Shown here: one piece after another, positions 1-64,000 of the stretch
Position numbering within the stretch: position 1 is the first letter of the stretch
Layout of the letters: each line of letters begins with the position of its first letter
DNA from: Pirellula sp.
GTDB taxonomy: Bacteria > Planctomycetota > Planctomycetia > Pirellulales > PNKZ01
Assembly (NCBI GenBank): GCA_013822735.1
Contig: PNKZ01000027.1
Span: forward strand, 1-64,000
Length of the DNA stretch: 64,000 nucleotides
Direction of reading: 5' to 3'
Program-made: the position numbers and the translations under genes
Notes under the pieces: generated by a model
What the model was told of the DNA's origin: nothing
Database searches by the model: none
The model's input: only the letters and a program-made list of their open reading frames with translations

Positions 1-395
1 GCGATTTTCTCAGAGTGCGCGCCAAGACGCAGAGACGCGAAGAAACGCGGCGAGCCGGGAGCGTCAGCGACCGGAGTCTGTAATGTTGTAGGCACACTCC
101 GTGTGCCGTCGGGCGTGGAGACAAAAACGCCTTCGGCTATCTCGATAGACGCCCTTGCGAATCACCTCTCCCATTGGGAGACGTTGACGAGCGTCAACTC
201 GGCGGGTGAGGGTTGCGCGGCGTCACGCTGGGCATAGAGACATCAAACGATGCCTCGCCAGTTCCGTGCGCAATACCAAGCGTCGTGCAACGACACCCTC
301 ATCCGGCCTAAAGGCCACCTTCTCCCAGTGGGAGAAGGGTTAGACACGGCTCCCAGTGGGAGAAGGGTTAGACACGGCTCCCAGTGGGAGAAGGG
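1..395. other. Intergenic region rich in short palindromes
   Basis: No gene is supported here. The stretch lies downstream of smc, which is transcribed toward it. It holds a small hairpin at 91-107 (GGCACAC, TCC loop, GTGTGCC), a CTCCCATTGGGAG palindrome at 168-180, and a tandem repeat at 322-398 that is listed separately. Short open frames run through it on both strands but have repetitive, arginine-rich translations with no family resemblance, so I treat them as spurious. Confidence 0.6.
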
Positions 396-398
396 TTA
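322..398. repeat. 28-bp tandem repeat, 2.75 copies, at the smc stop codon
   Basis: The unit begins CTCCCAGTGGGAGAAGGG and continues TTAGACACGG. Copies start at 322, 350 and 378; the third is cut after 21 bases. Each unit holds the near-palindrome CTCCCAGTGGGAG. The last copy supplies the TTA (396-398) that is the complement of the smc stop codon. A related palindrome lies at 168-180. It may act as a transcription end signal for smc, but no T-rich tail is present. Confidence 0.85.
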
Positions 399-3300
399 TG
401 CCGCGTCGGTGTCCGCGTTCTCTTGCGCGGCGTCGGCGTCGCGGCGGGTCAGAATCTCGCCGTCGTCGCTCACGTCTTCGAATCGCACTGCTACGCGCTT
501 CGAGATGCCCGATTCCTGCATCGTCACGCCGTAGAGGGTCGTCGCGCAAGTCATCGTTTTCTTCGAGTGCGAAACGATGATGAATTGCGTCCAAGCGAGG
601 AATTCGTGGAGCACGTTCACGAAGCGCCCGATGTTGGCTTCGTCGAGCGCCGCATCAACTTCATCCAGCACGCAGAACGGGCTGGGCCGATATTGGAACA
701 CGGCCAACAGCAGCGCGACGCAGGTGAGCGTCTTTTCACCGCCGCTCAGGAGCGAAATGTTCCGCGGTTCCTTGCCCGGCGGGCGGGCCTGAATCTCAAT
801 GCCTGCGTCGAGGATGTCGACCCCTTCTTCGAGCAGGATGTCCCCTTGTCCGCCGCCGAAGAGCTTGCGGAACAGTATTTGAAAGTGGCCGCGCACCGTA
901 TCAAGCGTCTCTTGAAACAATCGCCGGCTGTCCGCGTCGATGCGCGTGATGATCGATTCGAGCGACTTCTTGGCGTTCGAAAGGTCTTCAAACTGTTCCG
1001 AGAGCGTTTTGAAGCGGACTTCGAGTTCGTCGAGCTCTTCGAGCGCTTCGAGGTTCACGTTGCCGATGTTGTTGATCTTGCGGCGCAGATCGGAAATCTG
1101 CTGTTCCGTTTCCTCGCGTTGTTGTTGCTCTTCCACCGATTCGACCGGCAACTCGAGTGAGGCAAGTTCAATGCCGTAGTCGTCGCGAATGCGATCGGCC
1201 AAGTTCGTGCGCTCGATCCGCGTGGTTTCGAGCGAAAGCTCCAGCGTGTGTAGGTCTTCCTGCAGGGAGCGAAGTTTCGTGCGTTCCTTTTGCGCGGCGT
1301 TGGCGAGCGTCGTGCGCTCGGCGCTCAGCGATTCCTGTCGCACGGCGAGAGCCGCGGCCTCGCGCGCCAGCGATTCCTTCCGCAGGTAGGCGAGCGCCGC
1401 CGACTGCTCGGCGCGCAGAATATTAAACTCCGAAGTGCGGCGCCGCTCGTGCGCCGCCGCCAAGCCGGCGCGGCATTGCTCGATCGCTTTGCGTCGTTCG
1501 GCGTGGTCCTGCTCTTGGCGAATCTTCTGAGCGCGCAAGTTATTCAGCCGCTCCTCGCTCTGAGCCAGTTCCACCCGGGCCGTCGTCCACTGCTCTTCCA
1601 GCGACCGCTGCTCGGCGGCCGCGGCTTCGCGCCGCGTTTCCAAGTCGGCGATCTCTAGTTCGGCCGTCGCCGTGTCGGTCTGCGCGGCCCGGCTCCGATC
1701 GACCGCCTCGTCGCGGCGCCGTTCGATCTCCGCCGCTTCCTTCGCGGCGGCTTGCACTTCGCGTTTGAGCGCGTCGAGTTGCGACGTGAGTTGCTGACGT
1801 TGTTGATCGAGTGCCTTACCGCGACTCCGCTCATCGACGGCGCTCTGCAGGCATTCTCGTTCCGCACCTTCCAGTAGGCGAAACTCCGTTTGACGTTGAT
1901 CGACCTCGCGTTCGGCCAGTTTCACGGCCTCGGCGGCGGCGGTAATGTCGGAATCGACTTCGATGATCTGTTCGCGCAAGGTCTGCAGTTCGCTGCGGCG
2001 TGAGACCAGCCCGACCCCCGCGGCGCGGCGGCCGACCATCAATTCGCCGGTCGACGTAACGAGATCTCCTTGCCGCGTTACAAAATCCAACTGCGGGAAT
2101 TCTTTGCGCAGCTCCAAGGCTCGCGCGAGCGTATCGACGAGCCAGGCCGCACCGAGCAACCGGCGAACAATGCCGCGAAACTCCAGGTCGCAATCGACCA
2201 GCAGGTCGAGCCTGCCGACCACGCCCGGCCGCCCGGCGCAGGAGGTGTCGCCCGTATCGCGTTCGGCGGATTGCAGCCCCTCGAGAAACAGGAATCCGAC
2301 GCGGCCGTGCAACTGCGTGACGGCGTACTCGGCGACGGCCGACGGATCGGCGCTGCGCGGCGCGACGATGAATTGGGCTCGATCGCCGAGCGCGGCATCG
2401 ACGGCGGGAGCCACGTCGAACGGCGACCGAATCAGGTCGGCGGCGAGCCCCGGTGTTTCTTGCAGCAGGCCCGCTTCGTTCTTTTGCTTGAGCCCGAGGA
2501 TCTGTTTGACGCCGACCTGCAGGCCGTCTTGGCGACGTTCGAGGTCTTCGAGCAAGTGCGAGCGCTCGGCCAGGGCTGCTTGGCGGCGTCGTAATTCGTT
2601 GACTTGCTCGGCGGCAGCGGCTGCCGCGAGTTGCGACGTGCGAATCGCGCCTCGGGCCCCTTCGCAGGCGGAAGCAGCCGCGGCAAGTCGGGCTTCGACG
2701 CGCTCGAGCCGCGTTCGATGTTCCGTGGTTTCGTCGGCAAGCGAGATTTCACGGCCGGCGAGGTCGGCGAGACGCTTTTCGCGCCGCACCCGTTCGTCGA
2801 CCTGAGCCGCGAGCCGTGCTTCGAGCGTCGTTGATTCGCTTTCGGCGGCCGCGATCACTTGCAGCAAGTCGCGTGCACGACGGCGACGTGAATCGAGCTC
2901 GGTCTCCAGCTCCTTGCGGAGCGCTTCGAGCGCCTCGCGGCGGCTTTCGAGCGAGGTGCGCGAAGCGAGCAGCGCTTCGTGACGCTGCTGCGCGGTTTCC
3001 GCTGCGTGGGCCGTTTCCGCGAATTGCGTCCGCTCGTCGACCGCCCGGCCGCTCAGGTCGCGGAGGTGTTTGCGTTGGCGAGCGGTCTCTTCTTCGAGGT
3101 CGCGGCAGCGCTGACGCTCGTGATGGATCTGCGATTCGTCGGCCGCCACCGCCTGACGCGTATCGCCGACCGAGGCTTCGACGCGACGCAATTCGGCGAC
3201 GACGTCTCCCAGCCGAACGTCGATCTCCAACAGCCGGGCTTCGGAAGCGTCGAGATGTCGCGCCAGTTCGTCGCGCACATGGATATGCTCCGCGACTTCC

Positions 3301-4034
3301 CGTTCTTGGGTCTGCACCTTCTCGGAAAGCTTCCGCCAATCGACTTGCGCCGATTGCGTGCGGAGCTGCTGCAGCTTGTCGACGTATTCTTGGTAGCGGC
3401 GCGCCTTCGAGGCCTGATTGCGGACGCTCTTCAGCCGGTTTTCGACCTCCTCGACGATGTCGTGAAGGCGAAGCATGTTTTGGTCGACGCGCTCGAGCCG
3501 CCGGAGCGATTCGATCTTGCGCGCTTTGAAGCGGCTGATGCCGGCCGCTTCTTCAAAAACGGCCCGCCGTTCCTTGGGGGACGACTGCAGCAGGACGTCG
3601 ACCTTGCCTTGCTCGATGACGCTATAGGCGTCGGTCGCCGCGCCGGTGCCGCTGAAAAGGTCGCGAATGTCGCGCAGGCGGCAGGCTTGCTTGTTGATCA
3701 GGTATTCGCTGTCGCCGTTGCGGTAGACGCGCCGGGTGATCGCGACTTCCGGAGCTTCGACGGGGAGCTTGCCGCCGGAGTTGTCGAACGTGAGCGTGGC
3801 TTCGGCCGCGCCCATGGGCGAGCGCGTGGCCGAGCCGTTGAAGATGACGTCGGACATCTCCTTGCCGCGGAGACTCTTGACGCTCTGTTCGCCGAGCACC
3901 CATTTGATGGCGTCGACGACGTTCGACTTGCCCGATCCGTTGGGGCCGACGACGCAGGTGATGCCTTTGGCGAACTCAAACCGCGTGCGGTCGGCGAAGC
4001 TCTTGAATCCGGCGATTTCGAGAGCTTTGAGCAT
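396..4034 (-). CDS. smc: Chromosome segregation protein SMC
   Basis: A 1212-residue SMC ATPase that forms the ring of the bacterial condensin, normally with ScpA and ScpB, and compacts the nucleoid. The Walker A motif GPNGSGKS is at residues 30-37. Two long heptad-rich coiled-coil arms flank a central hinge at roughly 520-640. The C-terminal head carries the ABC signature [10 protein letters not shown] and the Walker B stretch [14 protein letters not shown]. Length and domain order are normal for the family. The start agrees with the conserved N-terminus [13 protein letters not shown]. It lies 58 bases after the FlgI-domain gene on the same strand. The last residues (NADTDAA) run into a tandem repeat. 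Confidence 0.98.
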
Positions 4035-4092
4035 GCGACAGGTGCGCGGCCGCTAGAGGGGCCCGCGACTCGGGGGGCGGAAAGTACGCGAG

Positions 4093-5928
4093 TTAGTTGA
4101 CGGCCATTTTACCAAGGAAACGGCGCCAGAGACTCGGGTGCTCTTTGTCGTCCTCCACATTTTCGCCGTTTTCAGCGTTTTTCTCACCCTCTGCGGGCTC
4201 TGTGGAAGCTTTGCGGGCGTCCGTCAGGGCATCGCGCTCGGCTTCCGGCGGAGCGAGGCCGTCGGCAGGGACGGCGTCTTTCGTTTCCGGATCGAGCGTG
4301 GCGTCGGTTTCGGCCGTCGGCGCGGCGTTGCGTTCGAACTCACGCCCGCCCTTCGGCAGGGCTTCGATTTCGAGTCGACCTTCGAGGGCCTTCGACGACT
4401 TCGCTTGCTGCAACGCTTGAACGACGTCCGGATAGGTGCCTCCTAGGTCCGCAATGGCGCGAATCAGTTCGTCGACGCTGGTCGAGATGATTTGCTTCTG
4501 GTCGGGCTCGCCCGGCGCGTAACGGCTCACGGCCAAGTGTTCCGCGTCGATCGAGTTGATGAGAATTCTCGGGCCGGCTTCCAACGACACCGGCGGCGCG
4601 AGTTTTTGATTGGCGCCGAAGAGCACGACTTCCGGCCGCGCGTTGCGGGTGAAGTGGATCATCGGAGACCCCTCGGTCTTCAGCACGTGGTAGTGAAACT
4701 GCGGCGTGATCCGTTCGTCGCGGAGAAACGGATCCGTCGGATTCATCGTCCAAAGAGCACGGAAGGCGCCGTAACGAGTTTCGGCGCTCGGCGCGCTCAG
4801 CAGCGACTTCAGCGCTTCGACCGATTCGTACTCTTCCATGGCGCCGAGCGCCGCCAACGAAAAAGCGCGGAACGCCGGTTCGTTGCGCGAGATTTCGGCA
4901 AGCGGCGCGGCAGCCGATTTTTCATCGAGGTACGCCAACGCTTCGGCGGCGTAGAAGCGAACTTCGACGTTGTTCGACGCCAAGCCCTTCTTCAGAACGG
5001 GAATGGCTTCCTTGCCGATGGCCTCTAACCGAATGGCGGCGGAGCCGGAACTGATCGGGTCGAGCAGATTGCGCTCGAGCACCTGCAGACGGGTGAGCTG
5101 TTCGGACGATGTTTCCTTAACCGGCACTGCCCGGAGCACGCGCACATAACGCTCGAGGTTGTCTTTATAGCGCGGATGAATCTTGAGTTCGATGTATTGA
5201 TCGGTCTTCGGCTTGGCGACGCCGACTTTGATTCCCTTGTCGAACGTGTGGAAGCGATGGTTGATCGCAGCGCCCACCATCGAACTAACGGAGATGTTGC
5301 GGTAGGATTGCTTCAGCACTAAGCCGATCGGACGATCGATCGTCGAGATGGCGCCGCCGAGCACCCGGCCGCGGCTGAGCAACACTTTGTCTTGGCGACC
5401 TTCGACGGTCGGGTCGACGAGAATCGGACCTTCGGCGATGGCCGCGGGCGCTCCTTCATGGAGATAACCGCCACCCTGAGCCATCTGCGTGAGCCGTGTT
5501 TCCATGAGCCAGCCGCCGCGGAGGCCGCCGTTTTCATGACGTGTGGGCACGCGCACTTCCAAGTCGAAGCGATCTCCCTTTTGAATGCCGGGACGCAGCA
5601 AGCCGCGGACCAACACGAGCTCGGTGTTTGGCGACGCCAACACTTGGTTGGGATTTTCTACGCCCTTGCGCGTCATCTCCGTAAGCAAGCGCGAGCGTTG
5701 CGGCGAAGGGGCCGGATCGCTGCCGGTGCCGGGAAGGCCGTTTACCATCGCTACCGACTCGACCTGAATCGGAAACATGCCGAACGGAGTGGCGACGTCG
5801 CCGACGAGTTTGCGATCGTCGGCCGCTTTCGTGGCCGTGTCTTCCGGGCTTTGCGAGCGGATGGCGAGGCCGTTGCAGCCGACGAATGGGACGGCACAGA
5901 GCCAGGCGATGAGCGTGAATCGCTTCAT
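4093..5928 (-). CDS. Lipoprotein with FlgI (P-ring)-like domain and HEAT-like repeats
   Basis: A 611-residue predicted lipoprotein. The N-terminus has a hydrophobic segment ending in the lipobox FVGC at about residue 18. Residues of about 90-260 resemble flagellar P-ring protein FlgI, including the stretch KGDRFDLEVRVP followed by a GGWLMETRL segment. A HEAT-like helical region follows at about 300-390 (repeated EVRFYAAEALAYL-type units). The C-terminal 100 residues are acidic, low-complexity and probably disordered. No flagellar genes lie nearby, so a role in a flagellar ring is doubtful; it may be an envelope ring or scaffold protein. It lies directly upstream of smc on the same strand. Confidence 0.75.
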   Translation of the reverse strand: MKRFTLIAWLCAVPFVGCNGLAIRSQSPEDTATKAADDRKLVGDVATPFGMFPIQVESVAMVNGLPGTGSDPAPSPQRSRLLTEMTRKGVENPNQVLASPNTELVLVRGLLRPGIQKGDRFDLEVRVPTRHENGGLRGGWLMETRLTQMAQGGGYLHEGAPAAIAEGPILVDPTVEGRQDKVLLSRGRVLGGAISTIDRPIGLVLKQSYRNISVSSMVGAAINHRFHTFDKGIKVGVAKPKTDQYIELKIHPRYKDNLERYVRVLRAVPVKETSSEQLTRLQVLERNLLDPISSGSAAIRLEAIGKEAIPVLKKGLASNNVEVRFYAAEALAYLDEKSAAAPLAEISRNEPAFRAFSLAALGAMEEYESVEALKSLLSAPSAETRYGAFRALWTMNPTDPFLRDERITPQFHYHVLKTEGSPMIHFTRNARPEVVLFGANQKLAPPVSLEAGPRILINSIDAEHLAVSRYAPGEPDQKQIISTSVDELIRAIADLGGTYPDVVQALQQAKSSKALEGRLEIEALPKGGREFERNAAPTAETDATLDPETKDAVPADGLAPPEAERDALTDARKASTEPAEGEKNAENGENVEDDKEHPSLWRRFLGKMAVN

Positions 5929-6117
5929 GACGAATGCTTCGCGAGGTCGCGGCGACGAAGACGGTGAGCGATGGCGAAGGGGTATGCGGTAACGCGTCGG
6001 GAGCGCCGCCTACAGCTTCGCCGACGCACGGAATTCGCCGCCGGCAAGGAAAGGAAATGGGACGTGGGCGCGAAGAGTAGTGGCATGCCCGAGAAGGGTC
6101 AATACCAGGGGGGAAGC

Positions 6118-6199
6118 AGCTAGGCGCGCTGGGCGTTAGGGGCTCGGGGCTAGCAAAACGAGTTCCTGCTAGCGCCTGCCGCCTAGTGCCTAGCGCCTG
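6118..6199. repeat. Imperfect palindrome rich in CTAG and AGGCGC
   Basis: A left arm from 6122 (AGGCGCGCTGGGCG, ending GGGGCTAGCA) is imperfectly complementary to a right arm ending at about 6198 (TGCTAGCGCCTGCCGCC, ending CTAGCGCCT). The arms surround a short centre reading AAACGAGTTCC. It lies just downstream of yidD and upstream of the FlgI-domain gene, all on the minus strand. It could form a long hairpin that separates the two transcripts. No T-rich tail is seen. Confidence 0.65.
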
Positions 6200-6202
6200 C
6201 GC

Positions 6203-6454
6203 TTACGGCGGATCGTAGCCGCCGGGGTGCCACGGGTGGCAGCGGCAGATGCGGGCTACGCCTTTTGCGCCGCCGCGAAGCAGTCCGTATTTCTGGACCG
6301 CGCCGATGAAATAGCGGCTGCACGACGGTTCGAAGCGACAGCGCGGCCCCAAGAGCGGGCTAATCGTCCATTGATATACGCGCACCAACGCGATCGCCGT
6401 GAATGCCGGCAGCGCTAGAACCAGCGATAGAACTCGCTTGGCTGCAGCGGCCAT
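6203..6454 (-). CDS. yidD: Membrane protein insertion efficiency factor YidD
   Basis: An 83-residue protein of the YidD family, which is thought to help YidC insert inner-membrane proteins. The hydrophobic N-terminus is followed by [20 protein letters not shown] and the SCSRYF and HPGGYDPP motifs, which are diagnostic. The frame is open further upstream, but the ATG at 6454 gives the usual family length and sits two bases after the rnpA stop codon (TAACGATG). This implies translational coupling with rnpA. The rnpA-yidD order is the classic arrangement, but rpmH and yidC are not in this window. Confidence 0.95.
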
Positions 6455-6456
6455 CG

Positions 6457-6873
6457 TTAGCCGGCTCCCGACTTGCCGCGATTTTTTCCCAGCCGTCGGC
6501 GTAAGTCTTCGGTGAGCTGCGCGAGTGACGCCGTGACGGCCTCTTGCGTCGGCGGCGTTTGTTGGCGCGGAATTACGACGAGGTCGATGCCCGTCGGCAC
6601 GGCGTGCGCAATTCGCAAGCGAAACGCTTCGCGTAGCAGCCGCTTCCAGCGATTCCGGCAAACGGCGTTGCCGACTTTGCGAGAGACGCTCAGCCCGAGC
6701 CGCGGCGTGCCGAGGTCGTTGAACCGACCGTATAGGAGCAGGAGATCGTCGCGCACGGTAACGCGCGTGTTGTACACCGCGCGAAACTCATGGCCCGCGC
6801 GCAGGCGATGCCGCGCGTCGAATGTTTGCGGCGCGGCATCAGGCGATGGCGGTTTCGACGACGATTCAACGAT
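6457..6873 (-). CDS. rnpA: Ribonuclease P protein component, probable non-AUG/GUG/UUG start
   Basis: The protein subunit of RNase P, which trims the 5' leader of pre-tRNAs. The signature [20 protein letters not shown] followed by RLLREAFR is unmistakable. The first ordinary start codon is a GTG at 6777 (106 residues). However, the same frame upstream encodes [14 protein letters not shown], the conserved beginning of this family, and contains no ATG, GTG or TTG back to the stop codon of the upstream chaperone gene. An ATC at 6871-6873 has GGAG eight bases before it, so I place the likely start there (138 residues). The gene identity is certain; the exact start is inferred. A conservative annotation would use 6777. 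Confidence 0.85.
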
Positions 6874-6903
6874 TGCGACTGCTCCGATGCCGTGCGCGAG
6901 GTC

Positions 6904-7872
6904 TTACCAGTTCAAATCGCGACGCGGTTCCAGGCCGTGTTTCGCATCGAACTTCTCGATCCAGGCCAGTTCTTCCTCACTATACTTCGGCGGCAGCACG
7001 ACTTGCAGCTCCGCGAATAAGTCGCCGATCGGTTTGCCAGGCACTGCCACGCCGTGCCCTTTGACGCGCAACTTGGTGCCGCTCGAGGAGCCGGCAGGAA
7101 TGCGTAGCGATACCGTGCCGCTCGGCGTCGGAACGTCGATTTTGCCCCCTGCGGCCGCTTCGCCCAGCGTGACCGGCAGCTTGACGTGCAAGTTGTCGCC
7201 GCGTCGATGGAAGAACGGGTGCGCTTCGACGCGGATCGTCACATAGAGATCCCCTGCGCCGCCGGCGCCGGGCTCTCCTTTGCCGCGTAGACGGATCTTA
7301 CGGCCGTCTTCGATGCCGACCGGTACTTTGACGACGAGCTCTTCCGTTTCTCCATCGCTGCGCATGAGCCTCAGCGGCATCTCGCCCCCTGTGACGGCAA
7401 TTTGAAACGGCACGCGCACTTCCGATTCGACGTCCGCCCCCTTCGCGCGCCCACGACTCTTGCGCCCGCCGCCTCCCGCGGCACGAGCTCCGCCGCCGAA
7501 CTGGCCGAAGAGTTCGCTGAAGTCGAACCCGCCGGCGCCGCCGGGACCCCCTCCGCCGCCGCCGAACATCTGCGAGAAATCGAACCCTTCGGCGCCCCCG
7601 GGTCCGCCGGCGCCGCGAAAGTCGCCATGTGGCGCGCCTCCTGCTTGGGCGCGCTCGAAGTCGGGGCCGAAGCGGTCGTACATCTCGCGTTTCTTGTCGT
7701 CGCTGAGTACGTCGTACGCTTGCTGCACTTCCTTAAACTTCTGCTTCGCCGCGGCGTCGTCGGGATGCAGGTCCGGATGGTACTTCCGTGCGAGCTTGCG
7801 ATACGCCTTTTGAATGTCTGCAGCAGGTGCTCCGCGTTCGAGCCCGAGTAACTTGTAGTAATCTTCCGCCAT
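6904..7872 (-). CDS. DnaJ-like co-chaperone of CbpA type
   Basis: A 322-residue Hsp40 protein. The J domain at residues 1-70 has the HPD motif (KYHPDLHPDD) that stimulates DnaK ATPase. A long Gly/Phe-rich linker follows at about 85-150 with repeated GGAGG-type stretches. The C-terminal substrate-binding beta domains run from about 150 to 310. The cysteine-rich zinc finger of true DnaJ is absent, which makes it a class B, CbpA-like co-chaperone. It is the first gene of the minus-strand run leading into rnpA, whose frame begins directly after this gene's stop codon. A class B role is inferred from domain layout alone. Confidence 0.93.
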   Translation of the reverse strand: MAEDYYKLLGLERGAPAADIQKAYRKLARKYHPDLHPDDAAAKQKFKEVQQAYDVLSDDKKREMYDRFGPDFERAQAGGAPHGDFRGAGGPGGAEGFDFSQMFGGGGGGPGGAGGFDFSELFGQFGGGARAAGGGGRKSRGRAKGADVESEVRVPFQIAVTGGEMPLRLMRSDGETEELVVKVPVGIEDGRKIRLRGKGEPGAGGAGDLYVTIRVEAHPFFHRRGDNLHVKLPVTLGEAAAGGKIDVPTPSGTVSLRIPAGSSSGTKLRVKGHGVAVPGKPIGDLFAELQVVLPPKYSEEELAWIEKFDAKHGLEPRRDLNW

Positions 7873-8172
7873 GACGGTTACGGTCTTCCGGTTTGCAGTC
7901 GTTGCTTGCGCCAGTGATGCAGGAGTGCTAGTCGCTCAATTCTACGGCTTTTCGGCGCGGCTGTTCAAGGCGTGCGATTTTCTCGCGGTCCCGGTTCCAC
8001 TTGAGCGGCGGGGCGACTTGCGATATACCGCTCCCCCACTTCCGTCCGAATCACATCTGTCCGCCACTCCCATTGTACGCTCTCGCTCCCCACGGCTACG
8101 AAGCGCAGTCGCGTTTCGCAATCGCTTCGGGAGGGCGTCGCCTCGCGTCGTTTCCATTACAGGAACGGTCTT
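7873..8172. other. Divergent intergenic region
   Basis: About 300 bases between the DnaJ-like gene (minus) and a lipoprotein gene (plus), so promoters for both should lie here. AGGA at 8161-8164 is a plausible ribosome binding site for the gene starting at 8173. I could not pick out a convincing -35/-10 pair, and no RNA gene or repeat stands out. Confidence 0.5.
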
Positions 8173-8823
8173 ATGGAATATCGCCTCATTGCTTTGACGG
8201 CGCTGTTTTCTCTATGTTGCGGCTGCGCAACGATCAAGCAATCGGACACGGCCCGCACCGGCGTCGAACAGTTGCTGGTTTCCAGCGCCATCGATAAGTC
8301 GCTCGATCGGATCGACTTCCGACCGATCAGCGGCGCGGCGGTGTACGTCGAGCAGAAGTATCTTGATTGCGTTGACAAGAATTACGTCCTCGTCGCCACG
8401 CACCAACGATTGCTCAAGAGCGGCTGCACGTTGGTCGAGAAGCCGGAAGAAGCGCAGGTCGTGCTCGAAGTCGGCAGCGGCGGCGTCGGTACCGATCGTC
8501 AAGAAATGTTCGTCGGCGTCCCCGAGATATCGCTTCCGGTGCCGTTGCCGGTCAACATTCCGAAGATCTCGTTTTATAGCCGCACCCGCGCCAACGGCAC
8601 GGCCAAGCTCACGCTCGTGGCGTACGATGCGAAAACGAAGCAGCCGGTACTCAGTCCCGGCTCGATGCTGGCCCGCAGTGATCACAAGTCGTGGAACGTG
8701 CTCGGCACGGGCCACGTCGTCAGCGGCAGCGTACCGGCGGAACTCGAACGGGCGACCGGCGAATCGGAGTCGCTCGTGAAAGTGCCGACGCTCACGGCCG
8801 GCAAACCGACGACCGTGCGCTAA
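8173..8823 (+). CDS. Predicted lipoprotein of unknown function
   Basis: A 216-residue protein with a hydrophobic N-terminus and a lipobox around SLCCGC (cysteines at about residues 15, 16 and 18). The mature part looks like a compact alpha/beta domain: segments such as RIDFRPISGAAVYVEQKYLD and KPEEAQVVLEVGSGGVGTD suggest a small outer-membrane-associated fold. It resembles a family common in planctomycetes that I recall as DUF6655, although I cannot confirm this. AGGA nine bases upstream supports the start. It converges with nrdR, leaving 14 bases between the genes. No function can be assigned. Confidence 0.7.
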   Translation: MEYRLIALTALFSLCCGCATIKQSDTARTGVEQLLVSSAIDKSLDRIDFRPISGAAVYVEQKYLDCVDKNYVLVATHQRLLKSGCTLVEKPEEAQVVLEVGSGGVGTDRQEMFVGVPEISLPVPLPVNIPKISFYSRTRANGTAKLTLVAYDAKTKQPVLSPGSMLARSDHKSWNVLGTGHVVSGSVPAELERATGESESLVKVPTLTAGKPTTVR

Positions 8824-8837
8824 GAAAGCGGCGAAGA

Positions 8838-9302
8838 CTAAGGAGTATTGTTGTCGTCGAGCATCGGTTCCAGCTCGCTGACAAACTCACGCACGTCTTT
8901 AAACTCGCGGTACACGCTCGCAAAGCGCACGTACGCAATCTGGTCGAGATGACGTAGGTGCCGCATGACCAGTTCGCCGAGTTCACCGCTGGGAATCTCG
9001 CTGTCGTACGTCTTGTAGACTTCGTTCTCGATGTTCGTCACGACCCGTTCCACGTCGTTCTCGCCAATCGGTCGCTTCCAGCAAGCCTTCTCGAGCCCGC
9101 GCTTGATTTTCTCGCGCTCGAAGGGGACGCGGTTCCCGTCTTTCTTGATGACCTTGAGCGACATTTCTTCGACCCGTTCGTAGGTCGTGAATCGCCGTTT
9201 GCAGTGCAAACATTCGCGCCGACGACGGATCGCCAAGCCGTCTTGGCTGGTGCGAGAATCGATGACTCGATCGTTGTCGACGCGGCAAAAGGGGCAAATC
9301 AT
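8838..9302 (-). CDS. nrdR: Transcriptional repressor NrdR
   Basis: A 154-residue regulator of ribonucleotide reductase genes. The N-terminal zinc ribbon starts MICPFCRVDNDRVIDSR and has its second cysteine pair in CLHCKRRFTTYER. The ATP-cone domain follows (VIKKDGNRVPFEREKI, then AYVRFASVYREFKDVREF). Length and motif order are canonical. The family senses ATP/dATP levels and binds NrdR boxes upstream of nrd operons. No nrd gene lies in this window, so it acts in trans. Confidence 0.97.
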   Translation of the reverse strand: MICPFCRVDNDRVIDSRTSQDGLAIRRRRECLHCKRRFTTYERVEEMSLKVIKKDGNRVPFEREKIKRGLEKACWKRPIGENDVERVVTNIENEVYKTYDSEIPSGELGELVMRHLRHLDQIAYVRFASVYREFKDVREFVSELEPMLDDNNTP

Positions 9303-9438
9303 GCTCCTACTATAACGACTTTAAGCCGTATTGCGACTCATAGTTCGCCGAGCGACCCGCTGACGATGGCCGCTCGCTCTCAGCCGCATGCTAGAGTTGA
9401 ACCGTACGGTTCTAACGTCTTTTCCTAACAGGGCGAAC

Positions 9439-10974
9439 ATGATCGGCGCGCGCGGCTACCGAGCGATATTCTTCGTCGCGGCATGGTTTCTCGCCTGGGG
9501 CGAAGTCGCCGAAGGCGCCGGGAAGCTGCTGCTCAACGTCGTGGATGCCGAAGCCGGCCAAATGCTGCCGTTTCGAATCCACCTCCGCACGGAGAAGGGC
9601 GTGCCGGTCAAGCTCCCTAAGCTTCCGAATTGGCACGACCACGCGTCGGTCCCCGGCAGCGTGCAGTTAGAACTGCTTCGAGGCAACTACTTCTTCGAAA
9701 TCGAGCACGGGCCGGAGTTTGAGAACGCGACCGGTTTTTTCACCATCAACGACGGCGCCGACGACGAAAAGACGGTGACGCTGAAGCGCGCCGCCGATAT
9801 GCCGAAGGAAGGTTGGTGGTCGGGCGATCTCGACGTCCGTCGCCCGCAGCGCGAGCTCGAACTTGCCATGCAGGCCGACGATGTGCATGTCGTGCCGCTC
9901 ACGACTTGGTCGAACCGCAAAAGCGATTGGGTGAAGATGCCGTTGCCCAAGCAGGTCGTGGTGACCTACGGCGACGATCGCTTCTACCACTGGTTGGCCG
10001 GCTATGAAGATCGCGCCGGCGGGCCGATCGGCATCTACAATTTGCCGCGGCCGGCGCAATTGCCGACCTTACCGAAGGACTTGCTGCCGCTACTCGGTCC
10101 TCTCCAAGAGCTCAAAAAGGAAAACGCCGGACTGTGGATTGACGTTGCGCATCCCAACGCCTGGGACCTGCCGATCTTGCTCGCGCTCGGGCTCGTAGAT
10201 TCCTATCGCGTGCTGCCGAGCTATTTGCAACGCGACAAAGTTGCGTTCACGCCGTACGGCAAGCCGTTCGACAAGTCGATGTACCTAGGCAATGAAGGTC
10301 CCGCTCGATTCGCGGCCGACGTCTATTTTCATATTCTCAACGCCGGATTTCGCATCCCGCCGTCGGCCGGCTCCGGATCGGGCATCGCGCCCAATCCGCT
10401 GGGTTATAGTCGCGTCTACGTGCAGTTGGAGAAGGGGGATGTCGGTTATCAGGCGTGGTGGGAAGGGTTTCGACGTGGTCGCGTGACCGTGTCAAACGGT
10501 CCGCTGATTCGGCCGCTGGCGAATCACCTTCCTCCGGGCGGCCAATTCTCGGCCGCCGAAGGGGAAACCGTCGAACTCGATATGTCGATGAATCTGACCA
10601 CGCGCGACACGATCGACTACGTCGAAGTGATCCAAAACGGCCGGACGGCCCACAGCGTGCGTTTGCGCGATTGGGTCAAGAACGGCGGCCATTTTCCGGC
10701 GACGAAGTTTACCGAAAGCGGTTGGTGTCTCGTGCAGGCCCGATGCGTGCTCCCGAAGACTTATCGTATGACGATGAGCGCGCCATGGTACGTCGTCATC
10801 GGCGGCCGGGAACGTGTGAGTAAGGCGTCGGCGCAATTCTTTCTCGACTGGCTCGAAGAGCGGGCCGGCGAATTGAAGATTGCCGACGCCGAGCAGAAGA
10901 AAGCGGCCGACGCGGTGATTGCCGAAGCGCGAACGTTCTGGCAGCGGCGCATTGCCGAAGCCAACGCGCCTTAG
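9439..10974 (+). CDS. Secreted CehA/McbA-like protein with a lost PHP metal motif
   Basis: A 511-residue protein with an N-terminal signal peptide (start MIGARGYRAIFFVAAWFLAW). I chose the ATG at 9439 because it puts the signal peptide first; an upstream ATG at 9388 adds 17 unlikely residues. The layout matches planctomycete CehA/McbA-family proteins: a beta domain (20-130), then a PHP-like region beginning GWWSGDLDVRR. In active homologues this site reads GDLHxH and binds metal; here both histidines are replaced. The C-terminal beta region (ISNGP-like RVTVSNGPLIRPL) is retained. It is probably a non-catalytic secreted protein. Substrate is unknown. Confidence 0.7.
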   Translation: MIGARGYRAIFFVAAWFLAWGEVAEGAGKLLLNVVDAEAGQMLPFRIHLRTEKGVPVKLPKLPNWHDHASVPGSVQLELLRGNYFFEIEHGPEFENATGFFTINDGADDEKTVTLKRAADMPKEGWWSGDLDVRRPQRELELAMQADDVHVVPLTTWSNRKSDWVKMPLPKQVVVTYGDDRFYHWLAGYEDRAGGPIGIYNLPRPAQLPTLPKDLLPLLGPLQELKKENAGLWIDVAHPNAWDLPILLALGLVDSYRVLPSYLQRDKVAFTPYGKPFDKSMYLGNEGPARFAADVYFHILNAGFRIPPSAGSGSGIAPNPLGYSRVYVQLEKGDVGYQAWWEGFRRGRVTVSNGPLIRPLANHLPPGGQFSAAEGETVELDMSMNLTTRDTIDYVEVIQNGRTAHSVRLRDWVKNGGHFPATKFTESGWCLVQARCVLPKTYRMTMSAPWYVVIGGRERVSKASAQFFLDWLEERAGELKIADAEQKKAADAVIAEARTFWQRRIAEANAP

Positions 10975-10988
10975 AGCGTTGTAGGAGT

Positions 10989-11921
10989 CTACGCGGGCTC
11001 GGGCGTCCATGTCGGGTAGCGTTCGGTGATACTGCGGCGCAATTCGATGAGCATCTCACACGTCGCTCCGGAATATGGCGGCAACAGCCGTAGCGGGAAT
11101 TCCGGGTCGTGCAGCGCCCAAAGGAGTTTGTCGTAAGCGCCGTCGATACGCGGCGGCTGGCCGACGGCAACCCGGAGCAATTGGCCCAGTGCGGCAATTT
11201 CCGTTGCTAAACGATCGCGCGTTTCGGCATTGCCCGCACGGCAGGCGTCGTAGAATTCTCGGCAGCGGGCGGCATTCACCGTGCTGATGCTCGCCAGTAG
11301 CCCGACGTTGTCCTTCGGCAAAGTTTGGGCCAGGCCGCGTTCGCCGAGGTAGTGCGTGATCGTCGGAGTGCGGTCGAGCAGCGCGCGGAGATCGTCTCCT
11401 TGAAAGCCGGTATTCTTCGTGGCGACGAGGTTCGAGTGTTCGCCGGCGAGCCGCACGTAATCGTCAGCCGTGAGCAGTCGCTTGGTGCGGAGTAGGTTGT
11501 AATGCAGGAAGCGGCAATCGGGGAATTGGCCGCACGTGGCGCGAAAGAACGCCGCGAGTTCCGCGTCGCTTACGGTATGCCACGCCGGAAGTGAAATCTG
11601 AAACTGCCGCACGCCGTGCGCGCGGCAACGCTCGATGCGATCGACGACGGTGCCGGTCGACAGGCTGATCAGCCCGATCATCGGTTGGATACCGAGCGGC
11701 CCGCACTCCTCGAGGAAGGCGTCCACGATTTCGTTGAACTGCCCGTCGGTGACTTCGTAACCTTCGCCGGCGGTGCCGAAGAGATAGAGTTGTTTCGTGA
11801 GCAGGCCTGCGATGGCCCGAACCTGCAAGCGGAATGGACCGCCGAGAAATTGGCCGTCGGCATCCCACGGCACGACGCAAGCGGCGAGAATGCCGCCGGG
11901 AGAAGTTTTAGTATCTCGCAT
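10989..11921 (-). CDS. Dihydrodipicolinate synthase family aldolase
   Basis: A 310-residue TIM-barrel protein of the DapA/N-acetylneuraminate lyase superfamily, which cleaves or joins pyruvate-derived 2-oxo acids through a Schiff base. The catalytic tyrosine lies in LHYN and the Schiff-base lysine in LVATKNTG. The family glycine-rich entry (FGTAGEGYEVT) replaces the usual GTTGE. The sequence is divergent from true DapA, and no lysine biosynthesis genes are near, so the substrate is open. It lies downstream of rpoN on the same strand, with a hairpin between them. Confidence 0.85.
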   Translation of the reverse strand: MRDTKTSPGGILAACVVPWDADGQFLGGPFRLQVRAIAGLLTKQLYLFGTAGEGYEVTDGQFNEIVDAFLEECGPLGIQPMIGLISLSTGTVVDRIERCRAHGVRQFQISLPAWHTVSDAELAAFFRATCGQFPDCRFLHYNLLRTKRLLTADDYVRLAGEHSNLVATKNTGFQGDDLRALLDRTPTITHYLGERGLAQTLPKDNVGLLASISTVNAARCREFYDACRAGNAETRDRLATEIAALGQLLRVAVGQPPRIDGAYDKLLWALHDPEFPLRLLPPYSGATCEMLIELRRSITERYPTWTPEPA

Positions 11922-11946
11922 CCTGCTCGTTACCCCTCACCCCCGG

Positions 11947-11971
11947 CCCCTCTCCCGCAAGGGGCGAGGGG
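11947..11971. terminator. GC-rich hairpin after rpoN
   Basis: CCCCTCTCCC, a GCAA turn, and GGGGCGAGGGG form an imperfect stem of about ten pairs. It starts 11 bases downstream of the rpoN stop codon on the minus strand. It could slow or end transcription before the aldolase gene, but no T tract follows. The same CCCTCTCCC...GGGGAGAGGG style of hairpin is frequent between planctomycete genes, so it may be a dispersed repeat. Confidence 0.45.
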
Positions 11972-11981
11972 GGAATGCCTG

Positions 11982-13454
11982 CTACTCCCAAACGCGGCGC
12001 TCGCGCGAGCTCGCAATCTTCATGATCTTGCGATACTTCGTCACCGTGCGGCGGGCCACGGTGAGTCCGTGTTTGCCGAGTTCGGTGACCAGATCATCGT
12101 CGGAGAGCGGGTGTTGTTTGTCTTCCTTGTCGATCACTTCTTGCAATTTCAGTCGCACGGTGTCCCAAGCCACTTCTTCGCCCGAGGCGCTCGTCGTGCC
12201 GCCGGCGAAGAATCGCTTGAGCGGGAAAATGCCGCGCGGCGTTTGAATCCATTTGTCGTCGACCGCGCGCGAGACCGTCGTGACGTGGACACCGACCCGA
12301 TCGGCGATTTGCTGCATTTTGAGCGGCTCGAGCGCTTCGGGACCCTTCATCAGAAAAGCCGTTTGGTGATCGACGATCGCCTGCGACACACGGGTGAGCG
12401 TGCTGCGGCGTTGCTCGATCGACTCAATCAACCATTGGGCGGCGTTGAGCTTGCGCTTGATCCATTCCTTCTCTTGGTCGGTTACGCCCCGTTCGAGCAT
12501 CTTGCGGTAGTAGCCGGAAATATGCAGGCTCGGCACGCGCCCGTCTTCGAGGCGCACGGTGTATTTGCCGTGTTCATCGACGTCGAGGAAGACGTCGGGC
12601 GTGACCGTCGGAGCGTGCACGTCGCTGAAGGCCGCGCCCGGCTTTGGGTTGAGCTTACGTAGCTCGTGCATCACTTCGTGAATCAGATCAATCGAATAGC
12701 CGGTCTTCTTCTGAATGGCCGGAAGCCGATTGTGCTCCAGGTCTTCCAAATGGTTGGCGATGATCACGCGCATTTGCTCGTAGAGATGCACGCCCGGCAG
12801 TAGTTGCCCGAGAAGGCATTCTTTCAAGTTGCGCGCGCCGACGCCCGGCGGATCGAGCTTTTGGATAATCGCAAGCGCCTTTTGAGCGAGCGCGATTTCG
12901 CCGCTGCCCGCCGAGAGGTCGATCAAGTCTTCGAGTCGACCGGAGAGGTAGCCGTTCTTGTCGAGGTTGTAGATGATCCGTTCGGCCATTTGCCGCGTCG
13001 GTTCATCGAGTTCGTACCAGCCGAGCTGTTCGATCAAGTAATCGGACAACGTTTGCGGCTTCGACTCCATATTCGCGATGGCGTCGTGCCGGCGATCGTC
13101 TTCTTCCGACATCCGATTGGCCGACATCCGCGGCCGTTCGTCGTAGTCTTGCGACCAATCGTCGCCGAGGTTTTCGAGCCGTTCAAAGTCGTCGGCGTTG
13201 TTCTTCGTTTCATCGACTACGAGCTCTTTTTCTTCGCTCGTCTTGGCGTCGCTGTTTTCGCGCTCGTTGTCTTCTTCCGGCAGATCGGGGTCTTCTTCGC
13301 GCATTTCGAGGATCGGATTCTCTTGCAACTCCTGCTCGATCCGCTCTTCGAGAGCTTGGATCGGGAGTTGGAGAATCTCCATCGACTGAATCATGCGCGG
13401 CGCCAGAATTTGCTTCTGGACCTGCCGCATCTCTTGGCCGAAGGAAAGACGCAT
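11982..13454 (-). CDS. rpoN: RNA polymerase sigma-54 factor
   Basis: A 490-residue RpoN. Region I opens with RLSFGQEMRQVQKQILAPRM and the glutamine- and leucine-rich stretch that contacts bacterial enhancer-binding proteins. Region II (about 55-125) is strongly acidic. The core-binding and helix-turn-helix regions follow, and the C-terminus has the RpoN box as ARRTVTKYRK, which reads the -24 element. Length is typical. Its target promoters and activators are not evident here. A 12-base inverted repeat lies just upstream. Confidence 0.98.
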   Translation of the reverse strand: MRLSFGQEMRQVQKQILAPRMIQSMEILQLPIQALEERIEQELQENPILEMREEDPDLPEEDNERENSDAKTSEEKELVVDETKNNADDFERLENLGDDWSQDYDERPRMSANRMSEEDDRRHDAIANMESKPQTLSDYLIEQLGWYELDEPTRQMAERIIYNLDKNGYLSGRLEDLIDLSAGSGEIALAQKALAIIQKLDPPGVGARNLKECLLGQLLPGVHLYEQMRVIIANHLEDLEHNRLPAIQKKTGYSIDLIHEVMHELRKLNPKPGAAFSDVHAPTVTPDVFLDVDEHGKYTVRLEDGRVPSLHISGYYRKMLERGVTDQEKEWIKRKLNAAQWLIESIEQRRSTLTRVSQAIVDHQTAFLMKGPEALEPLKMQQIADRVGVHVTTVSRAVDDKWIQTPRGIFPLKRFFAGGTTSASGEEVAWDTVRLKLQEVIDKEDKQHPLSDDDLVTELGKHGLTVARRTVTKYRKIMKIASSRERRVWE

Positions 13455-13470
13455 GGTACTTCGCAGTCCG

Positions 13471-13533
13471 AGGTTCAGGGTTCAGGATTCAGGGAGCTTC
13501 GTTCGGATGTCGCCCGTAGGCAACCCTGAACCT
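13471..13533. repeat. GGTTCAG-type inverted repeat
   Basis: AGGTTCAGGGTT at 13471-13482 is perfectly complementary to AACCCTGAACCT at 13522-13533. The left arm continues with a further CAGGATTCAGGG. Related AACCCTGAAC copies occur at about 23552-23579. It lies between recR and rpoN, both on the minus strand, and could fold into a hairpin in the shared transcript. Confidence 0.75.
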
Positions 13534-13558
13534 AGACCCCCGAAACCGGAACAATCGT

Positions 13559-14158
13559 TCAAAACTTCTGTCGCCCGGCCAGCGCATCGGCCAGGATCTC
13601 TTTGTTAGCAAATTCTAGCACGCTGCCCGTGGTCAGCCCCCGCGCGAGGCGCGTGATCTGTACGGGAAACTCCGCCAAACGGTGCGAGATGTAGAGCGCG
13701 GTTCCGTCCCCTTCGAGGGTCGGATTTGTCGCCATAATCACTTCCGTGAACGTTCCCTCGGCCACCCGTTCCACGAGCCGATCAATGGTCAGCTGGTCCG
13801 GTCCGATCCCCTCTAAAGGGGCGATGCGGCCTAAAAGCACGTGATACAACCCGCGGAAGCTGCCCGCTTGTTCCAGCGCGATCAAGTCGCGAGGTTGTTC
13901 GACGATGCACATCTGGGTCGCGTCACGGCGCGGATCCTCGCAGATGGTGCAGGTCTCTGTTTCCGACAAATTATAACAATTCTTGCAATATCGAACGTTT
14001 TCCTTCACCGCCCGAATGGCGTCGGCCAAACCGAGTGCTTCCGTCTTATGGACGCGAAGCACGTGGTACGTGAGGCGTTCGGCCGTTTTCTTGCCGATTC
14101 CCGGGAGTTTATTGAATTCTTCGATCAGTCTGGTGACCGATTGCGAGATCTGACTCAC
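13559..14158 (-). CDS. recR: Recombination mediator protein RecR
   Basis: A 199-residue RecR, which with RecO and RecF loads RecA at gaps. The N-terminal helix-hairpin-helix ([15 protein letters not shown]) is followed by a zinc finger with cysteines in CKNCYNL and [11 protein letters not shown] Toprim domain follows ([15 protein letters not shown], then [14 protein letters not shown]). Length and order are canonical. It lies downstream of dnaX, as in many bacteria, but the usual ebfC/ybaB gene between them is missing. Confidence 0.98.
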
Positions 14159-14392
14159 GCGACACTTCCCTGCTCGGACGAGAAACTGGCTCTTTAGGCG
14201 CGAATTTTGCGGCCCGACCCGAGCATAGCAATTCCCTTGCCGTTTGTCGCTATTTCGTACGCGAGGGGGAGGGATTTGGTTCGATTTTTGCTAAATGCGA
14301 ATTTCAGGCCGCATCTGCTGGTCGCCGGATGCGCGGCCGTTGATCGCCGATCGTCCGATCCATTGGACCACGAAGCGCCGCTGCTCGACGCT

Positions 14393-16318
14393 TTACGCGT
14401 CTTCTTCCAGGCGGATCGGTCGGGCGTCGAAGATTTCGAGCGCCTTGCGCACGAACGGGAGTTGCGCCTTCTCGCGCATCTTCTCGTGCCTCTCTTGTTG
14501 CGACGGGCCGCGCGGGCCGGTTGCCCTTTCGGTACCGACCGGGTCGTCAACGAGTGTAAACTCCAGTTTCAACGGCGCGCCGACCGCCGCCGAGAGCGCT
14601 TGCTGAAGTCGCGCCGCTTGGTCCGGGCGTTCGCAAACGTCCTTGTGAAACTTCTTCCGTTTCGCGAAGGCAACGATGAACCGATTGGGAGCCTGGAACG
14701 AAACGCCTTCGCTCGCTCGAGCGCTGTCCGCAAGCAGATCGTGAAAGTCGTTGAGCACGCTCCCCCATACGGCTTGCGCTTGACCGGCGCTGAGATGCAC
14801 CGCTTGAGTCGGAGAGGCGGATATCGGCGTCGATGACGAAGGCGGCGCTACGGCAGCGGCCGGCTTCTCGACCCGCGCGGCGGCCGGCACTTGCGTCGGA
14901 GCCGACGGAGTTTCAGTTACCCGTGCTGTCTCAGCTACTCGGGCCGCCGTGCCGTTTTTTTTTACAGCCTCGGCCATTTCCGCGGCCAAAGAACCGCCCG
15001 GCGGTGCGCTTGCACGCTCGGCAATAGGACGTTGCGACTCGGCCGGCGGTGCAACCGCACTCGCGGACGCGGCGGCGGAAAGCGACGGAGTCGCGCGAAC
15101 GGATACGGGCGCGGGCGCACTCCCGGCAGGCAATGTGCCGCTGCCGATCGTGGCGACGAGCGTCGCCAAATCGTCCAAGTCGTCGAGGCTGCAAATACGC
15201 ACCAGCGCAATCTCGACGACCGTGCGACCATGCGTCGTTTGTTTCAGTCGCCAAGCGGCTTGTTCGGCAATTTCTAGCGTCGCCAGCAGCGTTTGCACGC
15301 CGATTTGCGGGCCGACTTGCGCAACCTGAGCCGCTCGGCTCGGAGCGACATAGAGAAACGACGTCGACGGGCAACCGACCGCGGCCATGAGCAAATCGCG
15401 CAAGTAGCCGATGAGCTGATCGAGCAATTGCCCGACGTCGACCCCTTGGTCGACCCCTTGCCCGAGCTCCGCCAGCGCTGCGGCGGCATTGCGCGAGGTG
15501 AGGGCATCGACCAGCGCGATCAGTCGCGTATCGGCTGCGATGCCGAGGAGGCGTTGCACGTCGTCGACCGTGACTGTTTTGCCGCCCGCGGCGAGGATTT
15601 GCTCCAGCAGTGATTGGCCGTCGCGCATCGAACCGGCGGCACGTCGGGCCAGCAGTTCAATTGCTTCCCCTTGCATCTCAACGCCTTCGGCGACCGTGAT
15701 CTGCCGCAGGCGTTCGGCGATGGTCGCCGTCTCGATGCCGGCGAAATCGAAGCGCTGGCAGCGCGAGAGAATGGTGATCGGAATCTTTTCCGGCTCGGTC
15801 GTGCAAAAAATGAACTTCACATGCTCGGGCGGCTCTTCGAGCGTTTTGAGCAACGCGTTGAACGCGTCGCGAGAGAGCATGTGGACTTCATCGATGATGT
15901 AGATTTTGAAGCGAGCTCGGCTCGGCCGAACGTTCACGTTTTGCCGAAGCTGCCGGATGTCGTCGATGCCGCGGTTGCTCGCACCGTCGATCTCAATGAC
16001 GTCGACGTCGTCGCCCGCCGTGACACTCTTGCAGATGTCGCACTCATTACAGGGCGTGTCGGTCGGGCCGGTGACGCAATTGAGCGCTTTGGCGAAGATG
16101 CGCGCGGTCGAGGTTTTGCCGACGCCGCGGGCGCCTGTAAATAGGTAAGCGTGCCCGACCCGGTGCGAGTGGATGGCGCCGGAAAGCGCTTGAGCGACGT
16201 GCTGTTGGCCGACCAACTCCGCAAAGGCCTGCGGCCGATAGCGCCGAGCAACGACGACATATTCACCGGCAGGGGCGCTCGGTGCGGCCGCGTCGTCCGA
16301 AGGGATGAGATCGGCCAT
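14393..16318 (-). CDS. dnaX: DNA polymerase III subunit tau/gamma
   Basis: A 641-residue clamp-loader ATPase. The Walker A motif GARGVGKTST is at residues 61-70, the zinc module (CNECDICKS) near 90-100, and Walker B/SRC motifs are present (IIDEVHMLS, LSRCQRFDF). The frame is open to 16429, but the ATG at 16318 (MADLIPSDDAA) gives a normal N-terminus. An Ala/Pro-rich linker at about 410-530 precedes the C-terminal tau domain. A run of nine A on the coding strand (14955-14963, codons 452-455) sits in this linker. Slippage in either direction meets a stop within about 12 codons, giving a gamma-like product of about 460 residues. It lies directly downstream of the SRP RNA. Confidence 0.97.
   Translation of the reverse strand: MADLIPSDDAAAPSAPAGEYVVVARRYRPQAFAELVGQQHVAQALSGAIHSHRVGHAYLFTGARGVGKTSTARIFAKALNCVTGPTDTPCNECDICKSVTAGDDVDVIEIDGASNRGIDDIRQLRQNVNVRPSRARFKIYIIDEVHMLSRDAFNALLKTLEEPPEHVKFIFCTTEPEKIPITILSRCQRFDFAGIETATIAERLRQITVAEGVEMQGEAIELLARRAAGSMRDGQSLLEQILAAGGKTVTVDDVQRLLGIAADTRLIALVDALTSRNAAAALAELGQGVDQGVDVGQLLDQLIGYLRDLLMAAVGCPSTSFLYVAPSRAAQVAQVGPQIGVQTLLATLEIAEQAAWRLKQTTHGRTVVEIALVRICSLDDLDDLATLVATIGSGTLPAGSAPAPVSVRATPSLSAAASASAVAPPAESQRPIAERASAPPGGSLAAEMAEAVKKNGTAARVAETARVTETPSAPTQVPAAARVEKPAAAVAPPSSSTPISASPTQAVHLSAGQAQAVWGSVLNDFHDLLADSARASEGVSFQAPNRFIVAFAKRKKFHKDVCERPDQAARLQQALSAAVGAPLKLEFTLVDDPVGTERATGPRGPSQQERHEKMREKAQLPFVRKALEIFDARPIRLEEDA
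14955..14963 (-). promoter_or_regulatory. A9 slippage site in dnaX
   Basis: The coding strand reads GTA AAA AAA AAC GGC, that is, nine consecutive A (nine T on the plus strand). One extra A puts the ribosome into a frame ending at TGA 12 codons later. One fewer leads to TAG after about 9 codons. Thermus dnaX uses an A9 run for transcriptional slippage and Escherichia coli dnaX uses A-AAA-AAG frameshifting, both to make gamma. The position fits that role. Actual slippage here is inferred. Confidence 0.7.
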
Positions 16319-16397
16319 GAGCTCAAGGGGGAGTAGGGAAGGGAAGGGGCGAAACAAGACGAACGACTCCGCCTTCTCCCCTACCGCCTTACTTAAT

Positions 16398-16515
16398 CGT
16401 CGGCCTTCGATGAGAGACCCGCCGCACATGAAGCTTACCGCTTATGGCTGCTGGATTTCTCCCCTGACCAGGTTCACAGGTCCCCATTGCGGGGGCCTCT
16501 CATCGAAGGCCGACG
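16398..16515 (-). ncRNA. ffs: Signal recognition particle RNA, small bacterial type
   Basis: On the minus strand the segment contains GTGAACCTGGTCAGG, then GGAGAAATCC, then AGCAGCCATAAGCGG. These are the conserved SRP Alu-less domain IV loop regions. The apical stem is GGA/TCC closed by a GAAA tetraloop. The ends are formed by a 19-base perfect inverted repeat at 16398-16416 and 16497-16515. The length of about 118 bases fits 4.5S-type RNA. It targets nascent membrane proteins with Ffh. It lies directly upstream of dnaX on the same strand, as in Bacillus. Exact ends are approximate. Confidence 0.92.
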
Positions 16516-16652
16516 AATCGGCGAATCGCCCAATGTAACTTGCCGGAGAACCGACGTCAAAGAGGGGCGCGCCATTGTGGGTGAAACACGGCATGGCCGA
16601 GCGGCATCCAACCGGTAGAATTCCGGGTCTCAAAAAATCTTGGGGGCGCCGA

Positions 16653-17168
16653 ATGTCCGCGAAGTCCCGACTTCAGAAGCAACTCGTCAGTGCACGCGAT
16701 TACAGCCTCTCGCTTTTGGCAGATTTCAAGTCGCCGGAGCAGTGGGTGCATCAAGTCCATTCGCATGCCAACCATGCTCTGTGGTTCGCCGGGCATATGG
16801 CGATGGCCGACAATTTCTTTCTGTCGAACGTTGCACCGGAAAAGGTTGTCGTGCGGCCTGAGTTCGAAAAGGCGTTCGGCACCGGCTCGCAGCCCACAAA
16901 CAACCCTGCCGATTATCCGCCGGCCGAGGAAGTGCTGGCAGTGATGAAGGAACGTCGCGAGACGCTACTCGGCGTACTCGAAGGCCTGGAGGAGACCGAC
17001 TTGGAGCAGCCGTTGCCCAAGGCCCGAGCGGACTTTCTACCGGACGTCGGCAGTGTGTTTGAAATGGCCGTTTGGCACGAAGGTTTGCACAGCGGACAAC
17101 TGAGCGTGGCCCGACGTGCCATGGGGCACGCGCCGATGGACCAGCAATCGAAAACCGACGCGAAGTAA
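16653..17168 (+). CDS. DinB-family protein
   Basis: A 171-residue four-helix-bundle protein of the DinB/YfiT superfamily. Putative metal-binding histidines lie in NHALWFAGHMAMAD and in HEGLHSGQLSVARR, matching the three-histidine pattern of the fold. Members include thiol-dependent S-transferases and stress proteins of unknown activity. I chose the ATG at 16653 (MSAKSRLQKQL) because the 26 residues available upstream look non-coding. Its stop codon is four bases from the end of the convergent DtxR-type gene. The substrate cannot be predicted. Confidence 0.85.
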   Translation: MSAKSRLQKQLVSARDYSLSLLADFKSPEQWVHQVHSHANHALWFAGHMAMADNFFLSNVAPEKVVVRPEFEKAFGTGSQPTNNPADYPPAEEVLAVMKERRETLLGVLEGLEETDLEQPLPKARADFLPDVGSVFEMAVWHEGLHSGQLSVARRAMGHAPMDQQSKTDAK

Positions 17169-17171
17169 ATT

Positions 17172-17852
17172 TTACTGCTCCGCGTTCGCCACGACGATCT
17201 TCTGTGCCGCATCGCGCCCGAGTGTGGTGACATGTCCGTCGACGACCACGGTGAGTGCGCCCGATTCGACACGGTTGGCCCGTACCTCGCCGCGGCAGCC
17301 GATCGTGAGGTTCGACTCCGAGAGAAACCGGAGGAATTCGGGGGATTGGTCCAGCACGCGCGTGAACCGGAACGCTTCCCCACCGGCAACTTCGGCGAGG
17401 CTTCGGCCTGCCGCTTCGGCGAGCGTGCCGTCGGCTCGAGGGATCGGGTCGCCGTGCGGGTCGACGCTTGGAAAGCCGAGAAACGCGTCAATGCGGTCGA
17501 TGAGCAAGTCGCTCACGGCGTGCTCCATATGTTCCGCTTCTTCGTGCACTTCGTCCCACGTCATCTTGAGCGTGGTCGCGAGAAAGAGCTCAATCAAGCG
17601 GTGCCGCCGCATCACGCGCAAGGCCAACTTACTGCCTTGGGAAGTGAGCCGTGCTCCTTCGTAGGGCGTGTAGGTGGCGAGGCCGCTTTCGCTCAATGTT
17701 TTGAGCATGCTCGTGACGGTACCCGGAGCAACGTCGAGCGCGTCGGCAATCGCGCCGGTCGTGGCGGGGCGCGTTTCCTTTGCGGCGACGTCGGCCGTGC
17801 CGCAAATCTGCTGGATCGTCTTCAAATAGTTTTCTACGGTCAGACTCGCCAC
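17172..17852 (-). CDS. DtxR/MntR-family metal-dependent transcriptional regulator
   Basis: A 226-residue iron- or manganese-dependent repressor. The N-terminal winged helix-turn-helix (SLTVENYLKTIQQI, then TGAIADALDVAPGTVTSML) is followed by the metal-binding dimerisation domain (MRRHRLIELFLATTL, WDEVHEEAEHMEHAVSD). A C-terminal FeoA/SH3-like domain occupies about 150-220. The HEEAEHMEH stretch is the standard metal-ligand region. No metal transporter is adjacent, so its regulon is elsewhere. The metal, iron or manganese, cannot be decided from sequence alone. Confidence 0.92.
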   Translation of the reverse strand: MASLTVENYLKTIQQICGTADVAAKETRPATTGAIADALDVAPGTVTSMLKTLSESGLATYTPYEGARLTSQGSKLALRVMRRHRLIELFLATTLKMTWDEVHEEAEHMEHAVSDLLIDRIDAFLGFPSVDPHGDPIPRADGTLAEAAGRSLAEVAGGEAFRFTRVLDQSPEFLRFLSESNLTIGCRGEVRANRVESGALTVVVDGHVTTLGRDAAQKIVVANAEQ

Positions 17853-17889
17853 GCGATACTCCGTCGCCGCCAGGAATTAGTCGATCGTG

Positions 17890-18831
17890 TTAATGCACGA
17901 ATTGTAGCTCACGCGCGAGCAACTCTAAAAGCTGCGTTTGCGCCGTCTTCAAAAAGAAATGATCTCCCGGGAGAAACCGCATTTGAAAGCCGGCCGAAGT
18001 CTGCTCGTTCCAATCGGCCAGAGCTTCGGGCGCCACATCCTCATCGGCCAGTCCGCCCAAGGCAGAAATCGGAATCTCCAGCGGCAGTTGCTTTTCGTAC
18101 TGATAGGTTTCCAGCACGGAGAAGTCGGCGCGAATGACCGGCAACAGGAGCTCGAGAAGCTCGGGAGTTTGCAAAACGATCTCGGGAGTGCCCTTAAAGC
18201 GGCGCAGCTCCTCGACGAGTTCATCGTTCGTCATCTTGTGCACGAGCGGCGAGCGCGCTTGCGGACGTTGCGGAGCGGCACTCGCCGCCACGATCAGTCT
18301 CCGAGGCTGCGGGAGCGACATGGTCCGAAGTCGTCGGGCCGTTTCGAAGGCAACGAGTCCTCCGAGGCTATAGCCGAAGAATACACAGGGAACTTGCGTT
18401 AATAATGGTTGCGACGCGGTGACAATTGCTTCCACGACGGCGACCATGGAATTAATTCCCGGCTCGCGGTGTCGAAGATCTCGCCCGGGGAGTTGGAGAG
18501 CGCGCAGGTCGATGCTGCGCGGAAGTTGCTCGCTCCAGCCGTGGAACACGCGTGCTCCGCCCCCTGCGTAAGGAAAAAGAAAGAATCTCGCTTTCGGGTC
18601 GGCACAAGTTGCCTTGCCCCACCAGAGTTCGGAGGTCTCGGTAAAGTTTGCGGGCAACGATGCACCTAATTCAATTGCCGGAGTTCGTGAGACGATTCTT
18701 CTGTCACAAAGCTCGGCCTCGTCGTTATTTAGCGGGCATAATGTATTTGCGAGCATTGCGCGCGGAATGCTCAACATGCTCAGGCAACGAGCAGGTAAAC
18801 GGCCGCAATTCGGCGCGTATCGCGTCGGCAA
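17890..18831 (-). CDS. Type II thioesterase (alpha/beta hydrolase)
   Basis: A protein of up to 313 residues of the thioesterase II family, which removes wrongly loaded acyl groups from carrier proteins of polyketide or nonribosomal peptide synthases. It shows the entry motif FFLFPYAGGGARVFHGW, the nucleophile elbow GYSLGG and the catalytic histidine in LPGDHFFL; an aspartate in LADEDV may complete the triad. The first 60 residues are not conserved, so the true start may be internal, for example the ATG at 18756. No synthase gene is in the window. It is divergent from a fatty acid desaturase. Confidence 0.88.
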   Translation of the reverse strand: MPTRYAPNCGRLPARCLSMLSIPRAMLANTLCPLNNDEAELCDRRIVSRTPAIELGASLPANFTETSELWWGKATCADPKARFFLFPYAGGGARVFHGWSEQLPRSIDLRALQLPGRDLRHREPGINSMVAVVEAIVTASQPLLTQVPCVFFGYSLGGLVAFETARRLRTMSLPQPRRLIVAASAAPQRPQARSPLVHKMTNDELVEELRRFKGTPEIVLQTPELLELLLPVIRADFSVLETYQYEKQLPLEIPISALGGLADEDVAPEALADWNEQTSAGFQMRFLPGDHFFLKTAQTQLLELLARELQFVH

Positions 18832-18918
18832 CCTCGCGGCGCACCGCTTGCAGTAGGTAGTTGGAACCTTGATTATAAGAATCTTGCCGCCGCGAGCATA
18901 CGTCGTGGTTATGGATTC

Positions 18919-20028
18919 ATGTGCCCGGTAGGCCCCAGCTCCATGACTAGCTCAATGACCGAATCGGAATACCCGCTGGCCATCCGCGAGGTTCGCAACT
19001 TAATCAAAGATCTGATTGAGCCCGATGCTCGGATCTACTGGGCCGATTTTCTCGTCACCTTTGCCAGCGGTCAGGCCGGACTTTGGTTCTTCACGGGGCC
19101 GCAGTATTCTTGGCCGGTGCGTGCGTTGGGATTCGTCGTCGCAGTGATATTTTTCTATCGCGCTACGGTGTTTACGCACGAACTCACGCACTTTCGCGAG
19201 GGAACGTTTGGGGCCTTCCGCGTCGTATGGAACGCACTGTGCGGCATTCCTTTTCTGATGCCGTCGTATCTCTACGAAGATCATCGTTTTCATCATGTGA
19301 ACCATCATTACGGCACGGAAGACGATTCGGAATATCTGCCGCTCGGGCGTGGGACGAAACTCGACATCGCTAAGTACTTCTTGCAAGTGCTCTTCGTGCC
19401 GTTGTTTGGAATCGCGCGATTCATTCTCCTCACGCCCTTCACTTGGTTTAGCCCGGCGATTCGCGATTGGGCATGGGCTCGTTCCAGCGCCGTGACGGCG
19501 ATTAATTGGAACTACCGCAGGCCGCTCCCCACGGATCCCGCGGAATGGCGCACCGCGAGAATTCTCGAAACCTGTTGTTTCCTTTACGGGGCGACTCTCT
19601 TCTCGCTGATCGGCTTCGGCGTATTGCCGTGGCAGCTCTTGCCGCAGCTCTACGCCGTGTTTGTCACCATCAGCGCGATTAACTACATGCGAACTCTCGG
19701 CGCACACCGCTACATGAGCGAAGGCGAGCCGATGGACTATCGAGATCAGATTTTGGATTCGTACACGATTCCCGGCCATCCGCTGCTGACGGAAGTTTGG
19801 GCGCCGCTCGGTATGCGTTACCATGCGCTCCATCATCTCGTGCCGTCGTTGCCGTATCACAACCTCGGCAAGGCCCATCGCCGCCTCGTCGCGGGGTTGC
19901 CGGCCGGTTCCGCGTATCACGCAACGATTCGTCCGGGCCTGCGCGACGCCATTCGTGAAGTCGTGCAAAACGCCCGCTCCTCGCAAGCTGTGCCGAGTGA
20001 AGGCTTAAACGTCGCGTCGGCATCGTGA
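18919..20028 (+). CDS. Membrane fatty acid desaturase family protein
   Basis: A 369-residue di-iron membrane enzyme. The three histidine boxes are visible: HELTH near residue 92, HRFHHVNHH near 122, and HALHHLVPSLPYH near 300. Hydrophobic segments lie between them. Members insert double bonds or hydroxyl groups into acyl chains or carotenoids. Starts at 18919, 18943 or 18955 are all possible, and no strong ribosome binding site decides. It is transcribed divergently from a type II thioesterase, 87 bases away, which suggests but does not prove a shared acyl-chain role. Confidence 0.88.
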   Translation: MCPVGPSSMTSSMTESEYPLAIREVRNLIKDLIEPDARIYWADFLVTFASGQAGLWFFTGPQYSWPVRALGFVVAVIFFYRATVFTHELTHFREGTFGAFRVVWNALCGIPFLMPSYLYEDHRFHHVNHHYGTEDDSEYLPLGRGTKLDIAKYFLQVLFVPLFGIARFILLTPFTWFSPAIRDWAWARSSAVTAINWNYRRPLPTDPAEWRTARILETCCFLYGATLFSLIGFGVLPWQLLPQLYAVFVTISAINYMRTLGAHRYMSEGEPMDYRDQILDSYTIPGHPLLTEVWAPLGMRYHALHHLVPSLPYHNLGKAHRRLVAGLPAGSAYHATIRPGLRDAIREVVQNARSSQAVPSEGLNVASAS

Positions 20029-20176
20029 AAACTTGATGTGCATTGCGCTAAATCTTCGTGACACGTTGTCGGCCGTCGTCGATAATGTGGAGCGTCGGGG
20101 CGGCGACACTTTGTGCATTTTCGGCGTGGAATAGTTCGCCCGGAGCCCGACGTAGCTCCTTGAGCGGACACACACC

Positions 20177-21364
20177 ATGGGAAAATTCGTCAATCGGGCG
20201 GTGCTCGGCGGCACCCGAAATCGTGCGTTTCGTCGCGGATTCTCGATCAAAGACGCAGTTGTCGTGCTGGTGATTATCGGCGTCGTGCTCGGCGTCGGGT
20301 TTCCGGCCATGATGTACATGCGCGAGCGCGTCCGAAACATGACTTGCCAGAGCAATCTGCGCAAGATTGGTGCGGCGATCGATCGTTATCGATCGAACGA
20401 CCCGTCGAGCGCCTATCCCATGGGCTCCGGCTACCATCTCGCCGATAAGTCGGCCGGCGTCTCGTGGTGGGTCGATATCTTGCCGCATGCCGAAGGCGCC
20501 GACCACTTACCGAAGTGGTCGAACGTACCGAATCGTGCGGACTTCGGGGATCCGCTCGGGAATCCAAATATTGCCTGGGCCGACGGCTATCAGGTGAGTC
20601 TGTTTTTCTGTCCCGGAAGTCCGTTGCCGCAATTTAACGATCCGCTACGGAACCTCTCCGACGCCACACGCAAGTTGCTCACGGATCGTGCGCCGCAAGG
20701 TATCGCCGTGCCGATGTACGCGGCCGTCGCCGGCGGCGCACCTGATTTGCGAGACAGCAACATCACTCAACCGACGGACAAGCCTGCCGGCCGCAATACG
20801 CAAGACGGCAAATGGGGCATCCTCTCGGGATCAGGCGTCTTTCCACCGAATGCGCACATCCAGAGCGCAGCGATTTTCGATCAGAAGTCGAAAACGATTA
20901 TCGTCGTTGAGCAATCGGGCTACGCCATCGACAAGACCCTGGATCCGCCCGATCTCTATGACCTGCGCAGCGCTTGGCCGAAGGGGGCGTTCATGGGAAC
21001 ACACGGCGATTATCGAGAGCCGCGCGCATCGCATCCCGGCGTCAACGGCGACGGTTCGGAGCGTTGTTGGAACATTACGACGATTCGCTATCCACTAAAC
21101 ACGCACGACATTAAGAAGAAGGGAATTGTGGTCGACCCGCCCGCGCCGCGCCCGGCGAAAGAAGGCGACCCCGTTCCGCCGCTGCCTCCCTATCCGCCGC
21201 AAGGCTACGGGCCTGGACACAACCACCCGGCAAACTCCGCACATCCCGGCGGCGCCTACGTGCTTATGGCCGACGGCTCGGCGCAGTTCCTCAACGAACA
21301 GATGGACTTGATGCTGCTGCTCCGCATGGCAACGCGCGATGATAAGGTCGACGTGGCGGACTGA
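20177..21364 (+). CDS. DUF1559 pseudopilin-like protein
   Basis: A 395-residue protein of the large planctomycete DUF1559 family. Residues 20-50 hold a type IV pilin-like signal (GFSIKDAVVVLVIIGVVLGV) followed by a hydrophobic helix. The C-terminus has the family H-x9-DG motif (HPGGAYVLMADGS). A middle proline-rich stretch (VDPPAPRPAKEG) is unusual. Members are exported by a type II/IV-pilus-like path; their function is unknown. The FSIKD cleavage context replaces the usual FTLIE. The gene appears to be alone, between a desaturase and folE. Confidence 0.9.
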   Translation: MGKFVNRAVLGGTRNRAFRRGFSIKDAVVVLVIIGVVLGVGFPAMMYMRERVRNMTCQSNLRKIGAAIDRYRSNDPSSAYPMGSGYHLADKSAGVSWWVDILPHAEGADHLPKWSNVPNRADFGDPLGNPNIAWADGYQVSLFFCPGSPLPQFNDPLRNLSDATRKLLTDRAPQGIAVPMYAAVAGGAPDLRDSNITQPTDKPAGRNTQDGKWGILSGSGVFPPNAHIQSAAIFDQKSKTIIVVEQSGYAIDKTLDPPDLYDLRSAWPKGAFMGTHGDYREPRASHPGVNGDGSERCWNITTIRYPLNTHDIKKKGIVVDPPAPRPAKEGDPVPPLPPYPPQGYGPGHNHPANSAHPGGAYVLMADGSAQFLNEQMDLMLLLRMATRDDKVDVAD

Positions 21365-21485
21365 TCTGCCCACACGAGGACGATTATCCGGCCGATGACC
21401 CCCGTGCGGTGTCCTTGAAGCCTCACTGGGCTGGATTTAGAATGGAAGGTTTCACGCCCTTCCAACTATTGTCGCCGGGGAAGTT

Positions 21486-22139
21486 ATGTCGGATGCCTCT
21501 CATAGTCACGGCTCCTCCTGCGGCGGTGACGAAGGTTCGGATAGCTCCGTACCGACTACGGCTGCCGGGGTTCCCGTCGATCTGAAGCGGATCGAACGTG
21601 CCGTGCGCGAAATCTTGGCGGCCGTGGGGGAAGATCCCGATCGGGAAGGGCTGTTGGAAACGCCGGCCCGCGTGTCGCGAATGTACGCCGAGATGTTCAG
21701 CGGGTTACACCAAGACCCTCGCGTGCACCTGCAAAAGGTGTTTACCGAGAAATACGACGAAGTCGTGCTGGTAAAGGACATTAGCTTCAACAGCATGTGC
21801 GAGCACCATTTGCTGCCGTTCTTGGGCAAGGCTCACATCGGCTACATTCCCGGCGGCAAGGTGCTCGGCCTAAGCAAGTTGGCCCGGGTCGTCGAGGTGG
21901 TGTCGAAGCGGCCGCAAGTGCAAGAGCGGATGACCGAAACGATTGCCGACCTGATGGTTCAGGAATTGAACCCCAAGGGAGTGGCGGTGGTTATCGAAGC
22001 CACGCACTCTTGTATGACGATGCGCGGCATCCGCAAGCCGGGGAGCATGTGCGTCACGTCGGCGATGCGGGGTATTTTCCGTTCGCATCTCTCGAGCCGT
22101 TCGGAAATCATGACGTTGATCTACAACGGGAAGCCGTAG
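21486..22139 (+). CDS. folE: GTP cyclohydrolase I
   Basis: A 217-residue enzyme that turns GTP into 7,8-dihydroneopterin triphosphate, the first step of folate and tetrahydropterin synthesis. The zinc and active-site motifs are present: [20 protein letters not shown] and [15 protein letters not shown]. The first 35 residues are Ser/Gly-rich and not conserved. Eight bases separate it from the next gene, a GTG-started membrane protein, so the two are probably cotranscribed. Confidence 0.97.
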
Positions 22140-22146
22140 AGCGCGC

Positions 22147-22920
22147 GTGCTACTTCTCGTTCAATTTCTCTACCGACTCTCGTTCGGAATGGCCGCGGCC
22201 ATGGCCGTGACGTCGCCGCGCCAAGTGACGAGCGGCTACTACCGCAATAATCTGTACGTGCTGCTCGGCATGAACCTGCTCGTCGCGCTCGTGGCGTTCA
22301 GCGGCGCCGTGGAATCAGCACTATTGCCGAAGTGGCCGGCTGCGGCTGCCGCGGCGCTCTCCTATGTCGGGGCGGCGTGCTGGCTCTACGAGAAATCGCG
22401 CGCCGGAATCGCCTCGCTCGTTCTCCTTGCGCTTCTCGACCTTGCCGGTGCACTTTATGCCACGCCTTCGATGATCGGCGACGCCGCGAAGCCCGCGCTT
22501 TGGCGTTTGCTCGGCGACGCCGATACGATCGCGGCCGGAACGCTGCTCGGCGTCACCATGGCGGCGATGCTTTTAGGGCATTGGTATCTCAACGCTCCGG
22601 GCATGCAAATGCAGCCCCTCCTGCGACTGACGCTGCTGCTGGGTGCCGCCGTGGCGTTGCGCATCGTCGTCTCCGGCGTTGGCCTATGGGGCCAATGGTC
22701 GCACGGCGCTCCTTTGGAGACGGCTCAGCAGATCATGCTGGCCATGCGCTGGTTGGCGGGCATGGGGGGCACGGCCGTGCTCGTCGTCATGACCTATAGC
22801 ACGCTGAAGATTCCCAACACGCAAGCCGCCACGGGAATGCTCTATGTCGCCGTGATTACCACGTTTCTGGGAGAGCTCGTCGGCCAATTGCTCACGTCCG
22901 GTCGGCTCTACCCCCTATGA
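22147..22920 (+). CDS. Multi-pass membrane protein of unknown function
   Basis: A 257-residue protein with about seven or eight hydrophobic segments and short loops. The GTG at 22147 is used as start, seven bases after the folE stop. No ATG occurs before residue 15. No catalytic motif is recognised. GHWYLNAPGMQMQPL and a C-terminal TTFLGELVGQLL are the most distinctive stretches. The tight spacing suggests expression with folE, but a link to folate is not implied by the sequence. Confidence 0.75.
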   Translation: MLLLVQFLYRLSFGMAAAMAVTSPRQVTSGYYRNNLYVLLGMNLLVALVAFSGAVESALLPKWPAAAAAALSYVGAACWLYEKSRAGIASLVLLALLDLAGALYATPSMIGDAAKPALWRLLGDADTIAAGTLLGVTMAAMLLGHWYLNAPGMQMQPLLRLTLLLGAAVALRIVVSGVGLWGQWSHGAPLETAQQIMLAMRWLAGMGGTAVLVVMTYSTLKIPNTQAATGMLYVAVITTFLGELVGQLLTSGRLYPL

Positions 22921-22984
22921 AACCCTAGCGCTGCAACCGACAATGGGAACTTGTCGGTCCGCGGCTCTCACTCGTTGCAAGACT

Positions 22985-23482
22985 ATGAACGTTGCCTTCG
23001 CTTGTCCTCGCTGCCAGCATTCCGTTCGGGTTGATGTGCCCGAAGGGGCGGCTGCGGTCGTTTGCCCGGAGTGCCGGGGAGAAATGGTCGTGCCGCCGGG
23101 AGCTTACCACGACGGCCGCTTGGAGCAGTGCTTGGTTTGTCCCGGCACGGAACTGTTCATCCGGAAAGACTTTTCGCAACGGGCCGGCGTGTCGATTGTC
23201 GTGCTCGGGTTCGTCGTGAGCTGCGTCACGTGGTATTTCTATCTGCCGTATTGGACCTTCGGCGTATTGTTCGCCACGGCTCTGATCGACGTGGCGCTCT
23301 ACTTCGCCGTGCCCAACTGTCTAAACTGCTATCGTTGCGATGCCCAATATCGGGGGCTTGGCGGTCTCGACAATCACGAACAATTCAACTTAGAGACGCA
23401 CGAGCGGTATCGCCAGCAAGAGATTCGGCTGCGCGAAGCCGCTGCGACGGCGCATCGGCAGAACCGCCAGACGGCGCAGTAG
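22985..23482 (+). CDS. Small zinc-ribbon membrane protein
   Basis: A 165-residue protein. The N-terminal zinc ribbon uses CPRCQHSVRV and CPECRGEM. A second cysteine pair follows in CLVC, then two adjacent membrane helices at about 63-105 (VSIVVLGFVVSCVTWYFYLP and a following segment). The loop after them holds CLNCYRCDAQYRG, which may complete a second metal site. The C-terminus is charged and helical. The ATG at 22985 places the ribbon at the start. I do not recognise a named family. Confidence 0.75.
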   Translation: MNVAFACPRCQHSVRVDVPEGAAAVVCPECRGEMVVPPGAYHDGRLEQCLVCPGTELFIRKDFSQRAGVSIVVLGFVVSCVTWYFYLPYWTFGVLFATALIDVALYFAVPNCLNCYRCDAQYRGLGGLDNHEQFNLETHERYRQQEIRLREAAATAHRQNRQTAQ

Positions 23483-23518
23483 TAGAATGGAGAGGTCGGC
23501 GATCGCGTTGTGCCTGCT

Positions 23519-23579
23519 CCCGGTGACGAGCACCGGGGCTAAATGAGTTGCGAACCCTGAACTCCGAACCCCTGAACCT
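23519..23579. repeat. Hairpin plus AACCCTGAAC repeats
   Basis: CCCGGTG (23519-23525) pairs with CACCGGG (23531-23537) around ACGAG. Just after it, AACCCTGAACTCCGAACCCC and TGAACC (about 23552-23577) match the GGTTCAG repeat near 13471 in inverted orientation. It lies immediately upstream of the large oxidoreductase gene and downstream of the zinc-ribbon gene, so it may separate two transcripts. Confidence 0.6.
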
Positions 23580-23593
23580 CGCACGACTCCTTG

Positions 23594-26563
23594 ATGGATC
23601 CACAGCGTCAACGCATTCAGGAAGACTTGCGCGGACTCATCACGGGCGATGTTCGTTGCGACGACGTATTCCTGCAACTGTATGCGTCGGACGCCAGCCT
23701 GTTTCAGGTGCTTCCGCTCGGCGTCGTGCGGCCCAAATCGACCGACGATGTGGTCGCCGTTTTACGATATTGCCATGAGAATCAACTTCCCCTGCATCCG
23801 CGCGGGGCGGGCTCGGGCTTGGCCGGCGAATCGCTCGGCCGAGGGCTCGTGCTCGATTGCTCGGCACACATGCGTCAGATCCTTTCGATCGGCGACGATA
23901 CGGTGCGTTTGCAGCCGGGGGTCGTGCACGAACGGCTGAACTCGGCGTTGCGCAAACGGGGCCTGCTCTTTGGTCCTGATCCTGCGAATAGCGCGGTCAC
24001 GACGATGGGGAGCGTCATCGCGATCGACGGCTCCGGTCGCCACTGGTTGAAGTATGGTTCGGCCCGTCGGCAGATTCGAAATCTGCGACTCATCTTGGCC
24101 GACGGCACTCGCCTCGACGCCGGCCGCGAACCGCTCGTCGAAGGCATGAGCCGAGACCCCGACGAACGCAAACGCGATCTGATCAATCGTTTGGTCGCTC
24201 TGCTTCGAAATAATGCCTTGCTGATCGAAAAGTATCGTCCTAAGTCGCGGTTGAATCGCAGCGGCTATGCGGTGTTCGACGCCTTGCGCGAGGATTCGTT
24301 CGATCTCGCCGGCCTCATCGCGGGGAGCGAAGGGACGCTGGCGGTCATTACGGAGATGACGCTCGCCGTTCAGCCCCTGCCGCGGCACACCGGTTTGGCG
24401 ATGCTCATGTTTGAGCGCATGGACAACGCGGCCCGCGCGGTGCACGACGTCGTCGAACTGGAGCCGATCGCTTGTGACTTGATGGATCGTCGGCATTTAA
24501 GTTTGGCGCGAGAAGTCGATGCCCGGTACGAGACGCTGATTCCCGCGCAAACCGAAGCGATTCTCCTGGTCGAGGTCGAAGGGGACGATCCGACCGTGGT
24601 GCGCGAGAAGCTGCGCCGCATCATCGATCAGGTAAAGAACCGCAAAGCGCTGGCGTTTGAAGCCCGTCAGGCTCTCAGCCCGGAGAACATCGCGCTCTTT
24701 GGACAGTTGCCGCGCGAAGTCACCCCGCTGTTGCACGGTATGAAAGGTTCGACTCGACCGCTGCCGTTCGTGGAAGATTTTGCGGTGCCGCCCGAGGCGC
24801 TTTCGCTGGCGCTGATCGAAATTCAAAACGTCTTGAAACGCCATCACGTCACCGCATCGCTATTCGCGCATGCCGGTCACGGGCAGTTGCACGTGCGACC
24901 GTTCTTAGACTTGGCCGATCCGGCGCATGTGGCGCTCATGGATCGCCTGGCGGCGGAACTGTACGACGTCGTGCTCGCGGTCGGCGGCACGATTAGCGGC
25001 GAGCATGGCGACGGACTTTCGCGCACGCCGTTCTTGCGGAGACAATTCGGCGACCTTTGCGACGTGTTTCGCGAGGTTAAGCAAATCTTCGATCCTCGCG
25101 GCATCCTCAACCCCGGCAAGATCGTCGGCGACTCCTTGCCGACGCTGACGCACGATCTGCGTCCGCTCACCGCGGAAGCGGCGCCGGCCGACGCCGAAGA
25201 CCAGGCTGCGCCGGATGCCGAACGGGAGTTGATTAAGCTGCAACTGACGTGGTCGCCCGACGCGATCTTGCAGACCGCTAATAGCTGCAACGGTTGCGGC
25301 GTCTGCCGTGCGCAAAGTCCCGACGTGCGCATGTGCCCCATCTTTCGCTTCGCTCCGGCGGAAGAAGCCTCGCCGCGCGCGAAGGCCAATCTCATGCGCG
25401 CGCTGCTCACCGGTCGATTGGATCCGGAAAGCGTGAAGACCGATGAATTTAAAGCGGTCGCCGATTTGTGCGTGAATTGCCAGCAGTGTCGTCTGGAGTG
25501 TCCGGCGGGGGTCGACATCCCGCGGCTCATGCTCGAAGCCAAGGCCGCGTATGTGCAAAGCAACGGCCTTAAGATGGCCGAATGGCTGGTTACGCGTTAC
25601 GACATTCTCGGCGCCGCCGGCTCGCTCAGCGCGCCGATCGCCAATTGGCTCATCGGCAATCGCCAGTTTCGTTGGCTGCTGGAGAAGCTGATCGGCATCG
25701 CCCACGCGCGGAAGCTCCCAAGATTCGCGTCGCGCGTTTTCATGCGGCGTCCGAAGACGCGGCAGCTTATGAAGCCGTCGCGTAATGCAGGGCGAAAGGT
25801 GCTGTTTTTTGTCGACACCTACGCCAACTATCACGATCCGCAACTCGCCGAGTCGCTCGTGGCCGTGTTCGAGCACAACGGCGTCTCCGTCTTCGTGCCG
25901 CCGAACCAGGGACAGTCGGGCATCGCCATGATTTCGCTGGGCGCGGCGGAACTCGCGCGCAAGACGGCCAAGCACAACATTTCAGTGCTCGTTGAGGCGG
26001 TCCGTCAGGGATACACCATTGTTACGGCCGAGCCGAGCGCCGCGCTCTGCTTGAAGATCGAGTATCCGCAGCTTATCGACGATGAAGAATCGAAGCTGGT
26101 CGCCGACAATACCATGGAAGCATGCCAATATCTTTGGGGCATGCACACGGCCGGTAAGTTGCAACTCGATTTCAAGCCGGTCAATGCCGTCGTCGGGTAC
26201 CATCAGCCCTGTCACATGAAGGCGCTTGAGACCGGTTCCCCCGGCGCGCAGTTGCTCCGTCTTGTGCCGGGGCTTAGCGTGGTGACGGTCGAAAAGGGTT
26301 GCTCCGGCATGGCCGGTTCGTTCGGCTTGAAGAAGGAAAACTTCCGCAACAGCATTCGCGCCGGGTGGGACCTGATCTCGACCGTGCGCGAAGCCGATTG
26401 GACCGCTGGAACGACCGAGTGCAGCGCCTGCAAAATGCAGATGGAGCAGGGGACCAGCAAGCCGACGATTCATCCCCTGAAGCTGTTGGCGCTTTCTTAT
26501 CGCTTGCTGCCGGAGCTCGATCAGTTGCTGGCTCAACGGAGTCGGGAGCTCACCGTCACATGA
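23594..26563 (+). CDS. FAD-linked oxidoreductase with 4Fe-4S and CCG domains
   Basis: A 989-residue fusion of GlcD- and GlcF-like parts. The FAD-binding type 4 domain lies at about 35-210 (HPRGAGSGLAGE, PGVVHERLN), followed by an FAD oxidase C-terminal domain to about 520 (SGEHGDGLSRTPFL). Two ferredoxin-type clusters follow (CNGCGVCR...CPIF and CVNCQQCRLECP). Two CCG-type cysteine regions are at the end (YHQPCHMKAL, GCSGMAGSFG, TECSACKMQ). Such proteins oxidise 2-hydroxy acids such as glycolate or lactate and pass electrons to the quinone pool. The substrate is not determined. TTG at 23591 precedes the chosen ATG. Its stop overlaps moaD by four bases. Confidence 0.92.
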   Translation: MDPQRQRIQEDLRGLITGDVRCDDVFLQLYASDASLFQVLPLGVVRPKSTDDVVAVLRYCHENQLPLHPRGAGSGLAGESLGRGLVLDCSAHMRQILSIGDDTVRLQPGVVHERLNSALRKRGLLFGPDPANSAVTTMGSVIAIDGSGRHWLKYGSARRQIRNLRLILADGTRLDAGREPLVEGMSRDPDERKRDLINRLVALLRNNALLIEKYRPKSRLNRSGYAVFDALREDSFDLAGLIAGSEGTLAVITEMTLAVQPLPRHTGLAMLMFERMDNAARAVHDVVELEPIACDLMDRRHLSLAREVDARYETLIPAQTEAILLVEVEGDDPTVVREKLRRIIDQVKNRKALAFEARQALSPENIALFGQLPREVTPLLHGMKGSTRPLPFVEDFAVPPEALSLALIEIQNVLKRHHVTASLFAHAGHGQLHVRPFLDLADPAHVALMDRLAAELYDVVLAVGGTISGEHGDGLSRTPFLRRQFGDLCDVFREVKQIFDPRGILNPGKIVGDSLPTLTHDLRPLTAEAAPADAEDQAAPDAERELIKLQLTWSPDAILQTANSCNGCGVCRAQSPDVRMCPIFRFAPAEEASPRAKANLMRALLTGRLDPESVKTDEFKAVADLCVNCQQCRLECPAGVDIPRLMLEAKAAYVQSNGLKMAEWLVTRYDILGAAGSLSAPIANWLIGNRQFRWLLEKLIGIAHARKLPRFASRVFMRRPKTRQLMKPSRNAGRKVLFFVDTYANYHDPQLAESLVAVFEHNGVSVFVPPNQGQSGIAMISLGAAELARKTAKHNISVLVEAVRQGYTIVTAEPSAALCLKIEYPQLIDDEESKLVADNTMEACQYLWGMHTAGKLQLDFKPVNAVVGYHQPCHMKALETGSPGAQLLRLVPGLSVVTVEKGCSGMAGSFGLKKENFRNSIRAGWDLISTVREADWTAGTTECSACKMQMEQGTSKPTIHPLKLLALSYRLLPELDQLLAQRSRELTVT

Positions 26564-26805
26564 AGGTGCGCGTGAAGTTGTTCGCCGTCGCCAAGCAGGC
26601 CGCCGGCGCCGAAGCGATCGAACTCGACGTTCCTGCCGATGCCGTCGTGGCCGATGTTCGCACTGCGTTACTTGCGGCTATTCCGGCTTTAGCGCCCGCG
26701 GCGCGGCATCTCATGTTCGCCGTCGACGCGGAGTATGCCGGCGATCGAGCGCCGGTCGCCGCTGCCAAGGAAATTGCCTGCATTCCGCCGGTGAGCGGCG
26801 GCTAG
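26560..26805 (+). CDS. moaD: Molybdopterin synthase sulfur carrier subunit MoaD
   Basis: An 81-residue ubiquitin-fold protein. It ends in PPVSGG, whose terminal Gly-Gly is adenylated and then thiocarboxylated to donate sulfur to precursor Z. KLFAVAKQAAG is the typical MoaD opening. The ATG overlaps the stop of the upstream oxidoreductase gene (ATGA), so the two are translationally coupled. moaE follows after 151 bases. Confidence 0.95.
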   Translation: MKVRVKLFAVAKQAAGAEAIELDVPADAVVADVRTALLAAIPALAPAARHLMFAVDAEYAGDRAPVAAAKEIACIPPVSGG

Positions 26806-26956
26806 TGCGGTACTGGGGTGGCGCGGCGGATCGCGTCCCGTTAGCGAGCGACTTCCGCTACGGCTCGCAACGACCGGTTGGCCCGTCGCCGGTCTCTGGA
26901 AGGCCAAGCCTGAATAGGCGACCGTCCGCTGCCGCGTCGTCGGGTCGACTGGTACA

Positions 26957-27442
26957 ATGGCCCGTATGAGCCGGCTGACCCGAGAAACGATCGACACGGA
27001 AGACCTGCTGCGCCGCGTGACGGTGCCTGCCGCAGGTGCCGTGGTGCTGTTTCTCGGCACTGTGCGCGAACTGACTGCCGGCCGCCGGACGCTGGCCCTC
27101 GACTACGAAGGCTACCCGGAAATGGCGGAGCGTAAGCTGGCCGAGCTCGACGCCGAAGCGCGTCGCCGCTGGCCGTTATGCGAGGTGGCACTTGTCCATC
27201 GCCTCGGGCGACTGGAACTCACTGCGGCGAGCGTGGCCGTGGCCGTGAGTTCGCCGCATCGAGACGCCGCCTTTGAGGCCGGCCGCTGGCTGATCGACAC
27301 GCTCAAGGAAACCGTGCCGATTTGGAAGCAAGAGCATTGGGCAGACGGCACGCAAGAATGGGTGCATCCGGGACTAGGTGCCGAAAACGTTCCGCCGAAT
27401 CCGTCTGAGTTCCCCGCTTCCTCCTCCGGAGGTGCGCCATGA
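26957..27442 (+). CDS. moaE: Molybdopterin synthase catalytic subunit MoaE
   Basis: A 161-residue protein, the large subunit that makes molybdopterin from cyclic pyranopterin monophosphate using MoaD thiocarboxylate. Recognisable motifs are GAVVLFLGTVRE, LDYEGYPEMAERKL, and LKETVPIWKQEHW with the active-site lysines. The last 20 residues are Pro/Ser-rich and not conserved. Its stop overlaps the moaA start (ATGA). moaC and moeA are absent from the window. Confidence 0.96.
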   Translation: MARMSRLTRETIDTEDLLRRVTVPAAGAVVLFLGTVRELTAGRRTLALDYEGYPEMAERKLAELDAEARRRWPLCEVALVHRLGRLELTAASVAVAVSSPHRDAAFEAGRWLIDTLKETVPIWKQEHWADGTQEWVHPGLGAENVPPNPSEFPASSSGGAP

Positions 27443-28440
27443 ATTCCGATTTGAGATTGATAGATACGTTCGGCCGGCTCCACACCGATTTGCGGATCAG
27501 CGTCACCGATCGCTGCAATATTCGCTGTTTCTACTGCATGCCCAATGAAAACGTCGTGTTTAAGGCGCGCGAGGAACTGCTGACGTTCGAGGAGATAGAA
27601 CGATTTGTTCGCGTCGTGGCGCGGCTCGGTGTTTCCAAGTTGCGTCTCACCGGGGGAGAACCGCTGGTCCGCCGCGAACTCGATCAGCTGGTCGCGCGAC
27701 TCGTGCAAGTACCCGGGATCGACGATATTGCGCTGACGACCAACGGCATCTTGCTTGCCGAGCAGGCCGCGGCATTACGTACGGCGGGTTTGAAGCGGCT
27801 GAACATCAGCTTGGATGCTCTCGACCCGGAGATGTTTCGCCGAATCGCGCGCCGTGACGGCTTGGAGCAGGTGCTTGCCGGTATTGCCGAGGCGCAGCGC
27901 GTCGGCTTCGACAAGATCAAGCTCAATGCCGTTGCCATTCGGGGGCTTACAGAATCTCAGATCCTGCCGCTCGGGAGGTTTGCTCGCGAGCGCGGTTTGG
28001 AGTTGCGCTTTATCGAGTTCATGCCGCTGGATGCCGAGCAGCATTGGACGGACGAGCAAGTTCTGTCGGGCAGCGACATCTTGAACCGCCTCGCCGAGGC
28101 CTTCGGCCCGCTTGAGCCGATTACTCCTGGGCACCCTGGACAACCGGCAAGCGACTATCGCTTCATCGACGGCGGGGGCCTGGTCGGCTTCATCAATCCT
28201 GTATCGCAGCCGTTCTGCGAGTCGTGCAACCGCCTCCGGCTCACGGCCGAAGGACAGGTCCGCAACTGCCTGTTTTCACAGGAAGAATGGGATGCACGTA
28301 CGTTGCTTCGAAATGGTGGTAGCGACGACGAACTAGAACAGTTAGTGCGTTCGTCGGTATCGGCCAAGCGCGCAGGGCACGGCATCAACACCGCGGAGTT
28401 TTACCGGCCCGAACGCGCAATGTTTCAAATCGGCGGTTGA
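27439..28440 (+). CDS. moaA: GTP 3',8-cyclase MoaA
   Basis: A 333-residue radical SAM enzyme that starts molybdenum cofactor synthesis from GTP. The N-terminal cluster motif is CNIRCFYC in SVTDRCNIRCFYCMPNE. The second, C-terminal 4Fe-4S cluster uses CESCNRLRLTAEGQVRNC. The protein ends FQIGG; the terminal Gly-Gly is required for activity in characterised homologues. It overlaps moaE by four bases. Length and motifs are complete. Confidence 0.97.
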   Translation: MNSDLRLIDTFGRLHTDLRISVTDRCNIRCFYCMPNENVVFKAREELLTFEEIERFVRVVARLGVSKLRLTGGEPLVRRELDQLVARLVQVPGIDDIALTTNGILLAEQAAALRTAGLKRLNISLDALDPEMFRRIARRDGLEQVLAGIAEAQRVGFDKIKLNAVAIRGLTESQILPLGRFARERGLELRFIEFMPLDAEQHWTDEQVLSGSDILNRLAEAFGPLEPITPGHPGQPASDYRFIDGGGLVGFINPVSQPFCESCNRLRLTAEGQVRNCLFSQEEWDARTLLRNGGSDDELEQLVRSSVSAKRAGHGINTAEFYRPERAMFQIGG

Positions 28441-28476
28441 TCGTCTCGTTCCGATCTTTCATTACGGATTCGCTTC

Positions 28477-29640
28477 TTGCCTGCTCGCATCTATTTTGAC
28501 AACGCCGCCACGAGTTGGCCGAAACCTCCGGAAGTTTACGACTCCGTCGATCGCTGGCAGCGCGAAAACGGCGCGCCGGCCGGCCGCGGTCATTACGACT
28601 CGGCCGCAGAAACGGATCGCCTCGTGCTCGACGCACGACGCGCCGTGGCGACTTTGCTCGGCGCGAGCGACCCCAATCAAGTGGCGTTTACACTCAACGG
28701 CACGGACGCATTGCACTTGGCGATTCAGGGTCTGATTCGTCCCGGCGATCACGTCGTCACCACGGTCGTCGAGCACAACTCCGTGCTTCGCCCGTTGCGG
28801 CAACTGGCCGATGGTCGCGGCGTCGCCGTGGCGCACGTCGGTTGCGATGCCGACGGCGTCGTCTCCGCACGTGACGTGATTGCCGCGCTCAACTCAAAAA
28901 CGAAATTCGTCGTCGTCTCGCACGCTTCGAACGTCACGGGCGCTCTGCAACCGATCGCCGAGATCGGGGCGGAACTTCGCCGCCGCGACATCACGTTCGT
29001 CGTCGATGCGGCGCAGACGGTGGGAGAACTGCCGTTCTCGGTCGAGGAGTTGTCGTGCGATCTCTTGGCCGCGCCGGGGCATAAGGGCTTGCTTGGGCCT
29101 TTGGGAACCGGCGTGCTTTACGTTCGTCCCGGTGTCGAAAGCCGACTTATGAGCATTCGCACCGGCGGCACCGGCAGCCAAAGCAATTCGACGTTGCAAC
29201 CCAAAACCATGCCCGACAAGTTTGAAGCGGGAAACCTCAACGTGCCGGGAATCATCGGTCTGGGGGCGGGCGCGCAGTGGCTGCTCGGCCGCGGCGTTGC
29301 CTCGGTTCGGGAGCAGAGCCTGCGGCAAATGGAGCGACTCAGTGCAGGCCTTGCCGAACTCCACGGAGTCCGGCGTTTCGGCCCTCGCGAAGTTTCGCGC
29401 CGCGTAGGGGTGGTGAGCCTCGCAATCGACGGATATGATCCCCAAGAAGCGGCAGCGGTGCTGGCAGGCGGCTTTGGAATCGAAGCCCGTGCCGGACTGC
29501 ATTGCGCGCCGCTCATGCACAGGTCGCTCGGAACCGACGCTGCGGGTGGTACGTTACGTCTGAGCATCGGGCCGTTTACCACCGACGCGCAGATTGACGC
29601 CGCGTTGGACGCCTTGCGAAGTTTAGTCACGACTCATTGA
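28477..29640 (+). CDS. Class V aminotransferase, cysteine desulfurase type
   Basis: A 387-residue PLP enzyme. It begins with the family N-terminus IYFDNAATSWPKPPEVYDS. The PLP lysine lies in APGHKGLLGPLGTG, and the catalytic cysteine in GLHCAPLMHRSLGT. This matches the subgroup of cysteine desulfurase family proteins distinct from IscS and NifS. TTG at 28477 is the only start that keeps the conserved N-terminus. It follows moaA by 36 bases and overlaps the tail of the next open frame. A role in supplying sulfur to MoaD is plausible from context only. Confidence 0.9.
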   Translation: MPARIYFDNAATSWPKPPEVYDSVDRWQRENGAPAGRGHYDSAAETDRLVLDARRAVATLLGASDPNQVAFTLNGTDALHLAIQGLIRPGDHVVTTVVEHNSVLRPLRQLADGRGVAVAHVGCDADGVVSARDVIAALNSKTKFVVVSHASNVTGALQPIAEIGAELRRRDITFVVDAAQTVGELPFSVEELSCDLLAAPGHKGLLGPLGTGVLYVRPGVESRLMSIRTGGTGSQSNSTLQPKTMPDKFEAGNLNVPGIIGLGAGAQWLLGRGVASVREQSLRQMERLSAGLAELHGVRRFGPREVSRRVGVVSLAIDGYDPQEAAAVLAGGFGIEARAGLHCAPLMHRSLGTDAAGGTLRLSIGPFTTDAQIDAALDALRSLVTTH

Positions 29641-29657
29641 CGGGAAGGATCCACACC

Positions 29658-30074
29658 ATGGCCGGCGCACCTTGGTTCAAAGACGGGCTGCGGTTCGAAT
29701 GCACGCAATGCGGCGATTGCTGCACCGGCGCTCCCGGCTTCGTGTGGGTCAATCAAGAAGAGATCGAAGCGATTGCCAAGAAGATCAACGTTGAACTTGC
29801 AGAGTTTGAAAAGAAGTACGTGCGCAAGATCGGCATTCGTAAGAGCTTAGTGGAGTTCCCAAACGGCGATTGCGTCTTCTTTGATACTGAAAAGCGGAAC
29901 TGCTCCGTTTACGAAGCCCGGCCTCGGCAGTGCAGAACGTGGCCGTGGTGGGATTCGAACACCCGCACGCCGGATACCTGGGAAGAGACCAAAGAAGCCT
30001 GCCCCGGATGCGGCAAAGGAAAGCTCTACACGGAAGAGCATATTCTCCAACAGATGTCGGTCATTCGTATCTAA
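29658..30074 (+). CDS. YkgJ-type cysteine cluster protein
   Basis: A 138-residue protein of the YkgJ/UPF0153 family of presumed zinc or iron-sulfur proteins. It has FECTQCGDCCTGAPG near the start, CSVYEARPRQCRTWPWW in the middle and CPGCGKG near the end. GGGAAGGA seven bases upstream of the ATG at 29658 is a good ribosome binding site and decides against the upstream in-frame ATG at 29637. It lies at the end of the moa-linked run. Function is unknown in the family. Confidence 0.9.
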   Translation: MAGAPWFKDGLRFECTQCGDCCTGAPGFVWVNQEEIEAIAKKINVELAEFEKKYVRKIGIRKSLVEFPNGDCVFFDTEKRNCSVYEARPRQCRTWPWWDSNTRTPDTWEETKEACPGCGKGKLYTEEHILQQMSVIRI

Positions 30075-30448
30075 GTCCTGCCGTCATAAAGTTTTTCGAC
30101 GCATGCAGGCGTCCGCGCTGCGGCCTACCAGTTGTTCGGCCTGTAGCTTTCTTGCGGATTAAGTGGAGTTTGCGGGTTCTCCTAGTCGATGAATACCGCG
30201 CGCCGACCTTCTCTTCGTGAGTGGTATGGTGAAAGTCTTGGCCGACAATCCGGCGAAGTCGATCACAACATACTATCTCACAAAGAGTTACGGCTGATCG
30301 GGGTGCTTCGGTGCCACGAGAATCGATCGTAAGTTCTTTGACAATTGATGCTTAGCTCCTATCGAAACGCCGGGATGGCCATGGCCATTGCGGCTCGGTC
30401 TCGCGCCCTAACTAGGCGTAGTCGAAGTGCCGGAAACGTTGAATCGCC
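30075..30448. other. Intergenic region upstream of the HU gene
   Basis: No gene is supported. A second possible -35 element (TTGACA, 30338-30343, in the phrase AAGTTCTTTGACAATTG) lies about 110 bases before the stronger HU promoter. Its -10 partner (TATCGA, 30360-30365, spacing 16) is weak. If it is used, the HU messenger would have a leader of about 180 bases. I see no tRNA or other structured RNA. Confidence 0.4.
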
Positions 30449-30477
30449 TTGACACTAGTTCTTATGGCATCTACACT
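30449..30477 (+). promoter_or_regulatory. Sigma-70-type promoter of the HU gene
   Basis: TTGACA at 30449-30454 is a perfect -35 box. A 17-base spacer leads to TACACT at 30472-30477, which matches four of six -10 positions. The predicted leader is about 70 bases and contains a small stem (GGCGACG at 30500-30506 with CGTCGCC at 30526-30532). This is the clearest housekeeping promoter in the window. Confidence 0.7.
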
Positions 30478-30553
30478 TGGAGCGTGACTTGGGGACTCCG
30501 GCGACGCCCTGCGAAGGACCACTTTCGTCGCCGAAACAGCGGAGAGTCATGAC

Positions 30554-30922
30554 GTGACCAAGAAAGAAATAGTGAAGACGATTTCGGACGCCTGCCAGCT
30601 CACGCAGCTGCAGACGAAAGAGATCGTTCAACGAACGTTCGACGCGATTGTCGAGACGCTTGTGGAAGAAAAGCGGATCGAGTTGCGGAACTTCGGTGTG
30701 TTTGAAGTGAAGAAGCGGGCGGCCCGCAAGGCTCGCAATCCGCGCACTGGTGACAAGGTTTACGTACCTGAGAAGTACGTCGTAACCTTCAAGCCTGGTA
30801 AGGAGATGGAAGAAAAGGTTCGTGAGCTCGAACGGCAAGCCGCCGAACGTGCCGCAGCCGCCATGGCAGGTGGACAAGCCCCTACGGAAGGGACGCCGCC
30901 GCCCATGGAAAATGCTTCCTAA
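30554..30922 (+). CDS. HU/IHF-family DNA-binding protein
   Basis: A 122-residue nucleoid protein. Residues 1-90 are the HU fold: [18 protein letters not shown], then [20 protein letters not shown] and [20 protein letters not shown], with the DNA-intercalating arm. A 30-residue Ala/Pro-rich tail, unusual for HU, follows. The GTG at 30554 gives the correct N-terminus. An overlapping ATG at 30549 opens only a two-codon frame (ATG ACG TGA) and may affect initiation. A strong sigma-70 promoter lies upstream. Confidence 0.95.
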
Positions 30923-30966
30923 CCTCTTGCCGGGAATGCTAGTTAGCAGCCGTAAGTCGCAGCGTC

Positions 30967-30987
30967 CGGGCAAGCACTGCTTGCCCG
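30967..30987. terminator. Hairpin after the HU gene
   Basis: CGGGCAAGC at 30967-30975 pairs perfectly with GCTTGCCCG at 30979-30987 around a three-base loop. It starts 44 bases after the HU stop codon. There is no T tract, so it is at best a partial terminator or an mRNA end-protecting hairpin. Confidence 0.45.
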
Positions 30988-31241
30988 CATGAGCCGACAC
31001 TTCTCTCGGCCCGTCCTCTGCGGATGGCCGTGCCCCGGCTGGTCTGGCGGCAGGCGACGTAAGTCGCTACCTTACCGCCCCTTCCGAAGTCGAACCGTTC
31101 GACCGTTCCGGCCTTTCCCTGCGTTTCGCTGGCAGCCAAGCATCAACTTCCGCATCGTTCGATGCGGATGCAGAATGCCAAACGGCGCCGGAGATGTCGA
31201 CGCGACATCGAGAGCGTCTGGGTCACGGAGGATTGGAGTTT

Positions 31242-31460
31242 ATGCGTAAGTTACTACTCACTGTGCTCGCCGGAATGAGCCTTGCCGCTTCCACCGGTTG
31301 CCTCACGCCCATTTACTCGGGCGATCCGACGCGCCGCACGCAGCAGCTCATGAACACCTCTGAAAACCTCCGTATGTTCCTCGAAGATTGGGAACGGATC
31401 TGGTTGCTCGACCAACCGAGCCACCTTTCGCCTAATCGCACGCACGGCGGCATTATCTAG
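31242..31460 (+). CDS. Small predicted lipoprotein
   Basis: A 72-residue protein with a signal peptide (MRKLLLTVLAGMSLAASTGC) and a lipobox at ASTGC. The mature part of about 53 residues has an acidic helix (NTSENLRMFLEDWERIW) and no known motif. GGAGGA upstream of the ATG at 31242 supports the start. A rho-independent terminator follows at 31502. It seems to be a single-gene unit, of the kind of small envelope lipoprotein common in planctomycetes. Confidence 0.8.
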   Translation: MRKLLLTVLAGMSLAASTGCLTPIYSGDPTRRTQQLMNTSENLRMFLEDWERIWLLDQPSHLSPNRTHGGII

Positions 31461-31501
31461 TTAAGCCGCTCGTCGCACGCACCTCAAGCACAACGCCTAT
31501 C

Positions 31502-31539
31502 AAGGGCGCGGCAGCGATGCCGCGCCCTTGTTTTGTTGC
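31502..31539 (+). terminator. Rho-independent terminator
   Basis: CAAGGGCGCGGC (31502-31513) pairs perfectly with GCCGCGCCCTTG (31520-31531) around a six-base loop and is followed by TTTTGTTG. It ends the transcript of the small lipoprotein gene that stops at 31460. Confidence 0.85.
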
Positions 31540-31692
31540 GGTCATGCACAAGCGCAGGCATCGTCGGCGGTTGCCCGTAGCAGGCGTGGGGGATACATTG
31601 CTCGCATAGGCGAAACTTGTTTGCTACGTTCGCCTTAGACGAGCCACGGGGCCGTCGCGCTGTATCTGAATTCCGCACCCCTTGAGAATGCC

Positions 31693-32631
31693 GTGGACGC
31701 CGTCGCCGTCGATCTAGAAGTCTGCCTCGGTCGCCTGCGCCTGCCGAATCCCATCCTCACCGCTTCCGGCACGTTCGGCTATGCCCGTGAGATGGCCGGT
31801 TTCGTCAATCTCGCGTCGCTCGGCGGTATTGTCCCGAAGACGATCACGAAGCTCCCCAGGCCCGGTAATAAGCCGTGGCGCACGGTGGAGACGACCGGCG
31901 GCATGCTCAACTCGATCGGCCTCGATAACGACGGCATCGACGCCTTTATCGAAGGACACCTGCCGTACCTCGCGACCGTCGGCTGCCCGATTGTCGTGAG
32001 CGTGGCAGGGTGCGACGAAGCGGAGTTTGCCGAATTGGCCGCCAAGCTTAGCGGCAGGCCGGAAGTGTCGGCGATCGAGCTGAACGTATCCTGCCCGAAC
32101 GTTAGCGGCGGCGTCGATCTAGGGACCAATCCTGCTCGCTGCGAGCAAGTCGTGGCGATGGCTCGCAAGGCGTGCGATCGCCCGATCATCGCGAAACTTA
32201 CGCCGAACGTGACGAGCGTCGCCGACATTGCGAAAGCCGCCGAGGCCGGCGGCGCCGACGCCATTGCCCTGATCAACACCTGCCTCGGCATGGCCATCGA
32301 CTGGCGCCGCAAGCGCCCGCTGTTGGGCAACGTCGTCGGCGGACTCAGCGGGCCGGCGATTAAGCCGATCGCGCTGCGCTGCGTCTACCAAGCCGCGCGG
32401 GCCGTGAAGACGCCGCTCATCGGCATCGGCGGCATTGCGACGCTGGACGACGTCATGGAGTTTGCGGTTGCCGGCGCTTCGGCCGTGCAACTTGGTACCG
32501 TCAACTTCTACGATCCGACGGTCGCCGGCCGAATCCTCGAAGCGCTGCCCGGCGCCGTGCGGCAACTTGGCGCCGAACGTTGGTGCGACGTCGTCAACAC
32601 GCTCGACGCTCCCAAGCCGCAAGGCAAATAA
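31693..32631 (+). CDS. pyrD: Dihydroorotate dehydrogenase, class 1B type
   Basis: A 312-residue FMN enzyme that oxidises dihydroorotate to orotate in pyrimidine synthesis. Motifs include [36 protein letters not shown] and [12 protein letters not shown]. Class 1B enzymes work with an iron-sulfur subunit PyrK and use NAD; pyrK is not adjacent. The GTG at 31693 gives the usual N-terminus. trpS follows after 40 bases on the same strand. Confidence 0.95.
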
Positions 32632-32671
32632 CCGTTTCCCCCCTTCGCCTTCCCCCTTCCGCCTTTTCGCC

Positions 32672-33634
32672 ATGCGTGTTCTCTCCGGCATCCAACCGAC
32701 CGGCCGCCCCCACTGGGGCAACTACTTCGGCGCCATCCGCCAGTACATCGACCTGCAACACGGCAACGAGGCCTACTACTTCGTGGCTGATTTGCACGCG
32801 CTGACGACGGTGCGCGACGCCGCACGGCTGCGGCAAAACACGTTCGACGCGGCACTCGATCTCTTGGCGCTCGGCCTCGACCCCGAAAAGGCCGTGCTCT
32901 TCCGGCAATCCGACGTGCCGGAGGTTTCCGAACTCTGCTGGCTGCTCATGACCGGCACCCCGATGGGTTTGCTGGAGCGATGCCATGCGTATAAAGACAA
33001 GAAAGAAAAGGGGCTCACGGCCGATGCCGGGCTCTTTACGTATCCCGTCCTGATGTCGGCCGACATCCTGGCCTACGACGCCGATATCGTTCCGGTCGGG
33101 GCCGATCAGGTGCAGCATATTGAAGTTTGCCGCGATTTGGCGGGCAGCTTCAATCATCAATTCGGCGAAACGTTCGTGCTGCCCAAAGCCAAAACGCTCG
33201 ACGCCTCGGCGAAGGTGCCGGGGACCGACGGCGAGAAGATGTCGAAGAGCTACGACAACACGATCGAACTCTTCGAAGATCCGAAAGCGGCCCGCAAGAA
33301 GATCATGCGGATCACCACCGACGCGCGGCCGATGGAAGAGCCGAAGGAGCCGGACGGCGACCACCTTTATCAACTCTACTCGCTCTTTGTCGGCGACGCC
33401 GAACGTGAGGCGATGGCGGCCCTTTATCGGCGCGGCGGTTTCGGCTACGGCGAGATCAAGAAGGCCTTGGCGGATGCGGCCGAGAGCTTTTTTGCAGATG
33501 CTCGCACACGAAGGGCGGCGCTAGTCGCCGATCCCGCACGCGTCGAACAAATCCTTGCAGACGGCGCAGTACGGGCGCGCAAGAAAGCCGCCGCCACGTT
33601 GGCCCGGGCTCAAAAGAATTGCGGCCTCCGCTAA
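32672..33634 (+). CDS. trpS: Tryptophanyl-tRNA synthetase
   Basis: A 320-residue class I aminoacyl-tRNA synthetase. The HIGH-type motif is [13 protein letters not shown] and the KMSKS motif is present as EKMSKSYDN. The tryptophan pocket segment [15 protein letters not shown] is conserved. The ATG at 32672 gives the family N-terminus [11 protein letters not shown]; the frame is open far upstream through pyrD, but that part is spurious. The GT2 gene starts 16 bases later. Confidence 0.97.
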
Positions 33635-33650
33635 CGACGACTCATTCATC

Positions 33651-34502
33651 ATGCTCAACGGCCAAAAGATCGTCGTCGTCATGCCGGCCTACAACGCCGA
33701 GAAAACGCTGCGCCGTACGGTCGATGAAATCCCGCGCGACGTCGTCGACGGCGTGCTCTTGGTCGACGATGCCAGCCGCGACAGCACGAGCAAGCTCGCC
33801 GCGTCGCTCGGCATTCCCACGTTTGTGCACGTGCGCAACTACGGCTACGGCCGCAATCAGAAGACTTGCTACATGCAGGCCTTGCGCATGGGAGCCGACG
33901 TCGTGGTGATGCTCCATCCCGACTATCAGTATTCGCCGAAGCTCATCACCGCGATGGCCGCCATGATCACCGGCGGCGAGTTCGACGTCGTCCTTGGGTC
34001 GCGCATTCTGGGCGTCGGCGCTTTGGCCGGCGGGATGCCGCTCTACAAATACATCTTCAATCGCTGCCTCACACTGGCTCAGAATCTACTTTGCAGCCAT
34101 AAGCTGTCGGAGTATCACACCGGCTATCGAGCCTTTTCGCGCCGCGTGCTCACCGAACTTCCGTTGCAAGAAAACGACGATGACTTCGTGTTCGACAATG
34201 AAATGTTGGCGCAAGCCATCTATTTCGGTTTCCGCATCGGCGAGGTGAGCTGCCCGACGAAGTATTTCGAAGATGCGTCCTCGATTAACTTTCGCCGCAG
34301 CGTGAAGTACGGTCTCGGCGTTTTGGGAACGTCGGTTCTGTTTCGCCTAAACCGATGGGGATTTGTGAAGAGCCGTATCTTCGCGCGCGACGGGCGTCGG
34401 CTGGACGATGCGTCGATTCCGGCCGATTACTACCGCGAAGAATTGCAGCAAGCCGAGCCCATGGCGACGGTGGCAGGCGAGGAGTCGGCGCGTGGCGGAT
34501 AA
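33651..34502 (+). CDS. Family 2 glycosyltransferase, polyprenyl-phosphate type
   Basis: A 283-residue GT2 enzyme. The nucleotide-sugar fold begins IVVVMPAYNAEKTLRRTV, with VLLVDDASRDST and the acidic metal site in MLHPDYQYSP. The pattern is close to dolichol/undecaprenyl-phosphate mannosyl- or glucosyltransferases, although no C-terminal membrane helix pair is obvious. Its end overlaps the following methyltransferase start by 11 bases. Together with that gene and a GT39-like protein it forms a likely glycan-modification unit. Confidence 0.9.
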   Translation: MLNGQKIVVVMPAYNAEKTLRRTVDEIPRDVVDGVLLVDDASRDSTSKLAASLGIPTFVHVRNYGYGRNQKTCYMQALRMGADVVVMLHPDYQYSPKLITAMAAMITGGEFDVVLGSRILGVGALAGGMPLYKYIFNRCLTLAQNLLCSHKLSEYHTGYRAFSRRVLTELPLQENDDDFVFDNEMLAQAIYFGFRIGEVSCPTKYFEDASSINFRRSVKYGLGVLGTSVLFRLNRWGFVKSRIFARDGRRLDDASIPADYYREELQQAEPMATVAGEESARGG

Positions 34503-35505
34503 CGCCGACGTCGTCGCCGCGCAGTCCGCACCGCATTGCTCCTGGTGCGGTTCTTCGCACGCTGCGCCTGCGTGGTCCGGGCCGGAGCCGCGCGATTTTC
34601 AAGTGCGCCGCTGCCGGAAGTGCGACCACCACTACACGGTGCCGATCCTCGGGCCGACGGAAATCGGCGCTTACTACGCGGAAGAATACTACGGCACGAA
34701 AAATCGCCGCTTCAATCCGTTAATGGAATTGCTCGTCGGCCGGTTTCGACGCTCGCGCGCCCGCAGACTAGCGCAGTTTACGCCGGTCGGCAAAGTGCTC
34801 GACGTCGGCTGCGGCCGCGGTCTTACGCTTGCCACATTGCGTGAACTCGGCTGGACGACCGTCGGATGCGAATACAGCGCTACGTCGGCACGGTACGCGC
34901 GCGAGGAATTGAAACTCGAAGTCGCCTGCGAAGGTTTTGAGCCGGAGCGTTACGCCGACGGCGAGTTCGACGCCGTGATTCTCTGGCATGTGTTGGAACA
35001 TCTCTCCGATGCGCGTCAGTCGTTAGAAACCTGTGCGCGCATCGTGAAGCCCGGCGGTGTGCTGGCCGTGGCCGTGCCAAATTTCGACTCCTATCAGGCC
35101 GAGTGGACGCGTTACGGTTGGTTTCATCTGGATATGCCGCGCCACTATCAGCACTTCGGGGCGCCGTGGTTGCGAGCGCGATTGCGGGAGTTGGGATTCG
35201 ACGTCGTGTCGGAATCGCACGCCTCGCTCGAACAAAATCCTTACGGGTGGATTCAAAGCATTCTGAATCGATGGGGACTGCGACGAAACTTGTTGTACGA
35301 TATCCTTCGCCGCGAATCCGCGCGTACGGTAAAGCATCCGTGGCGCGAAGTGCCGGGCCAGTCGCTGGCGAGCGTTCTCGGGATGTTTGTATTGTTGCCG
35401 TTTTCTCTGGCGATGCTCGCGGCCGAGGGCTTTGGGCGTCGTGGCGCCACGGTTGAGTTTTACGCCGTTCGTACATCGGCATCCGCCCGAACACGCCGCC
35501 TATGA
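34492..35505 (+). CDS. SAM-dependent methyltransferase with N-terminal zinc ribbon
   Basis: A 337-residue protein. The N-terminus holds a probable zinc ribbon (CSWCGSSH and CRKCDHHYTV). The Rossmann-fold methyltransferase follows, with motif I VLDVGCGRGLTLATLREL and the WHVLEHLSDARQSLE stretch. A hydrophobic helix near 310-330 may anchor it. The GTG at 34492 has GGAG upstream and overlaps the GT2 gene. Similar proteins methylate sugars or lipid carriers in surface glycan clusters. The end overlaps the next gene (ATGA). Confidence 0.88.
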   Translation: MADNADVVAAQSAPHCSWCGSSHAAPAWSGPEPRDFQVRRCRKCDHHYTVPILGPTEIGAYYAEEYYGTKNRRFNPLMELLVGRFRRSRARRLAQFTPVGKVLDVGCGRGLTLATLRELGWTTVGCEYSATSARYAREELKLEVACEGFEPERYADGEFDAVILWHVLEHLSDARQSLETCARIVKPGGVLAVAVPNFDSYQAEWTRYGWFHLDMPRHYQHFGAPWLRARLRELGFDVVSESHASLEQNPYGWIQSILNRWGLRRNLLYDILRRESARTVKHPWREVPGQSLASVLGMFVLLPFSLAMLAAEGFGRRGATVEFYAVRTSASARTRRL

Positions 35506-37208
35506 CATCGAGCCGCACGTCGACCGACGCAGCGCCGAAGCCGACCGTGGCGGGCTATTTGCCAACGGTGTTCGCGCTCGTCGCGGCGGCCCTATTGCTG
35601 TTTTGGAACCTCGGCTTTTATCCGTTCTGGGGCGACGAGGCCGATACGGTAATTTTTGCTCGTGGGGTTTGGGAGACCGGCGACATGTCGGCCCTCTACG
35701 GCGAAAATCTTTACGCGTACCGCGATGGCACGTTGCTCGTGCAACTCAAGAACCGCAGCACTCCCCCCGCGGCCTACTATTTGGTGGCGCCGTTTTGGGG
35801 CACGTTCGGGCCGGATCATTTCGGCTTGCGCCTGCCGTTTGCCTTGTGCACGTTAGGCGTCGTTGCACTGGTCGGGCGCTGGTTGGTGCGCGAGAGCCTC
35901 GCCTGGCCGTTGCAGGCTTGTTTGCTCGGCGCGCTCGTGCTCAACGTCTCCTTTTTGCTCTATGGTCGACAATGCCGTTACTCGGCGCTGGCGACGCTGC
36001 TGACCGCCGCAGTGGCCTATTGCTATTGGTTCTTTGACGGTTCGCGGCGCAAGCTGGCCGCGGTTGTCGTCGGCCTGTGCCTGTTGGCGGCAACGCATTA
36101 TTTGCACTTTGCGGCCGGCGTCGCAGCGCTGCTCGTAGACTACGTGCTCTGCGGGCGACGGACCATGCGTTTGAGCGCCCGACAATGGACCGCCGTTCTC
36201 TTGCCGACGGCGATCGTGTTTGCACTGCTCGTGGCGGTTTATAATCCGCTCGGAAAGCACACGCAGACTGAGCCTGTCGCCGGGGCTCAGGCATCGACGA
36301 ACATCCTGCTCGATAAGGCGAAGCTATTGTGGTGGTCGCTGCGCGATTTGAACGGTTGCGAGTATGGCGTGGGAATCGTGCTGGCCGCCGCTCCGCTGGT
36401 GTTTCTATGGCGAAAGTCCTGGGGACCACTCCGACTCTGGCTGGCCTGCTTCGTGTACATCGTCGCTACGACCCTGCTCTCGCCGCAGCCGGTAGACCGC
36501 ACGCTCGAGGCCGACGTCCGATATCTCGCCCCGCTCATTCCGGCGCTGATCGCACTCACGGTGCTCGCTGTTGAACGCGCGTGCGGCGGACGGATGTTGC
36601 TCGCGGCTCCGATTACGGCCTTGTGTGTTTTTACCAACATGGCGCATAAGCCGTGGGATCCGTTCGAATGGCCGGAGCGAATTACGAAACGCTTCTCGGA
36701 TGCCGCGTGGGTATCGCATCCCTGGCGTTCGACGATCGGCGATTTTGTGCACGAGCTTTATCATCCGCGACGTACGGCCGGCGCGGCGCTTTCTCAGTGG
36801 CTTAAGGAAAATGCCCGGCCCGGCGACACGGCTTGGCTGACGCCGAGCGATTGGATGGCGCCGCAAATCATTGAAACGCCGGAGCTCATTTACGGTTGGC
36901 AGTTGGAACGACCCGCGCGCGAAGCCGACTTCGCCGCGCTTCCGCGCATTCATTTCGCGGGAGAGGTTCCGGTCGATTGGATCGTCGTCTTCGGGTTCGG
37001 CAATGTCGACACGCTCCGGTTGCGGCATGTGAAAGAAAATGTGCTGCCCCGGCTTGCGGCGCGCGGATTCCACTACGATCAGGCGGCGCACTTGTCGGAG
37101 TACTTCGACGACCGCACTCGCCCGGAGTTGTTTTGGCACTGGTTTCGCGACGAACCGTATGATAAGACCAATCGCGGAATTACGATTTTTCGACTTCGGC
37201 AACCTTAA
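35502..37208 (+). CDS. GT39/ArnT-like integral membrane glycosyltransferase
   Basis: A 568-residue protein with about nine to eleven membrane helices in the first 400 residues and a soluble C-terminal domain. The first outer loop has WGDEADT, the acidic motif expected in GT-C enzymes that take sugars from polyprenyl phosphate. It would use the lipid-linked sugar made by the upstream GT2 protein. The start overlaps the methyltransferase stop. The acceptor, lipid or protein, is unknown. Confidence 0.82.
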   Translation: MTSSRTSTDAAPKPTVAGYLPTVFALVAAALLLFWNLGFYPFWGDEADTVIFARGVWETGDMSALYGENLYAYRDGTLLVQLKNRSTPPAAYYLVAPFWGTFGPDHFGLRLPFALCTLGVVALVGRWLVRESLAWPLQACLLGALVLNVSFLLYGRQCRYSALATLLTAAVAYCYWFFDGSRRKLAAVVVGLCLLAATHYLHFAAGVAALLVDYVLCGRRTMRLSARQWTAVLLPTAIVFALLVAVYNPLGKHTQTEPVAGAQASTNILLDKAKLLWWSLRDLNGCEYGVGIVLAAAPLVFLWRKSWGPLRLWLACFVYIVATTLLSPQPVDRTLEADVRYLAPLIPALIALTVLAVERACGGRMLLAAPITALCVFTNMAHKPWDPFEWPERITKRFSDAAWVSHPWRSTIGDFVHELYHPRRTAGAALSQWLKENARPGDTAWLTPSDWMAPQIIETPELIYGWQLERPAREADFAALPRIHFAGEVPVDWIVVFGFGNVDTLRLRHVKENVLPRLAARGFHYDQAAHLSEYFDDRTRPELFWHWFRDEPYDKTNRGITIFRLRQP

Positions 37209-37211
37209 GTG

Positions 37212-37811
37212 ATGGCGAGTGCGACGACGACTGACGACGGGAGCGGCTTCGGATATCCGGCGGCGCTGGTTTGGTGCGGCGCCGTACTGTTCGGCGTCGG
37301 CTCGGGTACGGCCGCGGCGTTGTTACAGCGCTGGTTCGCGCCGATCGGCGTCTTTCCGTTGGCCGTCGGCGTGATTGCGGGCTTGGCGACCGGCGGGCTC
37401 TGGGCCGGGCGCGGCGGAGGCTCGAAACGGGCTATTCTTGCGAGCGCCTCGCTCGCGGCTTTCGTCTGTATTGCGACGTTACACCTCGCTTCATACTTCA
37501 TCGCCGAACGCGACGCCGAAATTCGCCGCCGCGAGGTACACGAGCAGATGTTTAAGCTCGTGCCGGAGCCGGGCGTGGAATTCGATCAGGCGGAGAACGG
37601 CTCCACGTTGCGGCGCTATTTCAGCGAGCAGTGGTACGTCGGCCGCAAGCTTGGGGAGCAGCGCGTCAAAGGTTGGGTGCTCGCGGCCTGGTGGATCGGC
37701 GATGCACTCTTGTTGTGGCTCGGGGCGACGTTGGCGGCCGCGGCCGTCGGCAAGCCGTTGCCGTCGCGCGGACGCGTGCCGCCCGTAGAGAATTCGAGGA
37801 CCGACGCGTGA
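37212..37811 (+). CDS. Membrane protein of unknown function
   Basis: A 199-residue protein with about four hydrophobic segments: a pair near 15-65, one near 75-95 and one near 165-185. The soluble part between them (EIRRREVHEQMFKLVPEPG, then STLRRYFSEQWYVGRKLGE) is charged. No known family is recognised. The ATG at 37212 follows the glycosyltransferase stop directly, and its own stop overlaps acpS (GTGA). This suggests one transcript. Confidence 0.72.
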   Translation: MASATTTDDGSGFGYPAALVWCGAVLFGVGSGTAAALLQRWFAPIGVFPLAVGVIAGLATGGLWAGRGGGSKRAILASASLAAFVCIATLHLASYFIAERDAEIRRREVHEQMFKLVPEPGVEFDQAENGSTLRRYFSEQWYVGRKLGEQRVKGWVLAAWWIGDALLLWLGATLAAAAVGKPLPSRGRVPPVENSRTDA

Positions 37812-38224
37812 ACGTCATCGGCATCGGCAGTGAAGTGGTCGAGTGTTTGCGCGTCGCCAAGATGATCGAGCGGCACGGCGAGCAATTCATTAACCGAGTC
37901 TACACTTCGGCGGAAATTCGCTACTGCAATAGTCGTAAGCAGGCGACGCAACATTTCGCCGGACGCTGGGCGGCGAAGGAAGCCGTTGTACGTGCGCTCG
38001 GCGTTCAAAACCGGCGGGGCTTCGACTGGCGCGACGTCGAGATTCGTCGCAACAAGTCCGGCCGGCTCACTGCCGCGTTTCGCGGTGCGGCCCGCGACTT
38101 GATTGAGCAATGGAACGTCGGTGATATTCACCTGACGATATCCCATTGCCGAAGCGTGGCCATGGCCACGGCGCTCGTGTTGGCGCGGCCGGAAAAAGCG
38201 GCGGCGCCATCGGACGAGGACTAA
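37808..38224 (+). CDS. acpS: Holo-[acyl-carrier-protein] synthase
   Basis: A 138-residue phosphopantetheinyl transferase that activates acyl carrier protein. The second motif FAGRWAAKEAVVRALG, with its metal-binding glutamate, and LTISHCRSVAMATAL are clear. The first motif reads IGIGSEVVE instead of the usual IGxGTDxVE, so the metal-binding aspartate is a glutamate. The GTG start overlaps the upstream gene. It converges on topA with a 32-base gap. Confidence 0.93.
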   Translation: MNVIGIGSEVVECLRVAKMIERHGEQFINRVYTSAEIRYCNSRKQATQHFAGRWAAKEAVVRALGVQNRRGFDWRDVEIRRNKSGRLTAAFRGAARDLIEQWNVGDIHLTISHCRSVAMATALVLARPEKAAAPSDED

Positions 38225-38256
38225 GCCTCGTGCGGAGTTGCTCGCTCGAAGCGCGT

Positions 38257-40956
38257 TTATTCTTCGGCGGGCTCTGCGACTTTCTTTTTCGCCTTCTTCT
38301 TTTTTGCTCCGCCGGCGGCCGCCTTCTTCGCGGGACGCTTTTTCTTCGCACTCGGACCTATCAACGCGCGCGCCGCCAACAGCGGCAACGCCATTTCCAG
38401 GGTGGCGTCTTCGATCGACGTGTCTTTCGGCAACGAAGCGTTGGAAGTCCCGTCGGTCACATAAGGGCCGTAGCGCCCTTCGAACAGATTCACCGGCTGC
38501 TTCGTCACCGGCGATTCGCCGAGCACTTTGAGCGGCGTTCGGGCCGCGCCGAAGCCGCGTTTTTGGGCTTTCGGCTGCGCGAGTAATTCGAGTGCTTCCG
38601 GTAGCGTGATTTCCAGCGGCGAGGCCGTGGCAGGCAGGCTGCGCGTATCGGCGCCCGCTTTCACATAAGGACCAAAGCGACCGTTGTAGACCGTGATCTT
38701 CTCGCCGTCGGCCTCGCGCACGCCGAGCGTGCGCGGCAGTGAGAGGAGTTTCAAAGCGACTTCGACCGTGACGTCTTCCGGCTTCATTCCCTTGAGCAAC
38801 GAAGCGTTCTTCTTCTCTTCGTCGTCGGCGGCACCAAGCTGAATGTACGGTCCGAAGCGGCCGATCTTCAAATAGATCGGTTGTCCGGTTTCCGGCGAGC
38901 TACCGAGCGGTTCGTCGGCAACCGCGGCCTGAGTCAACAGGTTCACGGCGGCGTCGATCGTCAGTTCGTCCGGCGGGAAGCCGTCGGGGATGCTGGCCCT
39001 GCGGTCGCCGTGCTCGAGGAACGGTCCGTAGCGGCCCACGCGTACGAAGATCGGGATCTCGCTTCCCGGCGGCGTACCGAGTTCGGTGCGGCACGCTTCG
39101 CGGGCATCGATCTCTTCGGCCTTTCCGCTGACCTTCTGCTTCAGGCCGTTTTCGTCGTCGCCATTGTAGAAGTTGCGCAGGTATTCAAGCTGCCCTCGTT
39201 CGCCGCGGCTCACCGCGTCGAGGTCTTCTTCCATTTGTGCCGTGAAACCGTAGTCGACCAGCGACGGTAGATGGCTCGTCATCAGCTTGGCAACGGCCAT
39301 CGCCGTCCACGTCGGCACCAGCGCGTTCCCCTTCTTGTAGACGTAGTCGCGAGCCAAGATCGTCTCGATAATCGAGGCGTACGTACTCGGTCGACCGATG
39401 CCGAGTTCTTCCAGCGACTTGGTCAGCGTCGCTTCATTAAATCGCGCCGGCGGTTGCGTCGTGTGTTCTTTCGGCGACAGGTCGACGCAGGTGATTGCTT
39501 CATTGACCTCGACGGCGGGAAGGATCTTCTCGCGATCGGCCAATTCCGCTTGCGGATCGTCGGAACCTTCGACGTAGGCCCGCAAATAGCCGGCGAAGTC
39601 GATGGTCTTGCCGCTCACCGTGAAGACGGCCCCGTCTCCTTCGACCGTGATGGTGATCCGCCGGCCGCGGCTGTCGGCCATCTGGCTGGCGATCGTCCGC
39701 TTCCAGATCATTTCATAGAGGCGGAACTGCTCGTCGTTGAGCTCTCCGCGCAACGTGCCGGGGAGCGTGAAAGGGTGGCCCGCCGGGCGGATGGCTTCGT
39801 GCGCTTCCTGCGCGTTCTTCACCTTGGTCTGGTACACGCGCGGGGCATCCGGCAAATACTCCTTGCCATACTCCGACATCACCAGTTCGCGAGCCGCTTC
39901 GACGGCGACGGTCGCCAAGTTTGTCGAGTCGGTACGCATGTAAGTGATGTAGCCGTTTTCATACAAGCTCTGAGCGACTTGCATCGTCCGCTTGGCGGTG
40001 AAGCTCAGCTTGCGGTTGGCTTCCTGTTGCAGCGTGCTCGTGGTGAACGGCGGATAGGGACGCGACGTGTACGGCTTGTCGTCGATCGCCGTGACGCTGA
40101 ACTTGGCCTTGCGCAACCGCTCCAGCATGGCGTCGGCCGCCACGGCGTCGAGCTGCAGGTACTTCGGGTCTTTCAGTTTGCCCGTCGCTTGGTCGAAGTC
40201 TTTCGCCGCCGGAATGCGGCGGCCGTCGACGCTGACGAGCTCGGCTTCGAAGCCGGTCGATTCAGGAGCGCGGGCACAGGCGAATTGGCCTAGCAGGTCC
40301 CAATACGTGGCCGAACGAAACGCCATCCGCTCGTTTTCGCGGTCGACGATCATCCGCACTGCGACGCTTTGCACGCGGCCGGCCGAAAGGCGAGGGCGAA
40401 CCTTCTTCCACAACAGCGGCGACACTTCGTAGCCGTAGAGACGGTCGACAATTCGTCGTGCTTCTTGAGCGCGAACGAGGTTCTGGTCGATATCGCGAGG
40501 GTGTTCGAGTGCGCCGAGGATGGCCTCTTCGGTGATTTCGTGAAATACGAGCCGCTTGACCGGGATTTTGGGTTGCAGGATCTCCTGCAAATGCCAACTA
40601 ATGGCTTCCCCTTCGCGGTCTTCGTCCGTCGCCAGATAAAGTTCGCCGGCCGCCTTCACCAAACCCTTCAACTTACGGACATGTTCCGCTTTATCGGGCG
40701 GAATCACGTAGATAGGCTGGAATTCTTCCTCGACGTTGACGCCGAGGTTGGCCCATTTCTGACCTTTATATTGCGCCGGAATCTGCTTCGCCCCTTGGGG
40801 CAAATCGCGGACGTGCCCGATGCTCGCCTCGATGATGAAGTCGCTGCCGAGAAACTTGCCGATCGTCCGCGCCTTGGCCGGCGACTCGACGATGACGAGC
40901 GACTTGCCGGAGCCCGCGGGCTTCTTCGACGATGCTTTTGCGGCTTTCTTAGCCAT
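38257..40956 (-). CDS. topA: DNA topoisomerase I
   Basis: An 899-residue type IA topoisomerase that relaxes negative supercoils. The Toprim domain opens at residue 20 (LVIVESPAKARTIGKFLG) and contains ATDEDREGEAISWH. The active tyrosine is Y339 in GYITYMRTDST. Instead of C4 zinc fingers, the C-terminal 300 residues carry repeated FGPYV-type modules (FGPYIQLG, FGPYVKAG, YGPYVTDG) and a Lys-rich tail. I use the ATG at 40956 (MAKKAAKASSKK); the upstream 42 residues are not conserved. Confidence 0.97.
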   Translation of the reverse strand: MAKKAAKASSKKPAGSGKSLVIVESPAKARTIGKFLGSDFIIEASIGHVRDLPQGAKQIPAQYKGQKWANLGVNVEEEFQPIYVIPPDKAEHVRKLKGLVKAAGELYLATDEDREGEAISWHLQEILQPKIPVKRLVFHEITEEAILGALEHPRDIDQNLVRAQEARRIVDRLYGYEVSPLLWKKVRPRLSAGRVQSVAVRMIVDRENERMAFRSATYWDLLGQFACARAPESTGFEAELVSVDGRRIPAAKDFDQATGKLKDPKYLQLDAVAADAMLERLRKAKFSVTAIDDKPYTSRPYPPFTTSTLQQEANRKLSFTAKRTMQVAQSLYENGYITYMRTDSTNLATVAVEAARELVMSEYGKEYLPDAPRVYQTKVKNAQEAHEAIRPAGHPFTLPGTLRGELNDEQFRLYEMIWKRTIASQMADSRGRRITITVEGDGAVFTVSGKTIDFAGYLRAYVEGSDDPQAELADREKILPAVEVNEAITCVDLSPKEHTTQPPARFNEATLTKSLEELGIGRPSTYASIIETILARDYVYKKGNALVPTWTAMAVAKLMTSHLPSLVDYGFTAQMEEDLDAVSRGERGQLEYLRNFYNGDDENGLKQKVSGKAEEIDAREACRTELGTPPGSEIPIFVRVGRYGPFLEHGDRRASIPDGFPPDELTIDAAVNLLTQAAVADEPLGSSPETGQPIYLKIGRFGPYIQLGAADDEEKKNASLLKGMKPEDVTVEVALKLLSLPRTLGVREADGEKITVYNGRFGPYVKAGADTRSLPATASPLEITLPEALELLAQPKAQKRGFGAARTPLKVLGESPVTKQPVNLFEGRYGPYVTDGTSNASLPKDTSIEDATLEMALPLLAARALIGPSAKKKRPAKKAAAGGAKKKKAKKKVAEPAEE

Positions 40957-41191
40957 GAGGAACTTATGCGAAAGAGGCTGAATCCGGGGCGCTCGATGTC
41001 GTCGGGAACCCTGTTTGGGATTGCATTTACGACGACGACACCTAAAATCACGGCCGTCGCGGGGACAACCGTTCACGCTCACTGTTACCCTTGGGTTCCC
41101 CCCGCTGTCAAGGGTTCAATCGTCGCGGCGAGCGCGCATTACGCGAAGTTTCGACCGCCCGTTTTTCAACCGGTAAGGATTTCGGTTCACG

Positions 41192-43789
41192 ATGGCCAGC
41201 CCCTTTTCGCTGTTTCGTAAAAACCAAAAAGTCATGATGGCGGCGCTAGTTCTTCTGGCCATGGTCGCCTTCGTATTGTCGGACGCCATTGATTTTTCCG
41301 GCCGTGGCGCAGGGGGCGGTTCGGGACAAGATCCCGTCGTCGTCGAGTCGAAATACTTTGAACTTAAAGAATCGGATATCGATCGCGCCATCGCCGATCG
41401 GGTGCTCGTGCACCAAATTTTAACGCGGGCCGCGTCGGAGCTTCGACTGAAGGGGGAACTGGCTCGCTTCCAGCAGCAGTTCCAAGGTCTGCCTCCCGAG
41501 TTTCTTCAAGAGCAGCTTGGGCGGATGGAGGCGCAAGTCGTCCAGCAGACGCACGCGGACGTCGTCAACTTCATCGGCTCGGCTGATGAAACTTCGGTTG
41601 TCGAGAGCATCACGCTCGCAGATACCGCGAAGCGGATGGGCGTTCGCGTTTCCGACGCCCGCGTGGAAGGCTTTATCTTCGGCCTCGTCCCGGGCATGAC
41701 GAAGGAGATGTTCGTCGAAATCCTGAAGAAGCAGCCGCGGCTTTCATTAGAAGTGCTGTACGACGCCTTCCGCCGAGAACTGTTGGCCGACAGCGTGCGG
41801 AGCGTTCTGGCGCGTAACTCCGCATCGACTTCGACGCCGATCGATCGCTGGAACTATTTCCTCCGCAAGAACCTTCGCGCCTCGGTTGAAGTGTTGCCGG
41901 TTCGTGCCGCCGACGTGATCAAGGCCGGGAAGGTCGCCGAGCCGACAAAAACGGAACTGACCGAATTCTACGAAAAGTACAAGTACCTCGAACCGGTTCC
42001 GGGTTCGCCGGTTCCGGGTTTCAAGGTTCCACAAAAGGCTGCGTTCCAATATTTCGTGGCCGACGAAGCGAAGTTCTACGCTCCGGAAAAGATCACGACC
42101 GAAGCGATCGCCGCCCACTACGAGGCTAACAAGGCTCGCTACCCGTACACGCCGCAGGATTTCTCGGACCCGGCCGCGCCGGTAGTCCCGACCACTCCTT
42201 CCGCAACGACGCCACCTGCCGGCGCCCCGGGTTCGATCGCGCCGCTACCGGCACTGAAGGCCAATCCGGCAATGCCGACGGAGAGCAAGCCCGAGGTGAA
42301 GGCCGAACCGAAGTCGGAAGCGAAGCCCGAGGGGTCGAAGCCGGCCGCCGATAAAAAGGAGCCTGAGAAGAAGGAACCGGAGAAGAAGGAAGAAAAGAAA
42401 CCGGCCGACGACAAGAAACCGGAAGAAAAGAAGCCGGAAGAAAAGAAGCCGACCGAAGTTAAGGATGGCGATTGCGGCGAGATCGCGGCGAGCGACGTCG
42501 TAAGCTTCGACCTCGAAGCCTCGGCAAGCGATTGCCAAGCTGAAACCGCGAAGCCTGCCCCGAGTGCTTCGGCCGCCGCAACGCCGACGGCCACCAAGCC
42601 GGCCGCCGCACCGAGTGCAACGCCGTCCGCTACGGCCACGCCTTCAGCAACCGGCGCCGTATCGTCGCCTGCCGCGACGGGCACTGCCGCGTCACCGACC
42701 GCAACGGCCCCCGCCGTCACCGCGCCGGTACTGCCGCCGTCGCCGTTGCCGAGCGAAGACGTCATGCTGCCCGAAGACGTGCGCACGGGTCGCGAGCCGC
42801 AATTCGACCCGCTGTGGCGCGTCGAAGAAAAGATTCGCAAAGAACTCGCCGATGCCGCCGCCCGCGAAGAAATCAAAACGATCTTCGACAAACTGCGCAC
42901 CCAAATGAACGACAAGTCGTTGGTGCTCATCAAGAGCGACCAAAAGGACGCCCCTCTCTATACCGACGCCGAGTGGGCTGCCCTCGCGAAGCCTTATCCT
43001 GCGCTCGAAGCCAAATCGACGGGACTCGTCGACCGCATCCAGGCCATCGCGTCGAGCGACGAGCCGGGGCTGTTTCACGCCACGATCAACGGCGAACTGT
43101 TCGCGACCCGCGAGTATTCGAACAGCGGGACCTACTCGCCGAGTGAAGCATTGGAAATTCCCAAGGCCACGGGCGTCGAAGCGCTGACGGACCCTTCCGG
43201 CGAGAAGACGGTGCACTACCTCTTCTGGAAGACGAAGAACGAACCGGCACACACGCCGGAACTCGCCGCGATCCAAGCGGAAGTGAAGTTCGCGTGGCAA
43301 ACCGAGAAGGCTCGTAAGCTCATCCGCGAAGAAGCGGCCGCTCTCGCCAAGAAGGCCCGCGAAACGCCGAAGCCCCTTTCGCAAGTCTTCCCCGATCGCG
43401 ACGTGAAGCGTACCAACGCTTTCATGTGGTACGAAACCGATCTCTCCGGCGGCTTCGGTCGTGAAACGCCGACGCGGCTCAGCAAGGTCGACAACGTCGA
43501 AGACGCGGGACCGGAATTTATGCAAGCGGTGTTCGGCCTCGATGTCGGCCAAGTCGCCACGGCGATGAACAATCCGGAGAACATCTGCTACGTGATCCAC
43601 GACATCACGATGGAGCCCTCGCGTCATAAACTGCTGCGAGACTTCGAAGTGGATCACTTCGAAACCTACATGCAGTTCGGCGCCGCCGACGCTCGCCGCC
43701 TCAGCGAAGAGGCGACCGAAGCGTTGATCACCGATGCGGGCCTACATTGGGTTCGCGAAGCCAAGGCCCCGTCGCTCTTCGGTCCGTAA
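41192..43789 (+). CDS. Membrane-anchored SurA/PpiD-like protein with low-complexity insert
   Basis: An 865-residue protein. It has a short cytoplasmic start (MASPFSLFRKNQK), one membrane helix (VMMAALVLLAMVAFVLSD), and a helical SurA/PpiD N-terminal-like chaperone region at about 45-250. Residues of about 328-523 are low-complexity: first Lys/Glu/Pro-rich, then Ala/Thr/Pro/Ser-rich, with a short cysteine-containing segment between. The C-terminal 340 residues are folded, but I see no clear parvulin rotamase domain. The layout suggests a periplasmic folding factor. It is divergent from topA. Confidence 0.72.
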   Translation: MASPFSLFRKNQKVMMAALVLLAMVAFVLSDAIDFSGRGAGGGSGQDPVVVESKYFELKESDIDRAIADRVLVHQILTRAASELRLKGELARFQQQFQGLPPEFLQEQLGRMEAQVVQQTHADVVNFIGSADETSVVESITLADTAKRMGVRVSDARVEGFIFGLVPGMTKEMFVEILKKQPRLSLEVLYDAFRRELLADSVRSVLARNSASTSTPIDRWNYFLRKNLRASVEVLPVRAADVIKAGKVAEPTKTELTEFYEKYKYLEPVPGSPVPGFKVPQKAAFQYFVADEAKFYAPEKITTEAIAAHYEANKARYPYTPQDFSDPAAPVVPTTPSATTPPAGAPGSIAPLPALKANPAMPTESKPEVKAEPKSEAKPEGSKPAADKKEPEKKEPEKKEEKKPADDKKPEEKKPEEKKPTEVKDGDCGEIAASDVVSFDLEASASDCQAETAKPAPSASAAATPTATKPAAAPSATPSATATPSATGAVSSPAATGTAASPTATAPAVTAPVLPPSPLPSEDVMLPEDVRTGREPQFDPLWRVEEKIRKELADAAAREEIKTIFDKLRTQMNDKSLVLIKSDQKDAPLYTDAEWAALAKPYPALEAKSTGLVDRIQAIASSDEPGLFHATINGELFATREYSNSGTYSPSEALEIPKATGVEALTDPSGEKTVHYLFWKTKNEPAHTPELAAIQAEVKFAWQTEKARKLIREEAAALAKKARETPKPLSQVFPDRDVKRTNAFMWYETDLSGGFGRETPTRLSKVDNVEDAGPEFMQAVFGLDVGQVATAMNNPENICYVIHDITMEPSRHKLLRDFEVDHFETYMQFGAADARRLSEEATEALITDAGLHWVREAKAPSLFGP

Positions 43790-43817
43790 CGGATCGACGA
43801 GCAAGCTATCGGCGAGC

Positions 43818-43837
43818 GGCGGGGGTTGATCCCCGCC
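43818..43837. terminator. Hairpin between convergent genes
   Basis: GGCGGGG (43818-43824) pairs with CCCCGCC (43831-43837) around GTTGAT. It lies between the stop codon at 43789 and the convergent glgB stop at 43865. Only short T runs lie nearby, so it is a likely but weak bidirectional terminator. Confidence 0.5.
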
Positions 43838-43864
43838 GTCTCGACTTTGTTGCCTAGCGACAAA

Positions 43865-46084
43865 CTACTTCGTGTTCGCTTCCGGCTTGAAGACGCAGAG
43901 CGCCAACGGCGGCAGCACGACTTCAATCGAATACGGCCGACCGTGCCACGGGATGCTTTCTGCGTGTACGCCCGGGCCGTTGCCGATGTTGGAGCCGCCG
44001 TAGTAGGTCGAATCGCTGTTGAGCACTTCTTGGTAGAAGCCCGGCCGTGAAACGCCGATGCGATGTCGCGTCCGCGGCACCGGCGTGAAGTTGCACGCCG
44101 TCAGCAGGAAGTCGTCCGCATTCTTTCCTTTGCGGAGGAACGCGAGCACGCTCTCTTCCCAGTTGTGGCAATCCACCCACTCGAAGCCGCGGTGATCGAA
44201 ATCCAGTTCGTGCAGCGCCGGTTCGGCGCACAAGAGCTTGTTCAAGTCGGCCACGTAGCGTTGCAACCCTCGGTGCGAATCCCACTCCAGCAAGTGCCAT
44301 TGCAGGCTGCTGTCGTAGTTCCACTCGTTCCACTGGCCGAACTCGCTTCCCATGAAGGTGAGCTTCTTGCCGGGATGCGTCCACATGTAGCCGAAGAGCA
44401 GCCGCATGTTGGCAAACTTCTGCCATAGGTCGCCCGGCACCTGGTCCATCAGCGAACCCTTGCCGTGCACCACTTCGTCGTGCGAAAGCGGCAACACGAA
44501 GTTTTCAGTGAACGCGTAGATCAAGCTGAACGTGAGTTCGTCGTGGTGATACTTCCGATGGATCGACTCGTGCCGCATGTAGCTGCGGGTGTCGTTCATC
44601 CAGCCCATGTTCCACTTCAGGCTGAACCCGAGTCCGCCGATGTACGTGGGCCGCGAAACGTTCGGCCAGGCCGTCGATTCTTCGGCGATCGAAAGCGTAC
44701 CCGGAAATTGCGTGTGCGTCTGAACGTTGAGCTCGCGGAGGAAGTCGAGCGCTTCGAGGTTCTCGCGTCCGCCGAAGCAGTTGGGTTCCCAATCGCCCGC
44801 CTCACGGCTGTAGTCGAGGTAAATCATCGACGCCACGGCGTCGACGCGAATGCCGTCGATGTGGTACTTGTCCATCCAGAACAGCGCGTTCGACACGAGG
44901 AAGTTGCGGACTTCGTGACGCCCGTAGTTGAAGATGAGCGTCCCCCAGTCGCGATGCTCCCCCTTGCGCGGGTCGGCATGTTCGTAGAGGTTCGTGCCGT
45001 CGAAGTAGGCCAGGCCGTGCCCGTCTTTCGGAAAGTGGGCCGGGACCCAGTCGAGCACCACGCCGATGCCGTTTTGGTGCGCGTAGTCCACGAAGTACAT
45101 GAATTCTTCGGGCGAGCCGTAGCGCGCGGTCGGGGCGTAATAGCCGACCTGCTGGTAGCCCCAGCTTCCGGAGAACGGATGCTCGCTCACCGGCATGAGC
45201 TCGATGTGCGTATAGCCCATCTCTTTGACGTAGTCGATCAGATCGTGCGCGAGTTCACGATAGGTAAGCCAACGATCCGGATTGTCGCCGGGGCGCTTCC
45301 AGCTGCCGAGATGCACTTCGTAAAACGACATCGGCGCGTCGAGGCCGTTTTTCTTGATGCGCTCGCCGAGCCAGTTGCCGTCGTTCCATTGATACTTCGT
45401 CAGGTCGACGACCTTCGACGCCGTCTTCGGCGGACATTCCGAGCCGAAGCCGTAAGGGTCGATTTTTTCGGCGGTGAACGCGCCGTTCTTTACTTTGTAT
45501 TTGTAGAGCGTGCCGTCGGGCAGACCCGGCACGAAGAGTTCCCAGAAGCCGCTGGGAATATGCTTGCGCATCGGGTGGCGACGGTCGTCCCACTTATTGA
45601 AGTCGCCGATCACGCTGACGCTCGTCGCGTTGGGCGCCCACAGCGCGAAGTTCACGCCGCGCACACCGTCGACCGTGCGAACCTGGGCCCCGAGCTTTTC
45701 GTAGCTCTGCCAATGGGTTCCTTCCCCGAGCAGGTAAAGGTCGTAGTCGCTCAGTAAGGAAGAAAACGCATAGGGGTCGTGCATAGTTGTCCGCTCACCT
45801 CGTTCGGATGCCATTTGCAAGCGATAGGCGGGAGCCTTGCCCGACGAATCGAGCGGGCAGATCGCCTCATACAAACCGGAGGGGTGAATACGTCGCATGG
45901 CGTGCGATTCACCCTGCGCATCGTCGAGAACCCAAGCCCGCTGCGATTGGGGCAAAAACGCCCGTACCGCCACGGCCTTCCGACCATCGTGTTCCACGAT
46001 GTGCGGGCCCAGCAGTCTGCGGGGGTCTTCGAGTCGTCCTTCGACGAGGCGTCCAATCGTTTCCAACGAAGTCTGAGTTCGCAC
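43865..46084 (-). CDS. glgB: 1,4-alpha-glucan branching enzyme
   Basis: A 739-residue GH13 enzyme that makes alpha-1,6 branches in glycogen. It has two N-terminal beta domains; the second, CBM48, starts near GVRGVNFALWAPNATSVSVI. The catalytic barrel has the nucleophile in GIRVDAVASMIYLDY, the acid/base in SIAEESTAWP and the third acid in LPLSHDEVVHGKGS. Length is typical of the type with an extra N-terminal domain. No other glycogen genes are adjacent. Confidence 0.97.
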   Translation of the reverse strand: MRTQTSLETIGRLVEGRLEDPRRLLGPHIVEHDGRKAVAVRAFLPQSQRAWVLDDAQGESHAMRRIHPSGLYEAICPLDSSGKAPAYRLQMASERGERTTMHDPYAFSSLLSDYDLYLLGEGTHWQSYEKLGAQVRTVDGVRGVNFALWAPNATSVSVIGDFNKWDDRRHPMRKHIPSGFWELFVPGLPDGTLYKYKVKNGAFTAEKIDPYGFGSECPPKTASKVVDLTKYQWNDGNWLGERIKKNGLDAPMSFYEVHLGSWKRPGDNPDRWLTYRELAHDLIDYVKEMGYTHIELMPVSEHPFSGSWGYQQVGYYAPTARYGSPEEFMYFVDYAHQNGIGVVLDWVPAHFPKDGHGLAYFDGTNLYEHADPRKGEHRDWGTLIFNYGRHEVRNFLVSNALFWMDKYHIDGIRVDAVASMIYLDYSREAGDWEPNCFGGRENLEALDFLRELNVQTHTQFPGTLSIAEESTAWPNVSRPTYIGGLGFSLKWNMGWMNDTRSYMRHESIHRKYHHDELTFSLIYAFTENFVLPLSHDEVVHGKGSLMDQVPGDLWQKFANMRLLFGYMWTHPGKKLTFMGSEFGQWNEWNYDSSLQWHLLEWDSHRGLQRYVADLNKLLCAEPALHELDFDHRGFEWVDCHNWEESVLAFLRKGKNADDFLLTACNFTPVPRTRHRIGVSRPGFYQEVLNSDSTYYGGSNIGNGPGVHAESIPWHGRPYSIEVVLPPLALCVFKPEANTK

Positions 46085-46295
46085 GCGCGTTCCTTCGGCT
46101 TGCAGCTGCTGATTGTGCTTGTGGTAACTAGGGGCGTCTAGGAGGCAGGCGGGGTTTCTACGCTCTTTTCGGGTAATACGCCGCCTAACGTGACCTTTTA
46201 CGCCCCGGTACCGGCTGTATCGGGCTGCGGGAAGTTACTCGATTTCGACGTAAAACCGCACCTGGCTCCAGCCATTTCCGGCCCCTGACGCGTTT
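46085..46295. other. Intergenic region upstream of glgB
   Basis: About 210 bases between the glgB start and a MITE-like repeat. It should hold the glgB promoter (minus strand), but I could not identify a convincing one. No gene or structured RNA is seen. Confidence 0.4.
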
Positions 46296-46498
46296 GTAGG
46301 AAACGCCCTCTGCGGCGTTCCGTCCGCTGTCGAATGACCAATGACCAAGCACCAAATTCCAAACAAGGAACAAATTTTAATGTTCAAATCATGTTGCGAC
46401 GGACATTCCGTCATTCGTGCTTCGTATTTGTTTGGAATTTGATGCTTGGAATTTGATTATTCCGCCATGTTCGGAACGCCACGGAGGGCGTTTCCTAC
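46296..46498. repeat. MITE-like nested palindrome, about 203 bp
   Basis: Outer arms at 46296-46322 (GTAGGAAACGCCCTCTGCGG...) and 46472-46498 (...GGAGGGCGTTTCCTAC) are complementary at 25 of 27 positions. Inside, CAAGCACCAAATTCCAAACA (from about 46346) is nearly complementary to TGTTTGGAATTTGATGCTTG (to about 46449). The inside is AT-rich, unlike the surroundings. No open frame or transposase is present, and no target duplication is obvious. It may be a non-autonomous element or two nested repeat families. Confidence 0.75.
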
Positions 46499-46517
46499 AG
46501 ACGTTGTTACATATTCT

Positions 46518-47138
46518 TCAATTCACCCAACTGGAGCTCCCGATCGGCGAGCCGATCGACCCGCAGGAGAGAGCCAGCCCGTCTGCGCGGTCGCGCAATC
46601 TGCGTCGCATCCGATGCCAGGAGTTCTTCCAACGCTGCGTCGCTTGTGCGGTGGCATCGTTGTAGACGTCGGAATCGGTCGCAACTTCGGGCGTCGCCGT
46701 ATCGGGCGTAGTCGTGTCGGTATCGTTGCCGAGCGCATGAGCCTTATCGAAGCGGAACACGCGCCGCGTCTCCAGCTTGTGGAAGGCCAGGGCCCGATCA
46801 AGCCGCATCCACAGATCGCGGTTCTTAATTGGTACGAGCTCGCCGTACGACTCCCACATCCACCCGTGGCGGCGCCATTCGTCGAGTCCTTCGTTGAGCA
46901 CGCGACGGACGGAGCGCGCGCCGGCGACCAGCGTCACTAGCGAAGGTTGATCGAGTGCTTCCAACGCCCGCACGACGGCCAACAGCTCGAGCCGTTCGCC
47001 GTGCAAGCCTTCTTCTTCGTCCGTTGCCGTGAGTTCCGCCGATCCATCGGCCGCAGTCAGAGCGAATTTCCATTCGCCCCGTTCTTCTTCTTCCCGCGCT
47101 TCGCAGCGCAAGAAAAAGTGCGGTTGGGGGGAAATCAT
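46518..47138 (-). CDS. RNase H-fold protein, probably inactive
   Basis: A 206-residue protein whose first 135 residues follow the RNase HI fold. GERLELLAVVRALEALDQP matches the helix carrying the family glutamate. VKNRDLW-like PIKNRDLWMRLDRALAFHK matches the later region. The first aspartate is missing (FLRCEARE), the second is replaced (LVAGARSV where TDS is expected), and the last carboxylate is not seen. Residues 135-206 are disordered and basic. A similar protein is widespread in planctomycetes; the role is unknown. Confidence 0.72.
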   Translation of the reverse strand: MISPQPHFFLRCEAREEEERGEWKFALTAADGSAELTATDEEEGLHGERLELLAVVRALEALDQPSLVTLVAGARSVRRVLNEGLDEWRRHGWMWESYGELVPIKNRDLWMRLDRALAFHKLETRRVFRFDKAHALGNDTDTTTPDTATPEVATDSDVYNDATAQATQRWKNSWHRMRRRLRDRADGLALSCGSIGSPIGSSSWVN

Positions 47139-47467
47139 AATAAGTTCAGTTACTCTCTAAATCGCAGGGGTGGGATGACGGGCAGGGAGGGCGAACGTCC
47201 GAAAAGCGTCCGTTACAATCGGACCCTGTGTCGCGTGTCGCACTCATCAAACGTCGCTACAACAATCAATTATTCACCACAGTTAGCTATCGGCAGACTC
47301 GCCCCGAACTTCGCAGCTTTGCCGGCTTACGCGACAAGTTTTTCTTCGCGCGCCGTCGCTGGTAAACTTTGAAGCGGATGTAACGACGATGCGCGATACG
47401 CGCGGAGACAAGCTCCGCGGCAATATGAACACTACTGACCCTTCACCCCCCTCACACCTTCTGAACC
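47139..47467. other. Divergent intergenic region
   Basis: About 330 bases between the RNase H-like gene (minus) and the PfpI-family gene (plus). It should carry promoters for both. I see no convincing promoter pair, repeat or RNA gene. Short frames here have no family resemblance. Confidence 0.45.
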
Positions 47468-48052
47468 ATGTCCCAACGCCTCTTGATGCTTGTCGGCGAC
47501 TACGTAGAAGACTACGAAGCGATGGTGCCGTATCAGATGCTGCTCATGGTCGGCCATCGCGTAGACACGGTTTGCCCCGACAAGAAAGCCGGCGATACCG
47601 TCGCCACGGCCATTCACGATTTTGACGGCGCGCAGACCTATAGCGAAAAACGCGGCCACAACTTCCGGCTGACGTTCGACTTCGCGAACGTCAAGGAAAG
47701 CGACTACGACGGCCTCGTCATCCCCGGCGGCCGAGCGCCGGAATATCTCCGGCTCAATTCGCGCGTCATTGAAATCGTCCGGCACTTCGCGAATGCGCGC
47801 AAGCCGATCGCCGCGATTTGCCACGGCCCGCAAATTCTCGCCGCGGCCGGAGTGCTCCGCGATCGCACGGCGCAAGCCTACCCGGCCTTGAAGCCCGAAC
47901 TCGGACTCTGCGGCTGCCGCTGGGCGGAACCCTCGGCAGGCCTCGACGACGCGACAGTCGACGGCAATCTCGTGACCGCCGCCGCGTGGCCGGCACATCC
48001 GGCGTGGATCCGCGAATTCTTGAAGGTGCTTGGTACCCCGATTGGCATGTGA
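47468..48052 (+). CDS. DJ-1/PfpI family protein
   Basis: A 194-residue class I amidotransferase-fold protein. The nucleophile elbow is [16 protein letters not shown], with the cysteine in place, and the family acidic residue lies in [32 protein letters not shown] is also typical. Members act as glyoxalases, deglycases or stress chaperones; the exact activity cannot be told from sequence. The next gene begins three bases after its stop. Confidence 0.92.
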
Positions 48053-48055
48053 AGT

Positions 48056-48433
48056 ATGCCGGGATTTCCCCGTCGCGGATTCATAGTTGGGTTTTGTCTG
48101 CTTTCGTTATTTGCGATTGCTTGGACGAGCTACGCGCGCTACGGCTACCCCTACGACAATCTTGAATTCGATCGGGACACATGGATGAAGGAGGCCGGTC
48201 GTAGCAAGATCGGTGTGCGTTATCAGATGCTCGACGACCTTGTCGCGAACTATCTTCCCGTCGGGATGCGCAAAGCGGATGTCATGCAACTCCTTGGTGA
48301 GCCGACTGATGACTACGAAACCGAGTCGAATTGGACGATTCCGGTCTCACATGTGAGTGACGTTGAGCGTGTCGTGAGTGTGCATTTTGACGCCGATCAA
48401 CGAATTCGCTTGGTCGCTCTGTACACGGAATGA
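48056..48433 (+). CDS. BamE/OmlA-like small membrane-anchored protein
   Basis: A 125-residue protein with one N-terminal hydrophobic segment (GFIVGFCLLSLFAIAWTS). The mature part resembles the SmpA/OmlA (BamE) fold: LPVGMRKADVMQLLGEPTDD is the typical helix and turn, followed by beta strands ending RIRLVALYTE. It has no lipobox cysteine, so it may be a membrane-anchored rather than a lipid-anchored form. It lies three bases after the PfpI-family gene. Function is inferred from fold only. Confidence 0.65.
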   Translation: MPGFPRRGFIVGFCLLSLFAIAWTSYARYGYPYDNLEFDRDTWMKEAGRSKIGVRYQMLDDLVANYLPVGMRKADVMQLLGEPTDDYETESNWTIPVSHVSDVERVVSVHFDADQRIRLVALYTE

Positions 48434-48467
48434 ATGTACTCGTCGATGTCCGCGGTTTCCCTATTTA

Positions 48468-48490
48468 GCCCGCCGTCGGCGACGGCGGGC
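48468..48490. terminator. Hairpin between convergent genes
   Basis: GCCCGCCGTC (48468-48477) pairs perfectly with GACGGCGGGC (48481-48490) around a three-base loop. It lies between the ends of two convergent genes (48433 and 48506). A CTATTTA stretch precedes it. It probably ends transcription from both sides. Confidence 0.65.
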
Positions 48491-48505
48491 ACTACCGTTC
48501 GCCGA

Positions 48506-49054
48506 CTACGGCTTCTTCATCGGAATCGTAATCACAATCCCCGCCGCACGGTTCTCCGTGCTCTTGCGATTCGGCACGTGGCATTTGAGGCATTCGTTCG
48601 TCAGGCAGATCATGCCGACGTACTGATAGACGCCGTCCGTCGTTTCGTCGTACGTCTCTTGGCCTTCGCTCAGCGCCTTCACCGCGTTGCGCTCGAACTC
48701 GTTCTGCGGCAAATGTGCCGTGTTCATCGCCTGCCCGTTGACGGCGAGCCAACGGACGCCGACGCCGCGACGGTCGGCAAGTTCGCGAAACACGTCCTTC
48801 ATCGCGACGCCGGGAATCGGGAGCGCCTCGTCTTCGCGATAGTAATGGTGATGCACGGCATGGAGCGTCGCTTCGAAGGTTTCGTGCAACAGTTCCGCGC
48901 TTTGGCGCTGCGGATCCGTCGAGGGAACGTCGATCTTCGTTCCGACCGTGCAGACTTCGTCGCCGCCTTGGGATGATGGCTCACTGCCGATCGTTTCCCA
49001 AGTCAAGCCGGCGATCGTCAACGCGGCGCATAATGCCGCTAAAAAACATTTCAT
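48506..49054 (-). CDS. DUF3365 (Tll0287-like) haem-binding protein
   Basis: A 182-residue secreted protein. It has a signal peptide (MKCFLAALCAALTIAGLTW) and a DUF3365 domain with GVRWLAVN and the c-type haem motif CLKCH in NECLKCHVPN. The end RAAGIVITIPMKKP is typical. These proteins are single-haem sensor-like domains that may bind gases or electrons. The ATG at 49054 is chosen because it places the signal peptide first. It appears as a single gene, convergent with the BamE-like gene. Confidence 0.85.
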   Translation of the reverse strand: MKCFLAALCAALTIAGLTWETIGSEPSSQGGDEVCTVGTKIDVPSTDPQRQSAELLHETFEATLHAVHHHYYREDEALPIPGVAMKDVFRELADRRGVGVRWLAVNGQAMNTAHLPQNEFERNAVKALSEGQETYDETTDGVYQYVGMICLTNECLKCHVPNRKSTENRAAGIVITIPMKKP

Positions 49055-49329
49055 GGAGTAGACTCCGGCGGAGCGGGCTTGGGGCGAGGCGGGAGGGATG
49101 GTCGGCAATAGGCGCGCGGAAAACGTTCGTGTCGCAGAACGTTCTAGAAATGCTTCATCGGCCATTTCTTTTCGCAACCTAATACCCGCTATTTCCGACG
49201 TCAACGGCGTAGCGGGTCGTAAGAATGCCGATTGTCAGCTTCGCACAATCGTGTGCCGCCCGCGGTACGGACTTGAGCGGCGTCGCACGGCGCGCGGATG
49301 ATCGCTCCATCAACTCAGCGGCGCAAAAA
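49055..49329. other. Intergenic region with no recognised gene
   Basis: About 275 bases between the DUF3365 gene start and the terminator of the amidotransferase-like gene, both on the minus strand. The DUF3365 promoter should lie here. I found no clear promoter, repeat or RNA. Confidence 0.4.
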
Positions 49330-49359
49330 AACACCCAGGGACCGTTGTCCCTGGGTGTT
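49330..49359 (-). terminator. Strong rho-independent terminator
   Basis: A 13-base perfect stem, AACACCCAGGGAC (49330-49342) with GTCCCTGGGTGTT (49347-49359), closes a four-base loop. On the minus strand it is followed by a run of T (A-rich bases at 49325-49331 on the plus strand). It ends the amidotransferase-like transcript that stops at 49406. The plus-strand side is T-rich too, so it may work both ways. Confidence 0.9.
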
Positions 49360-49405
49360 CTGTTCTCTTAACTAGCAACTAGCTACCAACTACTAGCGAC
49401 TTCTC

Positions 49406-50197
49406 TTAAGCGGCCATGGCGACCGTCTTGCGGCCCATCGGAATCACGGCCGGTTCGTCGTCTTCGATCGCCGGAGCTTCGCCGGTGATGCCCCAGATAA
49501 ATTCTTCGACGATCCGCAGGTCGAGCGCCGTGGCGCTGTCGGCTTCCGGATGGAACTGCGTGCCGAAGGCAAACCAATCCGGGCGGATGCTTTCGATCGC
49601 TTCCACGACGCCGTCGGGGCAGCGGGCCGAGACGGTAAAGCCGGGAGCAATTTCATCGCACGACATGTGGTGCATGCTGTTGACGCGGATTTCACCTTCG
49701 CCGTAGACCCGTTCCATGATCGTGCCTTTGATTACTTCCAAGGCGTGACGATGGTTCACGTCGATCGGATCTTTGTGCGGCAGGCTCTTCGGCATATCTT
49801 CCGGAATGTGGAGGAACAGGTTGCCGCCTTGCGAAACGTTGAGCAATTGCATGCCGACGCCCACGCCGTAGAACGGCAAGCGACGATCGGCGACCATGCG
49901 GACAAGCTTGCGATCGAACGTTTCGCGGCGAGCGTCCATTGGACGAACCGACGGGTGGAGCATGAAGCCGTCGCGACGCGGATCGAGATCGGCCCCGCCG
50001 ACCATCATCACGCCGTCAAGCAAATCGAGCACGCGAGCCATGTCCTCGTCGTTCTCGAGAATCGGAATGATCACGGGCACGCCGCCCGCCTTCACGATCG
50101 CATCGTGATAGCCGGCGCAGAGGTAGCTCATCGCCGGGCCGTCTTTACGAGCCGCGCGATAGTCCATGTTGATTCCGATGAGGGGCTTACGGTTCAT
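49406..50197 (-). CDS. Class I amidotransferase-like (peptidase C26) protein without catalytic Cys
   Basis: A 263-residue protein of the gamma-glutamyl-GABA hydrolase (PuuD-like) group. The fold is clear: GVMMVGGADLDPRR, GMQLLNVSQGGNLFLHIPED, and FGTQFHPEAD, which keeps the His and Glu of the triad. The nucleophile elbow, normally GICRGMQ, reads GVGVGMQ (residues 111-117), so the cysteine is replaced by glycine. Hydrolysis by the usual mechanism is therefore unlikely. GGAG upstream of the ATG at 50197 supports the start. A strong terminator follows. Confidence 0.88.
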   Translation of the reverse strand: MNRKPLIGINMDYRAARKDGPAMSYLCAGYHDAIVKAGGVPVIIPILENDEDMARVLDLLDGVMMVGGADLDPRRDGFMLHPSVRPMDARRETFDRKLVRMVADRRLPFYGVGVGMQLLNVSQGGNLFLHIPEDMPKSLPHKDPIDVNHRHALEVIKGTIMERVYGEGEIRVNSMHHMSCDEIAPGFTVSARCPDGVVEAIESIRPDWFAFGTQFHPEADSATALDLRIVEEFIWGITGEAPAIEDDEPAVIPMGRKTVAMAA

Positions 50198-50830
50198 CTT
50201 CACACTCCTGTGGGCGACACATCCTGTGTCTGGGGCGATCGAGCAGAATGCGCGACCGCAGAAACACGTCCTGGAGTACGAGGCCGGACCGTACAGCTGC
50301 GCTGCGGGAACCAAACGGAGGAGGCGGAAGAATTTCCGAAGCGAACGGGGAAGAGCATCCAACCATTCGCGCCCGCGTCGGAGAGCCGACAAGAGCGACG
50401 AAGCGAGGGCAGGCTCGGAAGCCGGCTGCTACGTCGAAGGCGCGAAGTATTAGTCATATGCGTCGTCCCTAACGCCGCATCGATCGCGTAGGGCTCATCC
50501 CGAGCCGAACGACCGATGCCTCATCCGGTTGCTTGCCGCAGCGAGCCGCCGGAACGATATCCCTATCGATTGACCTCGCACTTGCGAACCTCGGACAATT
50601 GTCCTCGGGGAAGGCTCGCTTGGGCGATGGGTCGAGTTATAGACGTGTCCAGATCATTTACAAGCAATTCGCTCATCTTGCGGTTTGCATGAGTGCTTGC
50701 ACACGGTTTAGTGCTGGCGCCGGCATGCCGGCATGGGGTGCCGGCTAGACGACCCGCGAAAAAGCGGCTAATTTCAACGGTTTGCCGGGCTCGTGCCGCG
50801 GCGATTAGTTGGGCAAGCGAAGAGACCATC
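50198..50830. other. Long divergent intergenic region
   Basis: More than 600 bases between the amidotransferase-like gene (minus) and the ketoacyl synthase III gene (plus). A short palindrome (CCGGCATGCCGG, near 50720) is the only clear structure. Frames on both strands look like non-coding noise. It probably holds promoters and a long leader; I see no tRNA, riboswitch or repeat that I can name. Confidence 0.4.
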
Positions 50831-52030
50831 ATGCGTGTCCGTTACGAAAACGTTTGCCTCGAAGCATTCGGCTACGATTTGCCGAGCGAAATCGTCACGA
50901 CCGACGAACTCGAACGACGCTTGGAGCCGCTCTACAAGCGCTTGCGCCTGCCCAACGGCCGACTGGAATTGATGACCGGCATTCGCGAGCGCCGCTTCTT
51001 TCCGGCCGACATGCCCCCTAGCGAAGCGAGCATTCGCAGCGGCGAGCGCGCGATACAAGCCGCAGGGATCGATCGCGCGCAAATCGGCGCGCTGATCCAC
51101 GGCAGCGTGTGCCGCGACTTTATCGAACCGGCGACGGCGTGCGGAGTGCATCGTGAGCTCGGGCTCGCACATGAGTGCGTGATCTACGACGTGTCGAACG
51201 CCTGCTTGGGTTTACTCAACGGCATTCTCCAAGCGGCCGACCTAATCGAACTGGGCCGTATCGACGCGGCACTCGTCGTCGGCACGGAGAACGGCCGGCA
51301 CTTGGTGGAGAATACGGTCGAAAGTCTCAACGCCGCGACCACACTGACACGCGACACAATTAAGCTTTCGATCGCCTCGCTGACCATTGGCGCCGCGAGC
51401 GCCGCGGTACTGCTTACGAATCGCAAGATCAGCAAGACGCAGAACCGACTGCTCGGCGGCGCCGTATGGGCCGACACCGCGCACCATGAACTCTGCCGCA
51501 GCGGCCGCGATGAAGCCCGGGCCGACGGCGTGCGCCCGCTCATGACGACCGACAGTGAAGCCTTGCTGCTCGGCGGAGTTTCCGCGGCCGAAGCGGCTTA
51601 CGGACGTTTCCTAGCGACCATGGACTGGACGCCGGGCGATTTGAACAAGACCGTTTGCCATCAAGTCGGCGTGGCCCACAAGAAACTCATCTTCCAAAAG
51701 CTCGGACTCGATCCGGCGATGGATTTCAGCACGTTTGAATTCTTAGGCAACACCGGCTCGGCCGCACTGCCGATTACCGCGGCGCTCGGCGCGGAGCACG
51801 GCCATCTGCAGGCCGGCGACCGCACTGCGTTCCTCGGCATCGGGTCGGGCATCAACGTCGTGATGCTCGGCGTCGAGTGGCAACCGACGCCCGTCGGCGG
51901 CAACGCGGCTGCGGAGTCGCCGGAATCGCTACAGTCGGCCGATTCCGCGCTATCGCCGGTCGCGGCGGGCATCGTTCAAAGGGTCGGACCTCTTGTAAGT
52001 CCGGGAGCCGCTGCCAAGAATCCAGTATGA
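50831..52030 (+). CDS. 3-oxoacyl-ACP synthase III family protein
   Basis: A 399-residue thiolase-fold enzyme. The catalytic cysteine is C125 in YDVSNACLGLLNG, the histidine lies in VCHQVGVAHKK and the asparagine in FLGNTGSAALP. The N-terminal stretch LMTGIRERRFF is typical of FabH and OleA relatives. The C-terminal 45 residues are Ala/Ser-rich and not conserved. Whether it primes fatty acid synthesis or makes long-chain ketones or polyketides cannot be told. The stop overlaps nadE by four bases. Confidence 0.9.
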   Translation: MRVRYENVCLEAFGYDLPSEIVTTDELERRLEPLYKRLRLPNGRLELMTGIRERRFFPADMPPSEASIRSGERAIQAAGIDRAQIGALIHGSVCRDFIEPATACGVHRELGLAHECVIYDVSNACLGLLNGILQAADLIELGRIDAALVVGTENGRHLVENTVESLNAATTLTRDTIKLSIASLTIGAASAAVLLTNRKISKTQNRLLGGAVWADTAHHELCRSGRDEARADGVRPLMTTDSEALLLGGVSAAEAAYGRFLATMDWTPGDLNKTVCHQVGVAHKKLIFQKLGLDPAMDFSTFEFLGNTGSAALPITAALGAEHGHLQAGDRTAFLGIGSGINVVMLGVEWQPTPVGGNAAAESPESLQSADSALSPVAAGIVQRVGPLVSPGAAAKNPV

Positions 52031-54024
52031 AGTTAATTCGGGTCGCCTCCGCCGTTTTGAATCAAACGCCTCTCGATTGGGAGGGGAATAAGGCCCGCAT
52101 CTTGGCGGCCATCGAAGCCGCGCGAGCGGAGAAGGCGTCGATCCTCTGCCTGCCCGAGCTTTGCATCACCGGCTACGGCTGCGAAGACGCGTTCCACTCG
52201 CCGGCCCTGCAAGACACGGCAATCGAAGTCTTGCAGGAGATTCTTCCCGCGACCAAGGGGATGATCGTCTCGCTCGGGCTGCCGCTGCTCTACCACCAAG
52301 GGCTCTTCAACACCGCTTGCTTGGCGTGCGACGGTAAGATCCTCGGCTTCACGGCCAAGCAATTCCTCGCGGGCGACGGGCTTCACTACGAGCCGCGCTG
52401 GTTTAAGCCTTGGCCGAAGGGGGAACGGGTCAACGTCGAACTTGCCGGCGTCGACTATCCGCTCGGAGACGTCTATTACGACGTCGGCGACGTGAAGATC
52501 GGTTTTGAAATTTGCGAAGACGCGTGGGTCGCGGATCGCCCCGGCAGCGAACTTGCGCTGCGCGGCGTCGACGTCATCCTCAACCCCAGCGCGAGCCACT
52601 TCGCCTTCGGTAAGTTCAAGGTGCGCGAACGGTTTGTGCTCGAAGGCTCCCGGGCCTTCAACGTGAGCTACGTCTATTCGAACCTCGTCGGCAACGAAGC
52701 CGGACGCTCGATCTACGACGGCGGAGCGCTCATTGCTTCGGCCGGCGAAATGGTCGCCGCCGGCCCAAGGTTCACGTTCGCCGACGTGCGCGTCACTTCG
52801 GCTTTGGTCGATGTTGACGCCACGCGGATGCGGCAATCGCGCACCGGCAGCTTCCGGCCCGACTTGCGCGAGAGCGACGCTTGCGTCGAGTCCGACTTCA
52901 CATATCCCGTGTTCTTGCCGGAGCGGAACGTCGTCGTGCAGGCGGCTTGGGAACAAGGTTCGCACGTCAAAGAGGAAGAGTTTGCCCGAGCGGTGAGCCT
53001 GGCGTTGTTCGACTACATGCGCAAGAGCCGGTCGAACGGTTTCGTGCTTTCGCTCAGCGGCGGCGCCGATAGTTCCGCCATTGCGTGTTTGATTTCGCTT
53101 CTCGTCGAGTGGGGCGTGAAGGAACTCGGTCTCGCCGGGTTTCTCGCCAAGCTCGCGTACTACAAGCAGCTTCAAGCGTGCAAGACTCCCGCCGAGATCC
53201 TGGCGCAGATGCTCGTCTGCGTTTATCAAGGCACGGAGAACAGCGGCGACGTCACGCGTACCGCGGCGCGAGAAGTGGCGAAAGCGGTCCATGCGGAGTT
53301 CATGGACTTCGACATCACCCCGCTCCACGCCGGCTACTTGCAATTGATCGAGAAAGCCATCGGGCGACCGCTCGATTGGAAGACCGACGACATCGCGATG
53401 CAGAACATTCAAGCCCGTGTGCGTTCGCCAGGCGTTTGGATGCTCACGAACTTGCGCGGCTCGCTGCTTTTGGCCACCAGCAATCGTTCGGAAGCCGCGG
53501 TCGGCTACGCCACGATGGACGGCGACACCTCGGGCGGCCTGAGCCCGATCTCCGGCATCGACAAAGCGTATCTCCGCCGGTGGCTCGTCTGGCTCGAGAA
53601 AGAAGGTCCGGCCGATCTGCAGCCGATTCCCGCGTTGCACTACGTCAACGCCCAAGCTCCGACGGCCGAACTGCGCCCGCCCGGCGCGAAACAGACCGAC
53701 GAAGCGGACCTGATGCCGTACGAATTGCTCGACCGCGTCGAACGGTACGCGATTCACGACAAGCTGATCCCGGTCGAAATTCTGCAGAAGCTGCAGGTCG
53801 AGTTCCCGCAATACACGCTCGACCAGCTCGTCACCTGGATTGATCGCTTTTTCAAACTTTGGTGCCGCAACCAATGGAAGCGCGAGCGCATCGCACCCAG
53901 CTTCCATGTCGACGACCTAAACCTCGACCCGCGCACTTGGTGCCGGTTCCCGATTCTCTCGGGCGGTTACGAACGGGAAATGAAAGCCTTTCGTGAATAC
54001 GCGGCGAGATTGAAACCGCAGTGA
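52027..54024 (+). CDS. nadE: Glutamine-dependent NAD+ synthetase
   Basis: A 665-residue two-domain enzyme that amidates nicotinate adenine dinucleotide. The N-terminal nitrilase-type glutaminase has the Glu in LPELCITGYG and the Cys in FEICEDAW. The C-terminal synthetase has the PP-loop LSLSGGADSS. The ATG overlaps the stop of the ketoacyl synthase gene, implying translational coupling. Length fits the glutamine-dependent type. A 28-base inverted repeat follows the stop codon. Confidence 0.97.
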   Translation: MKLIRVASAVLNQTPLDWEGNKARILAAIEAARAEKASILCLPELCITGYGCEDAFHSPALQDTAIEVLQEILPATKGMIVSLGLPLLYHQGLFNTACLACDGKILGFTAKQFLAGDGLHYEPRWFKPWPKGERVNVELAGVDYPLGDVYYDVGDVKIGFEICEDAWVADRPGSELALRGVDVILNPSASHFAFGKFKVRERFVLEGSRAFNVSYVYSNLVGNEAGRSIYDGGALIASAGEMVAAGPRFTFADVRVTSALVDVDATRMRQSRTGSFRPDLRESDACVESDFTYPVFLPERNVVVQAAWEQGSHVKEEEFARAVSLALFDYMRKSRSNGFVLSLSGGADSSAIACLISLLVEWGVKELGLAGFLAKLAYYKQLQACKTPAEILAQMLVCVYQGTENSGDVTRTAAREVAKAVHAEFMDFDITPLHAGYLQLIEKAIGRPLDWKTDDIAMQNIQARVRSPGVWMLTNLRGSLLLATSNRSEAAVGYATMDGDTSGGLSPISGIDKAYLRRWLVWLEKEGPADLQPIPALHYVNAQAPTAELRPPGAKQTDEADLMPYELLDRVERYAIHDKLIPVEILQKLQVEFPQYTLDQLVTWIDRFFKLWCRNQWKRERIAPSFHVDDLNLDPRTWCRFPILSGGYEREMKAFREYAARLKPQ

Positions 54025-54031
54025 TTCACGC

Positions 54032-54110
54032 ACTAGCCCCGACGCGCAAGCGAGGGGACTCTGTGGTCCGCGGAACGTGACGGTCCCCTCGCTTGCGCGT
54101 CGGGGCTAGT
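54032..54110. repeat. 28-bp perfect inverted repeat between convergent genes
   Basis: ACTAGCCCCGACGCGCAAGC (54032-54059 in full) is perfectly complementary to 54083-54110, with a 23-base loop. It starts eight bases after the nadE stop and ends 38 bases before the end of the LOG-family gene. A 28-pair stem would be a strong bidirectional transcript end. The AGCCCCGACGCGCAAGCGAGG wording recalls a dispersed planctomycete repeat, so it may be a REP-like element rather than a simple terminator. Confidence 0.9.
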
Positions 54111-54148
54111 ATTCGGCGGTTTGCTCGCCACTCACCACCTGCATCGAC

Positions 54149-54736
54149 TCAAGTCTCGTCCTGCCGCAGCCATTTGCGTACATCCGGCGGCGAATACTCC
54201 GCAAGCCGGGCCAGCAACGTTTCCGCGTCGTCGGCTTGCGCCAACATCGCCAGATGGTCCGGCCGCATAAATTGCTCGTCCGCGGCATGCGCGAGAAATT
54301 CCAGGAGCCGATCAAAGAACCCCGCCGCGTTCAGTAGCCCGCACGGCTTCTTGTGAAAGCCGAGTTGCCCCCAGGTCCAAACCTCGAAGAGTTCTTCGAG
54401 CGTGCCGAGCCCGCCGGGCAGGGCGACGAACCCGTCGGAGAGTTCCGCCATGAGTGCTTTGCGCTCGTGCATCGACTGGACGACGTGCAACTCCGTGCAC
54501 CCTTGATGCGCGAGTTCCTTGGTCGCCAGCGCTTCGGGAATCACGCCGATCACGCGCCCGCCGGCCTTGAGACAAGCGTCGGCCAGCGTTCCCATCAGCC
54601 CCACGCGCCCGCCGCCGTACACGAGTTCGATGCCGCGCGCGGCCGCCGTTTGCCCGAGTTCCGTCGCCGCGTGCGCGTATTCCGGCTTCACGCCGCCGGC
54701 GGATCCGCAAAACACGCAGAGTCGTCGAATGTCCAT
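54149..54736 (-). CDS. LOG-family (cytokinin-activating type) nucleotide phosphoribohydrolase
   Basis: A 195-residue Rossmann-fold protein formerly annotated as lysine decarboxylase. The diagnostic motif PGGLGTLEELFEV is present, as is MHERKALM with the catalytic arginine. LOG enzymes release the base from nucleotide 5'-monophosphates; in bacteria the true substrate is often unknown. It converges with nadE across a long inverted repeat, and a fold-back repeat lies just upstream of its start. Confidence 0.93.
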   Translation of the reverse strand: MDIRRLCVFCGSAGGVKPEYAHAATELGQTAAARGIELVYGGGRVGLMGTLADACLKAGGRVIGVIPEALATKELAHQGCTELHVVQSMHERKALMAELSDGFVALPGGLGTLEELFEVWTWGQLGFHKKPCGLLNAAGFFDRLLEFLAHAADEQFMRPDHLAMLAQADDAETLLARLAEYSPPDVRKWLRQDET

Positions 54737-54744
54737 GGTTTTAT

Positions 54745-54908
54745 GGCGAGCGTCGAGCCGTCAGCCCGACATGTCTGAGGTAGAGGCTAGATCAAAGAGC
54801 TAGACGCTAGAAACGGAAGCCGACATCCGACCTCCAGTATTTCTAGTTTCTAACTTCTAGCTCTAACGTCTATCCGAAACACGTCGGCCTTACGGTTCGA
54901 CGCTCGCC
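54745..54908. repeat. Fold-back repeat of about 164 bp
   Basis: The left arm (54745-54813, starting GGCGAGCGTCGAGCCGT) and the right arm (54840-54908, ending ACGGTTCGACGCTCGCC) are complementary over most of about 69 bases. CTAG-rich phrases such as TTCTAGCTCTAACGTCT recur. Related copies occur near 61147-61275 and, as one arm only, at 63249-63283. No open frame is inside. It is probably a dispersed, non-coding element. Confidence 0.75.
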
Positions 54909-54990
54909 CCAGGCGATTGCAAGTCGACGCGGCGTCGACTAAAACGCCCATCATACGAAGTTTCCTTTCGCCGACTACGAGCAGCCCGCC

Positions 54991-56082
54991 ATGAGTATCA
55001 CGCGCACGATTTCTTTCCTCGCTCTCTTATTTCTCGCCGCCGCTTCTGTCGGGGCGGGCACCATCGAAACGGTCGCCGGCAGCGGCGGCAAGACCGACAA
55101 CGGTCCCATCGGCAAAGCGCTCGAAACAAACATTAACCAACCGTTCGGCGTCGAGTTCGGCCCCGACGGCGCGCTCTATATTTGCGAACGGGGCTTGCAT
55201 CGCATTCGTCGCTGGGATCCGAAGTCGGGCGAAGTCACCACGTTCGCCGGCACCGGCAAGCCGGGCTTTGCAGGCGACGGCGGACCTGCAACCGAAGCGC
55301 TCCTGTTCGAGCCGCACGAACTCCGCTTCGATCGAGCCGGCAACATCTACTGGACCGACATGAAGAACCATGTCATTCGCAAGGTCGATTGGAAGACGCG
55401 CGTCATTAGCACGGTCGCAGGGCAGGGCGGCAGCGAAGGTTTCGCAGGCGACGGCGGATCGGCCGTCAAAGCTTTGCTCAAGCAACCGCATAGCATCGCC
55501 TTCGACGACGCGGAGAATCTCTACATCGCCGACATCGGCAACCACCGCATCCGCAAGGTCGATTCGAAGACCGGCGTCATTGAAACCATCGGCGGCACCG
55601 GCGAGAAGAAACTTCCGCAAGACGGCGCCGTCGCCAAGACTTCGCCGATCCTCGGCCCGCGCGCACTCTATGTCGACGGCCAAACCATGTGGATCGCTCT
55701 GCGTGAAGGAAGCAGCGTCTATAAGCTCGACCTCACGGCCGGCACGCTCCATCACATCGGCGGCACGGGCAAGGGAGGCTTCTCCGTTGACGATGGACCC
55801 GTGAAGGATGCGAAGTTCAATAGCCCCAAAGGCATTGCCGTCGGCCCCGACGGGTTGGTCTACGTCGTCGATAGCAGCAACCACGCGATCCGCCGGATCG
55901 ATCCGAAGAAGGGCACCGTCACGACCGTGGCCGGTCTGCCGCCGAAGGCAAGCTTCTCCGGCGACGGCGGCGACGCCAAGGCCGCGGGCTTGAGCAATCC
56001 GCACGCGATCTGCATCACGAAAGACGGCACCATGTACATCGGCGACAGCGACAACCACCGCGTGCGCGTTGTGAAGCCGTAA
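54991..56082 (+). CDS. Secreted NHL-repeat beta-propeller protein
   Basis: A 363-residue protein. The N-terminal signal peptide (ISFLALLFLAAASVGAG) is followed by about six NHL repeats, each with a GxxGDGGPA and an LYICERGLHRIRRW-type strand (IYWTDMKNHVIRKV, LYIADIGNHRIRKV, MYIGDSDNHRVRVV). These fold into a beta-propeller, probably a binding or lyase-like scaffold in the envelope. No catalytic motif is apparent. It stands alone, with a toxin-antitoxin pair downstream. Confidence 0.9.
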   Translation: MSITRTISFLALLFLAAASVGAGTIETVAGSGGKTDNGPIGKALETNINQPFGVEFGPDGALYICERGLHRIRRWDPKSGEVTTFAGTGKPGFAGDGGPATEALLFEPHELRFDRAGNIYWTDMKNHVIRKVDWKTRVISTVAGQGGSEGFAGDGGSAVKALLKQPHSIAFDDAENLYIADIGNHRIRKVDSKTGVIETIGGTGEKKLPQDGAVAKTSPILGPRALYVDGQTMWIALREGSSVYKLDLTAGTLHHIGGTGKGGFSVDDGPVKDAKFNSPKGIAVGPDGLVYVVDSSNHAIRRIDPKKGTVTTVAGLPPKASFSGDGGDAKAAGLSNPHAICITKDGTMYIGDSDNHRVRVVKP

Positions 56083-56121
56083 AGAGGATCGGAGTTCCAG
56101 ACGGAAACGTTCGCCGTCACG

Positions 56122-56130
56122 TGGTATACT
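56122..56130 (+). promoter_or_regulatory. Possible extended -10 promoter of the toxin-antitoxin operon
   Basis: TGGTATACT has the TGn extension and a TATACT -10 box (56125-56130). No good -35 is present at the right distance. It lies about 47 bases before the antitoxin ATG, a suitable position. The assignment is tentative. Confidence 0.4.
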
Positions 56131-56176
56131 TGGAGCGTGCGCTACTTACTCCTCAAGATCGTCGTGAGGCACTTAC

Positions 56177-56407
56177 ATGGCGACGGATCCGATTTACGAT
56201 TCAGTTTTCAGCCTCAGTCCTGCGGAGAAGCTGCATCTCGTACAGGCCTTATGGGACGATCTGGCTGACGATTTGGAGACTCTTCCGGTTTACGATTGGC
56301 AGAAAGCGGAATTGGATCGTCGTAAAGCCGCACTTGAACTCGACCCCGCTTCCGGCATGACCTGGGAGCAGGCCAAAAAGGTGATTCGCGGCGAGGCGAA
56401 TGACTAA
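56177..56407 (+). CDS. Addiction module antitoxin, TIGR02574 type
   Basis: A 76-residue acidic antitoxin. It has FSLSPAEKLHLVQALWDDL near the start and SGMTWEQAKKVIRG at the end, the usual pattern of this small family. It would bind and block the ParE/RelE-type toxin that follows and may repress the operon. The two genes overlap by eight bases (ATGACTAA). Confidence 0.9.
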   Translation: MATDPIYDSVFSLSPAEKLHLVQALWDDLADDLETLPVYDWQKAELDRRKAALELDPASGMTWEQAKKVIRGEAND

Positions 56408-56714
56408 CTTCGTGATCGCTCCCGACGTCGCGAAGGAGATGCGCGACGTATTTCGCTGGTATGAGTTACAGCGCTCTGGGCTCGGCGACGAGTTTCTCAC
56501 GGAACTCGACCGAGGCATCGACGCCATTCGACGCACGCCGGCGGCTTACCTGCGTTGCTACGGTAGCTTCCGCCGTTTCAAGCTCGCAAGATTTCCTTAC
56601 GTCGTCTTTTACGAATGGAGCGGCGAAGTAGTTTACGTCTTTGGGATATTTCACACGTCTCGCGATCCCGGCGCATGGCCGCGCACCTTGCGAAAGCGAA
56701 GAAAAGATATTTAG
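56400..56714 (+). CDS. RelE/ParE superfamily toxin
   Basis: A 104-residue basic toxin. IAPDVAKEMRDVFRWYELQR, RRTPAAYLRCYGSFRRFKLA and FPYVVFYEW are the family landmarks. ParE members poison DNA gyrase while RelE members cut messenger RNA; the sequence does not settle which applies. It overlaps the antitoxin gene by eight bases and converges with an acetyltransferase gene 11 bases away. Confidence 0.9.
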   Translation: MTNFVIAPDVAKEMRDVFRWYELQRSGLGDEFLTELDRGIDAIRRTPAAYLRCYGSFRRFKLARFPYVVFYEWSGEVVYVFGIFHTSRDPGAWPRTLRKRRKDI

Positions 56715-56725
56715 AGTTCTACGCC

Positions 56726-57193
56726 TTACGCGGACCAATCGATTTCGTAGAACACGTAATCGCTCGGCTGCATGCCGAGCTTGCGATACACGCCCTTCGC
56801 ACGCTCGTTCGCGTGTTCCACATAGAGCCGCAGGCCGCATGAGCCCGCATCCGCCCGGGCCAAGCGTTCGACATGTTCGTATAGCGCGCGAAACACGCCT
56901 TGGCCGCGGGTATCTTCGCGGACGTACACGCTTTGAATCCACCAGAAGTTGCCGTTGCGCCAGTCGCTCCATTCGTAGGTGATCATCAATTGACCAATCA
57001 CCTCCGACTCGCGTTCCGTGACGTTCTCCGCCACGAAGTAACGACCGAGCTCGGGTCGTGAGAGCACCGCCGCGACTCCCGGCGTAATCTTCGTCGGGTC
57101 CAGCCGCTTCTGTTCGGTTTCCCAGGCCATGCGGATGTTGAAGTCGACGATCGTCGGTGCGTCGCTCGGCCGAGCATCGCGAATATTGTGCAT
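56726..57193 (-). CDS. GNAT-family N-acetyltransferase
   Basis: A 155-residue acetyltransferase. The acetyl-CoA site REDTRGQGVFRALYEHVERL is the R/Q-x-x-G-x-G/A type, and LRLYVEHANERAKGVYRKLG gives the family C-terminal motif. The ATG at 57193 (MHNIRDARPSDAP) is chosen over an upstream one because it fits the family opening. The substrate, small molecule or protein, is unknown. Confidence 0.92.
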   Translation of the reverse strand: MHNIRDARPSDAPTIVDFNIRMAWETEQKRLDPTKITPGVAAVLSRPELGRYFVAENVTERESEVIGQLMITYEWSDWRNGNFWWIQSVYVREDTRGQGVFRALYEHVERLARADAGSCGLRLYVEHANERAKGVYRKLGMQPSDYVFYEIDWSA

Positions 57194-57314
57194 AATCTGC
57201 GCTCGATCTCGCGCCGCGGATCTCGCGGCCGTTGGGTTTGCTTGACGCCCGTCGGCGATTGGCGGATAGTGAACTTCCCGCCGCGATTGTATCCCGCCTC
57301 GGAGCATTCTCTCA

Positions 57315-59492
57315 ATGTGTCGCCAAACCCTGAGTGTCGCCGTCGGCTGCGCGCTGGCCGTATTCGTCGCCGCGCCGCTCGAAGCGGCCGTCGGCTTCCG
57401 TCAACTCACGACGGCCGTCCCGTGCGCCGTGCAAGTCGGGCAAAAGGCGACCGTGCAACTCCGCTCCAACTTCACGCTCGACGGTACCTATCAATCGTTC
57501 TTCGTTCCGGCAGGCCCCACGATGCGCTTGCTGGAAACCAAGCCGATCGAAGCGCCGCTCACGGGGCGCGGCAGGCCCGGCACGCCGTTTAAGTTTGAAG
57601 TTTCGGTGCCGTCGAACCAAATGCCGGGCCTGCATGAGTTCCGCCTTGCAACGCCGCAAGCCGTTTCCAGCGTCGCCTCGCTGCTCATCACCGAATATCC
57701 GGTCGTGTTGGAGACTTCGAAAGAGAACGGCACGCGCGAACGGGCCGAACCGGTGGCCGTGCCGTCGGCGGTGTGCGGCGTTTGCGATCCTTCGGAAGAC
57801 GTCGATTGCTACCGCTTCGCCGGCAAGTCGGGCGAGCGGCTGACGTTTCAGATCTACGCCCAGCGCATCACGCAATCGGTCCACGACATGGTCGGCAAGT
57901 CGGGCTACCACATGGACCCGATTCTCACGCTGTTGAGTCCGACCGGTCAGGTCGTTGCGATGAACGACAACTACTTCGGCGGCGACGCCTTGCTCACGGC
58001 CGAGATCGCGCAAGACGGCGAGTATGTGTTGGCGGTGCGCGACACGCGCTACGGCGGCGACGTCCGGTATTCCTACTGCGTTGAAATCTCGCGCGGCCTG
58101 CCGGCGGTGGCGACGTTTCCGCTGGTGATCGAGCGGGGCAAGGCGACCGAACTCGAAGTGCTCTCGGCCGCCGGGCAGCCGCTCGGTAAGACGAAGGTGT
58201 CGCCGGCGAAAGACGCCGAACCGGGCATCGTGCGCGAACCGCTCTTGGTCGACGGCATCGCCACCAATCCGGCCTCCTACGGCGTGGCCGCGGTGCCGCA
58301 ACTCGTGCAAGAAGCGACGAACACGCAACAGACGTCGCGCGATATTCAAATCCCCTGCGGCATCAACGGCCGACTCCCGCGCGACGGCGACGAACATTGG
58401 TACGCCTTCGAAGCGAAGAAAGACGCATATTATCTGCTCGCAGCGGAGTCGCGCAAGTTTCGCCTGCCGCTCGATGTGGTGCTCGAGATCTACGACGCCA
58501 AGGGAAAGAAGCTCGGCGAGGCGGACGACCTGCCGCTGACCCCCGACGCCAAACAATACTTCAAATCGCCGGCAGACGGCCCGCTCTTGCTGCGCGTCCG
58601 CGATGTGAACGGTCGAGGCGGGCCCGACTTCCTTTATCACCTGCGCGTCGAACCGTCGGGTCCCGATTTTGAACTGACCGGCAAACTTTACTACGCGATG
58701 GTCGCCCCCGGCACGCGCGCGCTCTGGTTTATCAACGCCGTCCGGCACAACGGTTTTGCCGGCCCCATCGAGATTCACGTCGACGGACTTCCCGCCGGCG
58801 TGCGCCAAGTTCCCGTCACAATTCCCGCCGGCATGAACTACGCCCCCATCGTGCTCGAAGCGGACAAGTCGGCGAAGGTCGCCGCGACGCTGGTAAAAAT
58901 CACGGGCCGCGCGCAACTCGACGAAGCGGGCAAGAGCGCGAGCACGGAAATCGTGCGCGAGGCCGTCGTCACTTGCGAACTCCAATCGCAAGGAGGTTCG
59001 CAAGGACACTGGCCCGTGCAGTCGTCGCTGGTCGGCGTCGTGGAGAAGCTCGACTTGTTGAGCGTCGAAGCGAGCCCAAGTGAGCTGACGCTCAAGCCGG
59101 GCTCCAAAGCGGAACTGCAAGTTTCGATCACGCGCAATCCCGCGTACAAAGACCCCGTCGGGCTCGAGTTCACATGGCAATATTTCGGCGCGAAGCTCGG
59201 CGAACAATTGCCGCCGGGAGTCACGCTCGCCAAAGGAAGTGCCGCGCGACTCTCGGGCAACACGCTCACCGGAAAAATGACGCTCGAAGCTTCCAAGGAT
59301 GCACTGCAAGTCGAGCGGTTTCCGATCGCCGTGATGGCAGGCGTTTCCGTGAGCTTCTCGATCGATACGAAATACGCCTCGAATCCGGTGTACCTCACGA
59401 TCCCCGCCGCAACGAAATCGACCGATACCGCCGCCGGCAAATCGGCAGAAAAATCGGCCAAAAAGAAGCCCGCCGTCGTTACGAAAAAATAG
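57315..59492 (+). CDS. Secreted protein with two PPC-type beta domains
   Basis: A 725-residue exported protein. The signal peptide (LSVAVGCALAVFVAAPLEA) is followed by beta-sandwich regions and two bacterial pre-peptidase C-terminal (PPC) domains. One lies at about 150-260 (EDVDCYRFAGKSGERLTF); the second at about 350-450 (GDEHWYAFEAKKDAYYLLA). The rest is predicted beta-rich. In planctomycetes such proteins sit next to DUF1501 proteins, as here (the next gene). They are thought to bind or process polysaccharide, but this is not proven. The C-terminus is Lys/Ser-rich. Confidence 0.88.
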   Translation: MCRQTLSVAVGCALAVFVAAPLEAAVGFRQLTTAVPCAVQVGQKATVQLRSNFTLDGTYQSFFVPAGPTMRLLETKPIEAPLTGRGRPGTPFKFEVSVPSNQMPGLHEFRLATPQAVSSVASLLITEYPVVLETSKENGTRERAEPVAVPSAVCGVCDPSEDVDCYRFAGKSGERLTFQIYAQRITQSVHDMVGKSGYHMDPILTLLSPTGQVVAMNDNYFGGDALLTAEIAQDGEYVLAVRDTRYGGDVRYSYCVEISRGLPAVATFPLVIERGKATELEVLSAAGQPLGKTKVSPAKDAEPGIVREPLLVDGIATNPASYGVAAVPQLVQEATNTQQTSRDIQIPCGINGRLPRDGDEHWYAFEAKKDAYYLLAAESRKFRLPLDVVLEIYDAKGKKLGEADDLPLTPDAKQYFKSPADGPLLLRVRDVNGRGGPDFLYHLRVEPSGPDFELTGKLYYAMVAPGTRALWFINAVRHNGFAGPIEIHVDGLPAGVRQVPVTIPAGMNYAPIVLEADKSAKVAATLVKITGRAQLDEAGKSASTEIVREAVVTCELQSQGGSQGHWPVQSSLVGVVEKLDLLSVEASPSELTLKPGSKAELQVSITRNPAYKDPVGLEFTWQYFGAKLGEQLPPGVTLAKGSAARLSGNTLTGKMTLEASKDALQVERFPIAVMAGVSVSFSIDTKYASNPVYLTIPAATKSTDTAAGKSAEKSAKKKPAVVTKK

Positions 59493-59688
59493 AATCCGTC
59501 GTCGTGCGCGAGATCGTCGACGAGTTCCATCAAAATCCGTTGTTGATTGCCGGCCGCGGCGTTAAACTTGGCCGATAGAAGACTGAAGCCGCCGCAAGCT
59601 TCGCCCGCCCGTTGCCGCCCGTTCGCCCCGCCGCCCGATTGGCATCACTCGCCACTTTCCTACCCCTCCTCCTCAAAGAGTTTTCGTC

Positions 59689-61146
59689 ATGCCGTATTTG
59701 CAGCATGCCGCCGTCTCGCGCCGTGTCGCCGTGCAAGCCGGCGCCGTCGGGCTCTTGGGTTTGGGAATGAACCACTTGGCGCCGCTCCGCGCCATGGCAA
59801 AGACGGGCTCCGCCGCAGCCGCGCAACCGGCGAAGGCCAAGTCGGTCATCTACATTTTTCTCTCCGGCGGCTTGTCGCAAATCGATAGCTTCGACATGAA
59901 GCCCGACGCGCCGGCGGAAGTCCGCGGCGAGTTCAACCCGATCGCCACGCAAACGCCCGGCCTGCAAATTTGCGAACACTTGCCGCTGCTCGCGGCCCGC
60001 AGCAACAAGTGGGCCGTGCTCCGCTCGTTTGCCCACAAGCAACCGGAGCACTCGGCCGGGCATCTGCTGATGCTCACGGGCCGCTCGATCTTGCCGGCCG
60101 GCTTTAGCACCGTCGGACCGAAGCCGACCGATTGGCCGAGCATCGCGGCGATTGCCAACTCCGTAACGACGCAGCGCAACAACTTGCCGCCGGCCGTCGT
60201 ATTGCCCGAAACGCTCATCCATCGCACCGGCCGCACCATTCCCGGCCAATTCGCCGGCGAGATGGGCGCTCATCGCGATCCGATGTTCTTGGAACTCTGC
60301 GCGTTCAACGGAAAAGCGTACGGCGCGTATCCGACCTATGCCTTCCATCATCAGCAGCTCGATGGAACGGTGAAGCTCGACAACTTCAAGTTTCAAGCGC
60401 CGAATCTGTCGCTGCCCGCCGAGATGTCGAGCGATCGGTTCCACGACCGGTTGCGGTTGATCCAATCGCTCACGCAACAAACGGCCGAGTTGGAACAAGC
60501 GGCCCAAGACGATGCGTTCGACCGGCATCGGCAACGGGCCGTGTCGCTCTTGAGCGATCCGAAAACGCAGCGGGCGTTTGAGGTCGCGCACGTCGACGCC
60601 AAAACGCAAGATCGCTACGGCCGCAATACGTTCGGCTGGTCGCTCTTGATCGCCCGTCAGCTCGTGGAAGCCGGCGTCAACTTGGTGCAGGTGAACCTCG
60701 GCAACAACGAATGCTGGGACACGCACGGGAATGCGTTTCCGCATTTGAAGAACTTCTTGTTCCCGCCGACCGATCAGGCCGTTAGCGCGCTGCTCGACGA
60801 TCTCGACGAGCGCGGCATGCTCGAAGACACGCTCATCGTGATGGCCGGCGAAATGGGACGCACGCCAAGGCTTTCGAAGCTCGGCCAGTTTTACAAAACG
60901 GCGGGCCGCGACCATTGGGGAACGCAGAGCGTGTTTTTCGCGGGCGGCGGCGTGCTCGGAGGCCAAGCCCTCGGGACGACCGACAAGATCGGTGCGTACC
61001 CGGCGACGTTTGCGCAAACGCCGGAAAACCTCGGGGCCACGATCTACCAAGGCCTCGGACTGCCGCGTGAAACCCACTGGCAAGACATCAACGGCCGCCC
61101 GCACTTCATCTACCACGGCGACCCCATCCCGGGCCTGATGGGATAG
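59689..61146 (+). CDS. DUF1501 protein with Tat-type signal
   Basis: A 485-residue protein of the DUF1501 sulfatase-like family. The N-terminus has a twin-arginine signal (SRRVAVQAGAVGLLGLGM), suggesting folded export. The fold is alkaline-phosphatase-like: IYIFLSGGLSQIDSFDMKPD, NNECWDTHGNAFPHLKNF, and TLIVMAGEMGRTPR, then GRDHWG. These are the family landmarks. DUF1501 proteins are abundant in planctomycetes and normally pair with a PPC or DUF1553 protein; the substrate is not known. The gene follows the PPC protein. Confidence 0.93.
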   Translation: MPYLQHAAVSRRVAVQAGAVGLLGLGMNHLAPLRAMAKTGSAAAAQPAKAKSVIYIFLSGGLSQIDSFDMKPDAPAEVRGEFNPIATQTPGLQICEHLPLLAARSNKWAVLRSFAHKQPEHSAGHLLMLTGRSILPAGFSTVGPKPTDWPSIAAIANSVTTQRNNLPPAVVLPETLIHRTGRTIPGQFAGEMGAHRDPMFLELCAFNGKAYGAYPTYAFHHQQLDGTVKLDNFKFQAPNLSLPAEMSSDRFHDRLRLIQSLTQQTAELEQAAQDDAFDRHRQRAVSLLSDPKTQRAFEVAHVDAKTQDRYGRNTFGWSLLIARQLVEAGVNLVQVNLGNNECWDTHGNAFPHLKNFLFPPTDQAVSALLDDLDERGMLEDTLIVMAGEMGRTPRLSKLGQFYKTAGRDHWGTQSVFFAGGGVLGGQALGTTDKIGAYPATFAQTPENLGATIYQGLGLPRETHWQDINGRPHFIYHGDPIPGLMG

Positions 61147-61275
61147 AGATAGAAGTGAGACGGGAGAGCCAGAGGCTAGAATCGGATTTCGACCTCCTGT
61201 TCTCTAGCCTCTCACTTCTAGCTCTAGCGTCTCTCCGAAAGGCGATTTGTCGAGCCGTAAGGCTCGACGTGTCCG
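61147..61275. repeat. Second copy of the CTAG fold-back repeat
   Basis: AGATAGAAGTGAGA near 61148 is nearly complementary to TCTCACTTCTAGCTCT at 61209-61224. The part CTCTCACTTCTAGCTCTAGC followed by GTCTCTCCGAAA closely matches the element at 54745-54908. The arm GTCGAGCCGTAAGGCTCGAC (from 61249) is shared with that element and with 63249-63283. It lies between the DUF1501 gene and a lipase-like gene. Confidence 0.7.
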
Positions 61276-61389
61276 TCATCGTTCTTCGCCTCGCGCCGGC
61301 CGCGAGCCCGTTCTCGCATTCGCTCCGCCGATCGACTAATCGTGTGATAGAGTTGTCGATAGGCCCTGGTGGGACGGAGCGACCCTGGT

Positions 61390-63267
61390 ATGCCGGATCG
61401 GCGCATTGATGCTCGGCGACGGATTTCATTGGCAAGCCGGGCTCCGCTCTTCCTGCTTCTGGCAAGCTTTGCCTTTTGCAGCGGCTGCGCCTGCTGTAAC
61501 GCACGTGCCAAGTGGGAAAGCGGTGCGTCGCAAAATGCGACCACCCTTCGCACGGCGTCTGCCCCTTCTTGCCTCGCACACTCGGCGCGACGGCCGTCGT
61601 TCGACGTCTCAGGCCCCTGCGACACGGACGAACTGCTCGCGACCGCCGGTCGCCTGGAAGCAGCGGGCAATTCGGCCTGCGTCGATCGGTATTTCGAGGT
61701 CGTCTGCCGACAATGGCTGCATGTTGCGTCGCTCGGCGATCAGCCGACGCACGATGATCTCGTTTGCGAATCCAAGGCCTACAACGCCGCGCTCGCGAAG
61801 CTGCTGGTGACGGCGCAGCGATTTCATCGACTCGACCCCGTTACAGGCCTGCACGTCGTTCAACACGAGCGCCCGCTGACGATTCCCGTGGAGTTGCACG
61901 GCTTCGCTTGGTCGGCGGAAGACATGAACGATTTCGAGTTGGTCGGCGAGTATCGACTCAACGGCTACACCAAGCCGGTGCGCAGCGACGGGGTCGGCGT
62001 TCCGCTCTTGGTCCGTCGTTGTCGCGCGGAAGACGAACGCTTTTTTCGGCGCGTGCAGCCTTTCTCGGCGACCGCAGTGCTGCGAACTCGGCCCGTCGAA
62101 TTTGCGATATCCGAAGTCGCCGAACTCGCCTCGGCGCCGGAAGAAGAAATGGTTTTGGAGTTCTACAATCCCGGGAATTGCCGACACTTGGCGGGAGCCG
62201 ATCGACGGTGGGAAACCGCCGGCGATCTCACCGCGCCATTCGCTTGGGTCGCTTATATTGAGCCGAACCGTCCGGTCGAGGCGTTCCTACGACCCGACAG
62301 CCTGGAGGCGAAAGCCCAATTGGTGATGATCGAGCCGTACCAGTGCGGCAAGATTCCCATCGTGTTCGTGCACGGCTTGGCGTCCGACCCCACGGCTTGG
62401 CTCACGCAAATTCATGCGCTCCGCGCGCAGCCTTGGTTTCGCCGGCACTATCAGGCCTGGACCTTTCGTTACCCGACCGGCATGCCGTTCCTTGGGGGCG
62501 CCGCGATGCTGCGAAGCGAGCTTCAGGCCGCGGTGGCGCTGACGCCGGGAGCCGCCGAGGATCCCGCCGCGCAACAGATGGTGCTCGTGGGGCACAGCAT
62601 GGGGGGCTTGGTGTCGAAGCTCCAAGCGGCGGAAAGCGGCACGGCGTTGTGGGACGCCGCGGCGAACTGTCCGCTCGATGCGATCCGGGCCGATGCCGCC
62701 GACCGCGAGCGACTGCGGGAACTGTTCTTCTTCGCGCCGCTGCCGTTCGTGCGCAAGGTCGTCTTCATCGGCACGCCCCATCGCGGCTCATCGATCGCGA
62801 CTCAGGCCGTGGGGCGCGTCAGTTCTTGGTCGGCGCACATCTCCAGCCAGGCCGACGCGCGACATCGTCGACTCGTTGCCGACAACCCGGGCGTGTTCGC
62901 TCCCTGGATCGCCCGCAAAGTGCCGACGAGCGTCGACCTGTTGGAGCCCGACCATCCTCTGCTGCGCGCCGTGGAGGGCTTGCCGATCAGTCCGCGAGTC
63001 GCAGTGCACTCGATCATCGGCGTGGCCGACACTCACGGAGCCGACGCCCCCGGCGACGGCGTGGTCTCGCTCGCCAGCGCCCGCTACTGCGGCGCCCTCT
63101 CCGAGAAACGCGTATCCGAAACCCACGCCGGCCTGCACGAAGCGGCAACCACGACGCTGGAACTCGAACGCATTCTGGAGCGCCACCTAGAAACGCTCGA
63201 ATACGCCGACGCCGAGTGTAAGCAAAACGGGATCTTCAAATTGCCGGAGGCGAGCGTCGAGCCGTAA
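61390..63267 (+). CDS. Lipase/esterase-like lipoprotein with large unknown N-terminal region
   Basis: A 625-residue predicted lipoprotein. The signal ends in ASFAFCSGCACC. About 290 residues of unknown, beta-rich character follow. The C-terminal 330 residues are an alpha/beta hydrolase: PIVFVHGLASDPTAW, nucleophile elbow LVGHSMGGLVSKL and FIGTPHRGSSIA, with a later histidine in ETHAGLH. An upstream GTG at 61369 is also possible. The stop codon is provided by a fold-back repeat arm (63249-63283). The substrate is unknown. Confidence 0.85.
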   Translation: MPDRRIDARRRISLASRAPLFLLLASFAFCSGCACCNARAKWESGASQNATTLRTASAPSCLAHSARRPSFDVSGPCDTDELLATAGRLEAAGNSACVDRYFEVVCRQWLHVASLGDQPTHDDLVCESKAYNAALAKLLVTAQRFHRLDPVTGLHVVQHERPLTIPVELHGFAWSAEDMNDFELVGEYRLNGYTKPVRSDGVGVPLLVRRCRAEDERFFRRVQPFSATAVLRTRPVEFAISEVAELASAPEEEMVLEFYNPGNCRHLAGADRRWETAGDLTAPFAWVAYIEPNRPVEAFLRPDSLEAKAQLVMIEPYQCGKIPIVFVHGLASDPTAWLTQIHALRAQPWFRRHYQAWTFRYPTGMPFLGGAAMLRSELQAAVALTPGAAEDPAAQQMVLVGHSMGGLVSKLQAAESGTALWDAAANCPLDAIRADAADRERLRELFFFAPLPFVRKVVFIGTPHRGSSIATQAVGRVSSWSAHISSQADARHRRLVADNPGVFAPWIARKVPTSVDLLEPDHPLLRAVEGLPISPRVAVHSIIGVADTHGADAPGDGVVSLASARYCGALSEKRVSETHAGLHEAATTTLELERILERHLETLEYADAECKQNGIFKLPEASVEP

Positions 63268-63283
63268 GGCCGACGTGTCCGGA
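63249..63283. repeat. Single arm of the fold-back repeat, overlapping a stop codon
   Basis: GGCGAGCGTCGAGCCGTAAG followed by GCCGACGTGTCCGGA matches the right arm of the 54745-54908 element and the 61249-61275 segment. It supplies the last five codons and the TAA of the lipase-like gene. No inverted partner is seen here. Confidence 0.75.
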
Positions 63284-63299
63284 AAAGTCGGTCTGGAAT

Positions 63300-63836
63300 T
63301 CAGGGAGTTACTTCAAACGCGAGGGAGAACGCTGATTTTGATGGTTGGAAGTCCGGGCTGAAATGACTCAAACGAGTTTGAAGTTCATAATGACCAGGCT
63401 GAATGTCCTCGAAGTAATTCAATAAATTCGTGTTCCACGTATACTCAGCGCCTGGTTGAAGGCGAATGAACGCAAATGCCGTCACCTGAAGGTTGTCGCC
63501 GAGGAAATAATTGCCGGATTGTGACAGTTTGCATTCGCGGCCGGTCGTTCGATTGATGAGCCGCACCTTTAAGCCTCCCGCCATTTCCGCCCAAGCACCG
63601 ATTTCCTTCGTCTCCGAAGTCAGGTTCTTGAGGGAGAAAGTCCACGGTATCGGATTGCCTGATCGCAACTTGGCCGGAATAGACCCGCGCAAGAAAAAGG
63701 GCTCGACTCGAACAGGGCCTTCCGTCGGCGCACTGTCGGCGGCGCGGTTGTGGGCAGCGATTAGCATGACGATAAACAGCGAACTCGACGCGATCGCCAC
63801 AGCGACGGCAGATCCGAACCGCTCAAATCGAATCAT
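63300..63836 (-). CDS. Secreted or membrane-anchored protein of unknown function
   Basis: A 178-residue protein with one N-terminal hydrophobic segment (VAVAIASSSLFIVMLIAAH). The mature part is predicted beta-rich: FFLRGSIPAKLRSGNPIPW, then WTFSLKNLTSETKEIGAWAE and PGHYELQTRLSHF resemble an immunoglobulin-like or cupredoxin-like beta sandwich. It converges with the lipase-like gene, with a 32-base gap. I recognise no named family. Confidence 0.72.
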   Translation of the reverse strand: MIRFERFGSAVAVAIASSSLFIVMLIAAHNRAADSAPTEGPVRVEPFFLRGSIPAKLRSGNPIPWTFSLKNLTSETKEIGAWAEMAGGLKVRLINRTTGRECKLSQSGNYFLGDNLQVTAFAFIRLQPGAEYTWNTNLLNYFEDIQPGHYELQTRLSHFSPDFQPSKSAFSLAFEVTP

Positions 63837-63915
63837 GTTGCACTCCTTGGAAACAAACCTTTGACGTTGCGGATTATTTTTCAGGAACGTTCAATCACCG
63901 CAATATGACCTCCTC

Positions 63916-63940
63916 GTGTAAATGAGACCTGACCCCTTTT
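63916..63940. repeat. Possible terminal motif of a REP-like or transposase-linked element
   Basis: GTGTAAATGAGACCTGACCC followed by CTTTT resembles the AAATGAGACCTGACCCC phrase that I recall near REP-associated transposases in several bacteria. No transposase is inside the window, so the partner would be beyond 64000. The identification is from memory. Confidence 0.35.
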
Positions 63941-64000
63941 CTTCCTCCAAACCAGTTGAGCATCGGAAGCGATTGAGTTGCGGCTTGCCGCAGCCCGTCA

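Follow-up and report, generated by a model that had tools for sequence, protein, structure and literature searches.

Can the run of nine adenines (A9) in a planctomycete dnaX gene let a single reading frame give rise to two DnaX proteins, the full-length tau and a shorter gamma, and, if so, is the frame changed by the RNA polymerase or by the ribosome? The window, i.e., the whole 64,000-nt stretch of Pirellula sp. DNA analysed here, carries such a run. We propose, with a probability of roughly 0.8, that A9 is a programmed recoding site where slippage of the RNA polymerase would yield both tau and gamma; the slippage itself, the presence of gamma in the cell, and its role are what we infer from the sequence. 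In the proposed model, the RNA polymerase would slip on A9 and release transcripts with varying numbers of A. Those with 9 or 9 + 3n A's would encode the full 641-residue tau, and those with any other number would reach a stop within ~20 nt, in either shifted frame, giving a 460- to 462-residue gamma that would retain the clamp-loader core without the C-terminal tau domain.

Position of the A9 run within dnaX

The features on which the model is based are the following:

14393 to 16429, minus strand: dnaX open reading frame, taken from the far-upstream start (ATG at 16429)
15191 to 16261, minus strand: clamp-loader core, DnaX N-terminal model (TIGR02397, residues 57-413)
14955 to 14963, minus strand: A9 run, proposed RNA polymerase slippage site (T9 on the plus strand)
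14935 to 14937, minus strand: TAG terminating the frame with one A fewer, starting 17 nt past the run
14931 to 14933, minus strand: TGA terminating the frame with one A more, which is also the ribosomal -1 frame, starting 21 nt past the run
14396 to 14953, minus strand: tau tail, predicted by alignment and modelling to be a linker followed by a folded C-terminal domain (about tail residues 46-186), missing in the short form

The gene satisfies the DnaX equivalog model TIGR02397 (439.2 bits versus a cut-off of 250), and the ATG at 16318 is the more likely start compared to that at 16429. The run reads GTA AAA AAA AAC, from the last base of GTA to the second base of AAC, and is located at nt 1467 of 2037 (~72%), between the core and the tau tail and downstream of Pfam domain III of DnaX, which ends at residue 425. 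It covers codons 489-492 counted from ATG 16429 and codons 452-455 from ATG 16318; coordinates, frame, and the 16318 start thus bear out the sequence-only reading, which had placed A9 at codons 452-455 in the linker. That reading had also announced a stop in each shifted frame, and both were located, TGA (one A more) 21 nt and TAG (one A fewer) 17 nt after the run; for its short form of about 460 residues, we computed 462 and 460 aa from the 16318 start, next to 641 aa for tau. The predicted C termini of these short products are KKKRHGGPSS with one A more and KKTARRPE with one A fewer. The position of the run, the close stops in both shifted frames, and a tau-like tail beyond the run together support its suggestion that the site may serve gamma production.

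The tau tail is conserved among relatives in the alignment. Pfam model PF20964 (DnaX_C) scored 15.2 bits against it, below the 26.2 cut-off, with 4 of 13 tails at an E value of ≤1, and a PDB sequence search with the tail gave no match. When a structure model of the tail (pLDDT 67.8) was submitted to Foldseek, E. coli tau chains came at ranks 1, 2, and 4 (E values of 3e-3 to 6e-3, with poor rmsd), and VIA-align compared the tail to E. coli tau with Z scores of 6.8 and 6.6 over 75 residues, unrelated rows scoring higher, up to 9.6 (SirA). The fold comparison supports a likeness to E. coli tau without proving it. Following what is described for E. coli in the portion of PMC3290774 considered here, absence of the tail would remove polymerase binding from the short form.

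Conservation of the run in Planctomycetota

Base composition alone does not make the A9 run special: the window holds 2 overlapping A8 matches versus 2.33 expected in shuffles, and the 6.88-Mb genome holds 10 overlapping A9 matches, corresponding to 8 distinct A/T runs of at least 9. Three of the seven other long A/T runs of the genome adjoin a terminator-like inverted repeat, as read by eye from their flanks. Another A9 of the same genome (L011, C20:13994-14002) lies within a gene with the Pfam domain CTD7 of ABC-three-component systems, where, unlike in dnaX, stops in the shifted frames come only after 74 and 289 nt.

What exceeds chance is the conservation in relatives, the check that the sequence-only reading had put forward: the run is kept in 7/7 genomes of the family (own genome included, all A9), in 110/134 of the order, and in 36/46 of the rest of the class. 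The search of the order covered 146 genomes. Of the 143 with a match, 134 were usable after dropping 5 with paralogues only, 1 with a cut-off gene, and 3 with genes ending before the linker. At least nine A's follow the core in the 110 genes (A9 in 73, A10 in 36, A11 in 1); one further gene has A8, and 23/134 are without any run of at least 8. Two second dnaX copies, both with A9, were kept out of the count (L212 in G047 and L213 in G035), which may be true duplicates or contamination. In the class outside the order, one gene has A8 and nine have shorter runs. Four genomes of one genus of this class (g90; L215, L325, L282, and L286) carry two A9/A10 runs in the linker, with starts 12 nt apart.

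Outside the class, an even sample of the phylum gave runs of at least nine A's within the stretch searched in 4/51 usable loci, one of them (L250) far downstream, and the order of G147 gave 25/41 dnaX loci. Outside Planctomycetota, where the control came from a broad related-locus scan with mostly Firmicutes matches, the figure was 4/50 usable dnaX loci, many of them AT-rich (the planctomycete locus L051 was left out). As a within-gene control, 130 complete dnaX genes of the order showed no run of at least nine A's inside the core and no run of at least nine T's anywhere. When the run is mapped on a FastTree phylogeny of 141 cores, 16 changes account for its presence, compared to a shuffled mean of 25.9. 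The genes of the order without a run, the A8 gene counted in, are scattered over ~16 places of this tree, which counts against programmed slippage.

Selection on the stops in both shifted frames

The distance from the run to the first stop was compared with a null obtained by synonymous recoding of the downstream sequence with each gene's own codon usage, for 110 genes of the order with a run of at least 8 (the out-of-frame L188 was left out). The median first stop was at 6 nt in the insertion frame, 14 nt in the deletion frame, and 17 nt for the later of both, versus expectations of 71, 96.5, and 164.5 nt, respectively. The rank of the later stop was below 0.5 in 19/19 families (Wilcoxon over 67 genera, p = 1.5e-11). 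Taken frame by frame, the rank was below half in 16/19 families for the insertion frame and in 17/19 for the deletion frame, with mean ranks over genera of 0.27 (p = 3e-8) and 0.42 (p = 0.011), respectively, the insertion signal being the stronger. In 95/110 genes, each shifted frame is closed within 60 nt; in the other 15/110, one or both of them remain open beyond 60 nt, a point against programmed slippage. In the class outside the order (36 genes), the stop distance was 14.5 nt versus 125.75 nt expected (p = 5.6e-7). As many as 33 different residue pairs give rise to the insertion-frame stop. Altogether, the stops in both shifted frames are under selection across the order.

RNA polymerase slippage or ribosomal frameshifting

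The most serious alternative, which we nonetheless regard as unlikely, is that gamma arises at the ribosome, through a -1 shift on the A_AAA_AAA or A_AAA_AAC contained in the run and termination at the TGA. Ribosomal -1 frameshifting is expected to rely on a heptamer in fixed phase and a stop in the insertion frame, often with a Shine-Dalgarno element and a stem-loop, whereas under slippage one expects a long run whose phase is free, a stop in each of the two shifted frames, and no elements that stimulate the ribosome. Both heptamers are in frame in the window, which holds them in place of the E. coli-type A_AAA_AAG, and an A9 contains the shift-prone A_AAA_AAA in every phase. Moreover, the insertion-frame stop, the one more strongly selected, is the only one that -1 shifting requires. 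Seven bases would, however, suffice for a heptamer, yet the order has 110 genes with at least nine A's, one with A8, and two whose longest run is A7; and the deletion-frame stop, of no use to -1 shifting, is nearer than expected in most families (17/19).

The stimulators provide a further distinction. At the window run, folding z scores of -0.01 and -0.39 indicated no nearby RNA structure, and there was no Rfam match. At the sites of the order with at least nine A's, the 60 nt downstream gave a mean z of -0.12 versus -0.20 for the control (n = 109) and, with n = 108, a mean z of -0.16, i.e., no structure excess, and Shine-Dalgarno-like elements were found at 2/109 with a narrow pattern (4.5 expected), i.e., no excess; a looser pattern, for which no expectation was computed, gave 13/108.

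The positive control came from the order of G147, where 12 dnaX genes (L258, L317, L312, L314, L306, L300, L304, L315, L320, L321, L354, and L313) carry an in-frame X_XXA_AAA heptamer (G_GGA_AAA, A_AAA_AAA, or C_CCA_AAA), mostly with the frame-0 stop one codon past it. These loci, chosen after inspection of the sites, show that heptamers with frameshift signals do occur in planctomycete dnaX, in another order than that of the window, which speaks for the ribosomal explanation. A stem-loop lies downstream at most of them, and their mean folding z was -2.16 versus 0.44 for their own control, and -2.11 versus -0.16 for the sites with at least nine A's (p = 4e-5); Shine-Dalgarno-like elements were present at 7/12 (1.6 expected) versus 13/108 with the looser pattern at the sites with at least nine A's (p = 6e-4). 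Within the order of G147, the A9-A10 genes with tau in frame had a mean z of -0.68 and Shine-Dalgarno-like elements at 3/16 (2.3 expected), and A9-A10 genes with tau out of frame, a group that also counts L188 and L233, had a z of -0.34 and such elements at 1/10 (1.1 expected). Since the A9-A10 sites are devoid of the stimulators that the same tests detect at heptamers, slippage is favoured for the window.

Among the genes of the order without a run, 8/23 have an in-frame X_XXA_AAN or X_XXT_TTN, with G_GGA_AAG in all four g18 genomes. We do not claim that heptamers replace the run in these genes; L042, examined by eye, has no close stop in the -1 frame.

Nucleotides, not the peptide, are conserved

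It is much less probable still that the run is kept for another cause, such as lysines in the linker or a mutable tract for phase variation, with no programmed gamma, even if the persistence of some lineages without the run would agree with it. Across the order, the A9 runs stand in phase 2 in 39 genes, phase 1 in 27, and phase 0 in 7, and the peptides they encode differ (AKKK, EKKT, VKKN, KKK, and others). Outside the run, lysine accounts for 163/9349 linker codons, and AAG is used 1030 times versus 628 for AAA in the rest of the genes. As phase and residues vary and linker lysine is otherwise rare, it is the nucleotides that are kept and not the peptide, which rules out a lysine-rich linker as the reason for the run; selection on stops in both frames likewise argues against any cause unrelated to recoding. 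A phase-variation tract would be expected often out of frame, and this was found in 1/111 genes of the order with a run of at least 8 (L188). The out-of-frame tau tails described below also count against it.

Finally, homopolymers are error-prone, and composition, which alone would permit a chance origin, leads one to expect a few long runs in the window. Conservation (A9 in 7/7 genomes of the family, A9-A11 in 110/134 of the order) nevertheless refutes both an error of sequencing or assembly and a run arisen by chance, whose probability is negligible.

Out-of-frame tau tails and exchange of mechanism

With a profile derived from 132 tails in frame 0, all from the window's own order (the short frame-0 end of L188 among them), the tau tail was located out of frame in 16/276 loci, 15 times in the -1 frame and once in the +1 frame; in 36 loci, the profile matched no tail. 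Those 16 planctomycete loci need recoding to make tau. The tail follows A9 or A10 in nine of them and a heptamer in six, and neither precedes it in L252.

The A9/A10 loci with an out-of-frame tail are L303, L307 (motif evidence only), L351, L352, L357, L358, and L360 (family f78), together with L233, L293, and L188, and slippage there would make tau, not gamma. L188, from the window's order, has A10 with the tail out of frame, whereas its congener L193 has A11 with the tail in frame; an assembly error is possible for L188. The 12 heptamer loci are candidate -1 ribosomal frameshift sites, which would also make tau. The profile supports an out-of-frame tail for L300, L306, L315, L320, L321 (E value of only 0.033), and L354; such a tail was seen by eye in the genomes of L258 and L317, and L304, L312, L313, and L314 are without such support.

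Two loci of family f30, L252 (G185) and L260 (G154), combine an early frame-0 stop with tau-tail-like sequence in the -1 frame and have neither an A run nor an obvious heptamer; AGGAGG lies just upstream in L252, the only one of the two with a profile match. In other classes, L245, L247, and L232 are short dnaX genes with no tau tail seen, closely followed by a frame that we take to be YbaB-like.

From these layouts, we consider it likely that the dnaX gene of Planctomycetota has retained a site for tau/gamma recoding from class to class while swapping both the machinery and the default product among three modes. In the first, found in the window's order and class, slippage would act on A9-A10 with tau in frame. 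In the second, mainly in family f78, the run is A10, tau is out of frame, and slippage would make tau. The third mode concerns f23 together with part of f74 and f77: gamma would be the default there, and tau would result from a -1 shift of the ribosome on a heptamer (G_GGA_AAA, A_AAA_AAA, or C_CCA_AAA) accompanied by a stem-loop and in many cases by a Shine-Dalgarno element. If true, slippage and ribosomal frameshifting replace each other inside one order.

Comparison with known recoding systems

The sections of PMC3290774 considered here state that frameshift signatures are absent from dnaX of most other bacteria, and these sections, with those of PMC5009743, present the importance of gamma to the replisome as disputed. 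A search for planctomycete dnaX recoding among openly licensed PubMed Central papers found nothing on point. The site in the window thus apparently adds a planctomycete case to the known Thermus-type recoding, and the exchange of mechanism and default product within the phylum appears to be the more novel part. Retention of the site through most of the order and class, with scattered losses, would argue for a selected role of gamma in planctomycetes, and these losses offer natural comparisons with and without the run. In the neighbouring order, two mechanisms that intervene at different stages of gene expression would achieve the same result at the same position, which would make this order a natural series for comparison.

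The GeneTack study (PMC3711429, in the parts consulted) described two-ORF dnaX in 17 genes from 12 genera, 12 of them with a poly-A of 7-10, and its main text, as far as covered here, names no planctomycete for dnaX. The poly-A stands at the same place as in the window. Tau is in frame 0 in the window itself, but planctomycete relatives again show the layout that puts it out of frame.

The sequence-only reading had invoked both E. coli and Thermus, and the two comparisons fared differently. Like E. coli dnaX, the window gene would use a single reading frame for two forms of DnaX, of which the shorter is without the C-terminal part; E. coli fits less well, as it uses -1 ribosomal frameshifting on A_AAA_AAG with a Shine-Dalgarno element and a stem-loop, the stimulators absent at the A9-A10 sites. 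The better fit is Thermus thermophilus, where an A9 in dnaX undergoes transcriptional slippage (Larsen et al. 2000, as cited in the available parts of PMC1088944 and PMC5009743). In both genes, the coding strand has the A9, tau is read in frame 0, and each shifted frame soon meets a stop. The run of Thermus lies seven-eighths through the gene, according to the part of PMC1088944 consulted, compared to ~72% in the window. In Thermus, gamma has been shown by experiment to come from slipped transcripts; in the window, which belongs to a different phylum, the same slippage is predicted from the sequence.
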